A stretch of 64,000 nucleotides of DNA, from positions 62,001 through 126,000 of the forward strand of contig NCRC01000007.1 in NCBI GenBank assembly GCA_002894685.1, read 5' to 3'. The position numbers and the translations under genes are program-made. Positions 1 through 64,000 of this stretch are shown piece after piece; within the stretch, counting starts at the first letter, position 1; each line of letters starts with the position of its first letter. The notes beneath the pieces are model-generated. The model made no database searches, was not told the origin of the DNA, and was given only the letters and a program-made list of their open reading frames with translations. The stretch comes from Salinivenus lutea. GTDB lineage: Bacteria > Bacteroidota > Rhodothermia > Rhodothermales > Salinibacteraceae.

Positions 1-375
1 GTCGTCGTCGACGTCGGGAATGTCGGCAAGGCCGTACTGGACCGCGTGGACGTACAAGGTGGCGCCCCCGACCAGCAGCGGGCGGGTGCCGCGGGACAGG
101 AGGGTGCGTATTCGTTCATTCACAGCGTCGGCGTAATCGCCGGCCGTGTAGGGGGCAGTCAGCGACCGCTCGCCAATGAAATGGTGCGGAACGCGCTCCT
201 GCTGCGCAGGCATTGGCTTGGCGGTTCCAATCGTCAACTCCTGGTATACCTGACGGCTGTCAAGAGAGACGATCTCGGCGTCAAGTTGCTCGGCGACGCT
301 CAGGCTCAGTTCGGTTTTTCCGACCGCGGTCGGGCCGGTGAGGGTGAGGAAGGGGCCGGGACGAGAAGAAGCCAT
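1..375 (-). CDS. miaA: tRNA dimethylallyltransferase MiaA, N-terminal part (runs off window)
   Basis: Reading the minus strand from the ATG at 375 gives an open frame to the window edge (125 codons seen). It carries the P-loop GPTAVGKTELS near residues 11-21, followed by SLDSRQVYQELTIGTAKP, both signatures of the MiaA family. The enzyme transfers a dimethylallyl group to A37 of tRNAs that read UNN codons. The C-terminal two thirds lie outside the window, so integrity cannot be judged. The gene lies downstream of the rhodopsin gene on the same strand, separated by a hairpin at 431-466. Confidence 0.93.
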   Translation of the reverse strand, partial: MASSRPGPFLTLTGPTAVGKTELSLSVAEQLDAEIVSLDSRQVYQELTIGTAKPMPAQQERVPHHFIGERSLTAPYTAGDYADAVNERIRTLLSRGTRPLLVGGATLYVHAVQYGLADIPDVDDD

Positions 376-430
376 TCGGGGCAACCGATTGGTGGGGGAG
401 AGACACGATCCATGGCCTCCCACAAATACA

Positions 431-466
431 GTGGCCCGCCGTCGGTTTCTTCCGACGACGGGCCAC
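431..466 (-). terminator. Hairpin terminator after the rhodopsin gene
   Basis: Two 15-base arms (431-445 and 452-466) flank a 6-base loop. Read as minus-strand RNA, the single non-Watson-Crick position becomes a G-U pair, so the stem is continuous, which suggests the minus strand is the functional one. The downstream U-run is weak (TGTATTTGT). It lies 35 bases past the rhodopsin stop codon and before miaA. Confidence 0.6.
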
Positions 467-501
467 AGGGCATTCAGCCGTGTGATGGGAATACAGGGCG
501 T

Positions 502-1314
502 TTAGGCCTCTGCACTTGCCGGCTGTACCATCTTGTCCACATTGTAGCCCTCTTCCTCGGACTTGGCCTTCGCGATGCTGTAAATCAGCACGCCGTAGCC
601 GGCCTTCGCGAAGATGTCGGCCAGGGTGTACCCGACCTGAATGACGACGGTCGAGGAGGCGCCGGTCCATCCGAAGAACGGAGCCATGTACACGATGGGG
701 TAGAAGCCCCAGGTGAAGAGCAGCAGGAGCCGAGCATTCCCCAGGAGGGTGGACACTCGCTTCGACTGCTGCTGGATGACATCCCCGAGTCCGGTGAACA
801 GCACATAGAGGATGTACACGAAGGGAAGGGTGCTAAGGAAGCCCCACAGGCCTCGCGTACCAAACAGCTCCGTGCTGGTGCTGACCTCGCCGGGGTATCC
901 GAGCACAATCATCAGCGCGGCGGCAAAGCCGAGCTTGCCCGCCAGCGGGCCGCTTTCGCCTTTCGGAAGGTCCATTACCAGGACGAGTTCAACGACGAGC
1001 AGGGGGACGGTGAGTAGCCAGTCCACGTATCGATACGCGTCGTTGAAGGGCTCGCCGCTAAACTCATACATCCCCGCGGCCTGGTTGAGCGTGTAGGCGT
1101 GCTCCCAGCTGTTGAAAATGCGGAAGTAATGGTAGCCAGCGATCAGGACCACGAGCGCCGATACCATCATCGAGATTCGGTACTTCGGCGCCAGGTTCTT
1201 CTGTGCAAGCACGAAGAACACGAACGCGGCCCCCATCGTGGCGATGGTGAACGAAAACATGTTGTACACCAGGGAATACTGCCCCGGCGTAAGTGAAGGA
1301 AGCTCCTGTAGCAT
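502..1314 (-). CDS. xop: Xanthorhodopsin-type light-driven proton pump
   Basis: A 270-residue seven-helix rhodopsin close to Salinibacter ruber xanthorhodopsin. Visible functional residues: His62 (GYHYF), counterion Asp98 and proton donor Glu109 in the helix C stretch RYVDWLLTVPLLVVE, and retinal lysine Lys237 (FAKAGYG). Gly158 (LWGFLST) matches Gly156 of S. ruber, the small residue that opens the protein surface to the salinixanthin antenna; Leu150, Phe159, Thr162 and Met210 of that pocket are also kept. The start is set at 1314 because GGAGG lies about 7 bases upstream and the N-terminus then aligns; an ATG at 1335 would add seven unrelated residues. Compared with S. ruber there is a two-residue insertion before helix C and a shorter F-G loop. 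The neighbouring genes make carotenoid, fitting an antenna pump. Confidence 0.95.
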   Translation of the reverse strand: MLQELPSLTPGQYSLVYNMFSFTIATMGAAFVFFVLAQKNLAPKYRISMMVSALVVLIAGYHYFRIFNSWEHAYTLNQAAGMYEFSGEPFNDAYRYVDWLLTVPLLVVELVLVMDLPKGESGPLAGKLGFAAALMIVLGYPGEVSTSTELFGTRGLWGFLSTLPFVYILYVLFTGLGDVIQQQSKRVSTLLGNARLLLLFTWGFYPIVYMAPFFGWTGASSTVVIQVGYTLADIFAKAGYGVLIYSIAKAKSEEEGYNVDKMVQPASAEA

Positions 1315-1404
1315 GGATTTGCCTCCGTTGTTCAAGAAAATTGCGAATACGGCTGGCAGTCCATTGTCGAAGCCGTGTGACTCAAGGCGACCGCCAGTTC
1401 GATC

Positions 1405-1446
1405 TTTCTAATACTAGTATATGCACCCTCCCGGAAAAGAGACCAA
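1405..1446 (-). promoter_or_regulatory. Possible xop promoter region
   Basis: In the 200-base gap upstream of xop the minus strand reads TTTGGT, 20 bases, then TATACT, which resembles a promoter with the long spacing used in the Bacteroidota. The perfect palindrome ATACTAGTAT (1411-1420) overlaps the second element and could bind a regulator. This is pattern reading only; no transcript start is known. Confidence 0.3.
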
Positions 1447-1514
1447 ATCGTTCGGACAAATCAGCCCCCAAACTTGTGAGATGGGAGTTATATCTGGCGT
1501 ATATATCTATTTTG

Positions 1515-2285
1515 TCACAATTGCTCCTGGCTTGTGGAGACTGGAGAGGCCGCGGCAATTGTTGATTCGGGGCTGTTCAGCAGCAGAAGGAGCCCTTTCA
1601 CCACCAGGAGATTCGTGGCGAGAAAAAATGTGGCCTCTTCTATGGGCAGGCCGAGCGGGGCAATGCCGAGCGTATAGTCCTTCGAGATGATCCAGATGCT
1701 GAGTGAGATCGCGATGGTGTCGGCGACCCACAGGTAGAGCGTTGGGACCCCGACGGTTATGAGAAGCACGCCCCGATGCGTCCAGAGGGTCTCTCCGTCG
1801 TACAACCACATTCCGGCGAGGAGAGGGCACACCCAGAGGAGGATCAGGGCGAGGTACACCGCAGAGCTGATGGACGCCCACAAGGCGCCCGCCGCAAGTG
1901 CACTCAGGATGGTAAACGTAAGGAATCCTCCCCAGGCGGCCGCTGTAGCGGCGGCGTTCTCCGACGGCTGGCTTCGCCCGGTGCGCATCACATACTGGTA
2001 GAAAAACAGGCCCGTGAGGATGGGTTGAAGCAGGAAAAAAAGGTATTCTTCGACTGGAACTGTGCCGATGGTTGCAATCACGCGATTGGGGCTGTACCAC
2101 CACACCTCGGACGCGACCAAATAATTGTCCCAGGGCGTGGTGTACACAAACGCAATGGCGGCGATGAGTGGGATCGACACCCGGGCACGCCACCCCCCGA
2201 AGGCGTCCAGAGACTGGGGCAAGGTTGCCCACAGGATCAGGATCGGGGGGATAATGAAGAGAAAATGGAATGTGAGATAACTCAT
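1515..2285 (-). CDS. Lycopene beta-cyclase, fused CrtYc-CrtYd type
   Basis: A 256-residue integral membrane protein with two tandem halves of the heterodimeric-type lycopene cyclase. Each half carries an EExxxFF-like signature: PVEEYLFFL in the first and PIEEATFFL in the second, and the first also has the family motif PWDNYLV. In actinobacteria and archaea these halves are either separate subunits or fused as here. The enzyme closes one or both ends of lycopene to beta-rings, a step needed for beta-carotene (retinal precursor) and for ring-bearing carotenoids such as salinixanthin. It starts 34 bases after the stop of the upstream CrtO/CrtI-like gene, so the two are likely co-transcribed, and is followed 200 bases later by xop. 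Confidence 0.88.
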   Translation of the reverse strand: MSYLTFHFLFIIPPILILWATLPQSLDAFGGWRARVSIPLIAAIAFVYTTPWDNYLVASEVWWYSPNRVIATIGTVPVEEYLFFLLQPILTGLFFYQYVMRTGRSQPSENAAATAAAWGGFLTFTILSALAAGALWASISSAVYLALILLWVCPLLAGMWLYDGETLWTHRGVLLITVGVPTLYLWVADTIAISLSIWIISKDYTLGIAPLGLPIEEATFFLATNLLVVKGLLLLLNSPESTIAAASPVSTSQEQL

Positions 2286-2319
2286 GGGGCTGAAAAGAGG
2301 CTCCTTGATATGATCTCTG

Positions 2320-3849
2320 TTATTGCAGCGTAATCTCTTCCAAAATCACTCGAGCTGCATTGCGCCCCGCAGCCCCCATGATCCCGCCTCCCGGGTGCGT
2401 GCTTGCGCCACTGAGGAATAGATCCTCGACCGGTCCCCGGTACGTGCTGTTGGAGAAGAGCGGTCGTCCCATAAACATCTGGTCGAGGGTCATCTCCAGG
2501 TGCATTACATTTCCCCGGAAAAGCCCAAGGTGTTGTTCAAGCCACTCGGGATGCTGAAATAATTGGCCCACGATGTGCTCCCGAGTCCCCGGTGCGTACT
2601 TCTCGAACTGATCGAGGAGGGCGGTGGCTACCTGGTCGGCATCGTTGCGCCAGGTGTTTCCATCTGCCAACTCATACGGGAAATACTGCCCCCACAGCCA
2701 GAGCACTTCCCCGCCCGGAGGCGCGAGGGACGTGTCGGCCGCGCTAAACGTCATGGCCACGAGGGGCGGCTCCGACGACGGCCGTCCGCCCAAAAACTCC
2801 CCGTACGCCCGCCGGATTTGCGATGGGTCGCGGCAGAGGAGCTGAAGTCCGGTGCGGGCCTCGGTCGCTGACTCCGCGGAGTACGACACGGGTTCATCCA
2901 GTGCCAGACGCATCATGGCGCCGAACCCGTTCCCCAGTCGTAGATGATCGGCGCCCTCGGGGCGGTATTTGTCCGGAAGCAGGTGGTCGAACGTTTCCTT
3001 TGCGTGGGTCGCCGCACACACCGCGCGACTGGTGTACGCGTCTCCATTGATTCGAATGCCTCGGGCACGTCCATTCCTGACGAGAATCTCGTCGACCGAG
3101 CTCTCGAGGTGGACGTCCCCGCCGTGCGACTCGATGTGCCGCCGCAAGGCCTGCGTCAGTTCGCCGGACCCCCCTTCGGGACGCGCCACGCCTCCTTCGT
3201 GGTAGAGGGCGTGCCACAATGCAAAGGGGCCGGTGAGGGACTGCGTGGGTGGGGGGCCGGACTGGGCCGCCATCCAGGAGATCATGGCCCGGAGCCTGTC
3301 CTCCTCAAAGTATGAAGCAATGACGTCCTCGTAGGGGCGGAGGATGTGCCGGAGTTCGTCCTGCCACGGAAGCGGGGTGGTCTTTCCCCAAATCATGCGC
3401 TTCCCGATTTCGAACGGGCTCGGGGAAGCGAGGAAGATGTCCCGCATGGTCCGGGCAAACCCAATCCAATCCGTCACAAACTTGTGGTAGGCCTCGCCCT
3501 CGCCCGGATACTTGTTCTCCAGGTGATTCACCGTCCGGTCCAGGTCCCGGTACATAAAGAGGGTCTCCCCATCGGGGAACGGGGCACTGAACATCGGGTC
3601 GAGGTCGATGTACCGGAGCCCGTACTGATTTAGCTCCAGTTCGTCGACGATCGGGGTCTGACGAATCAGGATGTGTGCACTTCCCCCGAGATCCACCTGA
3701 TAGCCGGGCACCAGTTCTTTGGTTGAGACGGCTCCGCCTACGATGTCGCGTTGTTCGAACACGCCCACCCGGTACCCAGCCTGTGCTAGATAGGCACTGC
3801 AGATGAGGCCATTGTGTCCGGCCCCAATCGTGATGATGTCATAATCCAT
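2320..3849 (-). CDS. FAD-dependent carotenoid oxidoreductase (CrtO/CrtI family), probable 4-ketolase
   Basis: 509 residues. The N-terminus DYDIITIGAGHNGL is a dinucleotide-binding GxGxxG-type motif, followed by FEQRDIVGGAVST. The C-terminus FLSGASTHPGGGIMGAAGRNAAR is the second FAD-binding region of the phytoene-desaturase superfamily; the GASTHPGG wording is what I associate with CrtO-type beta-carotene ketolases rather than CrtI desaturases. Because salinixanthin bears a 4-keto ring and the gene sits with lycopene cyclase and xanthorhodopsin, a ketolase role is the likeliest inference. A desaturase or another oxidoreductase of the family is possible. First gene of the carotenoid pair, divergent from the gene at 4074. 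Confidence 0.75.
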   Translation of the reverse strand: MDYDIITIGAGHNGLICSAYLAQAGYRVGVFEQRDIVGGAVSTKELVPGYQVDLGGSAHILIRQTPIVDELELNQYGLRYIDLDPMFSAPFPDGETLFMYRDLDRTVNHLENKYPGEGEAYHKFVTDWIGFARTMRDIFLASPSPFEIGKRMIWGKTTPLPWQDELRHILRPYEDVIASYFEEDRLRAMISWMAAQSGPPPTQSLTGPFALWHALYHEGGVARPEGGSGELTQALRRHIESHGGDVHLESSVDEILVRNGRARGIRINGDAYTSRAVCAATHAKETFDHLLPDKYRPEGADHLRLGNGFGAMMRLALDEPVSYSAESATEARTGLQLLCRDPSQIRRAYGEFLGGRPSSEPPLVAMTFSAADTSLAPPGGEVLWLWGQYFPYELADGNTWRNDADQVATALLDQFEKYAPGTREHIVGQLFQHPEWLEQHLGLFRGNVMHLEMTLDQMFMGRPLFSNSTYRGPVEDLFLSGASTHPGGGIMGAAGRNAARVILEEITLQ

Positions 3850-3954
3850 GATCGTGCCGGGAAGTCAGGGAAGGGAATGAGGTTGAACCATAAGGTCCGA
3901 AGACCGACGACCGAAATGAAGCCCAGGCACGTCATTTTCACGCATTGGGACCCA

Positions 3955-3971
3955 AACGTTTCGAAACCGTT
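3955..3971. promoter_or_regulatory. Operator-like palindrome in the divergent carotenoid promoter region
   Basis: The near-palindrome AACGTTTCGAAACCGTT (perfect core TTTCGAAA, arms AACG/CGTT with one extra base) is centred in the 224-base gap between the carotenoid operon (minus) and the small membrane gene (plus). It is the only clear dyad in this gap. The regulator is unknown. Confidence 0.3.
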
Positions 3972-4073
3972 GACGGAGGTGAGCGTGAGAATTAAGGCAG
4001 CGTGAACAACGGCCTATCCAACCACAGCCGCGATGTTCTTTTTCGAGCATTCGGCCTTCCACCGAGTTGTGAT

Positions 4074-4304
4074 ATGAACTGGATCTACCAGGTACTTAGC
4101 TTTTTTGTCGCGTTCGGGCCCGTCATCCTGGGGACGCTTCTCTGGCACTTTATCTGGAGCGACGACTCCGATTCGTCGGGGGGGCCGCCGGGCGGTCCAC
4201 AATGGACGCCGGCCCCGTCGCCGCCGTCGTGGTCGGGGGATCGACAGCCGAGCCACGATTCGCCGGTGCGCACTCCGGATGCCCCCACTCGCGAACGAGC
4301 CTGA
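4074..4304 (+). CDS. Small single-span membrane protein, unknown function
   Basis: A 76-residue protein. Residues 1-27 (MNWIYQVLSFFVAFGPVILG and onward) form one transmembrane helix, and the rest is a Pro/Ser/Asp-rich low-complexity tail that is probably disordered. I do not recognise a family. The start at 4074 is preferred over an upstream in-frame ATG at 4002 because it opens directly into the membrane helix. Its stop lies nine bases before the ATG of the cyclase gene, so the two are probably co-transcribed. Confidence 0.6.
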   Translation: MNWIYQVLSFFVAFGPVILGTLLWHFIWSDDSDSSGGPPGGPQWTPAPSPPSWSGDRQPSHDSPVRTPDAPTRERA

Positions 4305-4313
4305 TTGTCTCGT

Positions 4314-4937
4314 ATGGATGTCCTTGACATTTCCCGATCTGTTTCGGAGACCACCGCGGTGTGGCCCGGCGACCAGTCGGTAGAGCAGGCGTGGAGTGCA
4401 CAAATCGACGCGGGGGCCTCGGTGAATGTGGGACAGATCCGCATGAGTCTCCATACCGCCACGCACGTCGATGCACCGTATCACGTTGCCCCTGACGGGG
4501 CTCGTACCAACGCGCTGCCGCTCGATGCCTTCCTCGGGACGGCCCGTGTGGTTGCGGTGGATCCGGCCGCCGATCAAATTCGGCCGCGACATCTTCCGGA
4601 GACCATCGAGGACGGCCGCCTATTGTTTAAAACACCGGCGAGTCGTGTCCCGACCGACGAGTGGGCAGAGGACATCGTGTCCATCGCTCCGGACACGATT
4701 GATGCCCTTGAGTCGCACGGCGTTGTCTGTGTTGGCACGGATGCGCCATCGGTGGATCCGCTGGACAGCACAGACCTCACCACTCATCACGCGTTGCGCG
4801 CCGCCGGCATTGTTCATCTGGAAGGCCTCTGTTTTGCCGGTGTCTCTCCGGGGCGCTACCGTTTGCTGGCGCTCCCGCTAAAGATCCCTGATGCCGACGC
4901 GGCCCCCGTCCGGGCCGTGCTTCGCCCTCTGTCCTGA
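4314..4937 (+). CDS. Cyclase-family hydrolase, probable kynurenine formamidase (KynB-like)
   Basis: 207 residues from ATG 4314 (a TTG at 4305 would add three). It opens with DISRSVSETTAVWPGD, the usual N-terminus of the Cyclase/KynB family, and has the metal-binding stretch HTATHVDAPYH (His47, His51, Asp53, His57). Further family signatures are GTDAPSVDPLDS and HHALRAAGIVHLEGL. KynB hydrolyses N-formylkynurenine in tryptophan degradation. No other kynurenine-pathway gene is in the window, so the exact substrate is inferred from family resemblance. Length is normal for KynB (about 207-220 aa). Confidence 0.85.
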   Translation: MDVLDISRSVSETTAVWPGDQSVEQAWSAQIDAGASVNVGQIRMSLHTATHVDAPYHVAPDGARTNALPLDAFLGTARVVAVDPAADQIRPRHLPETIEDGRLLFKTPASRVPTDEWAEDIVSIAPDTIDALESHGVVCVGTDAPSVDPLDSTDLTTHHALRAAGIVHLEGLCFAGVSPGRYRLLALPLKIPDADAAPVRAVLRPLS

Positions 4938-5002
4938 GCGGCGACGGTGCGCATCCATCTACAACAGCACGACGCACTACTCATTCGATTGCCGATTCTT
5001 TT

Positions 5003-6187
5003 ATGGATCTGTTCAACCGAGAAGAACTGAGACGACTTGCTGAGCAGGAGGACGACCCCTGCATCTCGTTGTATATGCCCACCCAACGCTATGAGTCGGA
5101 GTGGAGGCAAAACACGACCCGGTTCAAGAACCTCCTCACCGATGCCCGTGATCAACTGCGCGAACAGGACTACCGGGAGGATGTCGTCGATGAGATTTTG
5201 TCCCCGGCCCGTCAGCGACTGGAGGAGCCGGGGTTTTGGCGGGGAATGAGCGACGGCCTGGCCGTCTTTATCACGCCGGATCATACGGAATTTCTCCGGC
5301 TTCCCCTGTCGTTTGATCAGGTCACAATCGTGGGGACGCGGTTTCACCTCAAGCCGCTTTTCCCGATCATTGCGGCCAACAATCGCTATTACCTGCTCTC
5401 CCTCGATCCCTCGGGCGTACGGCTGTACCAGGGGACCCATCATGCCCTCAGTGAGGTGTGGAGCACCAATACCCCGTCTCGCGTAACCCGTGCGCTCAAC
5501 CAAAGCGATCGGACGGCTGATGAGGCTCCGCAACCCACAAATGGCCGCGCAGCGGAGGCGGACCAGGCCGCCGAAGAGGAGAATATTCCGGAGGACCCGG
5601 ATGTGGTGCTTCGGGAATTCCTGGAAGAGGTGGAGCCGCACATTGGACGGGCCCTGGGCGACGAGAAGGTGCCCCTGGTGCTTGCTGGGCACGCCAACTT
5701 TCTCGACGTGTACCAGACCGTGAACGGGTATGGGACGGTGGTCGAGGAGAGCATCACCTGGAATGCCCCGGAGCCGCCATCGGTCGATGAGCTCCACGAG
5801 GCGGGATGGGGGCTGGTCGCGCCGGTGTTTGAGACGGCGCAGCAGGACGAGATCGAGCGGTTCGAGCAACTCTACTACCAGAACGACGACCTCGCGTCCG
5901 AAGACTTCCACGAAATCATCCCCGCCTGCGCGTACGGCCGCGTAGATACCCTCTTCGTGCCCATAGGGGAGTACCGGTGGGGGCGATTTTTTCCCGACAC
6001 GAACACGGTGGAGGTGCGCGAGTCCCGTGAGCCGGGCGACGGAGATTTGTTTGACTATGCGGCCGTCCGAGCCTACCTCAATGGCGGAGTGGTCCACGTT
6101 CTGAGGGCATCGAATATGCCCGGCGGCCGTAGCATCGCGGCAACATTTCGGTATCAGGCGAACGTATCGGCCGCCGAGAATGGCTAA
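5003..6187 (+). CDS. eRF1-like protein of the bacterial baeRF families
   Basis: 394 residues, soluble and acidic. The opening (FNREELRRLAEQEDDPCISLYMPTQR) and the C-terminal part with AYGRVDTLFVP followed by RAYLNGGVVHVL resemble the bacterial archaeo-eukaryotic release-factor (baeRF) families, distant relatives of eRF1 and Pelota. No GGQ peptide-release motif is present, so it should not terminate translation as a class I factor. Relatives include a ribosome-hibernation factor (Balon), making a ribosome-associated stress role plausible but unproven. An acidic, probably disordered insert occupies roughly residues 165-200. A strong terminator follows at 6206. Confidence 0.6.
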   Translation: MDLFNREELRRLAEQEDDPCISLYMPTQRYESEWRQNTTRFKNLLTDARDQLREQDYREDVVDEILSPARQRLEEPGFWRGMSDGLAVFITPDHTEFLRLPLSFDQVTIVGTRFHLKPLFPIIAANNRYYLLSLDPSGVRLYQGTHHALSEVWSTNTPSRVTRALNQSDRTADEAPQPTNGRAAEADQAAEEENIPEDPDVVLREFLEEVEPHIGRALGDEKVPLVLAGHANFLDVYQTVNGYGTVVEESITWNAPEPPSVDELHEAGWGLVAPVFETAQQDEIERFEQLYYQNDDLASEDFHEIIPACAYGRVDTLFVPIGEYRWGRFFPDTNTVEVRESREPGDGDLFDYAAVRAYLNGGVVHVLRASNMPGGRSIAATFRYQANVSAAENG

Positions 6188-6204
6188 ATGAATCAATCCC
6201 AAGA

Positions 6205-6247
6205 ACGCCCTGAGGTGGGCTATCGTCTGCCTCAGGGCGTTTTCTTT
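6205..6247 (+). terminator. Rho-independent terminator
   Basis: ACGCCCTGAGG (6205-6215) pairs perfectly with CCTCAGGGCGT (6230-6240) around a 14-base loop, followed by a T-rich tail (TTTTCTTT). It begins 18 bases after the stop of the baeRF-like gene and separates it from the recombinase genes. Confidence 0.9.
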
Positions 6248-6283
6248 GTGACGAGCCTTTTGTACTTGATAACAGATTATATC

Positions 6284-7159
6284 ATGTACAAACGGTTTCT
6301 GGAATCCCTCTCGTCAAGGCACACCCGCCGGGCCTACCGGCGAGATCTCGTCCTCTTCGAGTCGATAGCCCGACCCTCTTTTGCGGAGGCCACCCAAGAG
6401 ACCGTCCGATCCTTTCTTTCGGACCTCCGAGATCGAGGCGAATCCGTCTCCACGATCCGTCGCCGCCTGAGCGCCCTGCGCTCGTTCTACGAGTGGATGC
6501 GAGAGGAGGGCCACCGTGAGCAGAACCCGGCCCGGGAGGTCCAGGTGAGCATCGCGACGTCTGACCATTCCACCTCGCCGCTCGACGCCGATGCGCTCCA
6601 GCAGCTGATGTCTTCGGTTGCGGGCGACACAAAACGCGCCGTCCGCGCCGGTGCCCTCATCCGAGTCATACTCTACGGGGCGCTGCGCCGAGGGCCTCTC
6701 GCCCGTCTCAATGTCGACGATGTTCGTCCGCTGGGCCGCCGCTGGGTCATTAACCTTCAATCGCACGACGGGCGCGGAGGATACATTCCAATCCCAACGT
6801 CCGCCGTGGAGGCGGTGGAGCGCGTGAAAGAACACTTTTCGATCGACCACGGCCCGCTGTGGCGTTCGCTCAGCAACCGGAGTCGGGGCGAGCGACTATC
6901 GCCGGATGCACTCTACAAGATCGTACGTCGGGCCGGGCGCGAGGCCGACCTGGAGGCGCCGGTTACAATTGACCGGCTGCGGACGGCGGGACTGAACGTG
7001 GCCATGGCGGCAGGCGCGCACCCGGAGGATGTCCGCGTGCACTCCCGACTTCGGAATTCGCGCTCGCTTGCGTCGCACCTCTCAGGATCTTCGGAGGCAG
7101 CCGGACTCCGCCCGGACGTGCCGGCTCGGATCGAAGAGGCGCTGTCGGATGCGGAATGA
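6284..7159 (+). CDS. Tyrosine-recombinase-fold protein lacking the catalytic tyrosine
   Basis: 291 residues from ATG 6284; an upstream in-frame ATG at 6188 would place the terminator inside the gene. Residues 1-95 resemble the SAM-like core-binding domain of phage integrases (HTRRAYRRDL, TIRRRLSALRSFYEWM). The catalytic domain keeps Arg135 (YGALRRGPLARL) and Arg233, but the usual HxLR histidine is Asp230, the LGH histidine is replaced near residue 257, and there is no tyrosine at all after residue 211, so the nucleophile is absent. It cannot cleave DNA by the standard mechanism and may be a DNA-binding partner or regulator. It precedes an intact recombinase by about 115 bases. Confidence 0.75.
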   Translation: MYKRFLESLSSRHTRRAYRRDLVLFESIARPSFAEATQETVRSFLSDLRDRGESVSTIRRRLSALRSFYEWMREEGHREQNPAREVQVSIATSDHSTSPLDADALQQLMSSVAGDTKRAVRAGALIRVILYGALRRGPLARLNVDDVRPLGRRWVINLQSHDGRGGYIPIPTSAVEAVERVKEHFSIDHGPLWRSLSNRSRGERLSPDALYKIVRRAGREADLEAPVTIDRLRTAGLNVAMAAGAHPEDVRVHSRLRNSRSLASHLSGSSEAAGLRPDVPARIEEALSDAE

Positions 7160-7213
7160 GAACGAGCCTCCACCGCTGCGGGTCTTGACACTCCAGGAGG
7201 TGTTTGCTAGTCT

Positions 7214-7248
7214 CTGGTGTCCGATAACATTTCATTATCGGACACTAG
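7214..7248. other. dif-like inverted repeat, candidate recombinase binding/recombination site
   Basis: CTGGTGTCCGATAA (7214-7227) and TTATCGGACACTAG (7235-7248) are inverted copies with one mismatch in 14, separated by the 7-base spacer CATTTCA. The inner 11 bases of each arm are perfect. Two 11-base arms ending ...ATAA and starting TTAT... around a 6-8 base centre is the architecture of Xer/dif and other tyrosine-recombinase core sites. It lies 26 bases before the recombinase ATG at 7274, so it could also be an autoregulatory operator. Confidence 0.6.
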
Positions 7249-7273
7249 GTTTCGCAGTGCCTTTTTCGCCGAT

Positions 7274-8338
7274 ATGCCATCCGCCGTGCCCTCTGATTCA
7301 AGCCCTGACTCTGACAACTCGTCCAGTGCCGACGACGAAGAGCCGCGGACGCTCTCCGTAGAATCCACCGACGACTCAACGCTCTCCCGACAGGCGAAAG
7401 ATGCCGAACGAGCGCGGGCGTTTGCCGAACAGGCTCGGGCCGAAAATACCAAACGCGCCTACCGCGCCGACTGGCAGCAATTTCAAGCGTGGTGCGCAGA
7501 ACGCGACCACAGATCGTTGCCGGCCTCGACCAAGACCGTGGCTCTTTTTCTGGCGTCGATCGCTGATTCGTACAAGCTGTCGAGCCTCGAACGCAAGCTG
7601 TCCGCCGTTAGTCAGGCGCACAAGGCGGCCGAACATGAGAGTCCCGCGCTGACGACGGACGAGCCGCTGCATTCGGTGTGGTCCGGAATTGTGCGCTCGA
7701 AGGGGCGCGCCAAAGACAAAGTGGCCCCGGCCCTTACGGAAGACATCCAGCTGATGGTGGACCACCTTCCCCGAACAGACGGCGAGGAAACGCTCACACT
7801 TTCGGCCTCCCGGGACCGAGCAATTCTTCTGATTGGCTTTTCCGGGGCCCTTCGGCGGAGTGAGATTGTCGCCCTCACGACCGATGACATCAGCTTTTCG
7901 GCAGATGGGGTGCGGCTCGTCGTCCGCTCCAGCAAATCCGATCAGGAGAGCCGAGGACTCACCAAAGGAATTCGCTACGGGAGCAATCCCTCGACCTGTC
8001 CGGTTCGTTCGTTGCGCTCCTGGCTCAACCGGTCGGGGATCGATGAGGGGCCGCTGTTTCGTAGCATCGATCGGCACGGGAATATTGGAGACAGCGCCCT
8101 GAGCGGACGGTCGGTGGCGCGCATTGTCAAGCGCTCCGCCAAGCGGGCGGGCATGGACCCATCCCAATACAGTGGACATTCCCTGAGGGCAGGCTTTACG
8201 ACGCAGGCCGCCCGGGCGGGAACGCCTGAGCGGGTCATCATGCGACACACCGGCCACAAGTCCGAGCGCATGGTTCGCGAATACATTCGGGAGGGACGTC
8301 TCTTCCGCGAAAACCCGACGGAAGACCTCGGCCTTTAA
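7274..8338 (+). CDS. Site-specific tyrosine recombinase, complete active site
   Basis: 354 residues from ATG 7274; a GTG at 7217 would translate through the inverted repeat and is disfavoured. The N-terminal 50 residues are Ser/Asp-rich and probably disordered. A core-binding domain follows (NTKRAYRADWQQFQAWC), then the catalytic domain with the full set: Arg194 (GALRRSE), Lys221 (SSKSDQ), His302 and Arg305 (GHSLRAGF), His328 (HTGHKS) and Tyr337 (MVREYIR). The enzyme should catalyse strand exchange through a 3'-phosphotyrosyl link. No flanking attachment duplication or cargo was seen, so it may be a resident recombinase rather than an integrated element. Its stop codon overlaps that of the convergent methyltransferase gene. 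Confidence 0.88.
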   Translation: MPSAVPSDSSPDSDNSSSADDEEPRTLSVESTDDSTLSRQAKDAERARAFAEQARAENTKRAYRADWQQFQAWCAERDHRSLPASTKTVALFLASIADSYKLSSLERKLSAVSQAHKAAEHESPALTTDEPLHSVWSGIVRSKGRAKDKVAPALTEDIQLMVDHLPRTDGEETLTLSASRDRAILLIGFSGALRRSEIVALTTDDISFSADGVRLVVRSSKSDQESRGLTKGIRYGSNPSTCPVRSLRSWLNRSGIDEGPLFRSIDRHGNIGDSALSGRSVARIVKRSAKRAGMDPSQYSGHSLRAGFTTQAARAGTPERVIMRHTGHKSERMVREYIREGRLFRENPTEDLGL

Positions 8339-9276
8339 TTTTCGCCATGTACGCGGGCGAGCACGTCGAGCTGCCCGGCGTGATAGATGAGGTGCTCGTC
8401 CTCCACACACTGTCGTCTGTCGTCGATCCAATTCGACAGGGTGGCGGACGACACCCGGGCATCCGACGCCAGTTCCTGCTCAACGAAATGCAGGATGTGA
8501 TGGAGAAAATAGGCTTCGTCTCCAGCGTATCCTATGGATTCCTGCGGATGGACGAGCCAGTCTGAGCTTCCGACGTCGAGAAGAGCGCCGATGTTGGGAA
8601 GCCCCTCCAGCAATTGCCTTCCCGTGTGCGCACCGCCCGTAGGCCCCTCGTCGGTCTGGCGGGTCATGCTCTCGTGGTAGTACGTGGTGATTTGCCGCGA
8701 CGGAAACTCAGGGCGCTCCGGAAGGAAGCGCGTCCGGCCGTCGAACGTCAGCGGAAAATACAACACTCCTCCCTCCTTCGTTTTCCGATTGATGAGCCTG
8801 AGGGTTTGTGGGACGTTTACTAGATCAATAAATGATTGTGCAATAACGGAACTTATAGAACCGTCAGCGGGCGCAGTCAGGTACTGGGTCGCGTCCATCG
8901 GATAAAAACGAAACAGAATCGACTGCCTCCCCCGCGAGCATCGAAGCTGATCGGAATCCCCCTGAACATCGAAGCCCTGGTCTTTTCCCCACTCACGAAG
9001 TTTCGTAGCGGCCTCCCCCAACAGCTGAGGCGATTGATCGATCAGGTTGTACTTTATCGACTGGGCCGGCCCCTCACGGAGGGCCTGGACCACTCGCTGC
9101 GCCGTGGGCCCCTGCCCCGCCCCCAGATCGACAATCGAAAGCGCACCGTTCGATTCCCCGGCCAACCGGTCCAGTTCTTCGATGTATCGATCCGCCACCC
9201 TGCGATTGAGGGCCCGCTCGTCGACGGTTTGCTTGGCTTTGAGGTATCGCGAAAGGGAATACGACGGTGGGATCAT
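8335..9276 (-). CDS. SAM-dependent methyltransferase, last gene of the RibA/PTPS operon
   Basis: 313 residues of class I methyltransferase type: motif I is VDLGAGQGPT (about residues 48-57), with an acidic residue after strand 2 (NLIDQSPQ) and a DLVNVPQTLRLINRKTKEGG region matching motifs IV-V. The substrate cannot be named from sequence. It begins 21 bases after the stop of the PTPS-like gene and is the last of four tightly packed minus-strand genes, so it probably modifies the product of that pathway. It ends tail-to-tail with the recombinase, the stop codons overlapping by four bases. Confidence 0.8.
   Translation of the reverse strand: MIPPSYSLSRYLKAKQTVDERALNRRVADRYIEELDRLAGESNGALSIVDLGAGQGPTAQRVVQALREGPAQSIKYNLIDQSPQLLGEAATKLREWGKDQGFDVQGDSDQLRCSRGRQSILFRFYPMDATQYLTAPADGSISSVIAQSFIDLVNVPQTLRLINRKTKEGGVLYFPLTFDGRTRFLPERPEFPSRQITTYYHESMTRQTDEGPTGGAHTGRQLLEGLPNIGALLDVGSSDWLVHPQESIGYAGDEAYFLHHILHFVEQELASDARVSSATLSNWIDDRRQCVEDEHLIYHAGQLDVLARVHGEN
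8839..8850 (+). repeat. Copy 1 of the 12-base repeat TGCAATAACGGA
   Basis: Exact TGCAATAACGGA on the plus strand, inside the methyltransferase gene (read there as Ser-Val-Ile-Ala). One of four exact copies, all in the same orientation. Confidence 0.5.
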
Positions 9277-9297
9277 CGGTCGTAGCGCGCTGGAGGA

Positions 9298-9681
9298 TTA
9301 GGAAAGGTCATCAAGTCTGCAGGCGGCCCAGGCGTGGTCGTCCTCCCAAATCCGCACCGAGAGCCCCTCGAGGGGCTCCGTGTTCAGCCCCTCCCGGACC
9401 TGTCCCGCGACAATCCGGGCGAAGTGCTCCACACTCGGATTCAGCCCTGCGAACGCATCGCACTCGTTCAGCGTCGCGTCGCGGTATTGGTCCTCGAGGG
9501 CATCCATAACCGACTCCACCTCGGTGATGTCCACCAGATACCCGTTTTCATTTAGCGACGGACCCTCCAACCGGACCTCGAGCTCGAAATGATGGGAGTG
9601 AAGATCATTTTCGGGGCCGCAGTCCGGGACCGTAAGGAAGTGCTGGGCGATGAAATCGCGGCGGACCATCAACTCGTACAT
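9298..9681 (-). CDS. 6-pyruvoyl-tetrahydropterin synthase / QueD-family enzyme
   Basis: 127 residues, normal for the PTPS fold. Zinc ligands appear to be His14 (FIAQHF), His28 and His30 (LHSHHF), with a candidate catalytic Cys21 (PDCGPEND). A conserved-type Glu occurs in NPSVEHFA and another in SVRIWEDDH. Family members act on dihydroneopterin triphosphate (folate, biopterin or queuosine pathways). The Cys-to-His spacing (C-x6-H-S-H-H) and the HSH in place of HGH are unusual for QueD, and no other queuosine gene is nearby, so a different pterin-like substrate is suspected. It lies 15 bases after the dehydrogenase and 21 before the methyltransferase. Confidence 0.85.
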   Translation of the reverse strand: MYELMVRRDFIAQHFLTVPDCGPENDLHSHHFELEVRLEGPSLNENGYLVDITEVESVMDALEDQYRDATLNECDAFAGLNPSVEHFARIVAGQVREGLNTEPLEGLSVRIWEDDHAWAACRLDDLS

Positions 9682-9696
9682 AGGCGGAAAGAAAAA

Positions 9697-10752
9697 TTAG
9701 CGGTAGCGCAGGATGGGTTGCAGAAGGGCGGGATCGCCGACATTCAATTCCTGATACGCCTGGGGCGCGTCCGACACCGGATAGGAGTGGGTCACGAGTT
9801 GCTCGAAGTCATTTGACTCCAGGAGGGCGAGGACGACCTGCATGCGACGCGATTTGGACCACCGCCCCCGGTACTCCGGCGCAATCGTGCTAACCTGGCT
9901 GCTTCGAAGGTCCATTCGCGACCGATGAAACCGCCCCCCGAGCGCCAGCTCGCTCTTCTTGGTGCCGTACCACGACCCAACGACGATGCGCCCAGCGAAC
10001 CCCGTACAGCCAACAGCCATGTTGAGCACATCTGGATCTCCACTCACTTCGTACGTGAGGTCCGCCCCTTCAAAGTGCTCAGTGGCCTCCACGGCATCTT
10101 CGGAGGATACGCCCAGCGCCTCGTGGAGGGCCTCCTCCTCATCGGGACGGAACGTATGATGCGCCCCCAGTTCGCGCGCCCAGTTGCGTCGGACCTCGGC
10201 CGGCTCGACCGAGAGGAGGGTCTCAATTGGATGCCGCGCCAGGAGTGCCGTGGTCAACAGCCCCACCACCCCTTGCCCAAAGATCACAACCGACTCCCCG
10301 ACCATCGGCCGGCCATCCATCACAAAGTTCACGGCCGTCTCCACGGCGGGCACCAATGCCGCTTCTTCGTCGGAAATATCATCCGGGAGAGGCACCAGGT
10401 CGTCCGGCGAACAGGTAAACGCCGAGGTATGCGGCTGAAAGGCAAAGACCCGCGTCCCCCTCCAGTCGCCCGCCACCTCGTCCCCGATCATATCCACCGT
10501 CCCCACACACGCATACCCGTACGTGAGAGGAAAGTCCAGGGACGCGCCGTCCATAGACGAAAAGGTCGCATCCGCCGGGAGCTCCGACGGGGCCTTCCCC
10601 TGGTAGATCAGTCGCTCCGTTCCCGGGCTGATGCCCGACAGGATTGTTTGCACTCGAACCTCCTCAGGGGACGGCTCGGGGACCGGCCCCTTCCGGACCT
10701 TCACACGACCGGGGGCCTCAAACGAAATCGTTCGACGAACGGACGAAGCCAT
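9697..10752 (-). CDS. Medium-chain (zinc-type) alcohol dehydrogenase family oxidoreductase
   Basis: 351 residues of the MDR superfamily. The N-terminal GroES-like part includes ILSGISPGTERLIYQG and FPLTYGYACVGTV; the Rossmann part includes VVIFGQGVVGLLTTALLA, a GxGxxG-type cofactor motif. The classical catalytic Cys and structural four-Cys zinc lobe are not evident, so it may be a zinc-independent reductase. It sits between the RibA-RibD_C fusion (18-base gap) and the PTPS-like gene (15-base gap), suggesting that it reduces or oxidises an intermediate of the same pathway. Confidence 0.82.
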   Translation of the reverse strand: MASSVRRTISFEAPGRVKVRKGPVPEPSPEEVRVQTILSGISPGTERLIYQGKAPSELPADATFSSMDGASLDFPLTYGYACVGTVDMIGDEVAGDWRGTRVFAFQPHTSAFTCSPDDLVPLPDDISDEEAALVPAVETAVNFVMDGRPMVGESVVIFGQGVVGLLTTALLARHPIETLLSVEPAEVRRNWARELGAHHTFRPDEEEALHEALGVSSEDAVEATEHFEGADLTYEVSGDPDVLNMAVGCTGFAGRIVVGSWYGTKKSELALGGRFHRSRMDLRSSQVSTIAPEYRGRWSKSRRMQVVLALLESNDFEQLVTHSYPVSDAPQAYQELNVGDPALLQPILRYR

Positions 10753-10770
10753 TATTGTTGAGGATGAGAC

Positions 10771-12168
10771 TCAGCGGACGGAAGCCCAGGAGGGGGTTCC
10801 TTCAACGACAAGGTCTTCGCCCAGGGAATGGTAGCGCACATGTTCGAGATGCGTCCCCTCCTCCATTGGTTGGTCGAGAGCGGCGACGCCGCCCACAAAC
10901 TCCGGGGCGATCGTCACAATCACCTTGTTTGCGATGCGCTCGCGGAAAAAGCTCGTCAGTACCGTGCAGCCGCCCTCCACCATCACACTCTGCAGGCCGA
11001 GCGACGAAAGCCGCCGAAGGACGGCCGGCAGCGGGAGAAGACGATCAGTCGCTGCCTCATCCGACGCATGCTCCTCGGCGTCGTCCCGGAAAGGAATCAC
11101 CTCAATGGTCGCCCCGGCCGCCTCCAGCGCGCGTTTCCGGTCGGGCGGCGGGTCGGGCGCAGTGCACACGATGGGGCCAGGGCCGTCCCCGGTCAGCAGG
11201 CGGGCGGACGTCGGCAACCGGAGCGACGAGTCGAGCACAATCGGGCGGGGGTGGGCCCCTTCGCTCCGACGGACGGTCAGGCGAGGATCGTCGGAAAGCA
11301 CAGTACCAATGCCCACGAGAATTCCATCGTGCGCTGCTCGGAGCTGATGGGTCATCTCGAGCGAGCGGTCCCCGCTTAGTACCATCGGCGCGCCCTCGGC
11401 CTTGGCAATCGACCCATCCAGGCTTTGCGCATAGGTGAGCGTCACAAAAGGCACCTCATGCTCACGCGAAAATTGGCGGGCCTCCGACTGGAGGTCGGCG
11501 AAATCAATTGTGCCGGTGGTTTCAGATTCCGCATGGACCGTTTTCCCGGCGGCTGCCCCGTTCGTCGGTCCCAGGTCGAGCATGTGGCGCATCCGGTTGA
11601 CTTTCGTCCGGAGATACTCGGCGTTGTGCTGGTTCACATGCGGCCCAAGCGGGACCCGCTCCTGAACCGAGACCCCGTGCTGCTCCAGACTCTCGATTTT
11701 CTCCGGATTGTTGGTTAAAAGCCGGACGGAGGAAATCCCAAGATCCTTCAGAATGAGGGCCCCGATGGAGTAGTCGCGCTCGTCGGCCTCGTGGCCAAGC
11801 ATTCGATTGGCTTCAACAGTGTCATACCCTTCGTCTTGAAGATCGTAGGCCCGAAGCTTATCAAGTAGCCCAATGCCGCGCCCCTCTTGGCGGAGATACA
11901 AGAGCACCCCTCGCCCCTCCTCCGCGATTTTCCGGAGGGCCGCATCGAGTTGTGCCCCACAGTCGCAGCGGAGCGACCCCAGAACATCGCCCGTGAAGCA
12001 CTCGGAATGGATGCGGACCAGGACGTTGTCGATGTCCTGGACATCGCCGTAGAGCAGAGCGAGATGATCCTTCTCGTCAACACTATTCTGGTACAGCGAC
12101 AGAGTAAACTCCCCGTCTTGAGTGGGGATGCGAGTGTCAGTCAGTCGCTGGACGGAGCGAGAAGTCAT
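10771..12168 (-). CDS. GTP cyclohydrolase II fused to a RibD-type reductase domain
   Basis: 465 residues from ATG 12168; an upstream in-frame start at 12342 adds 58 residues with no family resemblance. Residues 1-200 are GTP cyclohydrolase II, with the zinc site HSECFTGDVLGSLRCDC (Cys57, Cys68, Cys70) and the LRQEGRGIGLL loop. Residues about 238-465 are a RibD C-terminal reductase domain (VTLTYAQSLDGSIA, SDDPRLTVR, VMVEGG). No deaminase domain and no RibB domain are present. The expected chemistry is GTP ring opening and reduction of the ribosyl to a ribityl chain without deamination. No FMN riboswitch signature was found upstream. It is first in a four-gene operon that is not a standard riboflavin operon. 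Confidence 0.9.
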   Translation of the reverse strand: MTSRSVQRLTDTRIPTQDGEFTLSLYQNSVDEKDHLALLYGDVQDIDNVLVRIHSECFTGDVLGSLRCDCGAQLDAALRKIAEEGRGVLLYLRQEGRGIGLLDKLRAYDLQDEGYDTVEANRMLGHEADERDYSIGALILKDLGISSVRLLTNNPEKIESLEQHGVSVQERVPLGPHVNQHNAEYLRTKVNRMRHMLDLGPTNGAAAGKTVHAESETTGTIDFADLQSEARQFSREHEVPFVTLTYAQSLDGSIAKAEGAPMVLSGDRSLEMTHQLRAAHDGILVGIGTVLSDDPRLTVRRSEGAHPRPIVLDSSLRLPTSARLLTGDGPGPIVCTAPDPPPDRKRALEAAGATIEVIPFRDDAEEHASDEAATDRLLPLPAVLRRLSSLGLQSVMVEGGCTVLTSFFRERIANKVIVTIAPEFVGGVAALDQPMEEGTHLEHVRYHSLGEDLVVEGTPSWASVR

Positions 12169-12554
12169 ACGGCAGGGGAGCACCTGCGGTGAGAGTGACA
12201 GAAATGGCGATCGGGCACGCCCGCCCGGCAGGAGTGATTTTGCTAAAGACAGCACGAGCACTATGTCCCCTCCCGCCCCGGTGTTTCCCGTGCCGTCGAG
12301 TTCCTTCGGTCCGTTACAACCCCGATTAATTATCCCATCCAAGCGGGCGAAGCATTCACTCGGGCCTCTGCCCCCGATGCGTAGAGAACCAGTCGACCGG
12401 TCTCCGGTATGGGAAATTAACGACCACCTTTCCTAGGTAGCGAACTCTAACTGTTCCTATCCGCGTTCGGTCCCCCACCCTCCCTGCGGGGTCTCCGGCG
12501 TTGAACGACCAACGCTCTCCTCGTCATCCCCTATTGCCGAATTCCCTCTCCTGC
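12169..12554. other. Divergent intergenic region, 386 bases
   Basis: This gap separates the divergent RibA-RibD_C operon and the ThiD-like gene. The only compositional feature is a short AT-rich patch (GATTAATTATC, 12324-12334), possibly promoter DNA. I looked for FMN riboswitch consensus segments on the minus strand and TPP riboswitch segments on the plus strand and saw neither. No convincing small gene or tRNA is present. Confidence 0.6.
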
Positions 12555-13397
12555 ATGAACTTCCGTCCCATCGCCATTAATGCGCTTTACCCCGGCATCG
12601 GGCGCGGCCTACGTGCCGATCTACTCAGCGCGCAGGCACTTGGAGGAACTGCCTACTCAGTGTGTACGGCCCACGTGGTCGCCGGGCAGGGCACCGTCAC
12701 CGACGTCTTAAACGTGCCGACAGATACGGTGTCCGCCCAATTTGAGCACCTCGCCGCCACCGAAGCCCCAACGGCCGCAAAAGTCGGAATCATCGGCGAC
12801 GCCCCCACGGTCGAAGTGACATTCGATCACCTCGAAGACTTTGAGGGGCCCGTCGTTCTCGACCTGACGCTCAGCGGCCCCAGTGGCGAAGACGTACTGG
12901 GACAAGATGGCCTGGCGGCCCTGCTCGACCACCTCGACCGGCCCGACCTCGTCACCCTCCGGCTGAAGGACGCGACCCTCGTCTCGGGCATGGAAATCCC
13001 CAGCCTCGACGATGCACAGGTCGCCGCACAGCGCGTCGCCCAACAAGGCGCGGAACGCGTCCTGCTCCGCTGCGGCCGCCTCCCAACGCACCACTTTGAG
13101 ACCGACTCCTCCCCTCCCAAGTACGCCGTCGATCTCTACTACGATGGCGAAGATTTCGCCCTGTACGAGGCGCCGTTTCTTTCTGACCTTGACGCATTCC
13201 ACGGAGCGTCGAGCGGCCTTGTCTTGTCCCTCCTCCACGCCCTCCAATCGGGAACCGCGATGGAAGATGCGCTTCAACAATCCAAGGGACGCGTGAGCGA
13301 AGCCCTTCACGCCGCTCAGCAAGCCGATGACCCGGCCGGTCCCGCCTTCTTTGACACCCTCCGCACCAAACCCACAGTTGAGGAAACCGACCTCTAG
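12555..13397 (+). CDS. ThiD-like (HMP kinase family) protein with degenerate active site
   Basis: 280 residues from ATG 12555. Overall it tracks ThiD: a start region aligning to the AGxDxSGGAGIQADLK loop but reading ALYPGIGRGLRADLLSAQALGG, then TAHVVAGQGTVTDV, a KVGIIGD segment equivalent to KIGML, and a C-terminal helix region DAFHGASSGLVLSLLHAL. The GxGC motif that supplies the catalytic cysteine and anion hole is not conserved, and the KGGH nucleotide motif reads LRCGRL. It may be a non-catalytic or re-purposed ribokinase-fold protein rather than a thiamine enzyme. A LacI-family regulator follows after 53 bases. Confidence 0.65.
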   Translation: MNFRPIAINALYPGIGRGLRADLLSAQALGGTAYSVCTAHVVAGQGTVTDVLNVPTDTVSAQFEHLAATEAPTAAKVGIIGDAPTVEVTFDHLEDFEGPVVLDLTLSGPSGEDVLGQDGLAALLDHLDRPDLVTLRLKDATLVSGMEIPSLDDAQVAAQRVAQQGAERVLLRCGRLPTHHFETDSSPPKYAVDLYYDGEDFALYEAPFLSDLDAFHGASSGLVLSLLHALQSGTAMEDALQQSKGRVSEALHAAQQADDPAGPAFFDTLRTKPTVEETDL

Positions 13398-13450
13398 CCC
13401 TCACGCACCGGGTACCGCCCCTCCTTCTTCCCCCCGACGATATCCGCATT

Positions 13451-14494
13451 ATGCCAAACGACGAGTCCGAACAGGAAAAGACAACCATCTACGACGTGGC
13501 CGAGCACGCCGGCGTCGCCATTTCAACCGTGTCGCGCGTGCTCAACAACTCACAGGACGTCTCCGAGGAAACGCGGGAAATCGTCCTTGATGCCATCCGG
13601 GACCTGCAATTTCGTCCCAATCGCACGGCAAAAAGCCTGGCCCAGCGGTCCACGCGAACCATCGCCGTCGCCGTCCCGACCTTCACAACGCCCTTCCACA
13701 ACGAGCTCCTGAAGGGCGTTCGGGACCGGCTGGACAATGAGGATGTCGACCTCCTCCTGTGCGACCTGGACTGGGAGGCTCCCAAGGCCACCATGCAGAA
13801 CTTCCTCGAACGCGGCGCCATGGATGGACTGATCCTCGCCGGGGTGCCTGTGGAGGCCGACGCCGAAGAATACCTGCGCACACTGGGCGCGCCGGTCGTT
13901 CTTATTGGCGCGCAGTGGGATTCGATGGATTGCCTGTACTGGAACGACGAACCCGGTGCGAAGATGGCGGTCAACCACCTGCTCGATCAGGGGCACAAAC
14001 GGATCGGCATGATCACCACCCCCCACGCCAACCCCCTCCGCAACGCCCGGATCATCGGGTATAAACAGGCCCTGGAAGCCGCCGGGGTGCCCTACGACCA
14101 ATCCCTCGTCGTACACGGCGAAACGCGGAAACACGACGGCTTCAGCGAGGAGTCCGGGTACGAAGCCATGCAACAGCTGCTGGCCCTCGACACGCCCGTG
14201 ACCGCGGTCTTCGCCAGTAGCGACGTCCAGGCCATTGGCGCCTGGCAGGCCATTCGAGAAGAGGGCCTCCGCGTTCCCGACGACTATGCCCTCATCGGCT
14301 ACGACGATATCAAAGTGAGCCGGTTTATCGGCCTCTCCAGCATTGCCCAAAACATGCACTACGTCGGAAACAAGTCGACGGACGTCCTACTCAGCCGCCT
14401 CAACCGGACGGGCACCGAGGAGCCCCTTTCCGAACTCGTCGAGCTAGAGCTGAAGGTCCGCAAAACCAGCACCACGCCTCGCTCGGCCGACTAA
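13451..14494 (+). CDS. LacI-family transcriptional regulator
   Basis: 347 residues. The N-terminal helix-turn-helix is typical (TIYDVAEHAGVAISTVSRVLNN), followed by the hinge helix region (NRTAKSLAQRSTRTIAV) and a periplasmic-binding-protein-like effector domain (MDGLILAG, RIGMITTP, TAVFASSDVQAIGAWQ, ALIGYDDIKVSRFIG). It should repress or activate sugar-related genes depending on a ligand I cannot predict. It lies between the ThiD-like gene and purC on the same strand. No clear LacI-type palindrome was found next to it, so its targets may be elsewhere. Confidence 0.93.
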   Translation: MPNDESEQEKTTIYDVAEHAGVAISTVSRVLNNSQDVSEETREIVLDAIRDLQFRPNRTAKSLAQRSTRTIAVAVPTFTTPFHNELLKGVRDRLDNEDVDLLLCDLDWEAPKATMQNFLERGAMDGLILAGVPVEADAEEYLRTLGAPVVLIGAQWDSMDCLYWNDEPGAKMAVNHLLDQGHKRIGMITTPHANPLRNARIIGYKQALEAAGVPYDQSLVVHGETRKHDGFSEESGYEAMQQLLALDTPVTAVFASSDVQAIGAWQAIREEGLRVPDDYALIGYDDIKVSRFIGLSSIAQNMHYVGNKSTDVLLSRLNRTGTEEPLSELVELELKVRKTSTTPRSAD

Positions 14495-14602
14495 CCGGCC
14501 CCGGTGTCAAAACGGAGTGGTTTGTGGCCCTCCGGTGTGGGATTCTCCCTTCTTCCCAGTAGGTTGAGGGCACGTTTGCCTCCCGCCTCAACGCCTCCCG
14601 AC

Positions 14603-15559
14603 ATGACCGACGACGTGCTCCACGAACAGCTGGCCCATCCCCTTCAGAGTACCCATCTCTCCTCCTTCGGGGAGCGGTATCAAGGCAAGGTCCGCGACAC
14701 CTACCGGCAAGGGGACCGTCTCATTCTGGTCACGACGGACCGGATCTCGGCCTTCGACCACGTGCTCCCCCAGACCATCCCCTTCAAGGGGCAGGTTCTC
14801 AACCAGACAGCGGCCTACTTCTTTGAGGCGACCGAGGACGTCGTCCCCAACCACGTGATAGAGGTGCCCGACCCGAACGTCACCATCGCGCAGGCCTGTT
14901 CACCGGTGCCCATCGAATTCGTTGTTCGGGGCTACCTGGCCGGTCACGCCTGGCGGGCGTACGATCAGGGGACCCGGTCCCTCTGCGGGCAGGAGCTCCC
15001 GGACGGACTCACAGAGAGTGCCCCGCTTCCGTCTCCCATCCTCACGCCCACCACAAAAGCCGAATCCGGCCACGACCAGGACGTGACGCGTGAAGAGGCG
15101 ATCGCAGGCTCCGACCTGACCCCGTCCGAGTACGACCAGCTGGCCGAATGGGCCCTGTCCCTCTACGCCCGCGGCCACGAAATGGCGGCCGAACAAGGGC
15201 TCATCCTGGTCGACACGAAGTATGAATTCGGGCGAACCCCCGACGGGGACTTCGTTGTGATCGACGAGGTGCACACGCCGGACTCCTCCCGGTATTACTA
15301 CCGGGACGGGTACGAGGAACGACTGGAGGCCGGAGAGCCCCAGGAGCAGCTCTCGAAGGAGTTCGTGCGGGAGTGGCTCATGGAAAACGGATTTCAGGGG
15401 GGCGAGGACGAGCAGATTCCCGACATGCCCGATGAGTTCCGCCTCACGGTCGCCAAGCGCTACATTGAGCTCTACGAGCGGGTGACGGGACAGACCTTCG
15501 TCCCGGACACCCACCCCGACCCGGAAGAACGAATTCGTGAGGCCCTCACCGACGCGTGA
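14603..15559 (+). CDS. purC: Phosphoribosylaminoimidazole-succinocarboxamide synthase
   Basis: 318 residues from ATG 14603 (upstream in-frame start codons add no homologous sequence). Signatures include GKVRDTY, LILVTTDRISAFD, VRGYLAGHAW, ILTPTTKAE, LVDTKYEFG and VIDEVHTPDSSRYY. The enzyme joins aspartate to CAIR using ATP, step 8 of IMP synthesis in many bacteria. The length matches the longer ~300-residue form found in eukaryotes and some bacteria rather than the ~240-residue E. coli type. No other pur gene is adjacent, so it is not part of a pur operon in this window. Confidence 0.96.
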   Translation: MTDDVLHEQLAHPLQSTHLSSFGERYQGKVRDTYRQGDRLILVTTDRISAFDHVLPQTIPFKGQVLNQTAAYFFEATEDVVPNHVIEVPDPNVTIAQACSPVPIEFVVRGYLAGHAWRAYDQGTRSLCGQELPDGLTESAPLPSPILTPTTKAESGHDQDVTREEAIAGSDLTPSEYDQLAEWALSLYARGHEMAAEQGLILVDTKYEFGRTPDGDFVVIDEVHTPDSSRYYYRDGYEERLEAGEPQEQLSKEFVREWLMENGFQGGEDEQIPDMPDEFRLTVAKRYIELYERVTGQTFVPDTHPDPEERIREALTDA

Positions 15560-15580
15560 TGCACACGCGGCCGGGGCCCA

Positions 15581-16390
15581 TCAGGCAAGCGTATACATGT
15601 CCGGACGCCGATCGGCGAGCACGTCGTTGTATTGATTAATGTGCCGGTCGCGGGCCTCGGCCGGGTCCACCTCCACGGTTCCCACCCCCTCGGCCTCCGC
15701 CCCGGCCCGCTGGAGAATATTCCCGTCCGGGTCACATATCTCACTCTGGCCAATGAACTGAAGGGTCTCGTCTTCTCGCTGCTCCCTTCCAGTCCGATTC
15801 GCCGTAATCGTAAACACGTGGTTCTCGCGGGCCCGGACCGGCATCGAATCCGGGCAATGGGGCAGCACGAGATTGGACGGGTGGGCAATCACGTCCGCCC
15901 CCTTTACGGCCAGCGTCCGCGCCGCTTCGGGGAAGTACCAGTCGAAGCACACCATGACGCCCAACCGGTAGCTGGTACCGTTGGACTCCACCTCCAAGAC
16001 CGGAAACCCGAGATCGCCGGGCGCAAACAGGTCCTTTTCCTGATAAAACAGATGGACCTTCCGGTACACAGCCACCTCCCCGTCTGGGGACGCGACGGCG
16101 GCACTGTTGTATACCAGATCGCCCTCCTGCTCCGGAAGGCCGGCCACGACGGTAGCATTCAGGTCGGCCGCCCAGCGCCGCAACGCATCCGTGGTAGCCC
16201 CCTCAGGAACGGGCTCCGCAACCTCAGCGAGGTCATCCTGCGACTGAAAGAAATATCCGGAGGTAAAGAGCTCGGGCAACACCAGCAAATCCGTCTCGAC
16301 GCCCTGAATCATCTCCGCAACCCGAGCACGGTTGCGGTCCGGCTCCAGGTAGGAAGGCGAAAACTGTAGATACGAAGCACGCACAGCCAC
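15581..16390 (-). CDS. Carbon-nitrogen hydrolase (nitrilase superfamily)
   Basis: 269 residues with the full Glu-Lys-Cys triad: Glu40 (LVLPELF), Lys111 (YRKVHLF) and Cys148 (VMVCFDW). The superfamily cleaves amide or nitrile C-N bonds; members of this size include omega-amidases, carbamoylputrescine amidases and aliphatic amidases. The motif DWYFPEAARTLAVKGAD is common to the amidase branches, so an amidase is more likely than a true nitrilase. It is convergent with purC (21-base gap) and downstream of the peroxiredoxin terminator, so it is probably transcribed alone. Confidence 0.9.
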   Translation of the reverse strand: MAVRASYLQFSPSYLEPDRNRARVAEMIQGVETDLLVLPELFTSGYFFQSQDDLAEVAEPVPEGATTDALRRWAADLNATVVAGLPEQEGDLVYNSAAVASPDGEVAVYRKVHLFYQEKDLFAPGDLGFPVLEVESNGTSYRLGVMVCFDWYFPEAARTLAVKGADVIAHPSNLVLPHCPDSMPVRARENHVFTITANRTGREQREDETLQFIGQSEICDPDGNILQRAGAEAEGVGTVEVDPAEARDRHINQYNDVLADRRPDMYTLA

Positions 16391-16410
16391 AAATCAGCAA
16401 TCTAGGAAAG

Positions 16411-16456
16411 AAAAAGGCCGCCTGGCGTCAGGGCCCTCCAGCCCATGCCAGGCGAC
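16411..16456 (-). terminator. Terminator downstream of the peroxiredoxin gene
   Basis: On the minus strand GTCGCCTGGC (from 16456) pairs with GCCAGGCGGC (ending at 16417) with one G-U pair, followed directly by TTTTTCTTT. It ends the peroxiredoxin transcript before the nitrilase start at 16390. Confidence 0.85.
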
Positions 16457-16576
16457 CACATGTTTACATCAAATCGTCGGCCGCGAGCAACGGCGCGGGA
16501 TGATGGATTACCAAAGGGTAGTTGAGAACACGGGACAGCGTCAAGTTCGTGGGCCTATGGGCAGGCAAACGCACTA

Positions 16577-16588
16577 TGCAATAACGGA
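16577..16588 (+). repeat. Copy 2 of the 12-base repeat TGCAATAACGGA
   Basis: Exact TGCAATAACGGA, intergenic, between the peroxiredoxin stop (16634) and its terminator. Same orientation as the other three copies. Confidence 0.5.
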
Positions 16589-16633
16589 ACCCGTGCGCTC
16601 TGTTCGCCTTCGGCGCGCACGTCGGACCGGAGC

Positions 16634-17110
16634 CTAGAGCTGCTCGAGAGCCGCCTGGATCGCATCAAAGTCCGGCGTCTTTCCCGCGTTATCCAATACC
16701 TCAGCGTACTGGATGTGCCCGTCCGGGTCGACCACGAATGCGGCGCGCTTCGCAATGCGGTCCAGGTTCATATCTGTGAAGTTGCGGTCGTACTTCGCGC
16801 CGTAGGACGCACAAACCTCCGCGTCGTGATCACTCAGGAGCGGAAAACTCAGGTGTTCAGACGACCGGAATTCGTCGAGGACGGCCGGGGCGTCCGTGGA
16901 GATTCCCACCACCTCTGCTCCATCGTAAGATTCCAGATCGTTGTTTACCGTATTGAGTTCGGTCGTGCAGACGCTCGTAAACGCCCCTGGGAAAAAGAGC
17001 AGAACCACAGGCTGGCCTCGCTGCTCCGACAGACGCCAGGGCGTGCCGTCGTGCGTGTAGAGCTGAAAATCGGGGGCGGCGTCTCCAACCGAAAGTGTCG
17101 TATTCGCCAT
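16634..17110 (-). CDS. Peroxiredoxin (AhpC/TSA family)
   Basis: 158 residues from ATG 17110; longer in-frame starts add 51 unrelated residues. The peroxidatic cysteine is Cys48 in FFPGAFTSVCTTE, within the PxxxTxxC pattern. A second cysteine, Cys100 (DAEVCASYGAKYDR), could serve as resolving cysteine as in some BCP-type enzymes. The closest subtypes by eye are AhpE/BCP. It should reduce hydrogen peroxide and organic hydroperoxides in the cytoplasm. It follows the LolC/E-type permease gene on the same strand with a 40-base gap and has its own terminator at 16411-16456. Confidence 0.92.
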   Translation of the reverse strand: MANTTLSVGDAAPDFQLYTHDGTPWRLSEQRGQPVVLLFFPGAFTSVCTTELNTVNNDLESYDGAEVVGISTDAPAVLDEFRSSEHLSFPLLSDHDAEVCASYGAKYDRNFTDMNLDRIAKRAAFVVDPDGHIQYAEVLDNAGKTPDFDAIQAALEQL

Positions 17111-17150
17111 ATCGAGTTTGAATGGATTGGGTACTAGAAAAACGATGTAG

Positions 17151-18413
17151 CTACTGAAAACGAATCGCCCGCACCGGCTCAATGCGTGCAGCAACCCGGG
17201 CCGGAATGTACGCGGCAGTCGCACAAAGGAGAATTGCGACTCCGTTGACAAGCAGGTAATCAAACAAATTCAACTGAATGGGGGCCGTGGTCATGTAGTA
17301 GGCCTCCGCCGGGAGTGGGATCAGCGCGTACTGTTGCTGCAATACCGAGAGCCCAAACGCAGTGACGGAGCCGATCGTGGCCCCGGCAACCCCAATCAGC
17401 ACGCCCACCAGCAGAAAAAGGCGTTTCAGCCCGCCCTGAGAGACGCCCAGGCTCTGCAGGACGCCAATCTCGCGGGTCTTCTCCAAAATCATCATAAGGA
17501 GCGCCCCGATGATGTTGAAGGCCGCCACAATGACGATCACCCCAATGACCAGAGGGATAATGCTCTGCTGCAAATCCACCCAGGCAAAGAGCGACGAGAA
17601 CGGCTGAATTTGGTAAATCGTGCGGGCCGAGACTGGAAAGCCGAACGTGTTTTCAATTCCGGCCGCCAGGGAATCTGCGCGTGAAATATCGGTCGTCGTC
17701 AGGTCAAACCGGGACACCTCCCCCTGCCCGAACCCCGCCAGGGACTGTGCGACAGACAGCCCGGTAAACACATACGTGTCATCGATGTTGGTCATCGACG
17801 TTTCGTAGATGCCTTCAACCCGAAACTGGCGGACCCGGGGGCGCTGAATCCCCATTGCGCTCCCCTCCGAGCTGTCGCCGTTCAGGAGGGAGAACGCGGC
17901 CACCTGGTCGCCGACCGCAAGCCCCAACCGCTCGGCGAGGGCCGCCCCCACGACGAGGGGCGGCGGGCCATCGGTCTGCGCCGTCAGCCGAAACGTCCCC
18001 TCCTGAATCCGCCCTTCCATGTATTGCGGCACCGTCCGGTTGCCGAGCATCACCACCCCGTCGATCGACGTGTTCGAGCGACGAAGAAGCACCAAGTTCT
18101 CCACGACGGGCGACACCTGCGCGATGCCGTCGACCTCGCCCAGCCGACGCTCAAGAGAGGCCGCCTCCGACAACGGCTCGTCCTCGACGAAGCTCTGCAC
18201 CTGAATGTGGGCCCCAAACCCTATAATTTTATCCGTGATCTCCTGGCTGAACCCCCGCACGATGGCGAGAGACAGGAGCAGGGCCGCAACGCCCAGCGCC
18301 ACCCCGCCAATCGCCACGTAGGTCACGAACCGGAGAAAACTGCGCCCCTCCGCCTGCCCCTCAGCCCCCCAGAGGTATCGCAGGGCCACAAAACGTTCAA
18401 ATTGAAAAGACAC
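17151..18413 (-). CDS. LolC/LolE-type ABC transporter permease (FtsX family)
   Basis: 420 residues with the MacB/FtsX four-helix layout: one transmembrane helix near residues 27-55, a large periplasmic domain (about 60-280) and three C-terminal helices (about 283-312, 325-355 and 385-410). The segment ILEKTREIGVLQSLGVSQGGLKRLFL is the cytoplasmic coupling signature. Proteins of this type pair with an ATPase (LolD) to release lipoproteins from the inner membrane to the LolA carrier. No ATPase gene is adjacent, so the partner must be encoded elsewhere. The gene is divergent from the P5C dehydrogenase gene. Confidence 0.88.
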   Translation of the reverse strand: MSFQFERFVALRYLWGAEGQAEGRSFLRFVTYVAIGGVALGVAALLLSLAIVRGFSQEITDKIIGFGAHIQVQSFVEDEPLSEAASLERRLGEVDGIAQVSPVVENLVLLRRSNTSIDGVVMLGNRTVPQYMEGRIQEGTFRLTAQTDGPPPLVVGAALAERLGLAVGDQVAAFSLLNGDSSEGSAMGIQRPRVRQFRVEGIYETSMTNIDDTYVFTGLSVAQSLAGFGQGEVSRFDLTTTDISRADSLAAGIENTFGFPVSARTIYQIQPFSSLFAWVDLQQSIIPLVIGVIVIVAAFNIIGALLMMILEKTREIGVLQSLGVSQGGLKRLFLLVGVLIGVAGATIGSVTAFGLSVLQQQYALIPLPAEAYYMTTAPIQLNLFDYLLVNGVAILLCATAAYIPARVAARIEPVRAIRFQ

Positions 18414-18578
18414 GGCAACGCAACACCTTCACGGAAAACGATCTCATCTCTCAACGGGCCTGGGCGACAGGAGTTGTGCCCTGCCCAGGTGGAACCGGTT
18501 CCGAACAAGCCCCGAATCGGCCCCGTTGAGTATTCCTCCTTTCCAAGAACGGTTTCGCACACCAAGCCACTGCTCAAT

Positions 18579-20270
18579 ATGACCAACGCGCACGCCACCA
18601 CGCCCCCTCCGGAGAATGAACCGACCCTCTCTTATGCCCCTGGCTCCGACGAGCGCCGGGCGGTGCAGGAGCGTCTGACGGAGCTCCGCAACCAGGTGGT
18701 GGACATCCCCGCGATCATTGATGGGGACCCGGTCGAGACGGGCTCCACAACAACAGTTTCGCCGCCTCACGACCACGAGCACACGCTGGGCCACGTGCAT
18801 CAGTCGGGGCGCGACGAGGTCGAGCAGGCCATTGCGGCCGCCCAGAAAGCCAAGGCCGAGTGGGCCGCGATGAGCTTTGAGGACCGGGCCGCCATTTTCC
18901 TCCGGGCCGCGGATCTGCTCGCCGGTCCCTACCGGGACACCATCAATGCCGCCACCATGCTCGGGCAGGGAAAGAACATACACCAGGCCGAGATCGACGC
19001 AGCCTGCGAGCTGATCGACTTCCTCCGCTTCAACGTCCACTTTGCGGAGCAGATCTACAAGGATCAGCCCAATAGCTCCTCGGGCGTCTGGAATCAGATG
19101 CAGTACCGGCCGCTGGAGGGCTTCGTGCTGGCCGTCACCCCCTTCAACTTTACCGCCATCCAGGGCAACCTCCCCACCGCCCCGGCGCTCATGGGGAATA
19201 CGGTGCTCTGGAAACCCGCCTCGCGCTCCGTCTACTCCGCCTACTTCACGTACAAGGTGCTGGAGGAGGCCGGCCTCCCGCCCGGCGTCATCAACATGCT
19301 GCCGGCGGATGACGGCGCTGCCGTCGGCACGCCCGCGCTCAAATCCGAGCACTTCGCCGGCCTGCACTTCACGGGATCCCAGGCAACGTTCGACCACCTC
19401 TGGTCCACGATTGGGGACAACCTGGACCGCTACAATACCTACCCGACCGTCGTCGGGGAAACCGGGGGCAAAGACTTCATCGTTGCCCACCCGTCGGCCG
19501 ATGTGGAGCAGACCGCCACCGCGATCGTCCGCGGCTCCTTCGAGTACCAGGGGCAGAAATGCTCGGCGTCCTCCCGGCTCTACCTTCCCGAGTCCCTCTG
19601 GCCCGACCTCAAAGACGAACTCCGCAATCAGATCGACGAGATCACGGTCGGGCCCCCGGAAGACTTTACCAACTTCGTCAACGCCGTTATCGACGAACGG
19701 GCCTTCAATAAAATCGCCGGGTATATCGACTACGCCCGCGAAGACGACGACTCCACAATTCTCGTGGGCGGAGACTACGACGACTCCACCGGATACTTTA
19801 TCGAGCCGACGGTCGTGGTCACCACCGACCCGAAGCACAAGTGCATGCGGGAAGAGATCTTCGGCCCGGTAACCACCGTCTACGTCTACCCCGACGACGA
19901 ATTTGCCTCCACCCTCTCCCTCGTCGACGAGACGTCGCCCTACGGACTTACCGGGGCCATCTTTGCGGAGGACCGTACGGCCATTCGGCTCGCGTCCGAC
20001 GTATTGGAGCAAGCCGCCGGCAACTTTTACATCAACGACAAACCCACCGGGGCGGTCGTGGGACAGCAGCCCTTTGGAGGGGCCCGCAAGTCCGGGACCA
20101 ACGACAAGGCCGGCTCCGCATACAATTTGATGCAGTGGGTCTCCCCCCGGGCCATCAAGGAAAACTTTAACCCCCCGCGGCATTTTGGGTACGAGTGGAA
20201 CCAGCCCGACCTTGAGGAACGGTCGAGCGTGACCCGAACCGAGGCCGGGGACGGCTCCGTGTCCGCGTAG
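18579..20270 (+). CDS. pruA: L-glutamate gamma-semialdehyde (1-pyrroline-5-carboxylate) dehydrogenase
   Basis: 563 residues from ATG 18579. An aldehyde dehydrogenase with catalytic Cys328 (YQGQKCSASSR), general base Glu294 (VVGETGGKDF), and the P5CDH-type stretches TPFNFTAIQGNLPTAPALMG and FGGARKSGTNDKAGS. It oxidises glutamate semialdehyde to glutamate with NAD, the second step of proline breakdown. It is the stand-alone form related to the mitochondrial enzyme, with no proline dehydrogenase domain; none is encoded beside it. The open frame extends upstream to 18024 but that part overlaps the permease gene antisense and has no homology. A strong terminator follows. Confidence 0.95.
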   Translation: MTNAHATTPPPENEPTLSYAPGSDERRAVQERLTELRNQVVDIPAIIDGDPVETGSTTTVSPPHDHEHTLGHVHQSGRDEVEQAIAAAQKAKAEWAAMSFEDRAAIFLRAADLLAGPYRDTINAATMLGQGKNIHQAEIDAACELIDFLRFNVHFAEQIYKDQPNSSSGVWNQMQYRPLEGFVLAVTPFNFTAIQGNLPTAPALMGNTVLWKPASRSVYSAYFTYKVLEEAGLPPGVINMLPADDGAAVGTPALKSEHFAGLHFTGSQATFDHLWSTIGDNLDRYNTYPTVVGETGGKDFIVAHPSADVEQTATAIVRGSFEYQGQKCSASSRLYLPESLWPDLKDELRNQIDEITVGPPEDFTNFVNAVIDERAFNKIAGYIDYAREDDDSTILVGGDYDDSTGYFIEPTVVVTTDPKHKCMREEIFGPVTTVYVYPDDEFASTLSLVDETSPYGLTGAIFAEDRTAIRLASDVLEQAAGNFYINDKPTGAVVGQQPFGGARKSGTNDKAGSAYNLMQWVSPRAIKENFNPPRHFGYEWNQPDLEERSSVTRTEAGDGSVSA

Positions 20271-20312
20271 ACTTTGCAATAGCGCCCCTTCCATCGGGAC
20301 AGTTGCGGAGTC

Positions 20313-20378
20313 GAGTCCGGGGGAAAAGAGCCCACGCGCTCCTACGACAGCGTGGACTCTGCCCCCGGATTCTTCTTG
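20313..20378 (+). terminator. Long terminator after pruA
   Basis: GAGTCCGGGGG (20313-20323) pairs with CCCCCGGATTC (20362-20372), with one G-U pair; inside it CCACGC (20332-20337) pairs with GCGTGG (20350-20355). A short pyrimidine tail (TTCTT) follows. It starts 43 bases past the pruA stop. Confidence 0.75.
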
Positions 20379-20397
20379 ACAAAAGCGACTCCCCAGC

Positions 20398-20886
20398 GTG
20401 GCGAGCACCTTCCAAAGCGTTGACCATCCGGGCGATACCCCAGCATCCGCCGTGTATTCTCGGGCCCTGGCGCGCCCAATTGGGGTGTGCCTGGTCCCGG
20501 TCATGCTGGGCGCAGCGGCCGCGGCGCTTCAGGGACAGCCCGTGTGGGGCTACCTGATTTGGGGCCTCCCCAGTGCTCTCGTCGCCGCAACGCTGTGGAC
20601 CCAGTTCCGGCTGATGCGCACGCCTGTCGAGTTGCACCTCCGTTCAGGGCAGGCCGCCATCCAAAGCCTGCACGAAGTCATGCACGGGCAGTCCCCAACC
20701 TGGCATGCCCTACATCACGTCCGCGCCGGTCGCTGGGACGTTGAATTGTCCGTCGGGTGGCGCACCTATTCCTTTCGGCCGGCAGAGTGGCCGCAGTACG
20801 AGCAGCTTCGAGACGCGGCCCAGAAAGCATTTCGCTCGCCGCAGGGAGCGGCCCAGCAGTCGACTCCTTCTCCTTCCCGGAGCTAA
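20398..20886 (+). CDS. Small membrane protein, unknown function
   Basis: 162 residues. Two predicted transmembrane helices near residues 27-45 (PIGVCLVPVMLGAAAAALQG) and 48-67 (VWGYLIWGLPSALVAATLW) are followed by a soluble domain of about 95 residues containing an HALHHVRAGRWDVELSVGW segment. I do not recognise the family; the topology resembles small PH-like or bacterial two-helix membrane proteins. The start at 20398 is the first in-frame candidate after the pruA terminator. An internal start closer to the first helix is possible. Confidence 0.6.
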   Translation: MASTFQSVDHPGDTPASAVYSRALARPIGVCLVPVMLGAAAAALQGQPVWGYLIWGLPSALVAATLWTQFRLMRTPVELHLRSGQAAIQSLHEVMHGQSPTWHALHHVRAGRWDVELSVGWRTYSFRPAEWPQYEQLRDAAQKAFRSPQGAAQQSTPSPSRS

Positions 20887-20899
20887 TGGCCGAAAGACC

Positions 20900-21154
20900 T
20901 TAGCTTGCAATAACGGAGGTAGACATCGCGGGAAGCGACACACCGACTGCCCCCGGCGAAGCAAAGGCAACGGACGGTGTCTCCATCACCTGAACACTGC
21001 TGCTTGGGCGGCCCGGGGGCTCCGGGAAATTATTGTCCTCGCTTTCGTCTCCACTTCCGAGGAGTCCACACCCGGTTGCGGCACTGAGCAGAACGAGCAG
21101 TCCCCCCATCACGACGAGGCGGGACGCGCTGTACATGGGATCAGGAAGATGCAT
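20900..21154 (-). CDS. Small putative lipoprotein
   Basis: 84 residues (or 78 from the second Met at 21136). The N-terminus has a hydrophobic stretch ending in a lipobox, LLVLLSAATGC, so the mature protein would be about 55 residues anchored by lipid, with a Ser/Pro/Glu-rich tail. No family is recognised. It sits alone downstream of the GH13 gene's terminus in a region with few alternatives. Small size and low complexity keep confidence moderate. Confidence 0.45.
   Translation of the reverse strand: MHLPDPMYSASRLVVMGGLLVLLSAATGCGLLGSGDESEDNNFPEPPGRPSSSVQVMETPSVAFASPGAVGVSLPAMSTSVIAS
20906..20917 (+). repeat. Copy 3 of the 12-base repeat TGCAATAACGGA
   Basis: Exact TGCAATAACGGA near the 3' end of the small lipoprotein gene (read on the minus strand as Ser-Val-Ile-Ala). 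Same orientation as the other copies. Confidence 0.5.
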
Positions 21155-21212
21155 AAGACCCGGAATTCTTGCTCGGGGAGAATGGTAGAGGGCGGATTTT
21201 CCTGCGGTGCGC

Positions 21213-24200
21213 TTAGCGGATGACGGTCATCTTTTGCGTCCGGCTGGTCCCGTCCATGCTCACCCGCAGGATATAGACCCCACTGGAGATGCCCCCACCC
21301 GACTGCGATCCTGGGCTCCAATCAAGACGGTGTAGACCTTCTTCCTGGTGCCCATCGACGAGCGTGCTCACACGACGGCCCAGAATATCAAACACCTCGA
21401 CGGTCACGGTGCCGGCCTCCGGGAGTGTGTACTCGACAGTTGTGCGCTCCCGAAACGGATTCGGATAGTTCGTCCACAACTTCAACTCATCCGGCACCAG
21501 CTCGGACTGCTTCTTCTCTACGTACGCGTCCGTGCCCGCGAGGAGCGTGAGGGTCGTCTCCTCAGTTTTCGGGCTGAGTTCGACCTGCTGCTGGCTGCGA
21601 AGGTCGAACGACGCTCCCGTCTGCCGATTGATCAGACGCAGGGACTCAAATTGGGACGGGAGTCGATCGGTCTCGAGAGTCATCACGATGGGCTGCTCCG
21701 TCTGTCCGCGCAGTCGGAGATCGAAGGTATTCCCTTCGTCCGAGGTGCCCTGAACGGAGCGCATAAGCTCGTTCGTCCGGGACGAAGTATCCGACGAAGC
21801 CCGAACGCGTAGACTCACGGTCTCGAATCGACTCGGCGGCGCCAGCACGTCCTCTTTCCCTACCCCATCGTCGGCATTCGCCGCACGGCCGACCCGAACA
21901 CGGGATGCCGTATTGTCCGGGCCTTCGGCGGCAAGGGTGAGGAGGGCCGCAGATTCTGTGTAGGACTCGGAGCCAGACGAGGACGTGGCGCTGTAGGGAA
22001 TCCGGAGCTGCGAGCGTCCCCCTCGGTTGTGGAAGTAAAACGCCTCTCCTTTTCGGGCCGAGGAGAAGGTCGTGGCCTGCTGGAAGGCCCCGTCGAAGCG
22101 CCAGATTGGCTGTAAGTCGCCCCCGTTGGCGGCCTCGACCTGTCCCCAATCCACATCTTTATCGAGGGGATTGGAGATGATATTCCACCCGTCGCGGAGG
22201 GAGACGACGGCCGCCAGTCCAGCGGTGGTCGTTCGGAGGGGCACCGTGGACACCTCGTCCTGCACAGACCAGGAGGAATCGCTGATCGCCCAGAAGCCGC
22301 GGCCGGGGCGAAATTCAAAGCTCGACGACCCATCGAATGCCTCGAAGAAGTCCGACTCCGAGCCGTTGTCCCGGTATACCTGCCAATCCTCGCCCGCCTG
22401 TCCCGAAAAGGTTGCCCCGACCCCTCGTCGAACATCCCCCGGGAGAGCGACGAGTCGATAATCGGAGGAGGACGAGCGCTCCCCAAATGACTGCGAAATC
22501 CCCACCGAGAGCGTTTCCGGATACAGCAGGCCACTCACGGACTCCGAGAGTGCGCTTCGCGCCCCATCGTTGTCGAGGGCCACCACGCGGTAGTAGTACA
22601 CCCGGTCGTCCTCCACTGTGTCGGCGTAGCTCGTGACCCCTGGGTCGAGCGTCGCAATGCGGGCATCCGTCGTGTCGAAGGACGCCTCCGTCCCCCGATA
22701 CAGCTGGTACCCCGTCACGTCCGACGAAGAACTGGCCGTCCAGGAGAGCTGAATTGATCCCGCCTCCACGTCGGCGGTTGTTGTCAAGTCCGTCGGAGGC
22801 TCGGGCGGCGGGGCGCCGGTTCCGTACGGCACCAACCCCGGCTCCGGAGTGTCGACGGGCGCATCCGTGTAAATGTGGAATTCCCCGGGGGCGAGCGGAA
22901 TGGACGCCCCCTGCTCATCGCTTTCGATCTGGAGCTCCTTTCCGGAAAAGAAGTCATACCACGACCCGGTGGACGGAAAGTCGGCGGCCACCTCCCGCGG
23001 AGTGACGCCAAAATTACCAATGATCACGACGTTCATCGACGGGTGCTGAAGCTCTATGCGACGCCCTCGCGTCTCGCTGCCCACCTGAAGGGACACGTCT
23101 GTTTCGGGGTCCGTGAACACCTCCTGTTGATTCCGGAGGTTGATAAGGGCCGACCACGTCTTGTAGAGCCGCACCCGATCCGGGCTTTGGGCCGGATCCC
23201 GGTAATCCCATCGAATCGGTTTCGGGGACGTTCGGCCCGGGGCGATCGACGGGCAGTTGTCGCCCGTTCCGTTCAAACACTGTTCTCCGTTCTCCCCGAA
23301 CCCATACCCGAGTTCCCCAAACTGCCACAGCATGCGCGGGCCGGGGACGGTAAAGAAGAAGGCCCCGACAAGCTTCTGCCGGTTGAGGGCCGTCTCCAGG
23401 GTCTGGATGTCGTACTCTCCACTCGAATTCCCTTCCGTCAAGTTTCGATACATCAGCCACTGTTCGTCGTGGCTTTCCATGTAGGTGATGTAGTTCGGCT
23501 CACTGAGGCCCCGGTTTTCGTAGTACGTATTCCGGAACCCCGACCCTTCCATCTCCCCTTTCGCAGCCTGACTGTACGGTTCATTCATGTTGTTCCAGAG
23601 CATCATTCCCCCCGTCTCGTCGGCCCGGTAGGAGGCCAATTCCTGTTCCTCCTCCGGCGCGGCAAAGTGCTCCAGAATCACGTAGGCGCTGTCGTCGACG
23701 GCCCAGATCTCGTCCGCCATGCGCTTGAGAATACCAATCCGCTCCTGATCCGGGCCGGCCCAGCTTCCGACATCGGTATAGCCCTCATTATTCGGCCCCT
23801 GAGTGAAGCCCTTCGAGAGGTCGAACCGAAACCCGTCCACGTTGAATTCTGTCAGCCAGTATTCATTGGCCCGATCGAGCCAGTACTTTGTAAATGAGCT
23901 CTCGTGGTTATTGTCGTTAAAGACATTGAAGGGGTGTTTGGCTTCCGCATTGGCCCACGGATTATCCTCGGTTGGGGGGCCAAACTCCCCTTCGTTGAAC
24001 AACCGGATGAATGGGCTCTGACCCGTCTGCTGGTTATAGACCACATCCAGGATCACCGCAATGCCTCGCTGATGGGCCAAATCGATGAACTCCTTCAGGT
24101 CTTCGGCCGGGCCGTAGTACTTATCGGTGGCAAAATAGAGCGCCGGATTGTATCCCCAGCTCTGATTCCCGTCGTACTCGCTGACGGGCATTAGCTCGAT

Positions 24201-25544
24201 GGCATTCACCCCCATTCGATCGAAGTAGTCGAGGGTGTCCTGAAGCGTCTCGTAGTCGTGGTTTTCGATAAAGTCGCGGACCAGCAGCTCGTAAATGACG
24301 AGGTCCTCCTGCTCCGGTCGGTCGTACGTGGAAAAGTTAAAGTCCTCCTGCCCAGGCTCCAGGACCGACACCAGCTGGTTGGCCTTTCCCGTGGGGTACG
24401 GTTTGAGGTTCGGGTACGTCGACTCCGAAATCTCACTGTCGTTGGGACTCAGCGCCTTCTTGGTGTAGGGGTCTGGAATCCGAATCTCCCCATCCACGAG
24501 GTACTGAAACCCGTATTCCTGCCCCGACGACAACCCCGAAATTTCCACCCAGTATCGGGTGCTGTCCTGTCCCGAACTGGTCGTGTTCGTCTCCCGATAC
24601 ATCTGGTACTCCGGCTGCACCTCCCAGTCCGTAAAGTCGCCAACGAGGTGGACGAATTGCTTCTCAGGCGCCTGAAGGACCAGCGTCACATTTCCTCCTC
24701 CAGTGTAGTTGATCCCATCTTCGAGCCCCGAGGGCACGGCCTGCTCCTCCGTGGGAGACGCACGAACCGCGTAAAGGGAGTCGGAGGCCGTATTGCCCTG
24801 ATCGTCGGTCGCCTCCACCCGGACATCTTTCCGGCCGGGAGATTCCAGGGAGAGCGAGTATTCCAGGCTGCCCGACGTGGTCGTCTGTTGTTCGGTCCCG
24901 TTCACGTACAGCGTAAAACTCTCCAGCGACGTATTGGATTGGGCAATGGCCTGGACCGTAACCGATGTATCTTTCCCGACCACAAGCGGATCAATCAGGG
25001 AGGCGGAGGGCGACTGGATCTGCGTGAGCACGGGCGCGTCCGGATCCCCAAGCTCCAGGATGATGTCCTGCCCGCCGTCGCCCTTCCCTTCTTCTGTCCC
25101 GTCCGCACTCCGAAAGACGAAGTTCATCGTCTGAATCGTTTCGTCCGACCCAAGCGTGCAGCCGGTCTCGTTGTCGTTATAGAACGAGCGAATGTCCTCG
25201 ATGGTGAGTTCGTACGTGTCGGGACCGACCTGAGTCAACTCGGTATCACTCCGGTTCCCGGTGAAATCGTCGCTCGTGGGCCAGTTGTTTTTCACGCAGC
25301 GCCACTCGTTCGGGCTCTCATCCGTAAACACGCCGGTGTGGGCGTGGACCGTCCCGTCAAACCCCTCCAGTCCCTTGTCTCCCTGATCGGCGTTAAACGT
25401 AATTGTCACCGACTGATTGACGGTCGGGATTGCGGGGTCCGTCTCCACAACCGGTTCCGATCCATCCTGGGCCCTCGTGCTGCCGACCGTGATCAACGCG
25501 CATGCGAGGACCGTGGCGACAAGTGCAGTAACAAGACGGCGCAT
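21213..25544 (-). CDS. Large GH13 alpha-amylase-family enzyme with a T9SS sorting tail
   Basis: 1443 residues. Order: signal peptide (1-25); N-terminal Ig-like domains (about 30-265); CBM48/E-set-like domain (about 280-375); GH13 catalytic barrel (about 415-830) with DVVYN at 500-504, nucleophile Asp575 (DGFRFD), acid/base Glu625 (VILEH) and Asp693 (ESHDEQW); a fibronectin type III domain (PTDLTTTADVEAGSIQLSW); a long beta-rich region; and a C-terminal type IX secretion sorting domain (NYPNPFRERTTVEY, YILRVS). It should be exported to the cell surface to cleave alpha-glucans. It is last in the SusC/SusD operon, behind a strong hairpin at 25590-25634. Exact specificity (amylase, pullulanase or branching-like) is uncertain. 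Confidence 0.92.
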   Translation of the reverse strand: MRRLVTALVATVLACALITVGSTRAQDGSEPVVETDPAIPTVNQSVTITFNADQGDKGLEGFDGTVHAHTGVFTDESPNEWRCVKNNWPTSDDFTGNRSDTELTQVGPDTYELTIEDIRSFYNDNETGCTLGSDETIQTMNFVFRSADGTEEGKGDGGQDIILELGDPDAPVLTQIQSPSASLIDPLVVGKDTSVTVQAIAQSNTSLESFTLYVNGTEQQTTTSGSLEYSLSLESPGRKDVRVEATDDQGNTASDSLYAVRASPTEEQAVPSGLEDGINYTGGGNVTLVLQAPEKQFVHLVGDFTDWEVQPEYQMYRETNTTSSGQDSTRYWVEISGLSSGQEYGFQYLVDGEIRIPDPYTKKALSPNDSEISESTYPNLKPYPTGKANQLVSVLEPGQEDFNFSTYDRPEQEDLVIYELLVRDFIENHDYETLQDTLDYFDRMGVNAIELMPVSEYDGNQSWGYNPALYFATDKYYGPAEDLKEFIDLAHQRGIAVILDVVYNQQTGQSPFIRLFNEGEFGPPTEDNPWANAEAKHPFNVFNDNNHESSFTKYWLDRANEYWLTEFNVDGFRFDLSKGFTQGPNNEGYTDVGSWAGPDQERIGILKRMADEIWAVDDSAYVILEHFAAPEEEQELASYRADETGGMMLWNNMNEPYSQAAKGEMEGSGFRNTYYENRGLSEPNYITYMESHDEQWLMYRNLTEGNSSGEYDIQTLETALNRQKLVGAFFFTVPGPRMLWQFGELGYGFGENGEQCLNGTGDNCPSIAPGRTSPKPIRWDYRDPAQSPDRVRLYKTWSALINLRNQQEVFTDPETDVSLQVGSETRGRRIELQHPSMNVVIIGNFGVTPREVAADFPSTGSWYDFFSGKELQIESDEQGASIPLAPGEFHIYTDAPVDTPEPGLVPYGTGAPPPEPPTDLTTTADVEAGSIQLSWTASSSSDVTGYQLYRGTEASFDTTDARIATLDPGVTSYADTVEDDRVYYYRVVALDNDGARSALSESVSGLLYPETLSVGISQSFGERSSSSDYRLVALPGDVRRGVGATFSGQAGEDWQVYRDNGSESDFFEAFDGSSSFEFRPGRGFWAISDSSWSVQDEVSTVPLRTTTAGLAAVVSLRDGWNIISNPLDKDVDWGQVEAANGGDLQPIWRFDGAFQQATTFSSARKGEAFYFHNRGGRSQLRIPYSATSSSGSESYTESAALLTLAAEGPDNTASRVRVGRAANADDGVGKEDVLAPPSRFETVSLRVRASSDTSSRTNELMRSVQGTSDEGNTFDLRLRGQTEQPIVMTLETDRLPSQFESLRLINRQTGASFDLRSQQQVELSPKTEETTLTLLAGTDAYVEKKQSELVPDELKLWTNYPNPFRERTTVEYTLPEAGTVTVEVFDILGRRVSTLVDGHQEEGLHRLDWSPGSQSGGGISSGVYILRVSMDGTSRTQKMTVIR

Positions 25545-25589
25545 AAAGAGAAGGGCGTTGGGAAAAAGGAGCGATGAGACCCGAAAATA

Positions 25590-25634
25590 GGCAGGAGCGC
25601 TCTCCCCCGAAGGTGAGGGAAAAGCGCTCCTGCC
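25590..25634 (-). terminator. Perfect 12-bp hairpin between the PUL lipoprotein and GH13 genes
   Basis: GGCAGGAGCGCT (25590-25601) is perfectly complementary to AGCGCTCCTGCC (25623-25634). The minus-strand tail reads CTATTTTCGG, a weak U-run. It could be a partial terminator or an RNA-stability element that lowers GH13 expression relative to susCD. Confidence 0.65.
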
Positions 25635-25653
25635 AGGCTCCTTTGTACGTGGA

Positions 25654-26991
25654 TTAGTTTCCGGGCTCGAACCGAATCTGGTCGATCAGAAGACTGCTTT
25701 CGTTTTCGAAGCCGACATTCTGAATGCCCGTGTCAAGCAGGGCTGAGGGATCGTCTCCCAGGGTCTCGACCGGAATCTCGATTTTCGTCCACTCGTTCCC
25801 CCCCGGGAATGTTATGTCTCTTCCATTGTCAAAGGAGTACCCGCCAGCATTGCCGTCAGTCGTTTCGACGAACACATACCCCGTCTGCTCCGACTCAGAT
25901 TTGACCCAGAAGGACAACACATCTCCCGGGCTGGCATCGGCAAAGAGGAGGTTGTAGTTGTACCCGAATCCGCCCCCTCCTCCATCCACGGCACGGGAGG
26001 TCGCACCATCACTGCCTTCAGGGACATCCGAGGAGCTATCGAGAGCGACCCCGCCAAACGAGTACTCGAAGGTCGTGGCGTCAAAATCATGCACCTCTGC
26101 GAGCATTTGACTGTCGTTGGCAAAGCCAACTTCGTCGACGTAATACGTCACGTCCGAGTCGGAGGTCATGCTAATGCTCTGCAGGGCCCCATTGCCGCCC
26201 GCACGGCTCGCCACCGGGTTAAAGTCGGGGCTGATCTGGTCGAGGGCAATGACATACTTGCTCCACTCCGTGCCCGAGGGGACGGAGACGTCGAGGTCGT
26301 GGGTCACCGTGCCGCCATCCGTTTCCTCTGTAAAGGAGAACGTGAGGGTGAAGTCGTTGCTCTGGTCGGGACGAATGAGGAACGAGAACCGGTTCGCGTT
26401 CGGCACGCTCGTCGTTCGCTCAATGGTGGCGGTTCCCGAGGCCGGAGACTCAATGCGCAAGGACGCCACCCCGGCGCTGTTTTCGGACACAACCGAGCTA
26501 TCAAGCTCCGCCGTGGCCCCATTCGACGTCGTCAGTGTTCGCTCCTCAAAGTCGGCAACCGACGCGAACGTGGGCGAGAACTCACTTTGGATGAGGAACG
26601 GACTCACTCTCACATCGACGGTGTCGGCAATCGTGCGTCCCTTCGCTGAGCCCTGTACGATGGCCTGCTCAGTAACCGAGCCTTCAACGTCTCCGTCGTA
26701 CGTGAGCGACCATCGCTGGTCACCATTCTGAGGGCTGCCGGACTGCTCGGCGCTCTCAGCCTGCAGCGAGCCGGTCGTTTCGACGGTCGGGTGCCCGTCA
26801 AGCCCTTGATAACTCAGACTGAGATCCACGGTGCCCTCCGTGAGCACCAGCGAGAGAGAGTTTGGAGAACTCAAGCTGGGCTGGACGTCAAAATCATTGA
26901 CGCTCGTAGGGCTCTCGTCGCACCCAACGAGACCAACCCCTAAAACAGTAACAAGGACAAAGCTCAGAATCAGCGTGGCGGTTCGACGCAT
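25654..26991 (-). CDS. PUL surface lipoprotein, probable glycan-binding
   Basis: 445 residues from ATG 26991; an earlier in-frame start adds 28 residues ahead of the signal peptide. The N-terminus MRRTATLILSFVLVTVLGVG followed by LVGCDES is a lipoprotein signal with lipobox Cys. The rest is beta-rich with two similar-looking segments typical of carbohydrate-binding domains (for example YYVDEVGFANDSQ and LLIDQIRFEPG near the end, after ITFPGGNEWTKIEIPVETLG). It occupies the SusE/SusF position between SusD and the amylase, so a surface glycan-binding role is inferred from location. I cannot match it to SusE or SusF by sequence. Confidence 0.75.
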   Translation of the reverse strand: MRRTATLILSFVLVTVLGVGLVGCDESPTSVNDFDVQPSLSSPNSLSLVLTEGTVDLSLSYQGLDGHPTVETTGSLQAESAEQSGSPQNGDQRWSLTYDGDVEGSVTEQAIVQGSAKGRTIADTVDVRVSPFLIQSEFSPTFASVADFEERTLTTSNGATAELDSSVVSENSAGVASLRIESPASGTATIERTTSVPNANRFSFLIRPDQSNDFTLTFSFTEETDGGTVTHDLDVSVPSGTEWSKYVIALDQISPDFNPVASRAGGNGALQSISMTSDSDVTYYVDEVGFANDSQMLAEVHDFDATTFEYSFGGVALDSSSDVPEGSDGATSRAVDGGGGGFGYNYNLLFADASPGDVLSFWVKSESEQTGYVFVETTDGNAGGYSFDNGRDITFPGGNEWTKIEIPVETLGDDPSALLDTGIQNVGFENESSLLIDQIRFEPGN

Positions 26992-27035
26992 GTCGGAAGT
27001 TGAAAACAATGGATACGGATGTCGAAAACGGGGCC

Positions 27036-27066
27036 TCTCCCCGGCCCCTCTATCGGGCCGGGGAGA
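27036..27066 (-). other. Perfect 12-bp intercistronic hairpin between susD-like and lipoprotein genes
   Basis: TCTCCCCGGCCC (27036-27047) pairs perfectly with GGGCCGGGGAGA (27055-27066) around a 7-base loop. There is no real U-run immediately after it (GGCCCCGTTTTC on the minus strand). It more likely stabilises the upstream susCD mRNA or attenuates than fully terminates. Confidence 0.55.
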
Positions 27067-27108
27067 TGGCATCAATACATGGTGGAGGGAACTCCCCGGA
27101 GCGCCAGA

Positions 27109-28740
27109 CTAGTATCCGGGGTTCTGCTCCAGATTCGGATTGGCCCGGAGTTCAGAAGCCGGAATGGGGTACAGGTTGAAGTTCGCATCAGTCGTCGTTC
27201 CTCCCTGCACGCCTCCCTTCCAGGGCCACACGCCATTCTCAGTGAACTCATCGAACCGAATGAGGTCGGTCCGGCGCTGCGCCTCCCAGAAGAGTTCGCG
27301 ACTTCGCTCCTCCAGGATAAAGTCGAGCGTGAGGTCGGACTGCGACAAGTCACGTCCCATGCCGGCACGCTCACGGAGATCGTTGAGGAGGGTAAGCGCC
27401 TGGCTTTGGTCTCCCCCGCCTCCCCGAAGCGTCGCCTCTGCGTACATCAGGTACGCATCCGCAAGGCGAAACATCGGAAAGTCGGTATCCGGGAAGGTAG
27501 CATTCGAACCCGGCTGCCCATCCGAGGTCACATTCCTGAATTTAGGGGCGGCGTACCCCTGCGAGAAGGCGCCAATCGGATCATCGGTGGTTTCGCCGTT
27601 CGGCAGCACGTCGTCAATCTCTTTCTCCTGCCCCTGGGTGAAGAAGAAGTCGTCGCGACTGTCCCCACCTTCATACCGATCGACCGACGCGCTCGTCGTC
27701 CGAAGGCCGGCCCATCCGAAGTCTAACCCAAAGGAGGCCGCATCCATCTCTCCTCCAACGGGTGCGTGCGCGAGGAAGGTCGTGCCGCCAAAGTGACGGG
27801 TGCGGTCTCCATCCTGCGGGATGGCAAAGATCACTCCGTCCGCCGTGTGGTTGTCGGCGAGGAAGAGGTGCTGGTAGTCCTCCTCCAGCTGATAATTCGC
27901 GTCGATCACCCGCTGCGTGTATTCAATCACTTCCCCGTAGCGGGACTCCCCGACGTAAACTTCAGCGTTCAGGTAGAGCTTCGAGAGAAGCATCCAGGCA
28001 GCCGCCTTGTCCGCCCGGCCGTACTCAGCCTGCCCAGCGGGGGGAAGCACCTCCTCATTCTCATCGTTGATGATGGCCAGCAGTTCACTCTCGATGAAGT
28101 TGAAGATTTCCTCGCGAGTGCTCTGCTCCGGGGCTTCACTTCCACGCGGAAAGTCTTCCGTGACGAGAGGAATATCACCGAAGAGATCGATTCCGTGCCA
28201 GTAGCTGAGGGCTCGCAGGAATCGAACCTCCGCTCGGTACTGCTGGATCGTCTGTTTTTTCTCCGCACTCACGCCGCGGGAATCCAGCCGGGAATCGGTC
28301 GACTGTCGCAGAAACTCATTTGCCTGGGAGACCTGGAAAAACACGCGGGAGTACATCCCGACCGAGAACTGGTTCGAGGACGTCCAGTTGTGATTGTTCA
28401 ATCGGCGAATGCCGTTGTCATTCCAGGCGATTACAGCCTCGTCCGTCGGAAGCTCTTGCATCTTCCAATAGAGGCGCATGTACTGCGAGAACCCCTCGTC
28501 GTCAATGGCCCCAATATCAGCGTTGCCGGCCGGCCCCTCCTGACCCGTCACGTTCAGGCCGCCGTAGACCTTCGCCAGGTAGTTCTCGTAGGAGCCATCT
28601 TCACTAAACACGTTGTTGGCGGTCGCACTACTCTTGGGGTTCACCCCCACATCCGTACACCCAGGGAGCACAACCAGCCCCCCCGTTACTAGAGCCAGAA
28701 GAAAAAGCGAGAGAAGTCGGGATTGGGAAACGCCAGTCAT
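27109..28740 (-). CDS. SusD/RagB-family outer-membrane glycan-binding lipoprotein
   Basis: 543 residues from ATG 28740; in-frame starts at 28758 and 28779 are possible. The signal peptide ends in a lipobox (GGLVVLPGCTD). SusD features include the TPR-like helical body (QYRAEVRFLRALSYWHGIDLFGDIPLV), FPMFRLADAYLMYAEA, LTLDFILEERSRELFWE and RRTDLIRFDEF, and a C-terminal PIPASELRANPNLEQNPGY. It caps the SusC barrel and captures oligosaccharides at the surface. It lies about 60 bases downstream of the susC-like gene in the same operon. Confidence 0.95.
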   Translation of the reverse strand: MTGVSQSRLLSLFLLALVTGGLVVLPGCTDVGVNPKSSATANNVFSEDGSYENYLAKVYGGLNVTGQEGPAGNADIGAIDDEGFSQYMRLYWKMQELPTDEAVIAWNDNGIRRLNNHNWTSSNQFSVGMYSRVFFQVSQANEFLRQSTDSRLDSRGVSAEKKQTIQQYRAEVRFLRALSYWHGIDLFGDIPLVTEDFPRGSEAPEQSTREEIFNFIESELLAIINDENEEVLPPAGQAEYGRADKAAAWMLLSKLYLNAEVYVGESRYGEVIEYTQRVIDANYQLEEDYQHLFLADNHTADGVIFAIPQDGDRTRHFGGTTFLAHAPVGGEMDAASFGLDFGWAGLRTTSASVDRYEGGDSRDDFFFTQGQEKEIDDVLPNGETTDDPIGAFSQGYAAPKFRNVTSDGQPGSNATFPDTDFPMFRLADAYLMYAEATLRGGGGDQSQALTLLNDLRERAGMGRDLSQSDLTLDFILEERSRELFWEAQRRTDLIRFDEFTENGVWPWKGGVQGGTTTDANFNLYPIPASELRANPNLEQNPGY

Positions 28741-28799
28741 AGCGATAGAGGATGTCATGTGCAAATGAGTGCAGGCCAAAGCGGGACCGTCTTCGGGCG

Positions 28800-31700
28800 T
28801 TACAGTTGCAGGTTGATCCCGGCGGTGAAGGTCCGCGAACGGGGGTACACCTGATCATCGATCCCAATGTTGGACGAACCGGGGCCCCCAACTTCCGGAT
28901 CTGGCCCACTGTAGCCCGTCAGCACGAACAGGTTGCTTGCCCGCGCAAAGACGCGGACGCGGTCCACTGAAGGAAGCGACCGCACCGTGTAGCCCAGGGA
29001 GACATTATCTAGGCGCAGGAAGGACGCATCCTCAACGTACACGTCCGAGAAATACTGCGGGGTCTCGAAGCCATTCTCGAGAGCCGACTCGTGGACGTTC
29101 GACGGGGCAAAGTTCCGGAGATTATCGAAGTGCCCAAAGTTCGACGCAACGTTATTGTAGACTTGCTGCCCGAGGTGTGCTCTCAGGGTAAAGCTCAAGT
29201 CTACATTCTGGTAATTAAATTGAGACGTGTGGCCAATAATCCAATCGGGTTGTGGATTGCCTGTAACAACTCGATCTTCTTCATTGACCGTCCCATCGCC
29301 ATTCACATCCTGGTAGAGATCATCCTCATCGATGGTACCATCTCCGTTTACGTCTTCGAAGATCGGGTCTCCATTGTCGTCTCGCTTGTGGCGAAACGTG
29401 AAGAAGGAATTGATGGGCTCTCCCTCGCGGAGGATTTGGATTGTGTTTCCGACGCCTCCGCTAATTCCTCCGGTTGAGATCCCCTGGAAGTCCTCGTCTG
29501 CCCCGCGATTGAGCTGGAGGAGCTCGTTGGAGTTCGTCGAGGCGTTCGTCTGCACAGTCCAGGAGAAGTCCTCAGTGTTGACGACCTGGGCGTCGACGCT
29601 CATCTCAAGTCCCTGGTTACGCATCGACCCGATGTTTGTCAGGACTCGGTCGCTGAGGTTTGCTCCCCCCGCCACCGGGACGGTAAAGAGCAGGTCGTCG
29701 GTGTCCTTCACGTAGTACTCAACCGAGCCGGTAATCCGCCCATCGAGGACGCCGTAATCGACGCCGATGTTCGTGGTGGTGGTCGACTCCCACTTCAGTG
29801 TCTCATCCGCGGCGTTGGGCCGGATGGTGCTCACAAACTCGTCTCCGAACTGAATTTGCGCACGGTTTCCTCCCGGCACCCAGAGCGGCTCGTAAAGGAA
29901 GTCGCCAATTTCCTGATTTCCGGTTTGCCCCCAGGAGACACGGAATTTCAGGTTCGAGAGAACATCGACGTCTTCCAGGAATGACTCCTGGTGAGCCCTC
30001 CACGCGAGCGCGGCGGACGGGAAGGTTCCCCATCGGTTTTCCGGACCGAACCGGGACGACCCATCCCGCCGAACGGTGAAGGTCAGCAGGTAGCGGTCCG
30101 AGAACGTGTAATTGGCCCGGAAGAAGCCAGAAATCAGCCGGCTCGGAATCTCCGTGACAAACGTGTTGGACTCCGACGCGGGATCAGTACTGTTAGGCCC
30201 AAAGATATTGCTGCTCAGGCCCGAGGAAGTGAACTCCGGGTATTCCTCGTAGAAATCCTGATACGAGTACCCAGCCGTCACGTCCACCGAGCTGTTGATT
30301 TGATCAAACGCCCGGTCGTAATTCAGGTAGGCATCCAGAAGCGTATTCGTACGCGTGAAGGATGCCCGTTCAATCGTACCGGGATTCGCCGAGAGAGCCT
30401 CCGACTTCAAGGTCGTCGGCGCGAAGAACTCTCGTTCCCCCGTGGTCACGTCGTAGCCAAACTTCACTCGAGCGCTCAGTCCCTCAACGAAGGTGGGCTC
30501 ATATTCGGCCTCGACATTCCCCAGACTCCGCCAGTTCTCCCCCACATTGTCGGTCAGGACGTACTGGGCAACCGGGTTGCTCTCTGCGTTCCCGTTGTCC
30601 CATTCAAAGAACCCACCGAAGTCACTTCCGACGTCCCGAATGGGCTGTGTGGGCGCAAAAAGGGCGGCGTTGCCCACCATTCCGGGCTCAAACTGATCCT
30701 GCGTTTTGGCGCCCCGAATGTTGGTACGAACCGTCACCCGATCGTCAAACAGGTACTGGTTGTAGCGCACAGACGCAGTCATGCGCTCCGTGTTCGAGGT
30801 TTCCAAAATGCCCTGCTGGTCGAGATACCCGAGCGAGAGCCGGACGTCGGAGTCCTCATAGTTTCGAGAAATCCCGAGGGAGTGCTCCTGTCCCAGACCC
30901 GTTCGCTGAGTAGCATCTTGCCAGTTGGTTTCCGCGTCGCCCAGCCGATCCAGCTGACTGGGGGCTCGCTGCTGCACAACGCGACGGAATTCGTCCGTGC
31001 CGAGAACGTCAATGTCATCGGCAACGGTGGAGGCCGACACACTACCCGTGTATGTCACGCGCGTGCCGTCTCCCTCGGCCGACTTCGTTTCGATAAGAAT
31101 GACGCCGTTGGCTCCTCGGGCCCCATAGATGGCTGTTGCCGAGGCGTCTTTCAGCACCGTGACATTCTCAATGTCATTGGAGTTCAGAAAGTTAAGCGGG
31201 TTCCGGCCCGCCGTATTCGACTCGTTACTAATCGGCACGCCGTCGATGACGAAGAGGGGCTGGCTGTCCGCATTCACGGACGTGGCCCCACGGATTCGGA
31301 TGTAAGACTGACTCCCGGGGGCGCCACTGCTGGCTGAAATTTGCACGCCGGACACCTTGCCCGAAATCAACCGATCCGGGCTTACGCCAGCCGATTGGTT
31401 CAGGTCTTCGGCACTCACCTTCGAGACCGTTCCGGTTAGATCTCGTGCCTCTTGCGAGCCGTATCCTACGACCACCACTTCGTCGAGCTCTCCGACATCG
31501 GCCTGAAGGCTCACATCAATCACCTCCCGGTCTCCGACCTCGACCGTCTGCCGCTGGTATCCGACAAACGAAATGACGAGAACGGCGTCTGGCCCCGGCA
31601 CGCGGAGCTCAAACTCGCCGTTGGCGTTGGTCGATGTGCCAGTGGAGGTGCCCTGAATGCTCACGTTCGCCCCGGGAAGCGTCTCTCCCGTTGAGGCATC

Positions 31701-31805
31701 CGTCACCGTGCCCTGCACGACCCGCTCCTGCGCAAGAACCCCCCCAGCGCATAGGAACAGGAAGGCAGTCGTAATCGCGACAGTTCGTAACAGTTTTGAC
31801 CACAT
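28800..31805 (-). CDS. SusC/RagA-family TonB-dependent receptor
   Basis: 1001 residues from ATG 31805, where a clean signal peptide starts (MWSKLLRTVAITTAFLFLCA). After it come a carboxypeptidase-regulatory-like domain (GTVTDASTGETLPGANVSIQ), a TonB box region (ELDEVVVVGYGSQ), the plug domain (IRIRGATSVNADSQPLFVIDGVP) and a long beta barrel ending in a C-terminal aromatic-poor strand (FTAGINLQL). With SusD it imports oligosaccharides across the outer membrane using TonB energy. A LacI-type palindrome lies 75-86 bases upstream of the start. Confidence 0.95.
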   Translation of the reverse strand: MWSKLLRTVAITTAFLFLCAGGVLAQERVVQGTVTDASTGETLPGANVSIQGTSTGTSTNANGEFELRVPGPDAVLVISFVGYQRQTVEVGDREVIDVSLQADVGELDEVVVVGYGSQEARDLTGTVSKVSAEDLNQSAGVSPDRLISGKVSGVQISASSGAPGSQSYIRIRGATSVNADSQPLFVIDGVPISNESNTAGRNPLNFLNSNDIENVTVLKDASATAIYGARGANGVILIETKSAEGDGTRVTYTGSVSASTVADDIDVLGTDEFRRVVQQRAPSQLDRLGDAETNWQDATQRTGLGQEHSLGISRNYEDSDVRLSLGYLDQQGILETSNTERMTASVRYNQYLFDDRVTVRTNIRGAKTQDQFEPGMVGNAALFAPTQPIRDVGSDFGGFFEWDNGNAESNPVAQYVLTDNVGENWRSLGNVEAEYEPTFVEGLSARVKFGYDVTTGEREFFAPTTLKSEALSANPGTIERASFTRTNTLLDAYLNYDRAFDQINSSVDVTAGYSYQDFYEEYPEFTSSGLSSNIFGPNSTDPASESNTFVTEIPSRLISGFFRANYTFSDRYLLTFTVRRDGSSRFGPENRWGTFPSAALAWRAHQESFLEDVDVLSNLKFRVSWGQTGNQEIGDFLYEPLWVPGGNRAQIQFGDEFVSTIRPNAADETLKWESTTTTNIGVDYGVLDGRITGSVEYYVKDTDDLLFTVPVAGGANLSDRVLTNIGSMRNQGLEMSVDAQVVNTEDFSWTVQTNASTNSNELLQLNRGADEDFQGISTGGISGGVGNTIQILREGEPINSFFTFRHKRDDNGDPIFEDVNGDGTIDEDDLYQDVNGDGTVNEEDRVVTGNPQPDWIIGHTSQFNYQNVDLSFTLRAHLGQQVYNNVASNFGHFDNLRNFAPSNVHESALENGFETPQYFSDVYVEDASFLRLDNVSLGYTVRSLPSVDRVRVFARASNLFVLTGYSGPDPEVGGPGSSNIGIDDQVYPRSRTFTAGINLQL

Positions 31806-31879
31806 GGTTGAGTGTGGAGGGTCGAGTGTGAGTAGATCAGACGTCATGTTCAAAATGGGCCGGCCGAATCCGACAGGAT

Positions 31880-31891
31880 GAAAGCGCTTTC
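31880..31891. promoter_or_regulatory. LacI-type operator upstream of the susC-like gene
   Basis: GAAAGCGCTTTC is a perfect 12-base palindrome (in the context TGAAAGCGCTTTCCA), matching the central-CG dyads bound by LacI-family proteins. It is in the 106-base gap between the LacI gene stop and the susC ATG, so the adjacent LacI regulator is the likely binder. Confidence 0.65.
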
Positions 31892-31911
31892 CAATTATGC
31901 AATCCGATGCT

Positions 31912-32931
31912 CTAGGTCTCCCCGGTCTGGGTTCCGCAGGTGTCTCGTACCACCAGCTCCGGGTCAAACACTGTGCTCGACACCGGCCGGTCCGGCTCCT
32001 GAATCCGGGCCGTCAACTTCTCGACGGCCAGCTCTCCATAGTCCCGAAGGGGCTGCCGAAGGGTCGACAGCCCCACATGTGCACTTACGTCAATGTCGTC
32101 AAAGCCGAGGAGCGCAACCTCCTCGGGCACCCGCACGCCCAGTTCCGACGCCGCCTGCAGAGCACCGATGGCCTGCATGTCCGAGGCCGCAAAGACCGCG
32201 TCGGGCGGGGGATCGCGTTGGAGCAGTCGCTTCATCGCCGTGTACCCCCCGTCCTTCGCAAAAGCAAACGGTTCCTGGCTCCCACGAGCGACCAGGGATG
32301 AGGCGCGAGGGTGGCCCACTTCGTCCAGGGCTTCCTCATACCCCCTCCGCCGCTCCGCGGCCGGGTCGGGCTCCGGGGTTCCGGAGGTAATGTGCCCAAT
32401 CCGCTGGTAGCCTGCCTCCAGCAAATGGCACGTCGCCTTGTATCCGCCTCGATGGTTGTCCACGTAGATCGACTCGTAATCCGGATGCCGCGTATCGACG
32501 AGTACGACGGGCTGCGAGCTCTCGTCCAGGGAGTTTGCAATGTCCTCGTGGAGGGGGGCCGAGAGGAGGAGAACACCATCGCTCCGGCCCCGCTGCGCGG
32601 CTCGTCGTACCTGCTCCTCTACCGCGTCCGGGTGGGACGGGGCATGCACCAGGAGATCGTAGGATTTCGGGGCGAGGGCATTCTGGATGCCCCGCAATAC
32701 GCCCATATAAAAATAATTGGCGAGAAGCGGCACGACCACCGCTATCGTATCGGTGCGATTCCGTGCCAGGTTCTGCGCCGACGCGTGGGGCTGGTACCCC
32801 AAGGACTGCGCCGCCTTCATCACGCGGTCTCGCGTATCGGGCGCCACCTTCGACTCGTCATTCAGCACACGCGAAACGGTCGCGGTGGACACGTCTGCAT
32901 GGTCCGCAATGTCGTAGATCGTCGGTGGCAC
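31912..32931 (-). CDS. LacI-family regulator of the PUL
   Basis: 339 residues. Helix-turn-helix TIYDIADHADVSTATVSRVLN and hinge region ASAQNLARNRTDTIAVVVP, followed by a sugar-binding-type effector domain (VLRGIQNALAPKSYD, GRSDGVLLLSAP, RIGHITSG, DAVFAASDMQAIGALQ, LLGFDDIDVSAHVGLSTL). It lies between the GH53 gene and the susC-like gene, all on the same strand, with palindromes on both sides; it most likely represses the PUL until a galactan- or glucan-derived sugar binds. The inducer is not known. Confidence 0.94.
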   Translation of the reverse strand: MPPTIYDIADHADVSTATVSRVLNDESKVAPDTRDRVMKAAQSLGYQPHASAQNLARNRTDTIAVVVPLLANYFYMGVLRGIQNALAPKSYDLLVHAPSHPDAVEEQVRRAAQRGRSDGVLLLSAPLHEDIANSLDESSQPVVLVDTRHPDYESIYVDNHRGGYKATCHLLEAGYQRIGHITSGTPEPDPAAERRRGYEEALDEVGHPRASSLVARGSQEPFAFAKDGGYTAMKRLLQRDPPPDAVFAASDMQAIGALQAASELGVRVPEEVALLGFDDIDVSAHVGLSTLRQPLRDYGELAVEKLTARIQEPDRPVSSTVFDPELVVRDTCGTQTGET

Positions 32932-32974
32932 GAATGAGGGTCGGTGGGTACGCGAGAGTTTACAATTCCCTAAC

Positions 32975-32988
32975 TGTAAGCGGTTACA
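32975..32988. promoter_or_regulatory. LacI-type operator upstream of the PUL regulator
   Basis: TGTAAGCGGTTACA: perfect 5-base arms TGTAA/TTACA around GCGG, 44-57 bases upstream of the lacI-type start codon. It resembles LacI/GalR dyads and may mediate autoregulation. Confidence 0.55.
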
Positions 32989-33018
32989 TTATGAGGGGGG
33001 AGCCAGAGAATGTCAAGT

Positions 33019-33032
33019 TGTAAGCGCTCCCA
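33019..33032. promoter_or_regulatory. Second, half-conserved LacI-type site
   Basis: TTGTAAGCGCTCCC shares the TGTAAGCG half-site with the operator at 32975, about 44 bases away (centre to centre), with a degenerate second half. The spacing of about four helical turns would allow cooperative binding. Confidence 0.4.
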
Positions 33033-33094
33033 CCGCTAGAGGGTGGGTCGCGAACGGGGGCTTTCACCCCTCAATTCTCCCCCCCTCCGCTCCC

Positions 33095-34204
33095 TCATTC
33101 CGGAGCGGTCGCGTCCCCGGCCGTCCCGTGTTTGTACTTCTCGAAGACGTCAAGGACGGGCAATGCATTGTTGTCTTCGTCGAACATCCCTCGCGAGCGG
33201 ATCGGCCCCTCCGCCACGGCCGGCTCCCACCAAAAAATCCCTTTGATTTTGGGGCTCGGAATGCTGAGGAGCATCTCGTGGACCGACGCCAAAAACTCGC
33301 GCTGCCCGCTCGGCGTCTCCGGGTAGGGCGCCGGGGCGTCCTGGTATTCGCTCGGGCGCCAGTTGTACGCGGTCTCGACCAGAATAATGTCTTTCTCGAA
33401 GTTCTTGGTCAGCGACAGCAGGTTTTCCCGGAGGCCAAGGAGGTTGCCGTGCCACCACGGATAGTACGAGAGCCCAATGACGTCGTATCCGATGTTGTAG
33501 GAATTGAATTTTTCGTAGTAGGCCTTGGCCCCGTCGGCATCGGCCCCCTGGTCGTAGTGCACCATAATCAACGGCCGGGGCGCCTGGGCTCGGCCCGCGT
33601 CCACGCCATCGATCCCGGCTTTGACCAGCGCTGCAAAGTTGTCCCAGTTCTCGGGGAGCTTTCCGGTGGGCCAAAGCATCCCATTTCGGGTTTCGTTGCC
33701 AATTTGCACCATCTCGGGCATGACGCCGGCCTCCCGAAAAGCAGCGATGGTCCGTCGCGTGTACTCGTACACTGAATCGGCCAGCACATCGGCGGACAGT
33801 CCCTCCCACGCGGCGGGGATCGGTTGCTTGCCCGGATCCGCCCAACGGTCCGCATAGTGGTAGTCCAGGAGAAACTTATAGCCCCGCTCCTGTGCCTCCT
33901 TGGCAAGCTCAATCGTGTACTCCAGGTCGTTGGGCAGCTCATCCGGCGAATGGAAAAGTCGGAGCCGGATCCAGTCGTACCCGTGCTGTCGAAAAATTTG
34001 AAGCCCGGGCTTTACCTCGCCCTCGTCCCGAAACTGCACCCCCTGGTCCTCAGCGGCTTTCAAGAAGGACAGATCCGCCCCCACCGCGTACGTCAGGTCA
34101 ACGGCGGCCTCGGAAGGCGCCTCCTGGGCCATTCCCGCCCCGGCCCCCAGGATGCCAATGAGAAGCAGCGCAACAAGCGTGCGGGGAAGAGACGGTCTCA
34201 TCAT
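33095..34204 (-). CDS. GH53 endo-beta-1,4-galactanase (arabinogalactan-degrading)
   Basis: 369 residues with a signal peptide (LVALLLIGILGAGAGMA, cleavage about residue 26). GH53 signatures: VGADLSFLKAAEDQGVQF, GYDWIRLRLFHSP, LLDYHYADRWADPGKQ, acid/base Glu171 in QIGNETRNGMLWP, and nucleophile Glu277 in ILVETAYNWRP, then IKGIFWWEPA. It hydrolyses beta-1,4-galactan side chains of pectin or arabinogalactan. There is no T9SS tail and no lipobox, so it is probably periplasmic. It is upstream of the LacI gene and transcribed in the same direction, marking this PUL as possibly galactan-directed. Confidence 0.93.
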   Translation of the reverse strand: MMRPSLPRTLVALLLIGILGAGAGMAQEAPSEAAVDLTYAVGADLSFLKAAEDQGVQFRDEGEVKPGLQIFRQHGYDWIRLRLFHSPDELPNDLEYTIELAKEAQERGYKFLLDYHYADRWADPGKQPIPAAWEGLSADVLADSVYEYTRRTIAAFREAGVMPEMVQIGNETRNGMLWPTGKLPENWDNFAALVKAGIDGVDAGRAQAPRPLIMVHYDQGADADGAKAYYEKFNSYNIGYDVIGLSYYPWWHGNLLGLRENLLSLTKNFEKDIILVETAYNWRPSEYQDAPAPYPETPSGQREFLASVHEMLLSIPSPKIKGIFWWEPAVAEGPIRSRGMFDEDNNALPVLDVFEKYKHGTAGDATAPE

Positions 34205-34485
34205 GGGAGAGCAGTTGTGAGGAGTGTCTATGGAGACGTCGCAGGTCGGTCACCCGTCGCCTCCACAGACTGCGGTGGGTGTGCGAAGCAGTTGAAAGAA
34301 TACGATCCCGAGGCGGCAAGTGTCAACGAGCCCGCCCCAGAGAATCAAATCCAATCGACACACACGGGGCTGTTTTTCTGCAGACCCACCGTGTGTTGCC
34401 GTGAGGGCACAGAGATCCCCGGGCGTCCGTACGGTGTTTTCTGTTTGGTTCTCCCATTTGCGCCTATCGAATTTTCGCTGCCTCT

Positions 34486-35415
34486 ATGCCCACAATCGAA
34501 CTGGATCGGACGTCGGACACGCCGGTGCGCAAGCAACTGGTCGAGCAGCTCCGCTTCCTCATTGCGAGTGGCCACTTCAAGGTCGACGATCCCCTGCCGT
34601 CTACCCGCGCCCTGGGCGAGCGGCTCGATCTTTCATTCCATACCGTCCGCAAGGCCTACCAGGAGCTGAAAGAGGACGGGCTTCTCCGATCAAAGCCGGG
34701 CAGCGGGTACATGGTGGAGGAACGCGCCCCGCTCCCCAAGGAGGAACGCATCGAGCAGGGCGCGAAGATCGTGCACGACACCCTGCAGCGGCTCGTGGGC
34801 CTTGGGCTGGGCGACGCGGAGATCGAGGCCCTTTTTCAAGAGCAGGCAACCCTTCTCGACCACGCCGGGCTCGAGCGGAAGCTCATCACGGTGGGACGTC
34901 ACCCCGAGCTCAACGAGTTGTGGGCCGACCAGTTAAGCGAGGCGCTCCAACAAACCGTGCGCCCGGTGCCCCTGGCCCAGCTCGACCGTCACCAGGACGC
35001 CGACTTTGCGTTTACGCCCCACCGGCACCTCACGGACGTGCTCGAATCCATTCCCCGGGGAGACGCCCTGGGGTTCATTACGCATCCGCCCTCCGCGGCC
35101 CTCGAACGCGTGGTGCGCCTGCTCGAGCACGAGACGCTGGGCCTCGTGACGCGCTACCAGGAAACCATCTCTCCCCTCGCCGAGGCGGTGCGGTCCGCCG
35201 CCTCCTTCGACGGAAACATGATCGCGGCGTCCATCGAAGACGGCGTGGACCACCTGGAGCAGTTCGTAGAGGAGACCGCCCTTCTGCTCTACACCCCTGC
35301 CAGCCACCGTCGCCTCCGCCCGTTCCTGAAAGAGGCATCGTGCGACCACGAAGAGGTGTCCCTTCTCGTCAGCCACGACTCCGTCGAGGCCATCGTCGAG
35401 GCCGTGCCCGCTTGA
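34486..35415 (+). CDS. GntR-family regulator with an unrecognised effector domain
   Basis: 309 residues. Residues 1-75 are a GntR winged helix (TPVRKQLVEQLRFLIASGHF, LPSTRALGERLDLSFHTVRKAY, LRSKPGSGYMVEE). The C-terminal 200 residues are all-soluble and do not match the UTRA, FCD or aminotransferase domains I know; after a helical linker (GDAEIEALFQEQATLLDH) they read like a two-lobed alpha/beta fold (FAFTPHRHLTDVLESIPRGDALGFITHPP). The gene stands alone between GH53 and the PgpH gene. Its targets are unknown. Confidence 0.8.
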   Translation: MPTIELDRTSDTPVRKQLVEQLRFLIASGHFKVDDPLPSTRALGERLDLSFHTVRKAYQELKEDGLLRSKPGSGYMVEERAPLPKEERIEQGAKIVHDTLQRLVGLGLGDAEIEALFQEQATLLDHAGLERKLITVGRHPELNELWADQLSEALQQTVRPVPLAQLDRHQDADFAFTPHRHLTDVLESIPRGDALGFITHPPSAALERVVRLLEHETLGLVTRYQETISPLAEAVRSAASFDGNMIAASIEDGVDHLEQFVEETALLLYTPASHRRLRPFLKEASCDHEEVSLLVSHDSVEAIVEAVPA

Positions 35416-35431
35416 GGAGCGGGGGCCTGCA

Positions 35432-38152
35432 TCAGCTCGCGCGTTCAGAGGTCTCTTCTTCTTCCCCGTTCAACGCGTCCTCGTCCACGCCCTCGGGAGA
35501 AGTGCCTTCGGGTTCAGGGTTTTTTGGGGACGAGGAGGTGCCGTCCTCGTCCTCAACCGACAAGGCCTCCGCTGCGTCCGGCACGTCGGGCGGGGCCATT
35601 TGCCGCGGCATGCCCGACTGGTCGGCCCGGTAGTGCGGTGACGCCTCGGCCAGTTCAGGGCGCGGCTCGCGCGGATCCCGAGCCGGCGGAACGGCCTCCA
35701 GCTGCTCGTCCCTCTCTTCCCGGGGCCAGAGGTCTTCCTCTCGTTGGATCGACACATCGTCGTACCGCGTCTTGTCGGTGCCCGTAAGCACGGGGGCCTC
35801 CTCCTCATCCGTCCGCTCATCGTCCTGGTCCGGATACTTCACCCGGACGTGATAGATGCCCATCAGCATTGTCAGGAACGTGTCCTTGATTTGCCGGAGG
35901 TCCCGGAAGGTGAGGTCGGTATTGTCGAGCTGCCCGTCGTCGATGCGCTCCCGGAAAATGAGATCGACCAGGGACTTGAGCCGCTTGTGCGTCGGATCAT
36001 CGAGACTCCGACTCGCCGCCTCGACCGAGTCGGCGAGCATCAGGATGCCCGTTTCTTTGGAATCCGGCTTCGGTCCCGGATACCGAAACTCTGACTCCAG
36101 CACCTGAGCGTCGTTTTGGTCCGACTGGCTCAGTGCCTTGCGGTAAAAGTACTCGATCCGGGCGGTCCCGTGATGCGCCGGGATAAACTTGAGCACCCGC
36201 TCCGGCAGGTTGTACTCCTTCCCCATCTCCAGCCCCTCCTTCACGTGACTGGCAATGATGAGGGCACTCATTCGGGGTTTGAGGCGATCGTGCGGATTAA
36301 CGCCCGAGCGCTGGTTCTCGACGAAATACTCCGGCTTCAGCATCTTGCCAATGTCGTGATAGAGCGCCCCGACGCGGGTGAGAAGCGTGTGCGCCCCAAT
36401 CCGATCCGCGGCGGCCTCCGCCAGATTCGCCACCTGGAGCGAGTGATTGAAGGAGCCGGGCGCCCGGAGGCTGAGGTCCTTTAGGGGCTTGTTGTTGGTG
36501 TCCGACAGCTCCAGAAGGGTCAGGTCCGTGGTAATATCAAACGTGCGCTCCAGCGCCCAGAGGAAGATGGACGCGGTAATCGTGAACGACGCCCCAATCG
36601 CCGCAAAAATGACCTCCTCTCCGAAGCGGCCGGTGGGCGTTCCCAGATACAGCCAGCTCCCCGACAAAACCAGCAGGTAGCCCAAAAACACCAGGCCGGC
36701 GCTCAAGAAGAATTGGCCCCGGTTCTTGATGTCACGCACGCTGAAAATGCCAAACGCCCCCGCGAAGAACGTGGCGAGGGTGTACTCCAGGTCCAGCCCC
36801 AGCATTTGCCCCCCCAAGAAGGCCAGGACGAGCGTCCCGAAGAGCCCAATGCGGGAGTTAAAGACGATCGTCAGGAGGACGGACGCCAACGCCACGGGGA
36901 CCGCGTACAGGTTTATCCAGTCCACCCGAACGCCGACCCCAAACATCGCAATAACGAAGCCGAGGACCAGGGCCACAAGGGCCATGTCCCCGTCCTCCCG
37001 CCAGACGTCCGTCCGGAGGAGGTAGAGGTAGTAGAAGAAAAAGACGAAGGCGAGTCCCGCAAACAGGAGCTGTCCCACCACCTGCTTCCCCAGGTTGGTC
37101 GTGGACATCCGCTCGTTGCGCACGCGCTCGAGGGAGGTGAGTTGACGTTTAATCTCCGGGGTCACCCGTTCGCCCTGTCGCACGATCACTTCCCCGCTTT
37201 CCACGCCCCCCTGGATCGCCGTTACGTTTCGCGCCCGACGGTTGCGTTCGGCCATGGTCTCCGAGCGCATGTATTCCAGCGACGGCTGGAAGATGCCCCG
37301 AAAGAGCCCGAACGTGATGTCGCCGTACTCGGGGTTTTCGGGGTACGCCCGCCGCAATTGCTCCCCCACATAATCGTAGGCTTCGTTGAGCCCATAGACG
37401 TTGCTTTTGTCGACCGTGCGCTGCGAGCGCTCGCGCTCGTTTCGGACCACGATCACGTCCGTCGAGACCGAGTCGTGCGGCTGGTCCATGACGCCGACAT
37501 TGAGGAGCTGGGCGCCCAGTTCGAAGGCCCGATCCAGCAGTCGTCGATCGAGCCGCGGGCGATCGTCCCCGCCCGCTGCCTCCGACGCCCCGGTGCCGGC
37601 CTGCGCCCCAATCGCGTACTGCTCGGCGAGACGATCCCATTGGGCGGGCGATAAAGATGCCAGGGCGTTTCGGCGCCGCTGTACGTACTGGAGCGAATCC
37701 GTTCGGGCCGCCTCCGTCTCCCCCTCTGACGCATGAGACCGGAAGCGCGCATACGCCTCCAGCGCGCGGTCAAGTTGTTGGGCGAGGGTGTCGCGGTTTG
37801 ACGCCAGTTTTTCTCGGGGGCGGGGAATCTCCCGAAAAAACGGCGCCGTGTTCTTCCGCACCGTGTCCCGCCGGGCCTGCACCTGATCCTGATCGATGTA
37901 GATGGGAAAATCGAACGGGGCCTCCAGCGTCGCCTGCTGCCAGGTGTCTCCCACCTGCACAGCATATTCGTAGACCTCCCCTCGCGGGAACGCGGCCACC
38001 GTGAGGACCACAAGCCCCAGAAACAGGCCCGCACGAATCAACCAGTGGCGCAGGCGCGAGTCCTCATCGTCGTCGTGGCCGCCCGTTTCGAGTTCATGGC
38101 CCACGGGCCGCGGCGTGCTCCGCTCCCAGCTGAGCCAGTCAAACAGTCCCAT
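35432..38152 (-). CDS. 7TM-HD membrane phosphohydrolase, PgpH-like
   Basis: 906 residues. Order: one N-terminal transmembrane helix (about 35-55), a large extracytoplasmic 7TMR-HDED-type domain (about 60-340), seven membrane helices (about 355-540) and a cytoplasmic HD domain (about 570-740). HD signatures: FNHSLQVANLAEAAA, ALYHDIGKM, IIASHVKEG and FIPAHHGT. Homologues (PgpH of Listeria) degrade cyclic di-AMP. The acidic C-terminal tail of about 130 residues is low complexity and is longer than usual. It ends 16 bases from the convergent GntR gene and precedes no c-di-AMP cyclase in this window. Confidence 0.9.
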   Translation of the reverse strand: MGLFDWLSWERSTPRPVGHELETGGHDDDEDSRLRHWLIRAGLFLGLVVLTVAAFPRGEVYEYAVQVGDTWQQATLEAPFDFPIYIDQDQVQARRDTVRKNTAPFFREIPRPREKLASNRDTLAQQLDRALEAYARFRSHASEGETEAARTDSLQYVQRRRNALASLSPAQWDRLAEQYAIGAQAGTGASEAAGGDDRPRLDRRLLDRAFELGAQLLNVGVMDQPHDSVSTDVIVVRNERERSQRTVDKSNVYGLNEAYDYVGEQLRRAYPENPEYGDITFGLFRGIFQPSLEYMRSETMAERNRRARNVTAIQGGVESGEVIVRQGERVTPEIKRQLTSLERVRNERMSTTNLGKQVVGQLLFAGLAFVFFFYYLYLLRTDVWREDGDMALVALVLGFVIAMFGVGVRVDWINLYAVPVALASVLLTIVFNSRIGLFGTLVLAFLGGQMLGLDLEYTLATFFAGAFGIFSVRDIKNRGQFFLSAGLVFLGYLLVLSGSWLYLGTPTGRFGEEVIFAAIGASFTITASIFLWALERTFDITTDLTLLELSDTNNKPLKDLSLRAPGSFNHSLQVANLAEAAADRIGAHTLLTRVGALYHDIGKMLKPEYFVENQRSGVNPHDRLKPRMSALIIASHVKEGLEMGKEYNLPERVLKFIPAHHGTARIEYFYRKALSQSDQNDAQVLESEFRYPGPKPDSKETGILMLADSVEAASRSLDDPTHKRLKSLVDLIFRERIDDGQLDNTDLTFRDLRQIKDTFLTMLMGIYHVRVKYPDQDDERTDEEEAPVLTGTDKTRYDDVSIQREEDLWPREERDEQLEAVPPARDPREPRPELAEASPHYRADQSGMPRQMAPPDVPDAAEALSVEDEDGTSSSPKNPEPEGTSPEGVDEDALNGEEEETSERAS

Positions 38153-38276
38153 ATTGGTAGGGAGATCCGGTGATCAGCACCGTGAAAAAGGACCGCAAGG
38201 CCCCGTTCTTCTCTCCAGTGAATGGCTACCGCCGGAGAGAGGATCCTTTTGCTCCGACGGAGGGCATGGGGCGTCG

Positions 38277-41641
<3,365 letters not shown>

Positions 41642-41791
41642 GGTGACGATCGCCCCGTGGGTAGGGCGTGGTGGGACTTATCAGTGGACTCAGGGTCTCC
41701 AATAGAGCAAAATGCGTTCCCCGTCCGACAAGCGCAACGAGAACGCAGCGTCGCTGCTCCCACTCCGTGCGCAATTGCATACAAAATAACA

Positions 41792-41823
41792 CTGCCGCTC
41801 TCCCAGAAGGGGCAAAGCGGCAG
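41792..41823 (-). terminator. Terminator downstream of tRNA-Pro
   Basis: CTGCCGCT and AGCGGCAG pair across a 16-base loop; the minus-strand tail reads TGTTATTTTGT. It lies 22 bases past the tRNA 3' end and before the RodZ-like gene start. Confidence 0.7.
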
Positions 41824-41844
41824 GGCAGACAAAATCCCAAGGAG

Positions 41845-41918
41845 TCGGGACAGCCGGACTTGAACCGGCGACCTCCGCTCCCCCAGAGCGGTGCGCTACC
41901 GAACTGCGCCATGTCCCG
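41845..41918 (-). tRNA. tRNA-Pro (anticodon GGG)
   Basis: The minus strand folds into a full cloverleaf: acceptor CGGGACA/TGTCCCG with discriminator A, D arm GCGCAGTTCGGTAGCGC, anticodon stem CCGCT/AGCGG with loop CTGGGGG (anticodon GGG), and T arm GCCGG-TTCAAGT-CCGGC. CCA is not encoded. Confidence 0.95.
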
Positions 41919-42022
41919 AATAGAACCACCGCCTCTAATGACCAAGCGCGCCGCAGGTTCTGCTCCGATCGGCGCACATACGGGCCTCAGGCTGTGAGTT
42001 CTCAACGAATCGCCGGAGGGCC

Positions 42023-43249
42023 TCAGTGCGTGTCGGGAGCGGCCACCTCTCGTAGCTGTGACCGGACGTCGACCTCGCTGTGTAGTGTCCGGTGCACAGG
42101 ACACTTGTTCGCAATTTCCAGGAGGCGGCGGCGCTGGTCCTCACTCAGATCGCCCTCCAACTCCACCTCGCGGTCAATTCGGTCCACCTTTCCTTCGTCC
42201 GTGTCGCAGTGGTCGCAGTCCTCGGCGTGGATCTTTTCATGCGTGAGCCGAACGGTGACCTCCTCCAGCGGCCAGTCTTTCCGATCCGCGTACATCCGGA
42301 GGGTCATGCCCGTGCATGAGCCAAGCGCCGAGAGCAGCAGGTCGTAGGGCGTCGGCCCCGCGTCGTCGCCGCCGACGGACGCCGGCTCGTCGGACACGAG
42401 GGTGTGCCGGCCCGCCGCTACGTCGGTCCGATAGGCCCCGCGGGTCCGCGTGAGCACCTGTCCCTCAGGGGCCTCGTCCGGCTGTTCCGTTTCCACATAC
42501 TTCCGGGCCCAGGCGGCAAGGACTACCCCAATGTATTCGGCATCCGAGGGATCAGAGAGGAGGTGGTCGGCATCATCCAGCGACACAAAGCTCTTGGGAT
42601 GCCGGGCCGCCTCAAAGATATGGGCAGCATTTTCGATGCCCACCGTCTGGTCGATGGGCGAGTGGAAGAGCAGAAGGGCCCGATCCAGCGTCCGGATGGT
42701 CTCGTCCATCCGCGTCTCCTCCAGATCATCGAGGAACTGCTTGCGCACGGTAAACGAGCGGCCGGCAAGGGTGACCCGCGCCTCCCCCGTCGCCCGGATC
42801 TCATCAATGTCCTCCTCCAGGAGGTGCGTCACGTGCTCCGGATTGCACGGCGCCCCAATCGTGGAGACGGCCTGGACACTGTCCATCCGGTGGGCGGCCT
42901 GCAGCACCGCGGCGCCCCCCAGGGAATGCCCCACGAGGATGCGGGGCGGGGCGTGATGCTCCCGAAGATAATTGGCGGCCGCCACCAGGTCTCCGACATT
43001 CGACGAAAAATTGGTGTCGGCAAAGTCGCCTTCGCTTTCCCCGAGGCCTGTAAAGTCGAACCGCATCACGGCAATTCCTTCCCGGTTCAGCGCCCGGGTA
43101 ATCGCCCCTACGGCCCGCAGGTCTTTCGAACACGTAAAACAGTGCGCAAAGATGGCCCAGGCCCGCTCGGGACCATCGGGGCGATCCAGCCGGGCCGCCA
43201 GCTTTTCCGTGCCCTCGGCGTTGGGGAAGCGAATCTTGTCAAATGGCAT
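42023..43249 (-). CDS. Alpha/beta hydrolase fused to an OsmC-family peroxiredoxin domain
   Basis: 408 residues. Residues about 1-255 are an alpha/beta hydrolase: HCFTCSKD oxyanion region, RFDFTGLGESEGDF, nucleophile Ser109 in VGHSLGGAAV, and DDADHLLSDPSDA supplying the histidine. Residues about 270-408 are an OsmC/Ohr-type domain with the two redox cysteines in SALGSCTGMTLRMYADRK and ANKCPVHRTL. Such fusions occur in many bacteria and are annotated as bifunctional; the combined role is unclear, perhaps hydrolysis of oxidised esters plus peroxide reduction. It stands just upstream of the tRNA-Pro gene. Confidence 0.92.
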   Translation of the reverse strand: MPFDKIRFPNAEGTEKLAARLDRPDGPERAWAIFAHCFTCSKDLRAVGAITRALNREGIAVMRFDFTGLGESEGDFADTNFSSNVGDLVAAANYLREHHAPPRILVGHSLGGAAVLQAAHRMDSVQAVSTIGAPCNPEHVTHLLEEDIDEIRATGEARVTLAGRSFTVRKQFLDDLEETRMDETIRTLDRALLLFHSPIDQTVGIENAAHIFEAARHPKSFVSLDDADHLLSDPSDAEYIGVVLAAWARKYVETEQPDEAPEGQVLTRTRGAYRTDVAAGRHTLVSDEPASVGGDDAGPTPYDLLLSALGSCTGMTLRMYADRKDWPLEEVTVRLTHEKIHAEDCDHCDTDEGKVDRIDREVELEGDLSEDQRRRLLEIANKCPVHRTLHSEVDVRSQLREVAAPDTH

Positions 43250-43290
43250 AAACAGATGCGTTTAGGATCAGAGATTGACAGGGTCGTTCG

Positions 43291-44061
43291 TCAGCCCCCA
43301 CCGGCCCGAAATGAAAAGTGGCGGGTGTCCGCAGGCGTGCCCTCTTCAAAAGTGCGCTCAACAAACTGAACGGTTCCGTCCCGACCGATCAGCAGCACTG
43401 TAGAGCAGCGGGTTCCGTAGTCTTCCCCCTCAATAAAGATCGGGGAGAGGAACTGTTCGGTATTCATTCCGACGCCGGTGTCGGGCAGGCGATCTTTGGG
43501 GAACGGGTCGCGCTGATCCAGGAGCCGGAGCAACCCCTCGTCGGTCGGCATGGATTCCTCGTCGAGTCGGTCGCGGAGATCCGACGTGGCCGCCTCCACC
43601 TTCGGCCACGAGGTATCGAGGCGATCGTTGCTCAGGCCGTGAATTCCGGGCGCTACCGGCCGGACGGCGCCCTCCTGGGAGGAAAGATAGTACAGGTCCT
43701 CGGGCGTCCCCAAAAGCAAGTTAAACCCATTGTAGGCCGCCGCCTCGTCCGCGACACGCCGCAGGTATTCTTCCGGATTCGGTTCTTCGATGAGGTACTC
43801 CGACACGAGCGCGCCCCGCGATCGAGCGTCCGGGCGGTACGCCTCCGGCGCCCGCACATTCGTCACAACGCCCCAGTGTCCGTTACGGGTGACGCCCATC
43901 CACGTCCCCCCCGCTTTCAGGTCCCGGCCGGCGAGAACGTGCGGCGCCTCCTCCCAAAAGGCGGCCGGAGCCGTGGGGCGACTGTAAAACTCGTCTCGAT
44001 TGCCCGCAAACACGAGCGAGTACTCCGGGTGCGCGTCGTGGGCAAATGTAAGAAGGCACAT
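43291..44061 (-). CDS. NRDE (TANGO2-like) family protein
   Basis: 256 residues beginning MCLLTFA, with the NRDE signature (FAGNRDEFYSRPTAP), then WEEAPHVLAGRDLKAGGTWMG, GHWGVVTNVR, FNLLLG and GIHGLSNDRLDTSWPKV. The family is widespread from bacteria to human TANGO2; the molecular role is debated (proposals include heme or acyl-lipid handling). The N-terminal Cys2 suggests an Ntn-hydrolase-type nucleophile after Met removal. The start ATG overlaps a copy of the TGCAATAACGGA repeat. Confidence 0.9.
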   Translation of the reverse strand: MCLLTFAHDAHPEYSLVFAGNRDEFYSRPTAPAAFWEEAPHVLAGRDLKAGGTWMGVTRNGHWGVVTNVRAPEAYRPDARSRGALVSEYLIEEPNPEEYLRRVADEAAAYNGFNLLLGTPEDLYYLSSQEGAVRPVAPGIHGLSNDRLDTSWPKVEAATSDLRDRLDEESMPTDEGLLRLLDQRDPFPKDRLPDTGVGMNTEQFLSPIFIEGEDYGTRCSTVLLIGRDGTVQFVERTFEEGTPADTRHFSFRAGGG

Positions 44062-44072
44062 GCAATAACGGA
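44061..44072 (+). repeat. Copy 4 of the 12-base repeat TGCAATAACGGA
   Basis: Exact TGCAATAACGGA directly upstream of, and overlapping by one base, the NRDE start codon (minus strand reads TCCGTTATTGCATG). Same orientation as the other copies. Confidence 0.5.
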
Positions 44073-44124
44073 GTCAGTTGAGCGGGCCTAGCTCAAGGCC
44101 TTTTGCTGCACATCGAACACGGAC

Positions 44125-44706
44125 TCACTCGGACGCTCGCTTTTCGAGAACCATGAGCTGCGGCGGGTCATTCTGCTGATTCAGGAACCGGTACGACAAC
44201 ACGTGCACCTCCTCCTGCGGCTGTGCCGTCGCCCACTCCCGCACGGCGTTCGCCTCCGCCGCGCCGCCCTCGTGGCCCGTGTAGAGCACAACCGTAATGA
44301 CGCCCCCATCCCGAAGCCCCTCCAGGGCCGACGACAGCCCCTCAATCGTTGTGTTGGGTCGCGTGATACACGACGAATCGCTCCCCGGCAGGTATCCGAG
44401 ATTAAACATCACAGCCGACACCGAGCCGTGCACCTCGTCCGGGAGGTGGTCCAGCAGTTGTTCGTGCCCGGCGCAAAAGAGGGCCGTCGGCGCCGCGGCC
44501 TCCCCCTCCTCCAGCCGAGTGCGGGCACGCCGGAGGGCGTCCTCCTGCACGTCAAACCCGAACACCTGTCCGGTGGGTCCGACCTGTTCCGTAAGAAATT
44601 GCGTATCGTGGCCGTTTCCGACGGTCGCATCCACCGCCACGTCGCCCGTTCGGAGCGCGCGGGCAGCAAACATGTGCGCGGCGTCCAGGATCTCAGGAAT
44701 CACCAT
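44125..44706 (-). CDS. YtqB/MnmM-type class I methyltransferase
   Basis: 193 residues. SAM-binding motif AVDATVGNGHDTQFLTE, then VFGFDVQEDALRRA, the NLGYLPGSD motif (NPPY-like position) and TTIEGLSSALEGLRDGGVITVVLYTGHEGG, all typical of the rRNA_methylase/YtqB family. Members include MnmM, which methylates 5-aminomethyl-2-thiouridine in tRNA wobble positions. Substrate assignment is by family only. It precedes the NRDE gene on the same strand (63-base gap). Confidence 0.85.
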   Translation of the reverse strand: MVIPEILDAAHMFAARALRTGDVAVDATVGNGHDTQFLTEQVGPTGQVFGFDVQEDALRRARTRLEEGEAAAPTALFCAGHEQLLDHLPDEVHGSVSAVMFNLGYLPGSDSSCITRPNTTIEGLSSALEGLRDGGVITVVLYTGHEGGAAEANAVREWATAQPQEEVHVLSYRFLNQQNDPPQLMVLEKRASE

Positions 44707-44887
44707 TGATCTTTTACATTAGCAGAAGGCATTGACTCACGTGTCCCCCAGTGCTCTCTATCGACAGCACGAGAAAAGGGATCAGGGCACTCTCACCGAA
44801 TCGTCGTAATTTGATGTGCCCCTCGAACCCTGCGCCCACGCCCCGCGTGATTTTATTTCTGTGTCTCGTAATTGATCGTCTCGCTTC

Positions 44888-45970
44888 ATGTCAACCCACG
44901 TCGCCCTCGGAGACCGGAGTTACTCGATCCATTACCAGTCCCTCGAACACCTTCCCGGGCTCCTGGAGGACGAGGGGCTTCGGGTCGGGCGGTGCCTCCT
45001 CGTGAGCGACGAAAATGTGGCGGCGCACTACCGCTCCCCCCTCGTCCGCCAGCTGGAACGCGCCGGGTGGACGGTTCGCTCCATCGTGCTCCCCCCGGGC
45101 GAGCAGACGAAGTCCGCGGAGGCCCTGCAGTCGATTTACGACGAGGCCCTCACGTGGGGCATCGATCGGCAGACCCCCGTCCTCGCGCTGGGGGGCGGCG
45201 TTATCGGCGACCTGGCCGGGTTCGCGGCCGCCACACTCCTGCGAGGCCTTCCGCTCGTCCACCTTCCGACGTCCCTCCTCGCCCAGGTGGATGCCTCCGT
45301 GGGGGGCAAAACCGCCATCAACCACGAGACGGGAAAGAACCTCATCGGGGCCTTCTACCAGCCCCGCTTCGTGTGCACCGATCCGTCGGTGCTGGACACC
45401 CTCCCGATGGCCGAGTACACGAGCGGCATGGCGGAGGTCGTCAAGCACGCGCTGATCCGCGATGTCGACCTGATGTCGTTTCTGGAGGAGAACCTCGTCT
45501 CCATTCTGTCTCGGCGCGACCGCGAAGCCGTTGCCGAAACCATTCGGCGAGCCGTCTCCGTCAAGGCCGACGTCGTAAGCGCCGATGAACGAGAGACGGG
45601 CGAGCGCGTGGTTCTCAACTTCGGCCACACCTTTGCCCACGCCATCGAGTCGGTGGCCGGCTACGGCACCTTCTCTCACGGCGAGGCCGTGGCCCTCGGC
45701 ATGCGGGCCGCCCTATACCTGTCCCACCACCGCCACCCCGACACCCTTCCCCGCGAGCGGGCCGTGGAGCTGGTGCGGGCCCTGCCGGTGAAACCGGACC
45801 CGTCCGCCCTCGACTTTGATTCTCTCTACGAGGCGATGCGCTCGGACAAGAAGAATACGGAGGGAACCATCCAGTTCGTTCTCCTTGACCGGCTCGGGCA
45901 CGCATACGTGACGGGCGACCTCCGCCGCTCTCTGGTGCAGCGGGCGTGGGAATTTGCCTGTGAAGAGTGA
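44888..45970 (+). CDS. aroB: 3-dehydroquinate synthase
   Basis: 360 residues. NAD-binding and active-site signatures: LALGGGVIGDLAGFAAATLLRG, PTSLLAQVDASVGGKTAINH, KNLIGAFYQP, AEVVKHALI, and the zinc ligands in LNFGHTFAHAIE and FSHGEAVALGM. It converts DAHP to 3-dehydroquinate in the shikimate pathway. Length is normal. It is transcribed toward the tamB gene; no other aro gene is adjacent. Confidence 0.97.
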   Translation: MSTHVALGDRSYSIHYQSLEHLPGLLEDEGLRVGRCLLVSDENVAAHYRSPLVRQLERAGWTVRSIVLPPGEQTKSAEALQSIYDEALTWGIDRQTPVLALGGGVIGDLAGFAAATLLRGLPLVHLPTSLLAQVDASVGGKTAINHETGKNLIGAFYQPRFVCTDPSVLDTLPMAEYTSGMAEVVKHALIRDVDLMSFLEENLVSILSRRDREAVAETIRRAVSVKADVVSADERETGERVVLNFGHTFAHAIESVAGYGTFSHGEAVALGMRAALYLSHHRHPDTLPRERAVELVRALPVKPDPSALDFDSLYEAMRSDKKNTEGTIQFVLLDRLGHAYVTGDLRRSLVQRAWEFACEE

Positions 45971-46046
45971 AACGCCCATCGTGAGCCGGTTGTAGTAAGG
46001 GCGTTGCGCGTCAATTTCTCTTTTTGGATCCCCACCCGGCCGGTCC

Positions 46047-49000
46047 GTGTCCACCCCACCCGAGTCTTCCTCCTTTCCCTGGCGGTACGTCCGCTGGGTC
46101 GTATACGTGCTGCTCGGAGGGGTCGTACTCTTCTTTGGGGTGACGCGCACGGAGGTGGGCCGCAGTGCCCTCCGACAGCAAATCGAATCGATCGTCTCCG
46201 ATCAATTTGCCGGGTCCCTCCACATTGAGTCGCTCGAGGGCTCGCTGCTCCGCACCGTGGTCGCCACCCAGGTGACCCTCCGCGCCCCCGATGGCGGCCC
46301 CGTCGTGACCGTGGACTCGGTCCGCGCTCGGCCGCAGTGGAGCGCGCTCCTGGGGGCCGAGCTGTCGGTCCGAACGCTCACCCTGATCCGCCCCCACGCG
46401 ACCCTTCACCGGGCCGCGGACAGTACCTGGAACCTCGAACGTGCCCTGCGCCGCTCAGCGACCGACAGCGGGGGCAGGGCCCTCGACTTTTCGTTCGCCG
46501 ACATCGAGATCCGCGGGGGGAGCGTCTCCACCCAGCGGACCGGACCGCCCCCCTCCGCCGTTCGCGAGGGGTGGGTCTACGATTACACGCAATCGCGAAT
46601 GGAGGAGCTCTCCCTCCGCGCCTCGGTCGAATGGCGCACGGAATCAAAGCAGGTCACCCTGCGGTCCGCCACGCTGTCCCTCCCTGATCGGGACCTGGCG
46701 CTGCAGTCGGCCGAAGGAACCCTGACCCAGACGAATGGCGCCTGGGCCCTCGACCCGTTCTCCCTCACGCTGGGCAACACCCACCTACAGGGGCAGGTCG
46801 ACGTTGCCCCCTCCGACTCAACCCGAGACGCACTGGCGGTGGCACTCGACCCGAGCCGCCTCGACAACACGGAGTTGCACCGCCTGATCCCTCGCCTCCC
46901 CCTCCGCGACACGGTCCAGGTATCCGGCCGATTGAGCGGGGCGACGGACCAATTCGTTCTGTCCGACCTCCGCCTCTCTCACGGCGGCTCGTCCCTCACC
47001 GGGGACGGCACCATCTACGGCCTCCCCGAGATGGCCGACCTCGACCTGCGCCTCACGGAGGCCCACCTGCACCCCGACGACCTGACGACGGTGTGGCCGC
47101 AGGCCCCGTCCGCCCGACTACAGCCCCTCTCCCTGATCGAAGGGAACGGATCTGTGCTCGGCACCGTGCAGTGGCGCCACCGCCCCCGCCTGGCCTTCAA
47201 CCTGGAGGGCACGCTCCGCGCCCGCAGCCCCGCCGGCGCCGTGCAGGGCTCCCTCGACGTGGAGCGGACGGCGACGGCCCTCCGCTACGAAACGCAGGTG
47301 CGCGTCGACGACCTCAACCTCGCCCCCTTCACGAACCGCCCGGACCTTGAGAGCCACGTGTCCGGTCGGATCGAATTTGACGGGCGCGGCACTTCGCTCG
47401 CGCGCCTTGCCGGCGCCGGCCGACTGTCCCTCTCCGAGTCGCGACTGGGCGCTGCCCGCCTGGCCGACGCCGAACTGAAGCTGACGGCCGCGGAGGGCCG
47501 CCTCCGCGGGGCCGGGTATGCCCTGCAGCCCGCCGGGGGCGTCCTGTCGCTGGAGGGCGGACTGGATGTGTCGGGGCCGCGCCCACGGTACAATCTGAGT
47601 GCCACCGCCAACGACCTCGACCTGGCCACCTGGAGCCCCGCCCTTCCGTCCAGCGGGCTCAACGCGACCCTTTCGGCGGAGGGGGAAGGCAACACGTGGG
47701 CCTCGGCCGCCGGGGAGGCCGTGCTGTCCGTCGATCCCTCGACCCTCCAACGGGGAGACAGTACGGTGTCGATGCCCGCCCATGACGTGTCTCTGACGGT
47801 GGCGCGCCGCACGGCCCCCGGCCCCCGCGTGCAACTGGATGGTACGCTCGCCACCGCGTCGATCGACGGCCCCGTGCTCTCCCCCGAGGTTCGCTCGACG
47901 GGCCGGTACTGGTGGGCCGCACTCCGGCGGGCGGTACAGGAAGAGATGACCAAGCCGCTGGCCGACACCGCGGCGTCGTCCCCTCTCTCCCCGGACACGA
48001 CCGGCCGAGACGCCCTCCAGGACCAGCTCGCTTCTCGCCCCCGCCCCTCCTCGCCCCTGAACCTCAACGCCACGGTGGCCATCCACCGCATGGATCTGCT
48101 GCGGCGCTGGTGGCCGCAGTTCCCGCGGCGCGCCGACAGCCTGCGAAGCGACCTCGCCCTCACGATGGACGACCACGAGATTCGGGCGTCCGGGACCGTC
48201 TCGGCTCGTTCCCTCGACCTCGGCAGCCAATCCGTTACGCAGGTCGACGGGGCGTACGACCTTACCGCGTCGCACGATGCTCCGATCAACGAAACCCTGC
48301 AGGCAGAGGTCGCCCTCCATGCCGATACGGCTCAGGTCCGGGGGCGCCCGCTTGTCGGCCCCTCCGTCCGCCTCTCACTGAGCGATCGCAGCGGGCGCCT
48401 CCAGCTTCAGGCGGACAAGTACGGCACCGCCGCCCCGGCCCGCCTCGACGCCACCGTCGACCTCCGGCAATCGTACAACCAGTTCCGCATTCAGACGCTG
48501 CAGGTGGGCACGGCGGAGGGCACCTGGCGACTGGCCGCGCCGGGCACGGTATCGGTCTACTCCGACGCCCTCCGGTTCGACTCCCTCCGGGTGGAAAACC
48601 CTACGTCCTCCGGCTCCGTCCCCCAGCGGATCGAGGTCGATGGCATTTTCTCCCCCCGCCCGGCGGATACGTTGCTCGTGAATACACAGCGAGTGTCGCT
48701 CGCCTCATTCTCCCAGCTGGTGGGGCTGCAGCCGCCGGTCGGCGGCCAGCTGAACGGGTCGCTGGCCCTTACCGGGGGATGGTCGCAGCCCCAGGTGCAG
48801 AGCCGGTTTCGGGTGGGCCAGCTGACGTTCGACCGCCGGGTGCTGGGCAGCCTCACCCTCCAGAGCGAATTCACCCCCGGCCGCCCCGACCTTACGGTAA
48901 CGGCCGAGCTGTCGCCCTCCCCCGCCCTCGATAGCCTCGCCGACGCCGACCGTCCCCCCGACGGCGTTCGGACCGTGGAGCAGAATCAGCTCTCCCTCTC

Positions 49001-50840
49001 GGGCCGCGTGCGCCTGCCGGCCCTCACGGACCCCGAGGCCTCCCCCAGCACCGATCCGCTCGACCTGAACGTGGAGGTCGGGCGGGCGGACCTGTTTTTC
49101 TTTGAATACATCTTCGACGAAACCATCGCTCAAGTGCGGGGCGCCACGACGGGCTCCATTCACGTGGGGGGGTCGTTTCGGGACCCGGTGTTCGACGCCC
49201 AACTCCAGTTTGAGAACGGACGATTTCGCCTCCCGCAGTTTGGGCTGTCCTATCGCGTTCAGGGGCCGGTCCAGGTCGACCGGCGCGGGATTCACCTCCA
49301 GTCGGTGATCGTCTCGGACGCAGACGGAACGGCCACGCTCAACGGGAGCCTCCTGTTCAACGACTACGACTACTTCTCCTTCGACCTGTCGGGGCAGCTC
49401 GATGAGATTACCATCATCGACGTGGCCACCGCCGAGGACCTTCCCTTCTACGGAACCCTTCGCGCCTCGGGGGAGGCGACCCTCACAGGCCCCCTCTCCG
49501 ACGCCACCCTGCGCTCGGACAACGCCCGCACGACGCCGGACAGTGAACTGTTCATCCCGGCCTCTCGGGAGGGGGTGGACACCGGAACGGGCTTTATTGT
49601 CTTCGCGGACTCGACCGGAGAGGTCCCCAATCTGCAGGAGCTTTCGCGCCGCGACAACATATTGGCCGACCGCCCGGCGGGCGAGCCCACCTTCACCGAA
49701 GGGCTCGACATCGACATCAACGTACAGGCCGCCGAGGAGTCGACGGTGCACCTCGTGTTCGACCCGGTGGTGGGCGACGTCGTGACCGCGCAGGGGGAAG
49801 GGCGCATCCAGCTGCAGCGGCAAGAGGGCGAGTTTCTGGTGTACGGCTCCTTCAACGTGACGGAGGGCACCTATCAGTTCACCGCGGGCGAGGTCTTCGT
49901 CCGGCGCTTCAACATCAATCAGGGGACGATTACCTGGGACGGCAATCCCACAAACGCGCAATTGTCCCTCCAGGCCGAATACCGGACGCGGGCCTCCCCG
50001 TCCGGCCTCCCGGGCTACAGCAACTACCAGGGGCGCATTCCGGTGCGGGTACAGCTGGACATCAGCGGGCGGGTGGCGACGCCGCAGGTGGACCTGAGCC
50101 TGGGCCTCGTGCGCGACGATCGGGGGGCCCAGGTGGGAACGCAAACCCTGGACGCCATCCTCAATCAGCCCGACCGGACCACCGAGTACGCCACGAGCGT
50201 GCTGCTCACCAACACGTTTCTGCTCACGACGGAGTCGTTCACCCAGAGCGGCACCGGCGCCCCGGGCGAGAGCAACCAGGGCCTGTCGGCCGCCGGCAAC
50301 CAGCTGGCGTTCAACAGCGTCTCGCAGCTGGTGGCCAGCCAACTCAATCGCTACCTCGGCGCAGCGCTTCCCAATGTCGACCTCAGCTTTGGCCTGCAGG
50401 GGGAGGACCCCAGCGACCTCGACATTATTTACGGGGTCGCCCTGCGGCTGCTCAACGAGCGGCTCGTGATTCGGGGCGAGGGCGTGTACACGGGCGACGA
50501 TCCGGATGAGCGGCAGGTGGAGGGGCCGCAGGGCGAGTTTGTGGTGGAGGTTCGATTAACCTCCCGAATCAGCGCCGAAGTGTTTTTCCGGCGATCCGGC
50601 GACGAGTTGACGCGCGGCCAAACCTACACGCAGAGCACGGGGGCCGGCCTTTCATACCAGACAGAGTTTCCAACCTGGAAGGTGCTCTTTCGCCGCGTGT
50701 TCGGGTGGCTCCTGCCCGACGAAGACGACTCCTCGCCCCCGCCCGCGGACGAACAAGATCCCGTCGCCCGCCCGCCCGACTCGACGGAGGCGTCCCCCGC
50801 AGACGCCGCAGACGACGGTGCCTCCTCGTCCGACCCGTAG
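46047..50840 (+). CDS. TamB-like translocation/assembly protein (DUF490)
   Basis: 1597 residues from GTG 46047. One N-terminal membrane anchor (about 13-35, VRWVVYVLLGGVVLFFGVT) is followed by a very long beta-rich, AsmA/TamB-type repetitive region and a C-terminal TamB domain (GTYQFTAGEVFVRRFNINQGTITWDG, then YRTRASPSGLPGYSNYQGRIPVRVQLDISG). The C-terminus ends in an acidic Pro-rich tail. Proteins of this type form a hydrophobic-groove bridge across the periplasm for phospholipid or outer-membrane-protein traffic. No TamA/BamA homologue is adjacent. Confidence 0.92.
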   Translation: MSTPPESSSFPWRYVRWVVYVLLGGVVLFFGVTRTEVGRSALRQQIESIVSDQFAGSLHIESLEGSLLRTVVATQVTLRAPDGGPVVTVDSVRARPQWSALLGAELSVRTLTLIRPHATLHRAADSTWNLERALRRSATDSGGRALDFSFADIEIRGGSVSTQRTGPPPSAVREGWVYDYTQSRMEELSLRASVEWRTESKQVTLRSATLSLPDRDLALQSAEGTLTQTNGAWALDPFSLTLGNTHLQGQVDVAPSDSTRDALAVALDPSRLDNTELHRLIPRLPLRDTVQVSGRLSGATDQFVLSDLRLSHGGSSLTGDGTIYGLPEMADLDLRLTEAHLHPDDLTTVWPQAPSARLQPLSLIEGNGSVLGTVQWRHRPRLAFNLEGTLRARSPAGAVQGSLDVERTATALRYETQVRVDDLNLAPFTNRPDLESHVSGRIEFDGRGTSLARLAGAGRLSLSESRLGAARLADAELKLTAAEGRLRGAGYALQPAGGVLSLEGGLDVSGPRPRYNLSATANDLDLATWSPALPSSGLNATLSAEGEGNTWASAAGEAVLSVDPSTLQRGDSTVSMPAHDVSLTVARRTAPGPRVQLDGTLATASIDGPVLSPEVRSTGRYWWAALRRAVQEEMTKPLADTAASSPLSPDTTGRDALQDQLASRPRPSSPLNLNATVAIHRMDLLRRWWPQFPRRADSLRSDLALTMDDHEIRASGTVSARSLDLGSQSVTQVDGAYDLTASHDAPINETLQAEVALHADTAQVRGRPLVGPSVRLSLSDRSGRLQLQADKYGTAAPARLDATVDLRQSYNQFRIQTLQVGTAEGTWRLAAPGTVSVYSDALRFDSLRVENPTSSGSVPQRIEVDGIFSPRPADTLLVNTQRVSLASFSQLVGLQPPVGGQLNGSLALTGGWSQPQVQSRFRVGQLTFDRRVLGSLTLQSEFTPGRPDLTVTAELSPSPALDSLADADRPPDGVRTVEQNQLSLSGRVRLPALTDPEASPSTDPLDLNVEVGRADLFFFEYIFDETIAQVRGATTGSIHVGGSFRDPVFDAQLQFENGRFRLPQFGLSYRVQGPVQVDRRGIHLQSVIVSDADGTATLNGSLLFNDYDYFSFDLSGQLDEITIIDVATAEDLPFYGTLRASGEATLTGPLSDATLRSDNARTTPDSELFIPASREGVDTGTGFIVFADSTGEVPNLQELSRRDNILADRPAGEPTFTEGLDIDINVQAAEESTVHLVFDPVVGDVVTAQGEGRIQLQRQEGEFLVYGSFNVTEGTYQFTAGEVFVRRFNINQGTITWDGNPTNAQLSLQAEYRTRASPSGLPGYSNYQGRIPVRVQLDISGRVATPQVDLSLGLVRDDRGAQVGTQTLDAILNQPDRTTEYATSVLLTNTFLLTTESFTQSGTGAPGESNQGLSAAGNQLAFNSVSQLVASQLNRYLGAALPNVDLSFGLQGEDPSDLDIIYGVALRLLNERLVIRGEGVYTGDDPDERQVEGPQGEFVVEVRLTSRISAEVFFRRSGDELTRGQTYTQSTGAGLSYQTEFPTWKVLFRRVFGWLLPDEDDSSPPPADEQDPVARPPDSTEASPADAADDGASSSDP

Positions 50841-50933
50841 CGCGTATGACTTTTTCATCCGGTGCCGAACGGTTTCCCCACACCCGTCGTTACAGGTCTG
50901 ATATCTGATATATTTTCACGACTGTACTGACAC

Positions 50934-53108
50934 GTGGCTTCACACGACACGACGACAAGCGCCGACGAGTTACGGCAACAGATTCTCAAATTCCTCCGCG
51001 AGCATCCAAACGAGGCCTTTCGGTCACACGAAATCGCCAAGGGCCTGGGCATCGAAGAAAATGAGCGGTACCTCCGCTTCTGTGACGTCCTGGCAGAGAT
51101 GAATGCGCAGCACGTAGTGGCCCGGGACGGGCGGAAGTATGAACTCAAGTCCCAGACGACCCACCGGGTCGGCGTCCTGCGATGCAAGCCGCAAGGGTTC
51201 GGCTTCGTGCAGGCCGTGGACAGCGACGAGGAGTTCTTTATCCGCGAGCCCCACATGGGCGAGGCCCTGCATGGCGACCTCGTGCGGGTGGCCGTGGCCG
51301 CCCGGGCGGCAGACGACAAGAAACGCGAGTGTGAGGTCGTCGAGGTCGTCGAGCGGCGGCGCACCCAGGTGGTGGGCACCTTCCGCCACCGCGGCAACTA
51401 TGCCTTCGTCGAACCGGACGACCAGCGCATTCTGCAGGACGTGTACGTCCCCTCCGACGCCTTCGGTGGGGCCGAGGACGGCGAAAAGGTCGCGGTCTCC
51501 ATCGACCGCTTCGACAGTCGGAAGGCCTCGCCCGAGGGGCGCATCCTGCGGGTCATTGGCCCCGCCGATGACCCCAACGTCCGCGTCCTTTCGCTCGCCA
51601 TGAGCATGGACGTGAAGGCGGACTTCCCCAAAAGCGTGGAGGAAGAGGCCGACGCGATCCCGGTCGACATTCCCCGCTCGGAGATCGACCGGCGCCTGGA
51701 CCTGCGCGACAAGCCGGTCTTTACGATCGACCCAGACGACGCGAAGGACTTCGACGATGCCATCCACATCGAGAAGACCGAGGAGGGCAATTACAAGATC
51801 GGCGTCCACATCGCCGATGTGAGTCACTACGTGGAGCCGGATACGCCCCTCGACGACGAGGCCTTCGAGCGGGCGTGCAGCGTGTACCTGGTCGACCGCA
51901 CGATCCCGATGCTGCCGGAGAAGCTGTCGAACCAGGTGTGCTCCCTCCGCCCCAAGGAAGACAAGCTGGCCTTCTCCGTGCTCATGGAGGTGACTCCCCA
52001 GGGCGAGGTCGAGGACTACGACATCCGGGAGACGGTTATCCACTCCCGCCAGCGCCTGACCTACGACGAGGCCCAGACCTACATCGACGGCGGCCACCCG
52101 AACGATCCCGCCGCCCCGTACGTCGTGGAGGCCAATCGGCTGGCGAAGCGGCTCACGAACAAACGGCTGCAGGAGGGCGCCGTCGACTTTGGCTCGGACG
52201 AGGTAAAAGTCATCCTAGACGACGACGGGCACCCGCAGGACATCGTCCGGAAGGAGCGCCTGGCCGCCAATCGGCTGGTCGAGGAGTTCATGCTTCTGGC
52301 GAACCGCACGGTGGCCGCTCACATCGGATCGCCCGACCGTGGGGCCCGCTTTGCCCAGAACGGTCAATCCGACGGAGAGCGCGAGCCGCTTCCCTTCGTC
52401 TATCGCGTACACGACACGCCGGACGGGGAGCAAATCCAGCAGTTGGCCGAATACGTGAAGCTGTTTGGACACGACATCCCCCTTACCGATGGCAACATTC
52501 GATCCGAAGACCTGAGCGACCTGATCGAAGCCATCAAGGGCCAGCCCGAAGAACAGGTCATCGTGCGGGCCGCCCTCCGGGCCATGTCCAAGGCCGAATA
52601 CGCGGTCGCCAACATTGGCCACTACGGCCTGGGCTTCGACTACTACAGCCACTTCACCAGCCCCATTCGCCGGTATCCCGACCTCATGGTGCACCGGCTG
52701 CTGAAACGGTACGCCACCGGCGAGTCGCCGGCAAACGTCGAGGACCTGGCGGCCAAGTGCGAGCACTGCTCCGAGCAGGAACGGAACGCCGAAGAAGCCG
52801 AACGGGAATCCGTGAAGCTGAAGCAGGTCGAATACGTTCAGGAGCACGTCGGGGACGTCTTTGAGGGGGTCGTCAGCGGCGTCACGAAGTTCGGGGTCTT
52901 TGTCGAACTGACCGAACTCCTCGTTGAGGGCCTCGTCCACGTTCGCGACATGGACGACGACTACTACGTCTACGACGAGTCGACCTACACCATGCGGGGC
53001 GAGGACACCGGCAAGTCCTACCGGCCGGGCGACACGGTCACGGTCGAAGTCGTGGGGGCCGACATTGACTCCCGCGAGATCGACCTCCTGTTTGTTGACG
53101 ACGAGTAG
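50934..53108 (+). CDS. rnr: Ribonuclease R (RNase II/VacB family)
   Basis: 724 residues from GTG 50934. Order: N-terminal winged helix (ELRQQILKFLREHPNEAFRSHEIAKGLG), cold-shock domains (LRCKPQGFGFVQAV, VVGTFRHRGNYAFVEP), RNB catalytic domain (TIDPDDAKDFDDAIHI with metal-binding aspartates; FTSPIRRYPDLMVHR) and a C-terminal S1 domain (GDVFEGVVSGVTKFGVFVEL). It degrades structured RNA 3' to 5'. The basic Lys-rich tail seen in E. coli RNase R is absent. It starts about 90 bases after tamB. Confidence 0.95.
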   Translation: MASHDTTTSADELRQQILKFLREHPNEAFRSHEIAKGLGIEENERYLRFCDVLAEMNAQHVVARDGRKYELKSQTTHRVGVLRCKPQGFGFVQAVDSDEEFFIREPHMGEALHGDLVRVAVAARAADDKKRECEVVEVVERRRTQVVGTFRHRGNYAFVEPDDQRILQDVYVPSDAFGGAEDGEKVAVSIDRFDSRKASPEGRILRVIGPADDPNVRVLSLAMSMDVKADFPKSVEEEADAIPVDIPRSEIDRRLDLRDKPVFTIDPDDAKDFDDAIHIEKTEEGNYKIGVHIADVSHYVEPDTPLDDEAFERACSVYLVDRTIPMLPEKLSNQVCSLRPKEDKLAFSVLMEVTPQGEVEDYDIRETVIHSRQRLTYDEAQTYIDGGHPNDPAAPYVVEANRLAKRLTNKRLQEGAVDFGSDEVKVILDDDGHPQDIVRKERLAANRLVEEFMLLANRTVAAHIGSPDRGARFAQNGQSDGEREPLPFVYRVHDTPDGEQIQQLAEYVKLFGHDIPLTDGNIRSEDLSDLIEAIKGQPEEQVIVRAALRAMSKAEYAVANIGHYGLGFDYYSHFTSPIRRYPDLMVHRLLKRYATGESPANVEDLAAKCEHCSEQERNAEEAERESVKLKQVEYVQEHVGDVFEGVVSGVTKFGVFVELTELLVEGLVHVRDMDDDYYVYDESTYTMRGEDTGKSYRPGDTVTVEVVGADIDSREIDLLFVDDE

Positions 53109-53288
53109 TCTTCCCGCCCCCTACCGGGGACCGGAAGTGGATTCCCGAACCGGGGGCCTCCCCACTCCCGTCGTCGCGTCGGCCCCGTGAGAGGATCGCG
53201 AGACGCAGTGCCCCCTCTTTCGGGGCTGAAAAAGACCTTATGGCGCAGATCGACGGGGAGCAGGGCCCCTTCCCTCTCGGGCCGGGGA

Positions 53289-54545
53289 CTAGGCCGACGC
53301 TTTGCGCGTCGCCTCCGCCGGGACGTCTTCTGAAAAGTCGTGCACCAGAAGCCCGCTCCGCAGCTTCGGCTCGAACCAGGTTGACTTGGGCGGCATCAGG
53401 CTTCCCTCGTCCGCGACCGCCACCAGCTCCTCGATGCTGGTCGGGTACATGCTGATGGCAAGGTCCGCCTCTCCCTCGTCCACCCGCTGCTCAAGCGCCT
53501 CCGTGCCGCGAATGCCGCCCACAAAGTCGATGTTGTCGTCGCGTCGCGGGTCGCGGATGTCGAGGAGCGGCTCCAGAATGTACTCACCCAGGCGAGCCAC
53601 ATCGAGCTGATCCGCAACGCGCACGCCCTTGGAAGGCGGCAGCACGAGGCGATGCCACTCCCCGTCCAGGTACAGGCAGACCGTGCCTTTCGAGGCGGGC
53701 ACGGGGTCCGACACGTTCCGCTCCACCTGAACGTGCTCCGCTAGTGTGTTTCGGAAGGCCTCCGGGGGCTCAGGGAGATCGAACACCACCCGGTTGTAGG
53801 CCATGATGTGCATGTTGCTCATCGGGAAAAGGACCGCCGGAAAGAATTCAAAGGCGGCCTCGGGGTCGGTCTCGTCGGATCGCAACTGGGCCGCGACCCG
53901 ACTTGCGGCCTTGCACCGGTGATGCCCATCCGCAATGTACAGGTGATCGAGGGCGCGGAAGGCCTCCACCAAGGCGTCCGGGTCGCGCACTTTCCAGATC
54001 GTGTGGCGCACCCCGTCCTCCCCCTCGAAATCGTAAAGAGGAGCCTGCGACTGCGTCTCCTCGAGAATGTCCTGCGCCGCATCTAGGTCCCGGTACGTCA
54101 GCATCACCGGCTCGGCGTGGGCCTGCTGGGCCCTGATGTGCCGGGTCCGGTCCCGTTCTTTGGCCGGACGTGTCTCCTCGTGTTTTACGATGGTGCCCTC
54201 ATCGTACTCCCGAACGGACACGCACCCGAAAATTCCCGTCTGCTTGCGCCCGTCCATCACGAGTCGATACACGTAGAGGGCCGCCTCGGCTTCCTGCTCA
54301 GTGTCGTCCGCCTCCACAAACCGCCGAAGATTGATCGCCCCCTGTTCGTAGACCGCGTCATCGTACAAATCCGTCCCCGGCGCCAGGTCGACCTCGGGCC
54401 GGGCCACGTGGAGAAAGCTCCGCGGATTGCGCTCGACCTGTGCCCGCGCCTCCTCGGTACTTACAACATCGTACGGGAGCGAGGCAATCTCCTCGACGTG
54501 TTCGGGGCGGGGGCGAACGGCGCGAAACGGGCGAAGCGTAGCCAT
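53289..54545 (-). CDS. DUF1015 family protein (HipA-like/SerK-type)
   Basis: 418 residues from ATG 54545; an earlier GTG at 54653 adds 36 residues without homology. Family signatures: RPFRAVRPRPE, ASLPYDVVSTEEAR, NPRSFLHVARPEVDL, ETRPAKERDRTRHIRAQQAHAEP, YIADGHHRCKAA and MHIMAYNRVV. One archaeal DUF1015 member is an ADP-dependent serine kinase, so a small-molecule kinase role is possible here, but the bacterial members are mostly uncharacterised. It is convergent with rnr across a 180-base gap in which I see only weak hairpins. Confidence 0.88.
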   Translation of the reverse strand: MATLRPFRAVRPRPEHVEEIASLPYDVVSTEEARAQVERNPRSFLHVARPEVDLAPGTDLYDDAVYEQGAINLRRFVEADDTEQEAEAALYVYRLVMDGRKQTGIFGCVSVREYDEGTIVKHEETRPAKERDRTRHIRAQQAHAEPVMLTYRDLDAAQDILEETQSQAPLYDFEGEDGVRHTIWKVRDPDALVEAFRALDHLYIADGHHRCKAASRVAAQLRSDETDPEAAFEFFPAVLFPMSNMHIMAYNRVVFDLPEPPEAFRNTLAEHVQVERNVSDPVPASKGTVCLYLDGEWHRLVLPPSKGVRVADQLDVARLGEYILEPLLDIRDPRRDDNIDFVGGIRGTEALEQRVDEGEADLAISMYPTSIEELVAVADEGSLMPPKSTWFEPKLRSGLLVHDFSEDVPAEATRKASA

Positions 54546-54772
54546 GAACACAGAAGCATCAATCTGAAAAGGCGCAGGGAGCGGCCGATCATTCGCACGG
54601 GGTGCCCCCTGCCGAACACTACAGTGTAGGCAGGTCGTCCCCGTCCCCTCCACCCTCGACCTGTGGACATTGCGTTAATCTGAATGGGGACCGCTCAGGC
54701 CCCGAACATTCCTCAGATGGAGGCGTCTAAGGGAGTGCTAAATCGGAAAAAGCACGCCGAGGCGGCTAACAT

Positions 54773-54845
<73 letters not shown>

Positions 54846-54856
54846 CTGCCCCTGAA

Positions 54857-54904
54857 ACGTCGATTCCGGGCCTCACGGCCGGGAATCGGCGTTTTCTTTT
54901 TGCC
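54857..54904 (+). terminator. Terminator of tRNA-fMet
   Basis: A 16-base-arm stem (54857-54872 with 54877-54892; one G-U pair and one mismatch) around a TCAC loop, followed by TTTTCTTTTT. It begins 12 bases after the tRNA 3' end. Confidence 0.92.
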
Positions 54905-55015
54905 CCCAGTCCCCGTCGACGGCGGCCTACGGGACCGGCGGCCCGGCGGGCGCTCCCGGTGTCCCTCTCTTCCATCGTCCCCCTCTCTTCCAACCGGGCA
55001 AGGCCCCTCCTGCCG

Positions 55016-55774
55016 TCAGAAGCGAATCGTAATCCCTGCCGGCATTGGGGCCGACGCTGAGGGGCCCGCTCGGTCGCGGAGCTGCGGGGGCGTCACGGCG
55101 TCTCCGATCTGATGCACGACCCCCGCAAAGGCGATTCCGAGGAGGGCCCCCACGAGGATGTCGCTTGGGTAATGCACCCCTAGATGGAGCCGGCTGAGGC
55201 CAACCCCCAGGGCCCACACCGCCCCCGGCCCAACCACGTACCAGTGCGGGTACGACAGGCCCCACGAAGTCACCAGGGCTGCCGACAGGGCGGCGTGGCC
55301 AGACGGAAAGGACGTGTATCCGTCCGCGTCCGACGACGCCCCGTACTCCGAGGTGCGAGACGTCAGCGGATGCGTGAGATAGGGACGGGGACGTCCCACC
55401 AGGTGCTTCAGGGCCAGTACGCCGCCGTAGGTCGTGCCCTGCGTGAAGGTGAGACGATACGCCGCCGCCGATCCGTCCCCGCCCCGGACCCACGCCCCGG
55501 CCCACGAGAGGGGCACGGCCCCGTAGAACACCGGCCGCGCCGAGGCGTGCGCCCAGCGAAGCGGCCTGGCGACGCGTTCGTCCGCGCAGTAGACCGCCTG
55601 GAGCCCCCGGGCATCAAGCGTCTGCAAAGCGTCCGGCCGGCAGAACGCTTCCTCCCCAGCCGACTGGGCCACTCCCGCTCCCGGCGCGAGCAGGACAATC
55701 GCCCCCCCAACACACCCAAGCGTCCACCGTCCCCGCTGGCCCAAAAGACGCGCGACGCAAAGAAGGTATCTCAT
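55016..55774 (-). CDS. PAP2-family phosphatase, membrane-associated
   Basis: 252 residues with a signal peptide or N-terminal membrane helix (LGCVGGAIVLLAPGAGVAQS). The three phosphatase motifs are intact: KHLVGRPRP, then YTSFPSGHAALSAAL, then SRLHLGVHYPSDILVG. PAP2 enzymes dephosphorylate lipid phosphates such as phosphatidic acid or undecaprenyl diphosphate. Several hydrophobic segments surround motifs 2 and 3. It is downstream of recA on the same strand (38-base gap). Confidence 0.92.
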   Translation of the reverse strand: MRYLLCVARLLGQRGRWTLGCVGGAIVLLAPGAGVAQSAGEEAFCRPDALQTLDARGLQAVYCADERVARPLRWAHASARPVFYGAVPLSWAGAWVRGGDGSAAAYRLTFTQGTTYGGVLALKHLVGRPRPYLTHPLTSRTSEYGASSDADGYTSFPSGHAALSAALVTSWGLSYPHWYVVGPGAVWALGVGLSRLHLGVHYPSDILVGALLGIAFAGVVHQIGDAVTPPQLRDRAGPSASAPMPAGITIRF

Positions 55775-55812
55775 TTCCCGGCGGAACGAAAACGGAAGCG
55801 AGAGACGCGCAC

Positions 55813-56868
55813 CTACTCTTCGGCCGCCGCCTCAGCGTCTTCCGCCTCCTCGTCTTCGGCTTCCTCATCCACCATCCCCAGCTCCTTCCGGATGGCCTCT
55901 TTGATCTCAGTCCGTTCGTCCGGATGCTCGGAGAGCCATTCCTTCGTCGCCTCCCGCCCCTGCGCAATGGTCTCCTCGCCGTAGGAGTACCAGGAGCCCC
56001 GCTTTTCTAGAATGTCATGATCGGTCCCCAGGTCAATCAGCTCGCCGAGGGAAGAAATGCCTTCTCCGTAGATGATGTCGAACTCCGCCTCTTTAAACGG
56101 CGGCGCCACCTTGTTCTTCTTGACCTTCACGCGCGTCCGATTCCCCACCACGTCCTGTCCGTCCTTCACCGCCCCAATCCTGCGGATGTCCATGCGCACC
56201 GAGGAGTAGAACTTGAGGGCCCGGCCGCCCGAGGTCGTCTCCGGATTGCCAAACATGACCCCGATCTTCATTCGGATCTGATTGATGAAGATGAGGGCCG
56301 TCTTCGTCCGGTTAATCGTACCGGCCAGCTTTCGCAGGGCCTGGCTCATGAGGCGCGCCTGAAGCCCCACGTGGGTGTCTCCCATGTCGCCCTCCAGTTC
56401 GGCCTGAGGGACGAGCGCGGACACCGAGTCGATCACAATGACATCGAGCGCCCCGCTTCGGACCAGCGTGTCGGTGATATTCAGCGCCTGCTCGCCGGTG
56501 TCGGGCTGCGAAATGAGCAACTCGTCGATGTCCACGCCAAGCTGCTCAGCGTAGTTTGGGTCAAAGGCGTGCTCGGCGTCAATAAACGCACACGTGCCGC
56601 CCAGCTTTTGGGCCTCGGCCACGATGTGGGTGGCCAGTGTCGTTTTTCCGGAGGACTCAGGACCATAGATCTCGGTAATGCGCCCCCGCGGCACCCCACC
56701 GACGCCCAGCGCCGAGTCGAGCGTTAACGACCCCGTCGGGATCGCTTCGACCTGTCGATTCGGGTCATCACTCAGGCGCATAATGGACCCTTTGCCGTGC
56801 TCGCGCTCAATCTGCTGCACGGCCATGTCAAGGGCTTTTTCCTTCGCTTCTCCGTCGGTATTGGACAT
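55813..56868 (-). CDS. recA: Recombinase A
   Basis: 351 residues. Walker [11 protein letters not shown], Walker B region [11 protein letters not shown]1/L2 loops ([42 protein letters not shown]) and the acidic C-terminal tail ([21 protein letters not shown]) are all present. It promotes homologous strand exchange and SOS induction. No LexA-box-like dyad was recognised in the 166-base upstream gap. Confidence 0.98.
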
Positions 56869-57034
56869 GAATCGGTGGTGGCGTTAGTCTGAAAGATGGA
56901 TGGGAACCCAGGCAACCGGGCCGGGCCTCCGCGTACTGAGCAGACACGCACGGCGACCAAAGTCTAACGTGTGAACGGTGGCCCAGTCCCGTGCCCTTAA
57001 CACATGCCCCGCACACATGGTTCGACCCCTCCCG

Positions 57035-58024
57035 TCACTGCACCAGACGGTTGTACTCCGATGAATGCGACGGGTCCACCTGGGTGAGCAGGTTGTAGGC
57101 CTGATCGCGAGCGTCGCCCCCTTCAAAAACCGCGGCGAGCTCCTCGTATTTCGCCGAAAAGAAGAGGCTCAATGCGTAGGAATCCGACACGTTGCGGTTC
57201 ACCTCCCGCAGGGATTCCAGGGCTGACAGCACGCGTTCTCGCGCCTGTTCGGGTTCATTTACAAACTGGTCGAGCCCGTTCAGGTGATACTGATAGTACG
57301 CTCGCCGAAGCGGCTGGTGTCGTTGGCTCAGAAGCTCGTTGATGAGCTGAAGGCGGTTTCGCTGACTGCTGACGGAGGACCACCCCGGATCCCCGGTGCC
57401 TTTGGCCCGATCCGCAATCTCGCGCGCCTGTTCAAAATGCGGCGTGCCCCCCAGTTCGCTGAAGGTGTCGTAGTCGTATCCGAGGAGGAGGTACGCGTAG
57501 AAATCGAGCGTAGAGGTGAGCGGATTGTACTGGTCGAGATCGAAATTGAGCGACGTGCCCCGGCTGTACTCGAACTCCCAGTTCGCATCGTTCACCCGCA
57601 GCACGACGGTCGACTGGGCAGTCTCGTAGATCGGCCGCCGCGAGGACACGATGAGGCGAGCGTCGAAGGTCGAGAGGCTCGGGGCCTCCTCGATAACAAT
57701 CTGTATCGAACAGGCAATGCGCTCGAACGACTGGTACTGGTCGTCGGTCCAGTTTCGGGCGTTCATGTACTCCTCAATGCGCTGCGGCAGCTCATCGAGG
57801 TAGCCGTAGTCCGATCCGCTCAGCTGGGATTTGTCGAGCTGAACCGTGCAGGCCAACTCCTGTCCCTGCGCCGTGGGGACGAGACCAACGCTTGCCAGTC
57901 CCACGACCAGCCCGACGACGAGGCCCGTACGGAGGCCACGGACAAGTTGCTCGAACCAAGGCAACACGGCGCTGGAGACTCTGGGGAGAGAGATCGGCGC
58001 TAAAACCACCGGCGACAGCCACAA
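57035..58024 (-). CDS. PorD-like protein (DUF4835), type IX secretion associated
   Basis: 329 residues with a signal-peptide-like N-terminus (GLVVGLVVGLASVGLVPTAQG) and mature sequence starting QELACTVQL, then ELPQRIEEYMNARNWTDDQY and FDFYAYLLLGYDYDTFSELGG-like segments typical of DUF4835. In Bacteroidota this family is PorD, a periplasmic or outer-membrane accessory of the type IX secretion system. It agrees with the T9SS sorting tail seen on the GH13 enzyme. It is upstream of recA on the same strand and divergent from the PorV-like gene at 58172. Confidence 0.8.
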   Translation of the reverse strand: MWLSPVVLAPISLPRVSSAVLPWFEQLVRGLRTGLVVGLVVGLASVGLVPTAQGQELACTVQLDKSQLSGSDYGYLDELPQRIEEYMNARNWTDDQYQSFERIACSIQIVIEEAPSLSTFDARLIVSSRRPIYETAQSTVVLRVNDANWEFEYSRGTSLNFDLDQYNPLTSTLDFYAYLLLGYDYDTFSELGGTPHFEQAREIADRAKGTGDPGWSSVSSQRNRLQLINELLSQRHQPLRRAYYQYHLNGLDQFVNEPEQARERVLSALESLREVNRNVSDSYALSLFFSAKYEELAAVFEGGDARDQAYNLLTQVDPSHSSEYNRLVQ

Positions 58025-58171
58025 GTTTCGGCGCGGAGACAGCCCGCGCTCGGTTACTTAATCATAATCTTGACGAAACCCTCTTCTTTTCTTAATTACA
58101 AGTGCATTTTCTGACGACTCTCTTCTGGCCCTTCCTCTCATTTCCGGGCCCCTCTTTTCTCTGTCGCCCCA

Positions 58172-59005
58172 ATGCGTCGCTTACTCCTTTCCCTCGCCCT
58201 GGTGCTTGGGGGCCTGTCGCTCGGCAGTCCACCGGCGCCGGCCCAGTCCACATTCGATCATTTTGGAAGCGCCCGCGCCGATGGGGTGGGCCGCGCCACA
58301 ACGGCGGCCCCCACGGCGTGGGGGGCCCATGCCAATCCCGCGACGAACGCCCTTCTGCCGCACGCCGCCGCGTCCTTTTACGTGCAGGAGGCCTTCGGCC
58401 TGTCGGCCCTCCGGTACGGGGCCGCCAGCCTTGCGGCGCCGTTCTCGTGGGGCACCGTCGTCGGAGGCGCCAGCACCTTCGGCTTCGAGGAATACCGCGA
58501 AGTCCACCTGACGGCCGGACTGGCGCGGAGCTTTTCGTTTGGCACCTCCCGTTCCTTTCACCTGGGCGCAACGGTTCGGCGCCATCATACCCGCATTGCC
58601 GGGTACGGGAGCGCCGGCGGGTGGGCCCTCAACCTGGGACTCCTCGTCCAAATGCTCCCCTCCCTGCACCTCGGCGCCCACACGACCAACGTGAACGGCG
58701 CGTCGCTGACCGACGGGGAGCCCCTCCCCCGTACGCTCTCGGTGGGGCTGCACTACCGGGCCCACGACGACGTTCGCCTCCTGGCGGATGTGTTCAAGGA
58801 TGTCTCCTTTCCGGCCACGGCGCGGGCGGGGGTGGAGGTCCGTCCTCTTGACATGGTGGGCCTGCGAGCGGGCGTAGGCACTGTCCCCACCCGATTTAGC
58901 GGCGGCGTGGGGATCTTGCTCGGCCTGCTGGAAGCCGACCTGGCGGCCCAGCAACACCAGCAACTGGGGTGGTCTCCGTCCGCGTCCCTTCGGCTCTCCT
59001 GGTGA
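58172..59005 (+). CDS. PorV/PorQ-like outer-membrane beta-barrel protein
   Basis: 277 residues with a signal peptide (MRRLLLSLALVLGGLSLG, cleavage near PAPAQS). The mature start STFDHFGSARADGVGRATTA followed by AWGAHANPATNALL is a pattern shared by PorV/PorQ (UPF0164-like) barrels. The rest is alternating beta strands (SFHLGATVRRHH, GWALNLGLLVQML, RTLSVGLHYRAHDDVRLLADVFKDV) ending in an aromatic residue (RLSW). It ends 14 bases before the HhH/barrel gene, so the two are likely an operon. Confidence 0.75.
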   Translation: MRRLLLSLALVLGGLSLGSPPAPAQSTFDHFGSARADGVGRATTAAPTAWGAHANPATNALLPHAAASFYVQEAFGLSALRYGAASLAAPFSWGTVVGGASTFGFEEYREVHLTAGLARSFSFGTSRSFHLGATVRRHHTRIAGYGSAGGWALNLGLLVQMLPSLHLGAHTTNVNGASLTDGEPLPRTLSVGLHYRAHDDVRLLADVFKDVSFPATARAGVEVRPLDMVGLRAGVGTVPTRFSGGVGILLGLLEADLAAQQHQQLGWSPSASLRLSW

Positions 59006-59019
59006 CCGTCTCTTCTGCC

Positions 59020-61119
59020 ATGCCTCGACTCCTCCTCTGCGGGGCCCTCTTCCTGTTCGTCGCCCCCGCCACCCTGGCCCAATCCGTCGCCGACACCACC
59101 GTCACCGACAGTGTCGATGTATCCGACCTTCTGGAACGGTACGTCGACGAGCGCTCCACAGACGCACCCACGGAACAGGTGGTCGAACGCCTCACACGAC
59201 TCGCCACGAGCCCCCTCGACCTCAACCACGCCTCCGTCGCTTTGCTGCGCACAGTGCCGGGAATCTCACGGCCCCTGGCCGCTCGCATTGTGGAGCACCG
59301 AACCCACACGGCCCCCTTTTCCTCGGTGGACGACCTCGCCCGAATCGACGGAATCGATGCCGAAAAACTGCGCGTCCTCCGTCCTTTTCTCCGAGCGTCC
59401 CCTCCGTCGGACCGGTCCACGCCCGAGTCCGACGCCTCCGGCTCCTCCGTCGGGAGCCTCACGTCCAATCTTGACTTCACGCTCATCCAGCGCGCGACCC
59501 GAGACCTGGACCTGGGCCGCGGGTACGACGACGACACGTCCCGCACCACCTTCGAAGGATCGCCGGCCCGGCTGACGACCCGGATGCGCCTCCAGTATCA
59601 ACGGCGGGTCGAACTGGGCCTCACGCTCGACAAGGACCCCGGCGAGCCGCTGGAGTGGGCTCCCGGAACCGGCACGTATGTCTTCGACCACATTGCCGGC
59701 ACCTTCGCGCTCCGGGATGTTGGCCCCCTCACCACCCTCGTGCTGGGCGACTTCACGGCGCAGTATGGGCAGGGGCTCGCCCTCTGGCAGGGGATCTCGT
59801 TCGCAAAGGGACGCGATCCCGTCTCTTCCATCGTGCGGGAGGGGCGGGGCATCGTCCCGTTCAGCTCGACCGCCGAGAACCGATTCTTTCGGGGCGCCGC
59901 CGCCACGGTCGCCCTCGGCCCCACCCTCTCCCTCACAGGATTTCTCTCTCGCCGGGCCCGAGACGCCTCCCTTGATTCCAGCGCCGCGGGCGACGGGTCG
60001 TCCGCAGTCCCGGCCCGGACCCTCTCGTCCGGCGGCCTCCACCGAACGGCCAGCGAAATCGCCCGGAAGGGCACCTTCGGGACAACCACGGGGGGCGGCG
60101 CAGCCTCCTACCACTCGAGCCGTCTCCACGCGGGCCTGGCGGGCTACTACAGCCGGTTCGGTCGGCCGCTTCGGCCCGGAAATCGCCCCTATCGACGGTT
60201 CAACGTCTCCGGGACGCGGGCCTCCATGGTGAGTGCCTTCGCCACGGCCTATCTGGACGAGTACGTCCTCTTTGGCGAAGTGGCACGCGCCCACAACGGG
60301 ACGATCGGCGCCGTGGGTGGGGCGGCCCTCGACCATGACGCCGGCGTGGAAGCCGTCCTGCTGGCCCGTCACTATCCCCGCGCCTTCGCGGGCCTCTTCA
60401 ACAGTGCCTTTGGAGGGGGCAGGTCGTCCCAGAACGAGAGGGGAATCTACGCCGGCCTTCGACTCCAGGTGGCCGCCAACTGGTGGATCAGCGGATACGT
60501 CGACCAGTACCGGTCGCCCTGGCTTCAATTTGGCGTTTCCCAACCCGCCAGCGGCCTCGACACCCGCCTGGTCGTGGAGACCGACCTACGCCCCTGGCTG
60601 TCCACGTACGTCCAGGTCCGCGCCGACCGATCGACGAGTGGCACCGAATACCGGGGCCCACACGGGCGCCTCCTGAGGGGGGTCCGGCAGACCTGGCGGC
60701 ACTCGGCCCGGTGGCACATCGAATACGCGTTTAGCGACCACCTGACCCTCCGCACCCGCCTCGCCGGAACGCGCTCCGGCGCCTCGACGGGGGTCCTGTT
60801 TTATCAGGGACTCGGGCTGCAACTGCACCCCACCCTGGAGCTGGATGCCCGCGTGGCCCTGTTCGATACGGATGGATTCCGGACCCGGATGTATGCCTAC
60901 GAACACGACCTGCTCTACAGCTTCTCCGTCCCGGTCCTCTCCGATCAGGGACAGCGCACCTACCTTCTGCTCCAGTACGCCCCGACCTCCCACCTCTCCA
61001 TCGGTGCGAAGTACGGCGTCACGTGGTATCCGCACCGCGACACGGTCGGCTCGGGCCTCAACGCCACGGAGGGAAACCAGGCCCGCGAGGTGCGTCTTCA
61101 AATACGCTGGCGGCTATAG
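59020..61119 (+). CDS. Secreted HhH (ComEA-like) domain fused to an outer-membrane beta barrel
   Basis: 699 residues from ATG 59020, which gives a clean signal peptide (MPRLLLCGALFLFVAPATLA); an earlier start overlaps the upstream gene. Residues about 65-125 are a tandem helix-hairpin-helix of the ComEA type (SPLDLNHASVALLRTVPGIS, then FSSVDDLARIDGIDAEKLRVL). The remaining ~550 residues are beta-strand rich with Gly/Tyr patterns and a C-terminal strand (REVRLQIRWRL) like outer-membrane barrels. Such proteins occur in many Bacteroidota but their role is unknown; DNA handling at the outer membrane is an inference from the HhH domain. Confidence 0.8.
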   Translation: MPRLLLCGALFLFVAPATLAQSVADTTVTDSVDVSDLLERYVDERSTDAPTEQVVERLTRLATSPLDLNHASVALLRTVPGISRPLAARIVEHRTHTAPFSSVDDLARIDGIDAEKLRVLRPFLRASPPSDRSTPESDASGSSVGSLTSNLDFTLIQRATRDLDLGRGYDDDTSRTTFEGSPARLTTRMRLQYQRRVELGLTLDKDPGEPLEWAPGTGTYVFDHIAGTFALRDVGPLTTLVLGDFTAQYGQGLALWQGISFAKGRDPVSSIVREGRGIVPFSSTAENRFFRGAAATVALGPTLSLTGFLSRRARDASLDSSAAGDGSSAVPARTLSSGGLHRTASEIARKGTFGTTTGGGAASYHSSRLHAGLAGYYSRFGRPLRPGNRPYRRFNVSGTRASMVSAFATAYLDEYVLFGEVARAHNGTIGAVGGAALDHDAGVEAVLLARHYPRAFAGLFNSAFGGGRSSQNERGIYAGLRLQVAANWWISGYVDQYRSPWLQFGVSQPASGLDTRLVVETDLRPWLSTYVQVRADRSTSGTEYRGPHGRLLRGVRQTWRHSARWHIEYAFSDHLTLRTRLAGTRSGASTGVLFYQGLGLQLHPTLELDARVALFDTDGFRTRMYAYEHDLLYSFSVPVLSDQGQRTYLLLQYAPTSHLSIGAKYGVTWYPHRDTVGSGLNATEGNQAREVRLQIRWRL

Positions 61120-61267
61120 CCCTCCCCGCACGCGCCCCTTCTCGGACGATCTTGACCCAATACCGATTCACTTTGCCCTGGCTGAAGGCTACCTTGTCGT
61201 AAACAAAAGAGAGCCACAACCGTGCTGAGGGTGCGTGGCTCCGACCCCCACCAACCCCGCCGTCCCA

Positions 61268-61651
61268 ATGAGCGATTCCAACCCGCCTTCGCTTTTGGCT
61301 GTCGAGGACAATTCAGAAACGCAACTGCTTCTCGACCACCTGTTGAAATCCTCCTTTGAGGTCGTGGTCGTCTCGGGCGTCGCGGAAGCCCTGGAAGCCG
61401 TCGAGCAGCACTCGTTTGACGCCTTCCTCCTCGACATCAACTTGAGCGAGGAGCGCACGGGCACGGACCTTCTGCACCTGTTGCGGGACCAGGAAGGGAT
61501 GGCCGACACCCCTGCGGTGGCCCTCACGGCCTATGCCATGCCGGGCGACCGGGAAGACTTTCTGGAGGCCGGATTTGACGAGTATGTCAGCAAGCCCTTC
61601 ACCCGCACCGACCTGACCGACACCATTCAAGAAGCCCTGGCGTCCCGCTAA
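61268..61651 (+). CDS. Stand-alone response-regulator receiver domain
   Basis: 127 residues from ATG 61268. All receiver residues are present: acidic pair Glu13/Asp14 (LAVEDNSE), phosphoacceptor Asp56 (FLLDINLS), Thr87 (VALTAYA) and Lys109 (YVSKPF). There is no output domain, so it likely works by protein-protein contact or as a phosphorelay intermediate, as in hybrid-kinase systems. No histidine kinase is adjacent. A hairpin follows at 61675. Confidence 0.92.
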   Translation: MSDSNPPSLLAVEDNSETQLLLDHLLKSSFEVVVVSGVAEALEAVEQHSFDAFLLDINLSEERTGTDLLHLLRDQEGMADTPAVALTAYAMPGDREDFLEAGFDEYVSKPFTRTDLTDTIQEALASR

Positions 61652-61674
61652 GGCCTCGACAGTTCCCCCCAATA

Positions 61675-61710
61675 CGAAACGCCCGAGGGACGGTGCCCTC
61701 CGGCGTTTCG
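61675..61710. terminator. Hairpin between the receiver gene and the convergent zinc-ribbon gene
   Basis: CGAAACGCC-GAGGG pairs with CCCTC-GGCGTTTCG with one C-C mismatch, 24 bases after the receiver stop and 25 bases from the convergent gene's stop at 61735. There is no U-run on either strand, so it may act as a weak bidirectional terminator. Confidence 0.5.
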
Positions 61711-61734
61711 GGTCTCCAAAATAGGGCTCCTGGA

Positions 61735-62124
61735 TCAGTTCATACAGGTCGCCTTAAGCGTCTCGCGGCGGTCGGACAGCAGGTCCCGCCATGTGTCTTC
61801 CGGTACGGGCTCGTCCCCCTTGTAGTATTCCCATTCCTCTACGTTCTCATCCGAGACCACAATGGGATTGTCCATGTGGGCCACTCGCTTCAGGACCGGC
61901 GACGTCCCCATCTGGTGAACGAACGTGATGGTGCAGTCTCCCGCGGCGGTTTTCTCCTTGACGGAGAGCCAGTTGTCTCCGCACAACTGGCAGCTATAAA
62001 ATCGCGACTCCTGCTCTTCCCCGAGCAAGTGGCGCACCTCCTCATCTTCGTCGTCAAGGACCACCTGCATCGGACGGAGACTTTCACAACCGCACGTCTT
62101 ACACGTCAGCGTTTCCTGCTCCAT
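61735..62124 (-). CDS. Small zinc-ribbon protein, unknown function
   Basis: 129 residues from ATG 62124. Two CxxC pairs (CKTCGCES near residue 8 and CQLCGDNW near residue 46) should bind one zinc ion. The middle is acidic (LDDEDEEVRHLLGEEQESRF), and the C-terminal part (VVSDENVEEWEYYKGDEPVPEDTW) is soluble. No named family is recognised; zinc ribbons of this size often act in transcription or as chaperone partners. It is convergent with the receiver gene. Confidence 0.7.
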   Translation of the reverse strand: MEQETLTCKTCGCESLRPMQVVLDDEDEEVRHLLGEEQESRFYSCQLCGDNWLSVKEKTAAGDCTITFVHQMGTSPVLKRVAHMDNPIVVSDENVEEWEYYKGDEPVPEDTWRDLLSDRRETLKATCMN

Positions 62125-62287
62125 AAGGTGTAGATGGAGGGCTGATTCCGAAAATCGTGGAGAGAAACGAACGTGCGTTGCGGGGCAAAGTTCGGGGCCG
62201 CGGCTTCCAGCCCCCTGCTCGGCCTCAGTCTTCCTCCCGTCCACCACATACTTCACGACTCTTTTTCGTTCTCGTCCCGCCTCCTCC

Positions 62288-64000
62288 CTAGCGACGAATG
62301 ACCGTTCCCTGATCCAGGCGCGGCTGGTATGCCACCCCGATCCGGAGATCCACCTGCAGGTTGTAAAAGACCCGAGCCTCCAACTGAATGCCGGCCCCGA
62401 GAGAGGTGAACACCTCCGTCCAGGCGCGGCCCTGAACGCGCCCCATCGACTCGCCAAAGCCGTACGCGGAGAGGGCCTCGGCGTAAACGGGGACCAGCGA
62501 GAGCCCATCATCGATGTACCACAGCGGCTGCGTCACCTCCGTCTCGAACTGCAGGAAGGTGCCGGCCGGCAGCCTCCCCACGTCGAATCCACGCGGCACG
62601 AAGGTCCCGACATTGTACACGCCCCCCTCTCGCTGAGACAGCACGCGCGTGCCGAGCCGGATGCCGGTATGGGTGTCGCGCAGGAAGGGAAGATACACGT
62701 CGGCCCCCACGACGCCCGCGACCGTTCCGCGCCCCCGGTCGGTCCAGGCATCGATCGTCCCCTGCGCCTGAAACACGAGCCCCGTATTGGGCACCACGTC
62801 GCGTCGATTTCGCTGCAGTCGATACGCCACCCGAAGGGACGGCGAGAGGGTGAGCCGAGAAGTATAGGCGCTGCCCCCGGCCTCCCCCCGGAGGCGCGTC
62901 TGACGGGCCTCGGTGTCGAGCCGAAGCCGAAGAGCGGACCGATACACGTTCGACTGAAGCGCAACGGGAAGCTGCAGCCCAAGGTTGACGCCACGCTCCT
63001 CCACCGAGGACCGAGAGCTGACGTCCCCGCCTCCGGCAAAGGCTCGGTTGTACACGGAGACAGAAGGCCGAAGCCGGTACGCCCCCGTTTGCAGCTTCGC
63101 CTCGCCCCAGAGGCGCCCGTCTTGCCACCACGTCCGCGCCTTGTAGGCCCATCGCTGGAGCGGATCGCTGCCCGCAACCCCCACTCCGACCCCGAGTCCA
63201 AGCGGCGCCTGCGTCGGCCCCTCGCCCGTCCACTCGGCCCCGTCGCTCCCCTGAAGGGTCGGATACACCATGCGGGGCGCGAGGTGACGCCCGGCCGCGT
63301 ACTCGGTCGAGCGCTCTTTCATCTTGGAGACGCTGTCCTCGAAGGCGTCGGTGTCGGCCTCCTGCCCCATCGACAGCGGCGGCCCCTCCTGGACCGCCGA
63401 GTCCGGAAGGGGCGCCCTCGATTCTGGGCGAAAGGGATGGCGAACCAGGTCGTGGCGTTCATGGCGGTAGCGGACGAACGCAAGCGTCGCGCCGTTCGGG
63501 GACAGGGCGGGCTCGATGGCCCCAAACCGCACATTGGTCAGCTGAACTGTCTCTCCGGTGTCGGTGTCGTGGGCGTAGACGTTGGCCGCGGTGCCCCGCT
63601 CGCCGGAGAACAGGAGATACCGCCCCTCCGGCCCCCAACTGATGTCGTAGATCACGCCCGCCTGGAGGTCGACCCAGGGCCGGAGCGTGGGCGCCGATCC
63701 GTTTGGCGCCCGGGCGCGATAAATGCGCTGGTCGCCGTCCTGGTGGACGAGCACGGCGATGCGGGCATCGGTGGGCGAGGGCGCGATCTCGCGGATCTGG
63801 AACGGCCCGGCGGGCGTGAGCGGCCGCGTGGACCCGTCGTCGGCCACGGCACTCCATCGGGCAAAGGGGCCGTCGTTGGTGGCGACGTACAACGCCCCCT
63901 GGTCGGTCGGGGCCGGGGCAAAGGCGCGGCCCTGCCTTGTGAGTTGTGTGGGCGCGCCCCCGCGGAGCGGGATGCGCTCGACCTCGGCGGTGCGCTGCCG
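62288..64000 (-). CDS. TolB-like beta-propeller plus outer-membrane barrel protein, 3' part
   Basis: The frame is open from the stop at 62288 to the window edge, so the N-terminus is outside (about 570 codons seen). The visible N-terminal part shows WD40/TolB-like propeller repeats (QLTRQGRAFAPAPTDQGALY, REIAPSPTDARIAVLVHQDG, DISWGPEGRYLLFSGERG, AIEPALSPNGATLAFVRYR). The last ~300 residues are a beta barrel (LRPSVSVYNRAFAGGGDVSS, FLQFETEVTQPLWYIDDGLSLVPVYAEALSAYGFGES) resembling surface-antigen/Omp85-like barrels. Probably a surface-exposed or secreted-substrate-handling protein; exact role unknown. A peptidase part upstream is possible. Confidence 0.75.
   Translation of the reverse strand, partial: RQRTAEVERIPLRGGAPTQLTRQGRAFAPAPTDQGALYVATNDGPFARWSAVADDGSTRPLTPAGPFQIREIAPSPTDARIAVLVHQDGDQRIYRARAPNGSAPTLRPWVDLQAGVIYDISWGPEGRYLLFSGERGTAANVYAHDTDTGETVQLTNVRFGAIEPALSPNGATLAFVRYRHERHDLVRHPFRPESRAPLPDSAVQEGPPLSMGQEADTDAFEDSVSKMKERSTEYAAGRHLAPRMVYPTLQGSDGAEWTGEGPTQAPLGLGVGVGVAGSDPLQRWAYKARTWWQDGRLWGEAKLQTGAYRLRPSVSVYNRAFAGGGDVSSRSSVEERGVNLGLQLPVALQSNVYRSALRLRLDTEARQTRLRGEAGGSAYTSRLTLSPSLRVAYRLQRNRRDVVPNTGLVFQAQGTIDAWTDRGRGTVAGVVGADVYLPFLRDTHTGIRLGTRVLSQREGGVYNVGTFVPRGFDVGRLPAGTFLQFETEVTQPLWYIDDGLSLVPVYAEALSAYGFGESMGRVQGRAWTEVFTSLGAGIQLEARVFYNLQVDLRIGVAYQPRLDQGTVIRR

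Follow-up and report, generated by a model that had tools for sequence, protein, structure and literature searches.

A four-gene operon of the salt-loving bacterium Salinivenus lutea (Rhodothermota) raises the question of why a GTP cyclohydrolase II (GCHII, RibA), fused to a riboflavin-type reductase, is encoded together with a dehydrogenase, a PTPS-family enzyme and a methyltransferase. The window that we analyzed is a stretch of 64,000 nucleotides of contig NCRC01000007.1, and the rest of the genome was surveyed by family searches and selected stretches. The operon seems to divert an early riboflavin precursor into a methylated, pterin-like compound, as judged from sequence comparisons.

Operon structure and conservation across phyla

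The first gene (10771..12168, minus strand) encodes the RibA-RibD_C fusion, with GTP cyclohydrolase II at residues ~10-173 and RibD_C at ~240-455. Pfam/NCBIfam profiles detected GTP_cyclohydro2 (E 3e-71) and RibD_C (E 3e-39) and no RibD deaminase domain. It is followed on the minus strand by the MDR-family dehydrogenase (9697..10752; Pfam ADH_zinc_N), the PTPS-family (COG0720) enzyme of a distinct subgroup (9298..9681; Pfam/NCBIfam PTPS profile, E 3e-25) and a class I SAM-dependent methyltransferase (MT) of an unnamed subfamily with a weak profile match (8335..9276). According to the ORF coordinates the gaps are 18, 15 and 21 bp. The original prediction of four minus-strand genes 15-21 bp apart, starting with a GTP cyclohydrolase II fused to a RibD reductase without the deaminase, was borne out, and it was correct that ribB, ribE, ribH and the RibD deaminase are missing from the operon. 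A bacterial riboflavin operon holds RibA, RibB, bifunctional RibD, RibE and RibH together, and only RibA and the reductase domain are found here.

The Rfam scan detected no FMN riboswitch or any other Rfam family near the operon. Beyond the upstream intergenic stretch (12169..12500, minus strand) lies a divergent thiD-like gene, which recurs in Rhodothermota only, where it belongs to a longer syntenic stretch that also includes a lacI-type regulator, and was therefore left out of the pathway.

The order RibA-RibD_C/MDR/PTPS/(GT)/MT is kept in 17 of 18 Rhodothermota loci. The linkage of the same four families thus goes beyond chance, and the conservation of the neighbors in relatives, on which the claim had been made to depend, is clear. 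Of the 86 loci carrying the PTPS, 77 proved to have an MDR of this family as well. Many relatives add a GT4 glycosyltransferase and a CDP-alcohol phosphotransferase, and the presence of GT, CDP-alcohol transferase and MT varies among loci. Chloroflexota have related MDR-PTPS-GT clusters, many of which include RibA, RibD_C or both, fused or encoded separately, and haloarchaea have MDR-PTPS-(GT)-MT without RibA.

GTP cyclohydrolase III (GCH_III) adjoins the cluster in 30 of 64 haloarchaeal loci. It is present in all 28 haloarchaea versus none of 11 bacteria, and GCHII in nine of the ten bacterial genomes carrying the cluster versus one of 28 haloarchaea, the single one being the haloarchaeon with a broken GCH_III. 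The front end of the cluster is swapped according to the domain of life. Locus L064 and over half of the Chloroflexota loci that were retrieved have no front-end gene nearby. The haloarchaeal MDR and PTPS occupy one side of one branch of the tree (support 100/98), so repeated exchange between haloarchaea and Salinibacter is unsupported; the one transfer may have run in either direction. Scans of viral collections found no relatives of the operon PTPS. In the literature we found no characterized member of the cluster and no measured activity for any enzyme of this subgroup; earlier mention in Phillips 2012, Rodionova 2017 and Chen 2009 is possible.

Proposed pathway and the MDR, PTPS and MT enzymes

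The best explanation of the whole, which we favor with moderate confidence, is a dedicated pathway branching from the first riboflavin intermediate and leading from GTP to a methylated, sometimes glycosylated pterin-like product. RibA would open GTP to 2,5-diamino-6-ribosylamino-4(3H)-pyrimidinone 5'-phosphate, an activity assigned from the family and supported by the lack of another intact GCHII in the genome. The fused RibD_C is predicted from comparative evidence to reduce this product directly to 2,5-diamino-6-ribitylamino-4(3H)-pyrimidinone 5'-phosphate. The MDR would oxidize a ribityl hydroxyl; on chemical grounds, oxidation at C2' could produce a ketone that cyclizes with the 5-amino group, so that a 7,8-dihydropterin phosphate would form with no need for GTP cyclohydrolase I (GCHI). 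The PTPS-family enzyme would then remodel the side chain, and the MT, with the GT4 glycosyltransferase and the CDP-alcohol phosphotransferase in many relatives, would tailor the product. Haloarchaea would need only MDR-PTPS-MT, because their own GTP cyclohydrolase III and ArfC would supply the front end. The ribitylamino intermediate is a normal one in archaea and fungi and is off the bacterial riboflavin route.

The zinc motif GHE, characteristic of zinc-dependent MDR alcohol dehydrogenases, is replaced by GYA in the operon MDR (aligned with the GHE of 6ie0), and Gly79-Tyr80 was found in 77 of 77 MDR proteins of this family. The operon PTPS keeps the metal ligands His14, His28 and His30 with Glu24 and the pterin-anchoring Glu113, and the ligands, E24 and E113 are conserved. 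The catalytic Cys is not conserved (Cys is at this position in 18 of 86 PTPS of the subgroup), and Asp68 stands in place of the catalytic His. The top structural match of the PTPS AlphaFold model (pLDDT 94.6) is SCO6650 (3d7j; Z 18.1, 27% identity). The MT model (pLDDT 96.3) has the Rossmann-like fold and the GxGxG motif of class I SAM methyltransferases and is closest to small-molecule N-methyltransferases (histamine NMT; Foldseek TM 0.55-0.62), and the proposal that a methyltransferase belongs to the operon was supported.

Taken alone, the ring closure through the MDR is a tentative step, to which we give somewhat below an even chance. With the same front end the ribityl chain could be kept, the MDR oxidizing another position or making a carbonyl partner, the PTPS acting as a lyase or epimerase and the product being an N8-ribityl pterin or a modified pyrimidine nucleotide, not a 6-substituted dihydropterin. 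We consider this unlikely. The presence of GCHI in these bacteria, which makes a second dihydropterin route (2'-keto, to dihydroneopterin phosphate) look redundant, speaks for the kept chain and counts against our best explanation, and the PTPS catalytic residues are unlike those of known activities. However, both the PTPS fold and the conservation of the pterin-anchoring Glu point to a normal-type 2-amino-4-oxo pteridine substrate.

The riboflavin genes and the fused reductase

A normal rib set had been expected elsewhere in the genome, and this held in part. RibBA, full-length RibD and RibH are on other contigs, so that the RibB domain, RibD and RibH are provided outside the operon, but not another intact RibA: all three GCHII zinc cysteines of the housekeeping RibBA are lost in five fusion-bearing genomes, this one and four relatives. 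The fusion carries the complete GTP cyclohydrolase II motifs HSECFTGD, RCDCG (zinc cysteines) and RQEGRGIGL and, by these motifs, is the only intact GCHII of this genome. Because the RibBA zinc cysteines are lost, the operon RibA presumably must also supply riboflavin synthesis. The possibility that the cluster is the sole riboflavin route, named beforehand as evidence against the prediction, thus applies for the RibA step and not for the other three functions; the suggested genome comparison likewise confirmed the co-occurrence of PTPS, MDR and MT with the fusion, and not a full normal rib set in the five genomes with decayed RibBA.

At the position of Bacillus subtilis RibG Lys151, which we take to be the lysine selecting the deaminated substrate, the alignment places Thr in the fusion. 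This residue is K in 8 of 8 canonical RibD, N in 27 of 27 archaeal ArfC, and T or S in the dedicated bacterial reductases, with one H and one Q as exceptions. The dedicated reductases do not have the lysine of a bacterial RibD reductase, and its replacement fits a putative reduction of the non-deaminated pyrimidine in archaeal style. In the tree, dedicated RibD_C domains of three phyla form one clade (support 99/96), separate from host RibD and from ArfC; the fusion reductase may work like ArfC without being ArfC, and its derivation from haloarchaeal ArfC is unsupported. Fusion-bearing Rhodothermota have two RibD_C copies, and most sampled haloarchaea a single one (shared ArfC). One deltaproteobacterial MAG has a dedicated RibD_C that overlaps the MDR gene, and its RibBA stays in a ribE-ribBA-ribH operon, suggesting that the reductase rather than RibA is the dedicated part. 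A dedicated reduction-first branch is probable from these comparisons.

It is improbable that the fusion is the riboflavin RibA of the lineage with a spare reductase and that MDR-PTPS-MT is an unrelated downstream pathway. The loss of the RibBA zinc cysteines, leaving the fusion as the only intact GCHII, agrees with such a role, as do the haloarchaeal MDR-PTPS-MT clusters without RibA and the riboflavin auxotrophy of a Haloferax arfA (HVO_1284) deletion, listed in a table of PMC8305020. Against it, the genome has a complete canonical RibD, the specificity lysine is missing from the dedicated reductase, and the deltaproteobacterial MAG pairs RibD_C with the MDR while RibBA remains in the rib operon. 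Moreover, a GTP-opening enzyme adjoins MDR-PTPS in Chloroflexota and haloarchaea too, and genomes G399 and G400 retain an intact RibBA yet carry the fusion. The predicted GTP-derived, ribityl-type entry to a conserved operon is supported; the suggestion that the product is a new cofactor, pigment or signaling molecule is speculative.

Significance and comparison with known systems

If the dedicated branch is real, an uncharacterized, widespread pathway drains the first riboflavin intermediate. This would account for the PTPS gene that adjoins the archaeal GTP cyclohydrolase III gene in many haloarchaea, and a PTPS subgroup at present labeled 6-carboxytetrahydropterin synthase would gain a function. 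The decay of the original enzyme suggests that Salinibacter-like bacteria rely on an enzyme encoded in this operon to make vitamin B2. More speculatively, and with the chances leaning against it, the cluster could be a GTP cyclohydrolase I-independent pterin route, combining GCHII or GCH III, the reduction-first reductase, C2' oxidation and ring closure by the MDR, new PTPS chemistry, the MT and often a glycosyltransferase, possibly for a lipid-linked pterin of haloarchaea, Rhodothermota and Chloroflexota.

PTPS motifs have been defined as CxxxHGH for PTPS-I (QueD), CxxxxxHGH for PTPS-II (biopterin) and ExxHGH for PTPS-III (folate) (PMC5041015). The operon enzyme reads ExxxHSH, which is neither of the first two, and its Glu sits one residue further from HSH than in PTPS-III. 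A folate (PTPS-III type) or queuosine (QueD) arrangement, for which the family membership and the invariant Glu loosely at the PTPS-III Glu position could speak, is highly improbable and was rejected, since the motif differs, the catalytic His is Asp, GCHI, FolB and a second PTPS (CxxxxxHGH, adjoining GCHI) are located elsewhere in the genome, and none of the recurrent cluster neighbors that were identified is a folate or queuosine gene. The independence of the PTPS from folate, biopterin and queuosine partner genes, as predicted, is supported. Tetrahydrobiopterin PTPS and QueD share the fold, the metal site and the pterin-anchoring Glu, but here the Cys is not conserved, the His is replaced and GCHII, not GCHI, acts upstream.

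PTPS-IV, represented by SCO6650, is the closest solved structure and the nearest sequence match. However, its FGPAQ is absent, the site reading (C/P/A)GPE(N/G), and the three metal-ligand His and the Glu are kept here, versus FGPAQRLHGA in the aligned SCO6650 segment. A 2017 network study found PF00925 and PF01872 in PTPS-IV neighborhoods and named PF00925 FolE2 (PMC5445326); it shows the PTPS/GCHII/RibD_C association under a wrong label. The best NCBIfam match of the MDR is BchC (bacteriochlorophyllide 3-hydroxyethyl dehydrogenase), a secondary-alcohol dehydrogenase, but the score of 74 is far under the cut-off of 291 and the operon has no bacteriochlorophyll context.

The archaeal/fungal riboflavin route (GCH III/ArfA, ArfB, ArfC/Rib7) likewise places reduction before deamination, giving the same ribitylamino pyrimidinone phosphate, and haloarchaeal clusters carry GCH III itself. 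In contrast, the reductase joined here to a bacterial GCHII belongs to a clade of its own, and the deaminase, RibH and RibE give way to MDR, PTPS and MT. Toxoflavin-type clusters (GCHII, RibD and methyltransferase) also yield a methylated GCHII-derived pyrimidine; unlike the operon, their enzymes include a RibD-type deaminase and, to our knowledge, neither a PTPS nor an MDR.

A conserved operon and its surroundings

The four closely spaced minus-strand genes of the original prediction were detected as open reading frames, and domain search confirmed their products: a fusion of GTP cyclohydrolase II (GCHII) and the RibD reductase domain (RibA-RibD_C, 12168-10771), an MDR dehydrogenase (10752-9697), a PTPS-family enzyme (9681-9298) and a methyltransferase (9276-8335), with successive gaps of 18, 15 and 21 bp. 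The nearest record to this PTPS in the genome-contig scan belongs to Salinivenus iranica (97% identity), which places the host among Salinivenus-like Rhodothermota. The neighbourhood proved to be conserved in relatives, as the prediction needed: the gene order and strand are kept in 17 of the 18 Rhodothermota loci from the phylum search and genome scan (two from one species), six of these 17 having a GT4 glycosyltransferase between PTPS and methyltransferase. Some loci also encode a CDP-alcohol phosphotransferase or a Gfo/Idh-aldo/keto reductase fusion. Among the matches listed in the phylum-wide search (394 genomes), the full-length fusion is confined to the host's own family. In a Rhodothermaceae MAG locus (L064), an ABC transporter ATPase gene (7855-8964) replaces the fusion upstream of MDR-PTPS-methyltransferase.

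Two plus-strand tyrosine recombinase genes (6188-7159 and 7217-8338) lie downstream, convergent with the operon, and integrase-like genes likewise follow it in several relatives. A divergently transcribed thiD-like kinase gene (12501-13397, plus strand) adjoins the operon and keeps this position, next to a lacI-type regulator, in most Rhodothermota loci. Bacteriorhodopsin-like, lycopene-cyclase-like membrane and phytoene-desaturase-like proteins form, by eye, one neighbouring group (502-3849, minus strand).

Related clusters and replacement of the first enzyme

The PTPS scan of genome contigs gave 159 relatives, 80 of which were kept; 64 are haloarchaeal loci with MDR-PTPS-(glycosyltransferase)-methyltransferase in variable order. 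RibA is absent from all 64, and the archaeal GTP cyclohydrolase III (GCH III, PF05165) adjoins the cluster in 30. Among the genomes searched, GCH III was present in 28/28 haloarchaea versus 0/11 bacteria, at more than one locus in ten haloarchaea; GCHII was detected in one haloarchaeon of the 28, Halorhabdus amylolytica, where GCH III is broken. In the majority of sampled haloarchaea the shared reductase ArfC is the only RibD_C, and fusion-bearing Rhodothermota have two, a canonical RibD of ~400 aa and the fusion. This exchange and these counts are as expected if the pathway begins from 2,5-diamino-6-ribitylamino pyrimidinone phosphate, a compound that archaea produce anyway and bacteria do not. 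Haladaptatus halobius has 26 RibD_C/DHFR-like matches, far above other genomes.

From 400 Chloroflexota genomes, loci with strong (20) and weaker (12) PTPS matches were fetched. MDR-PTPS-glycosyltransferase was found in 18 of the strong-match loci, whose fetched stretches contain RibD_C in six and RibA in six, including two RibA-RibD_C fusions (L226:3674-5089; L228:3889-5391); five weaker-match loci have RibD_C-MDR-PTPS-glycosyltransferase. A Microbacterium plasmid cluster encodes CDP-alcohol transferase, MDR, PTPS, GT4, methyltransferase, an LPG-synthase-like membrane protein and a RibD-family gene.

A 2017 network paper described a PTPS-IV cluster with PF00925 (there named FolE2) and PF01872 neighbours (PMC5445326), and a 2016 review, which gives PTPS motifs, called PTPS-V unclear and tied PTPS-IV to F420 as unpublished work (PMC5041015). 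Our literature search found no characterised member of the cluster.

The reductase and the proposed chemistry

On sequence evidence, the RibD_C reductase is the dedicated piece of the cluster. In the domain tree, cluster reductases of three phyla group together (support 99/96), distinct from the groups of host RibD (100/100) and of haloarchaeal ArfC (98/95). One deltaproteobacterial MAG has a RibD_C gene (249 aa) that overlaps the MDR gene; its RibBA lies within a ribE-ribBA-ribH operon, full RibD is encoded elsewhere and PTPS-glycosyltransferase-methyltransferase occupy a separate contig. Chen et al. 2009 reportedly proposed Lys151 of B. subtilis RibG as selecting the deaminated substrate. 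The aligned position is K in 8/8 canonical RibD, N in 27/27 ArfC, and T or S in cluster reductases, except for one H (a weaker-type Chloroflexota cluster) and one Q (an Actinomycetota protein, by eye). According to the titles of references 246 and 247 in PMC8305020, reduction precedes deamination in archaea.

The PTPS conserves His14, His28 (83 of 86 sequences), His30, Glu24, Asp68 and Glu113 (85), but not Cys (18/86); in the alignment Asp68 takes the place of QueD's catalytic His. Its predicted model (pLDDT 94.6) is closest to SCO6650 (Z 18.1), then PTPS/QueD (Z ~17). In place of the GHE zinc motif the MDR carries Gly-Tyr, invariant in 77/77 sequences. The methyltransferase is modelled with confidence as a class I fold, and its closest structural matches are small-molecule N-methyltransferases.

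Beyond the observed linkage, domain content, residue states and front-end replacement, the reductase would act on a non-deaminated substrate, the MDR may oxidise the ribityl C2' and thereby allow a 7,8-dihydropterin ring to close, and the PTPS and methyltransferase would perform side-chain chemistry and methylation. A folate route is ruled out for the cluster, since GTP cyclohydrolase I and FolB are encoded elsewhere in the genome. With the same genes present, a second dihydropterin source would be redundant, and this is the chief objection to the ring-closure version.

The fusion and riboflavin supply

Two GCHII matches were found in the window's genome, the fusion and the housekeeping RibBA. 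RibBA (G000:C21:6584-7075, locus L002) has HSQNVLGD...REEYS in place of the GCHII zinc cysteines, and these are also lost, in similar or different ways, in four fusion-bearing relatives (L181-L184), giving five Rhodothermota genomes in total. They are kept in same-order genomes without the fusion and in the MAGs G399 and G400. The normal rib set assumed elsewhere in the genome thus has to be corrected: the fusion is the only intact GCHII found there and must therefore supply riboflavin as well as the side branch. This riboflavin load has a parallel in Haloferax, where riboflavin needs arfA: deletion of HVO_1284 led to riboflavin auxotrophy (PMC8305020).
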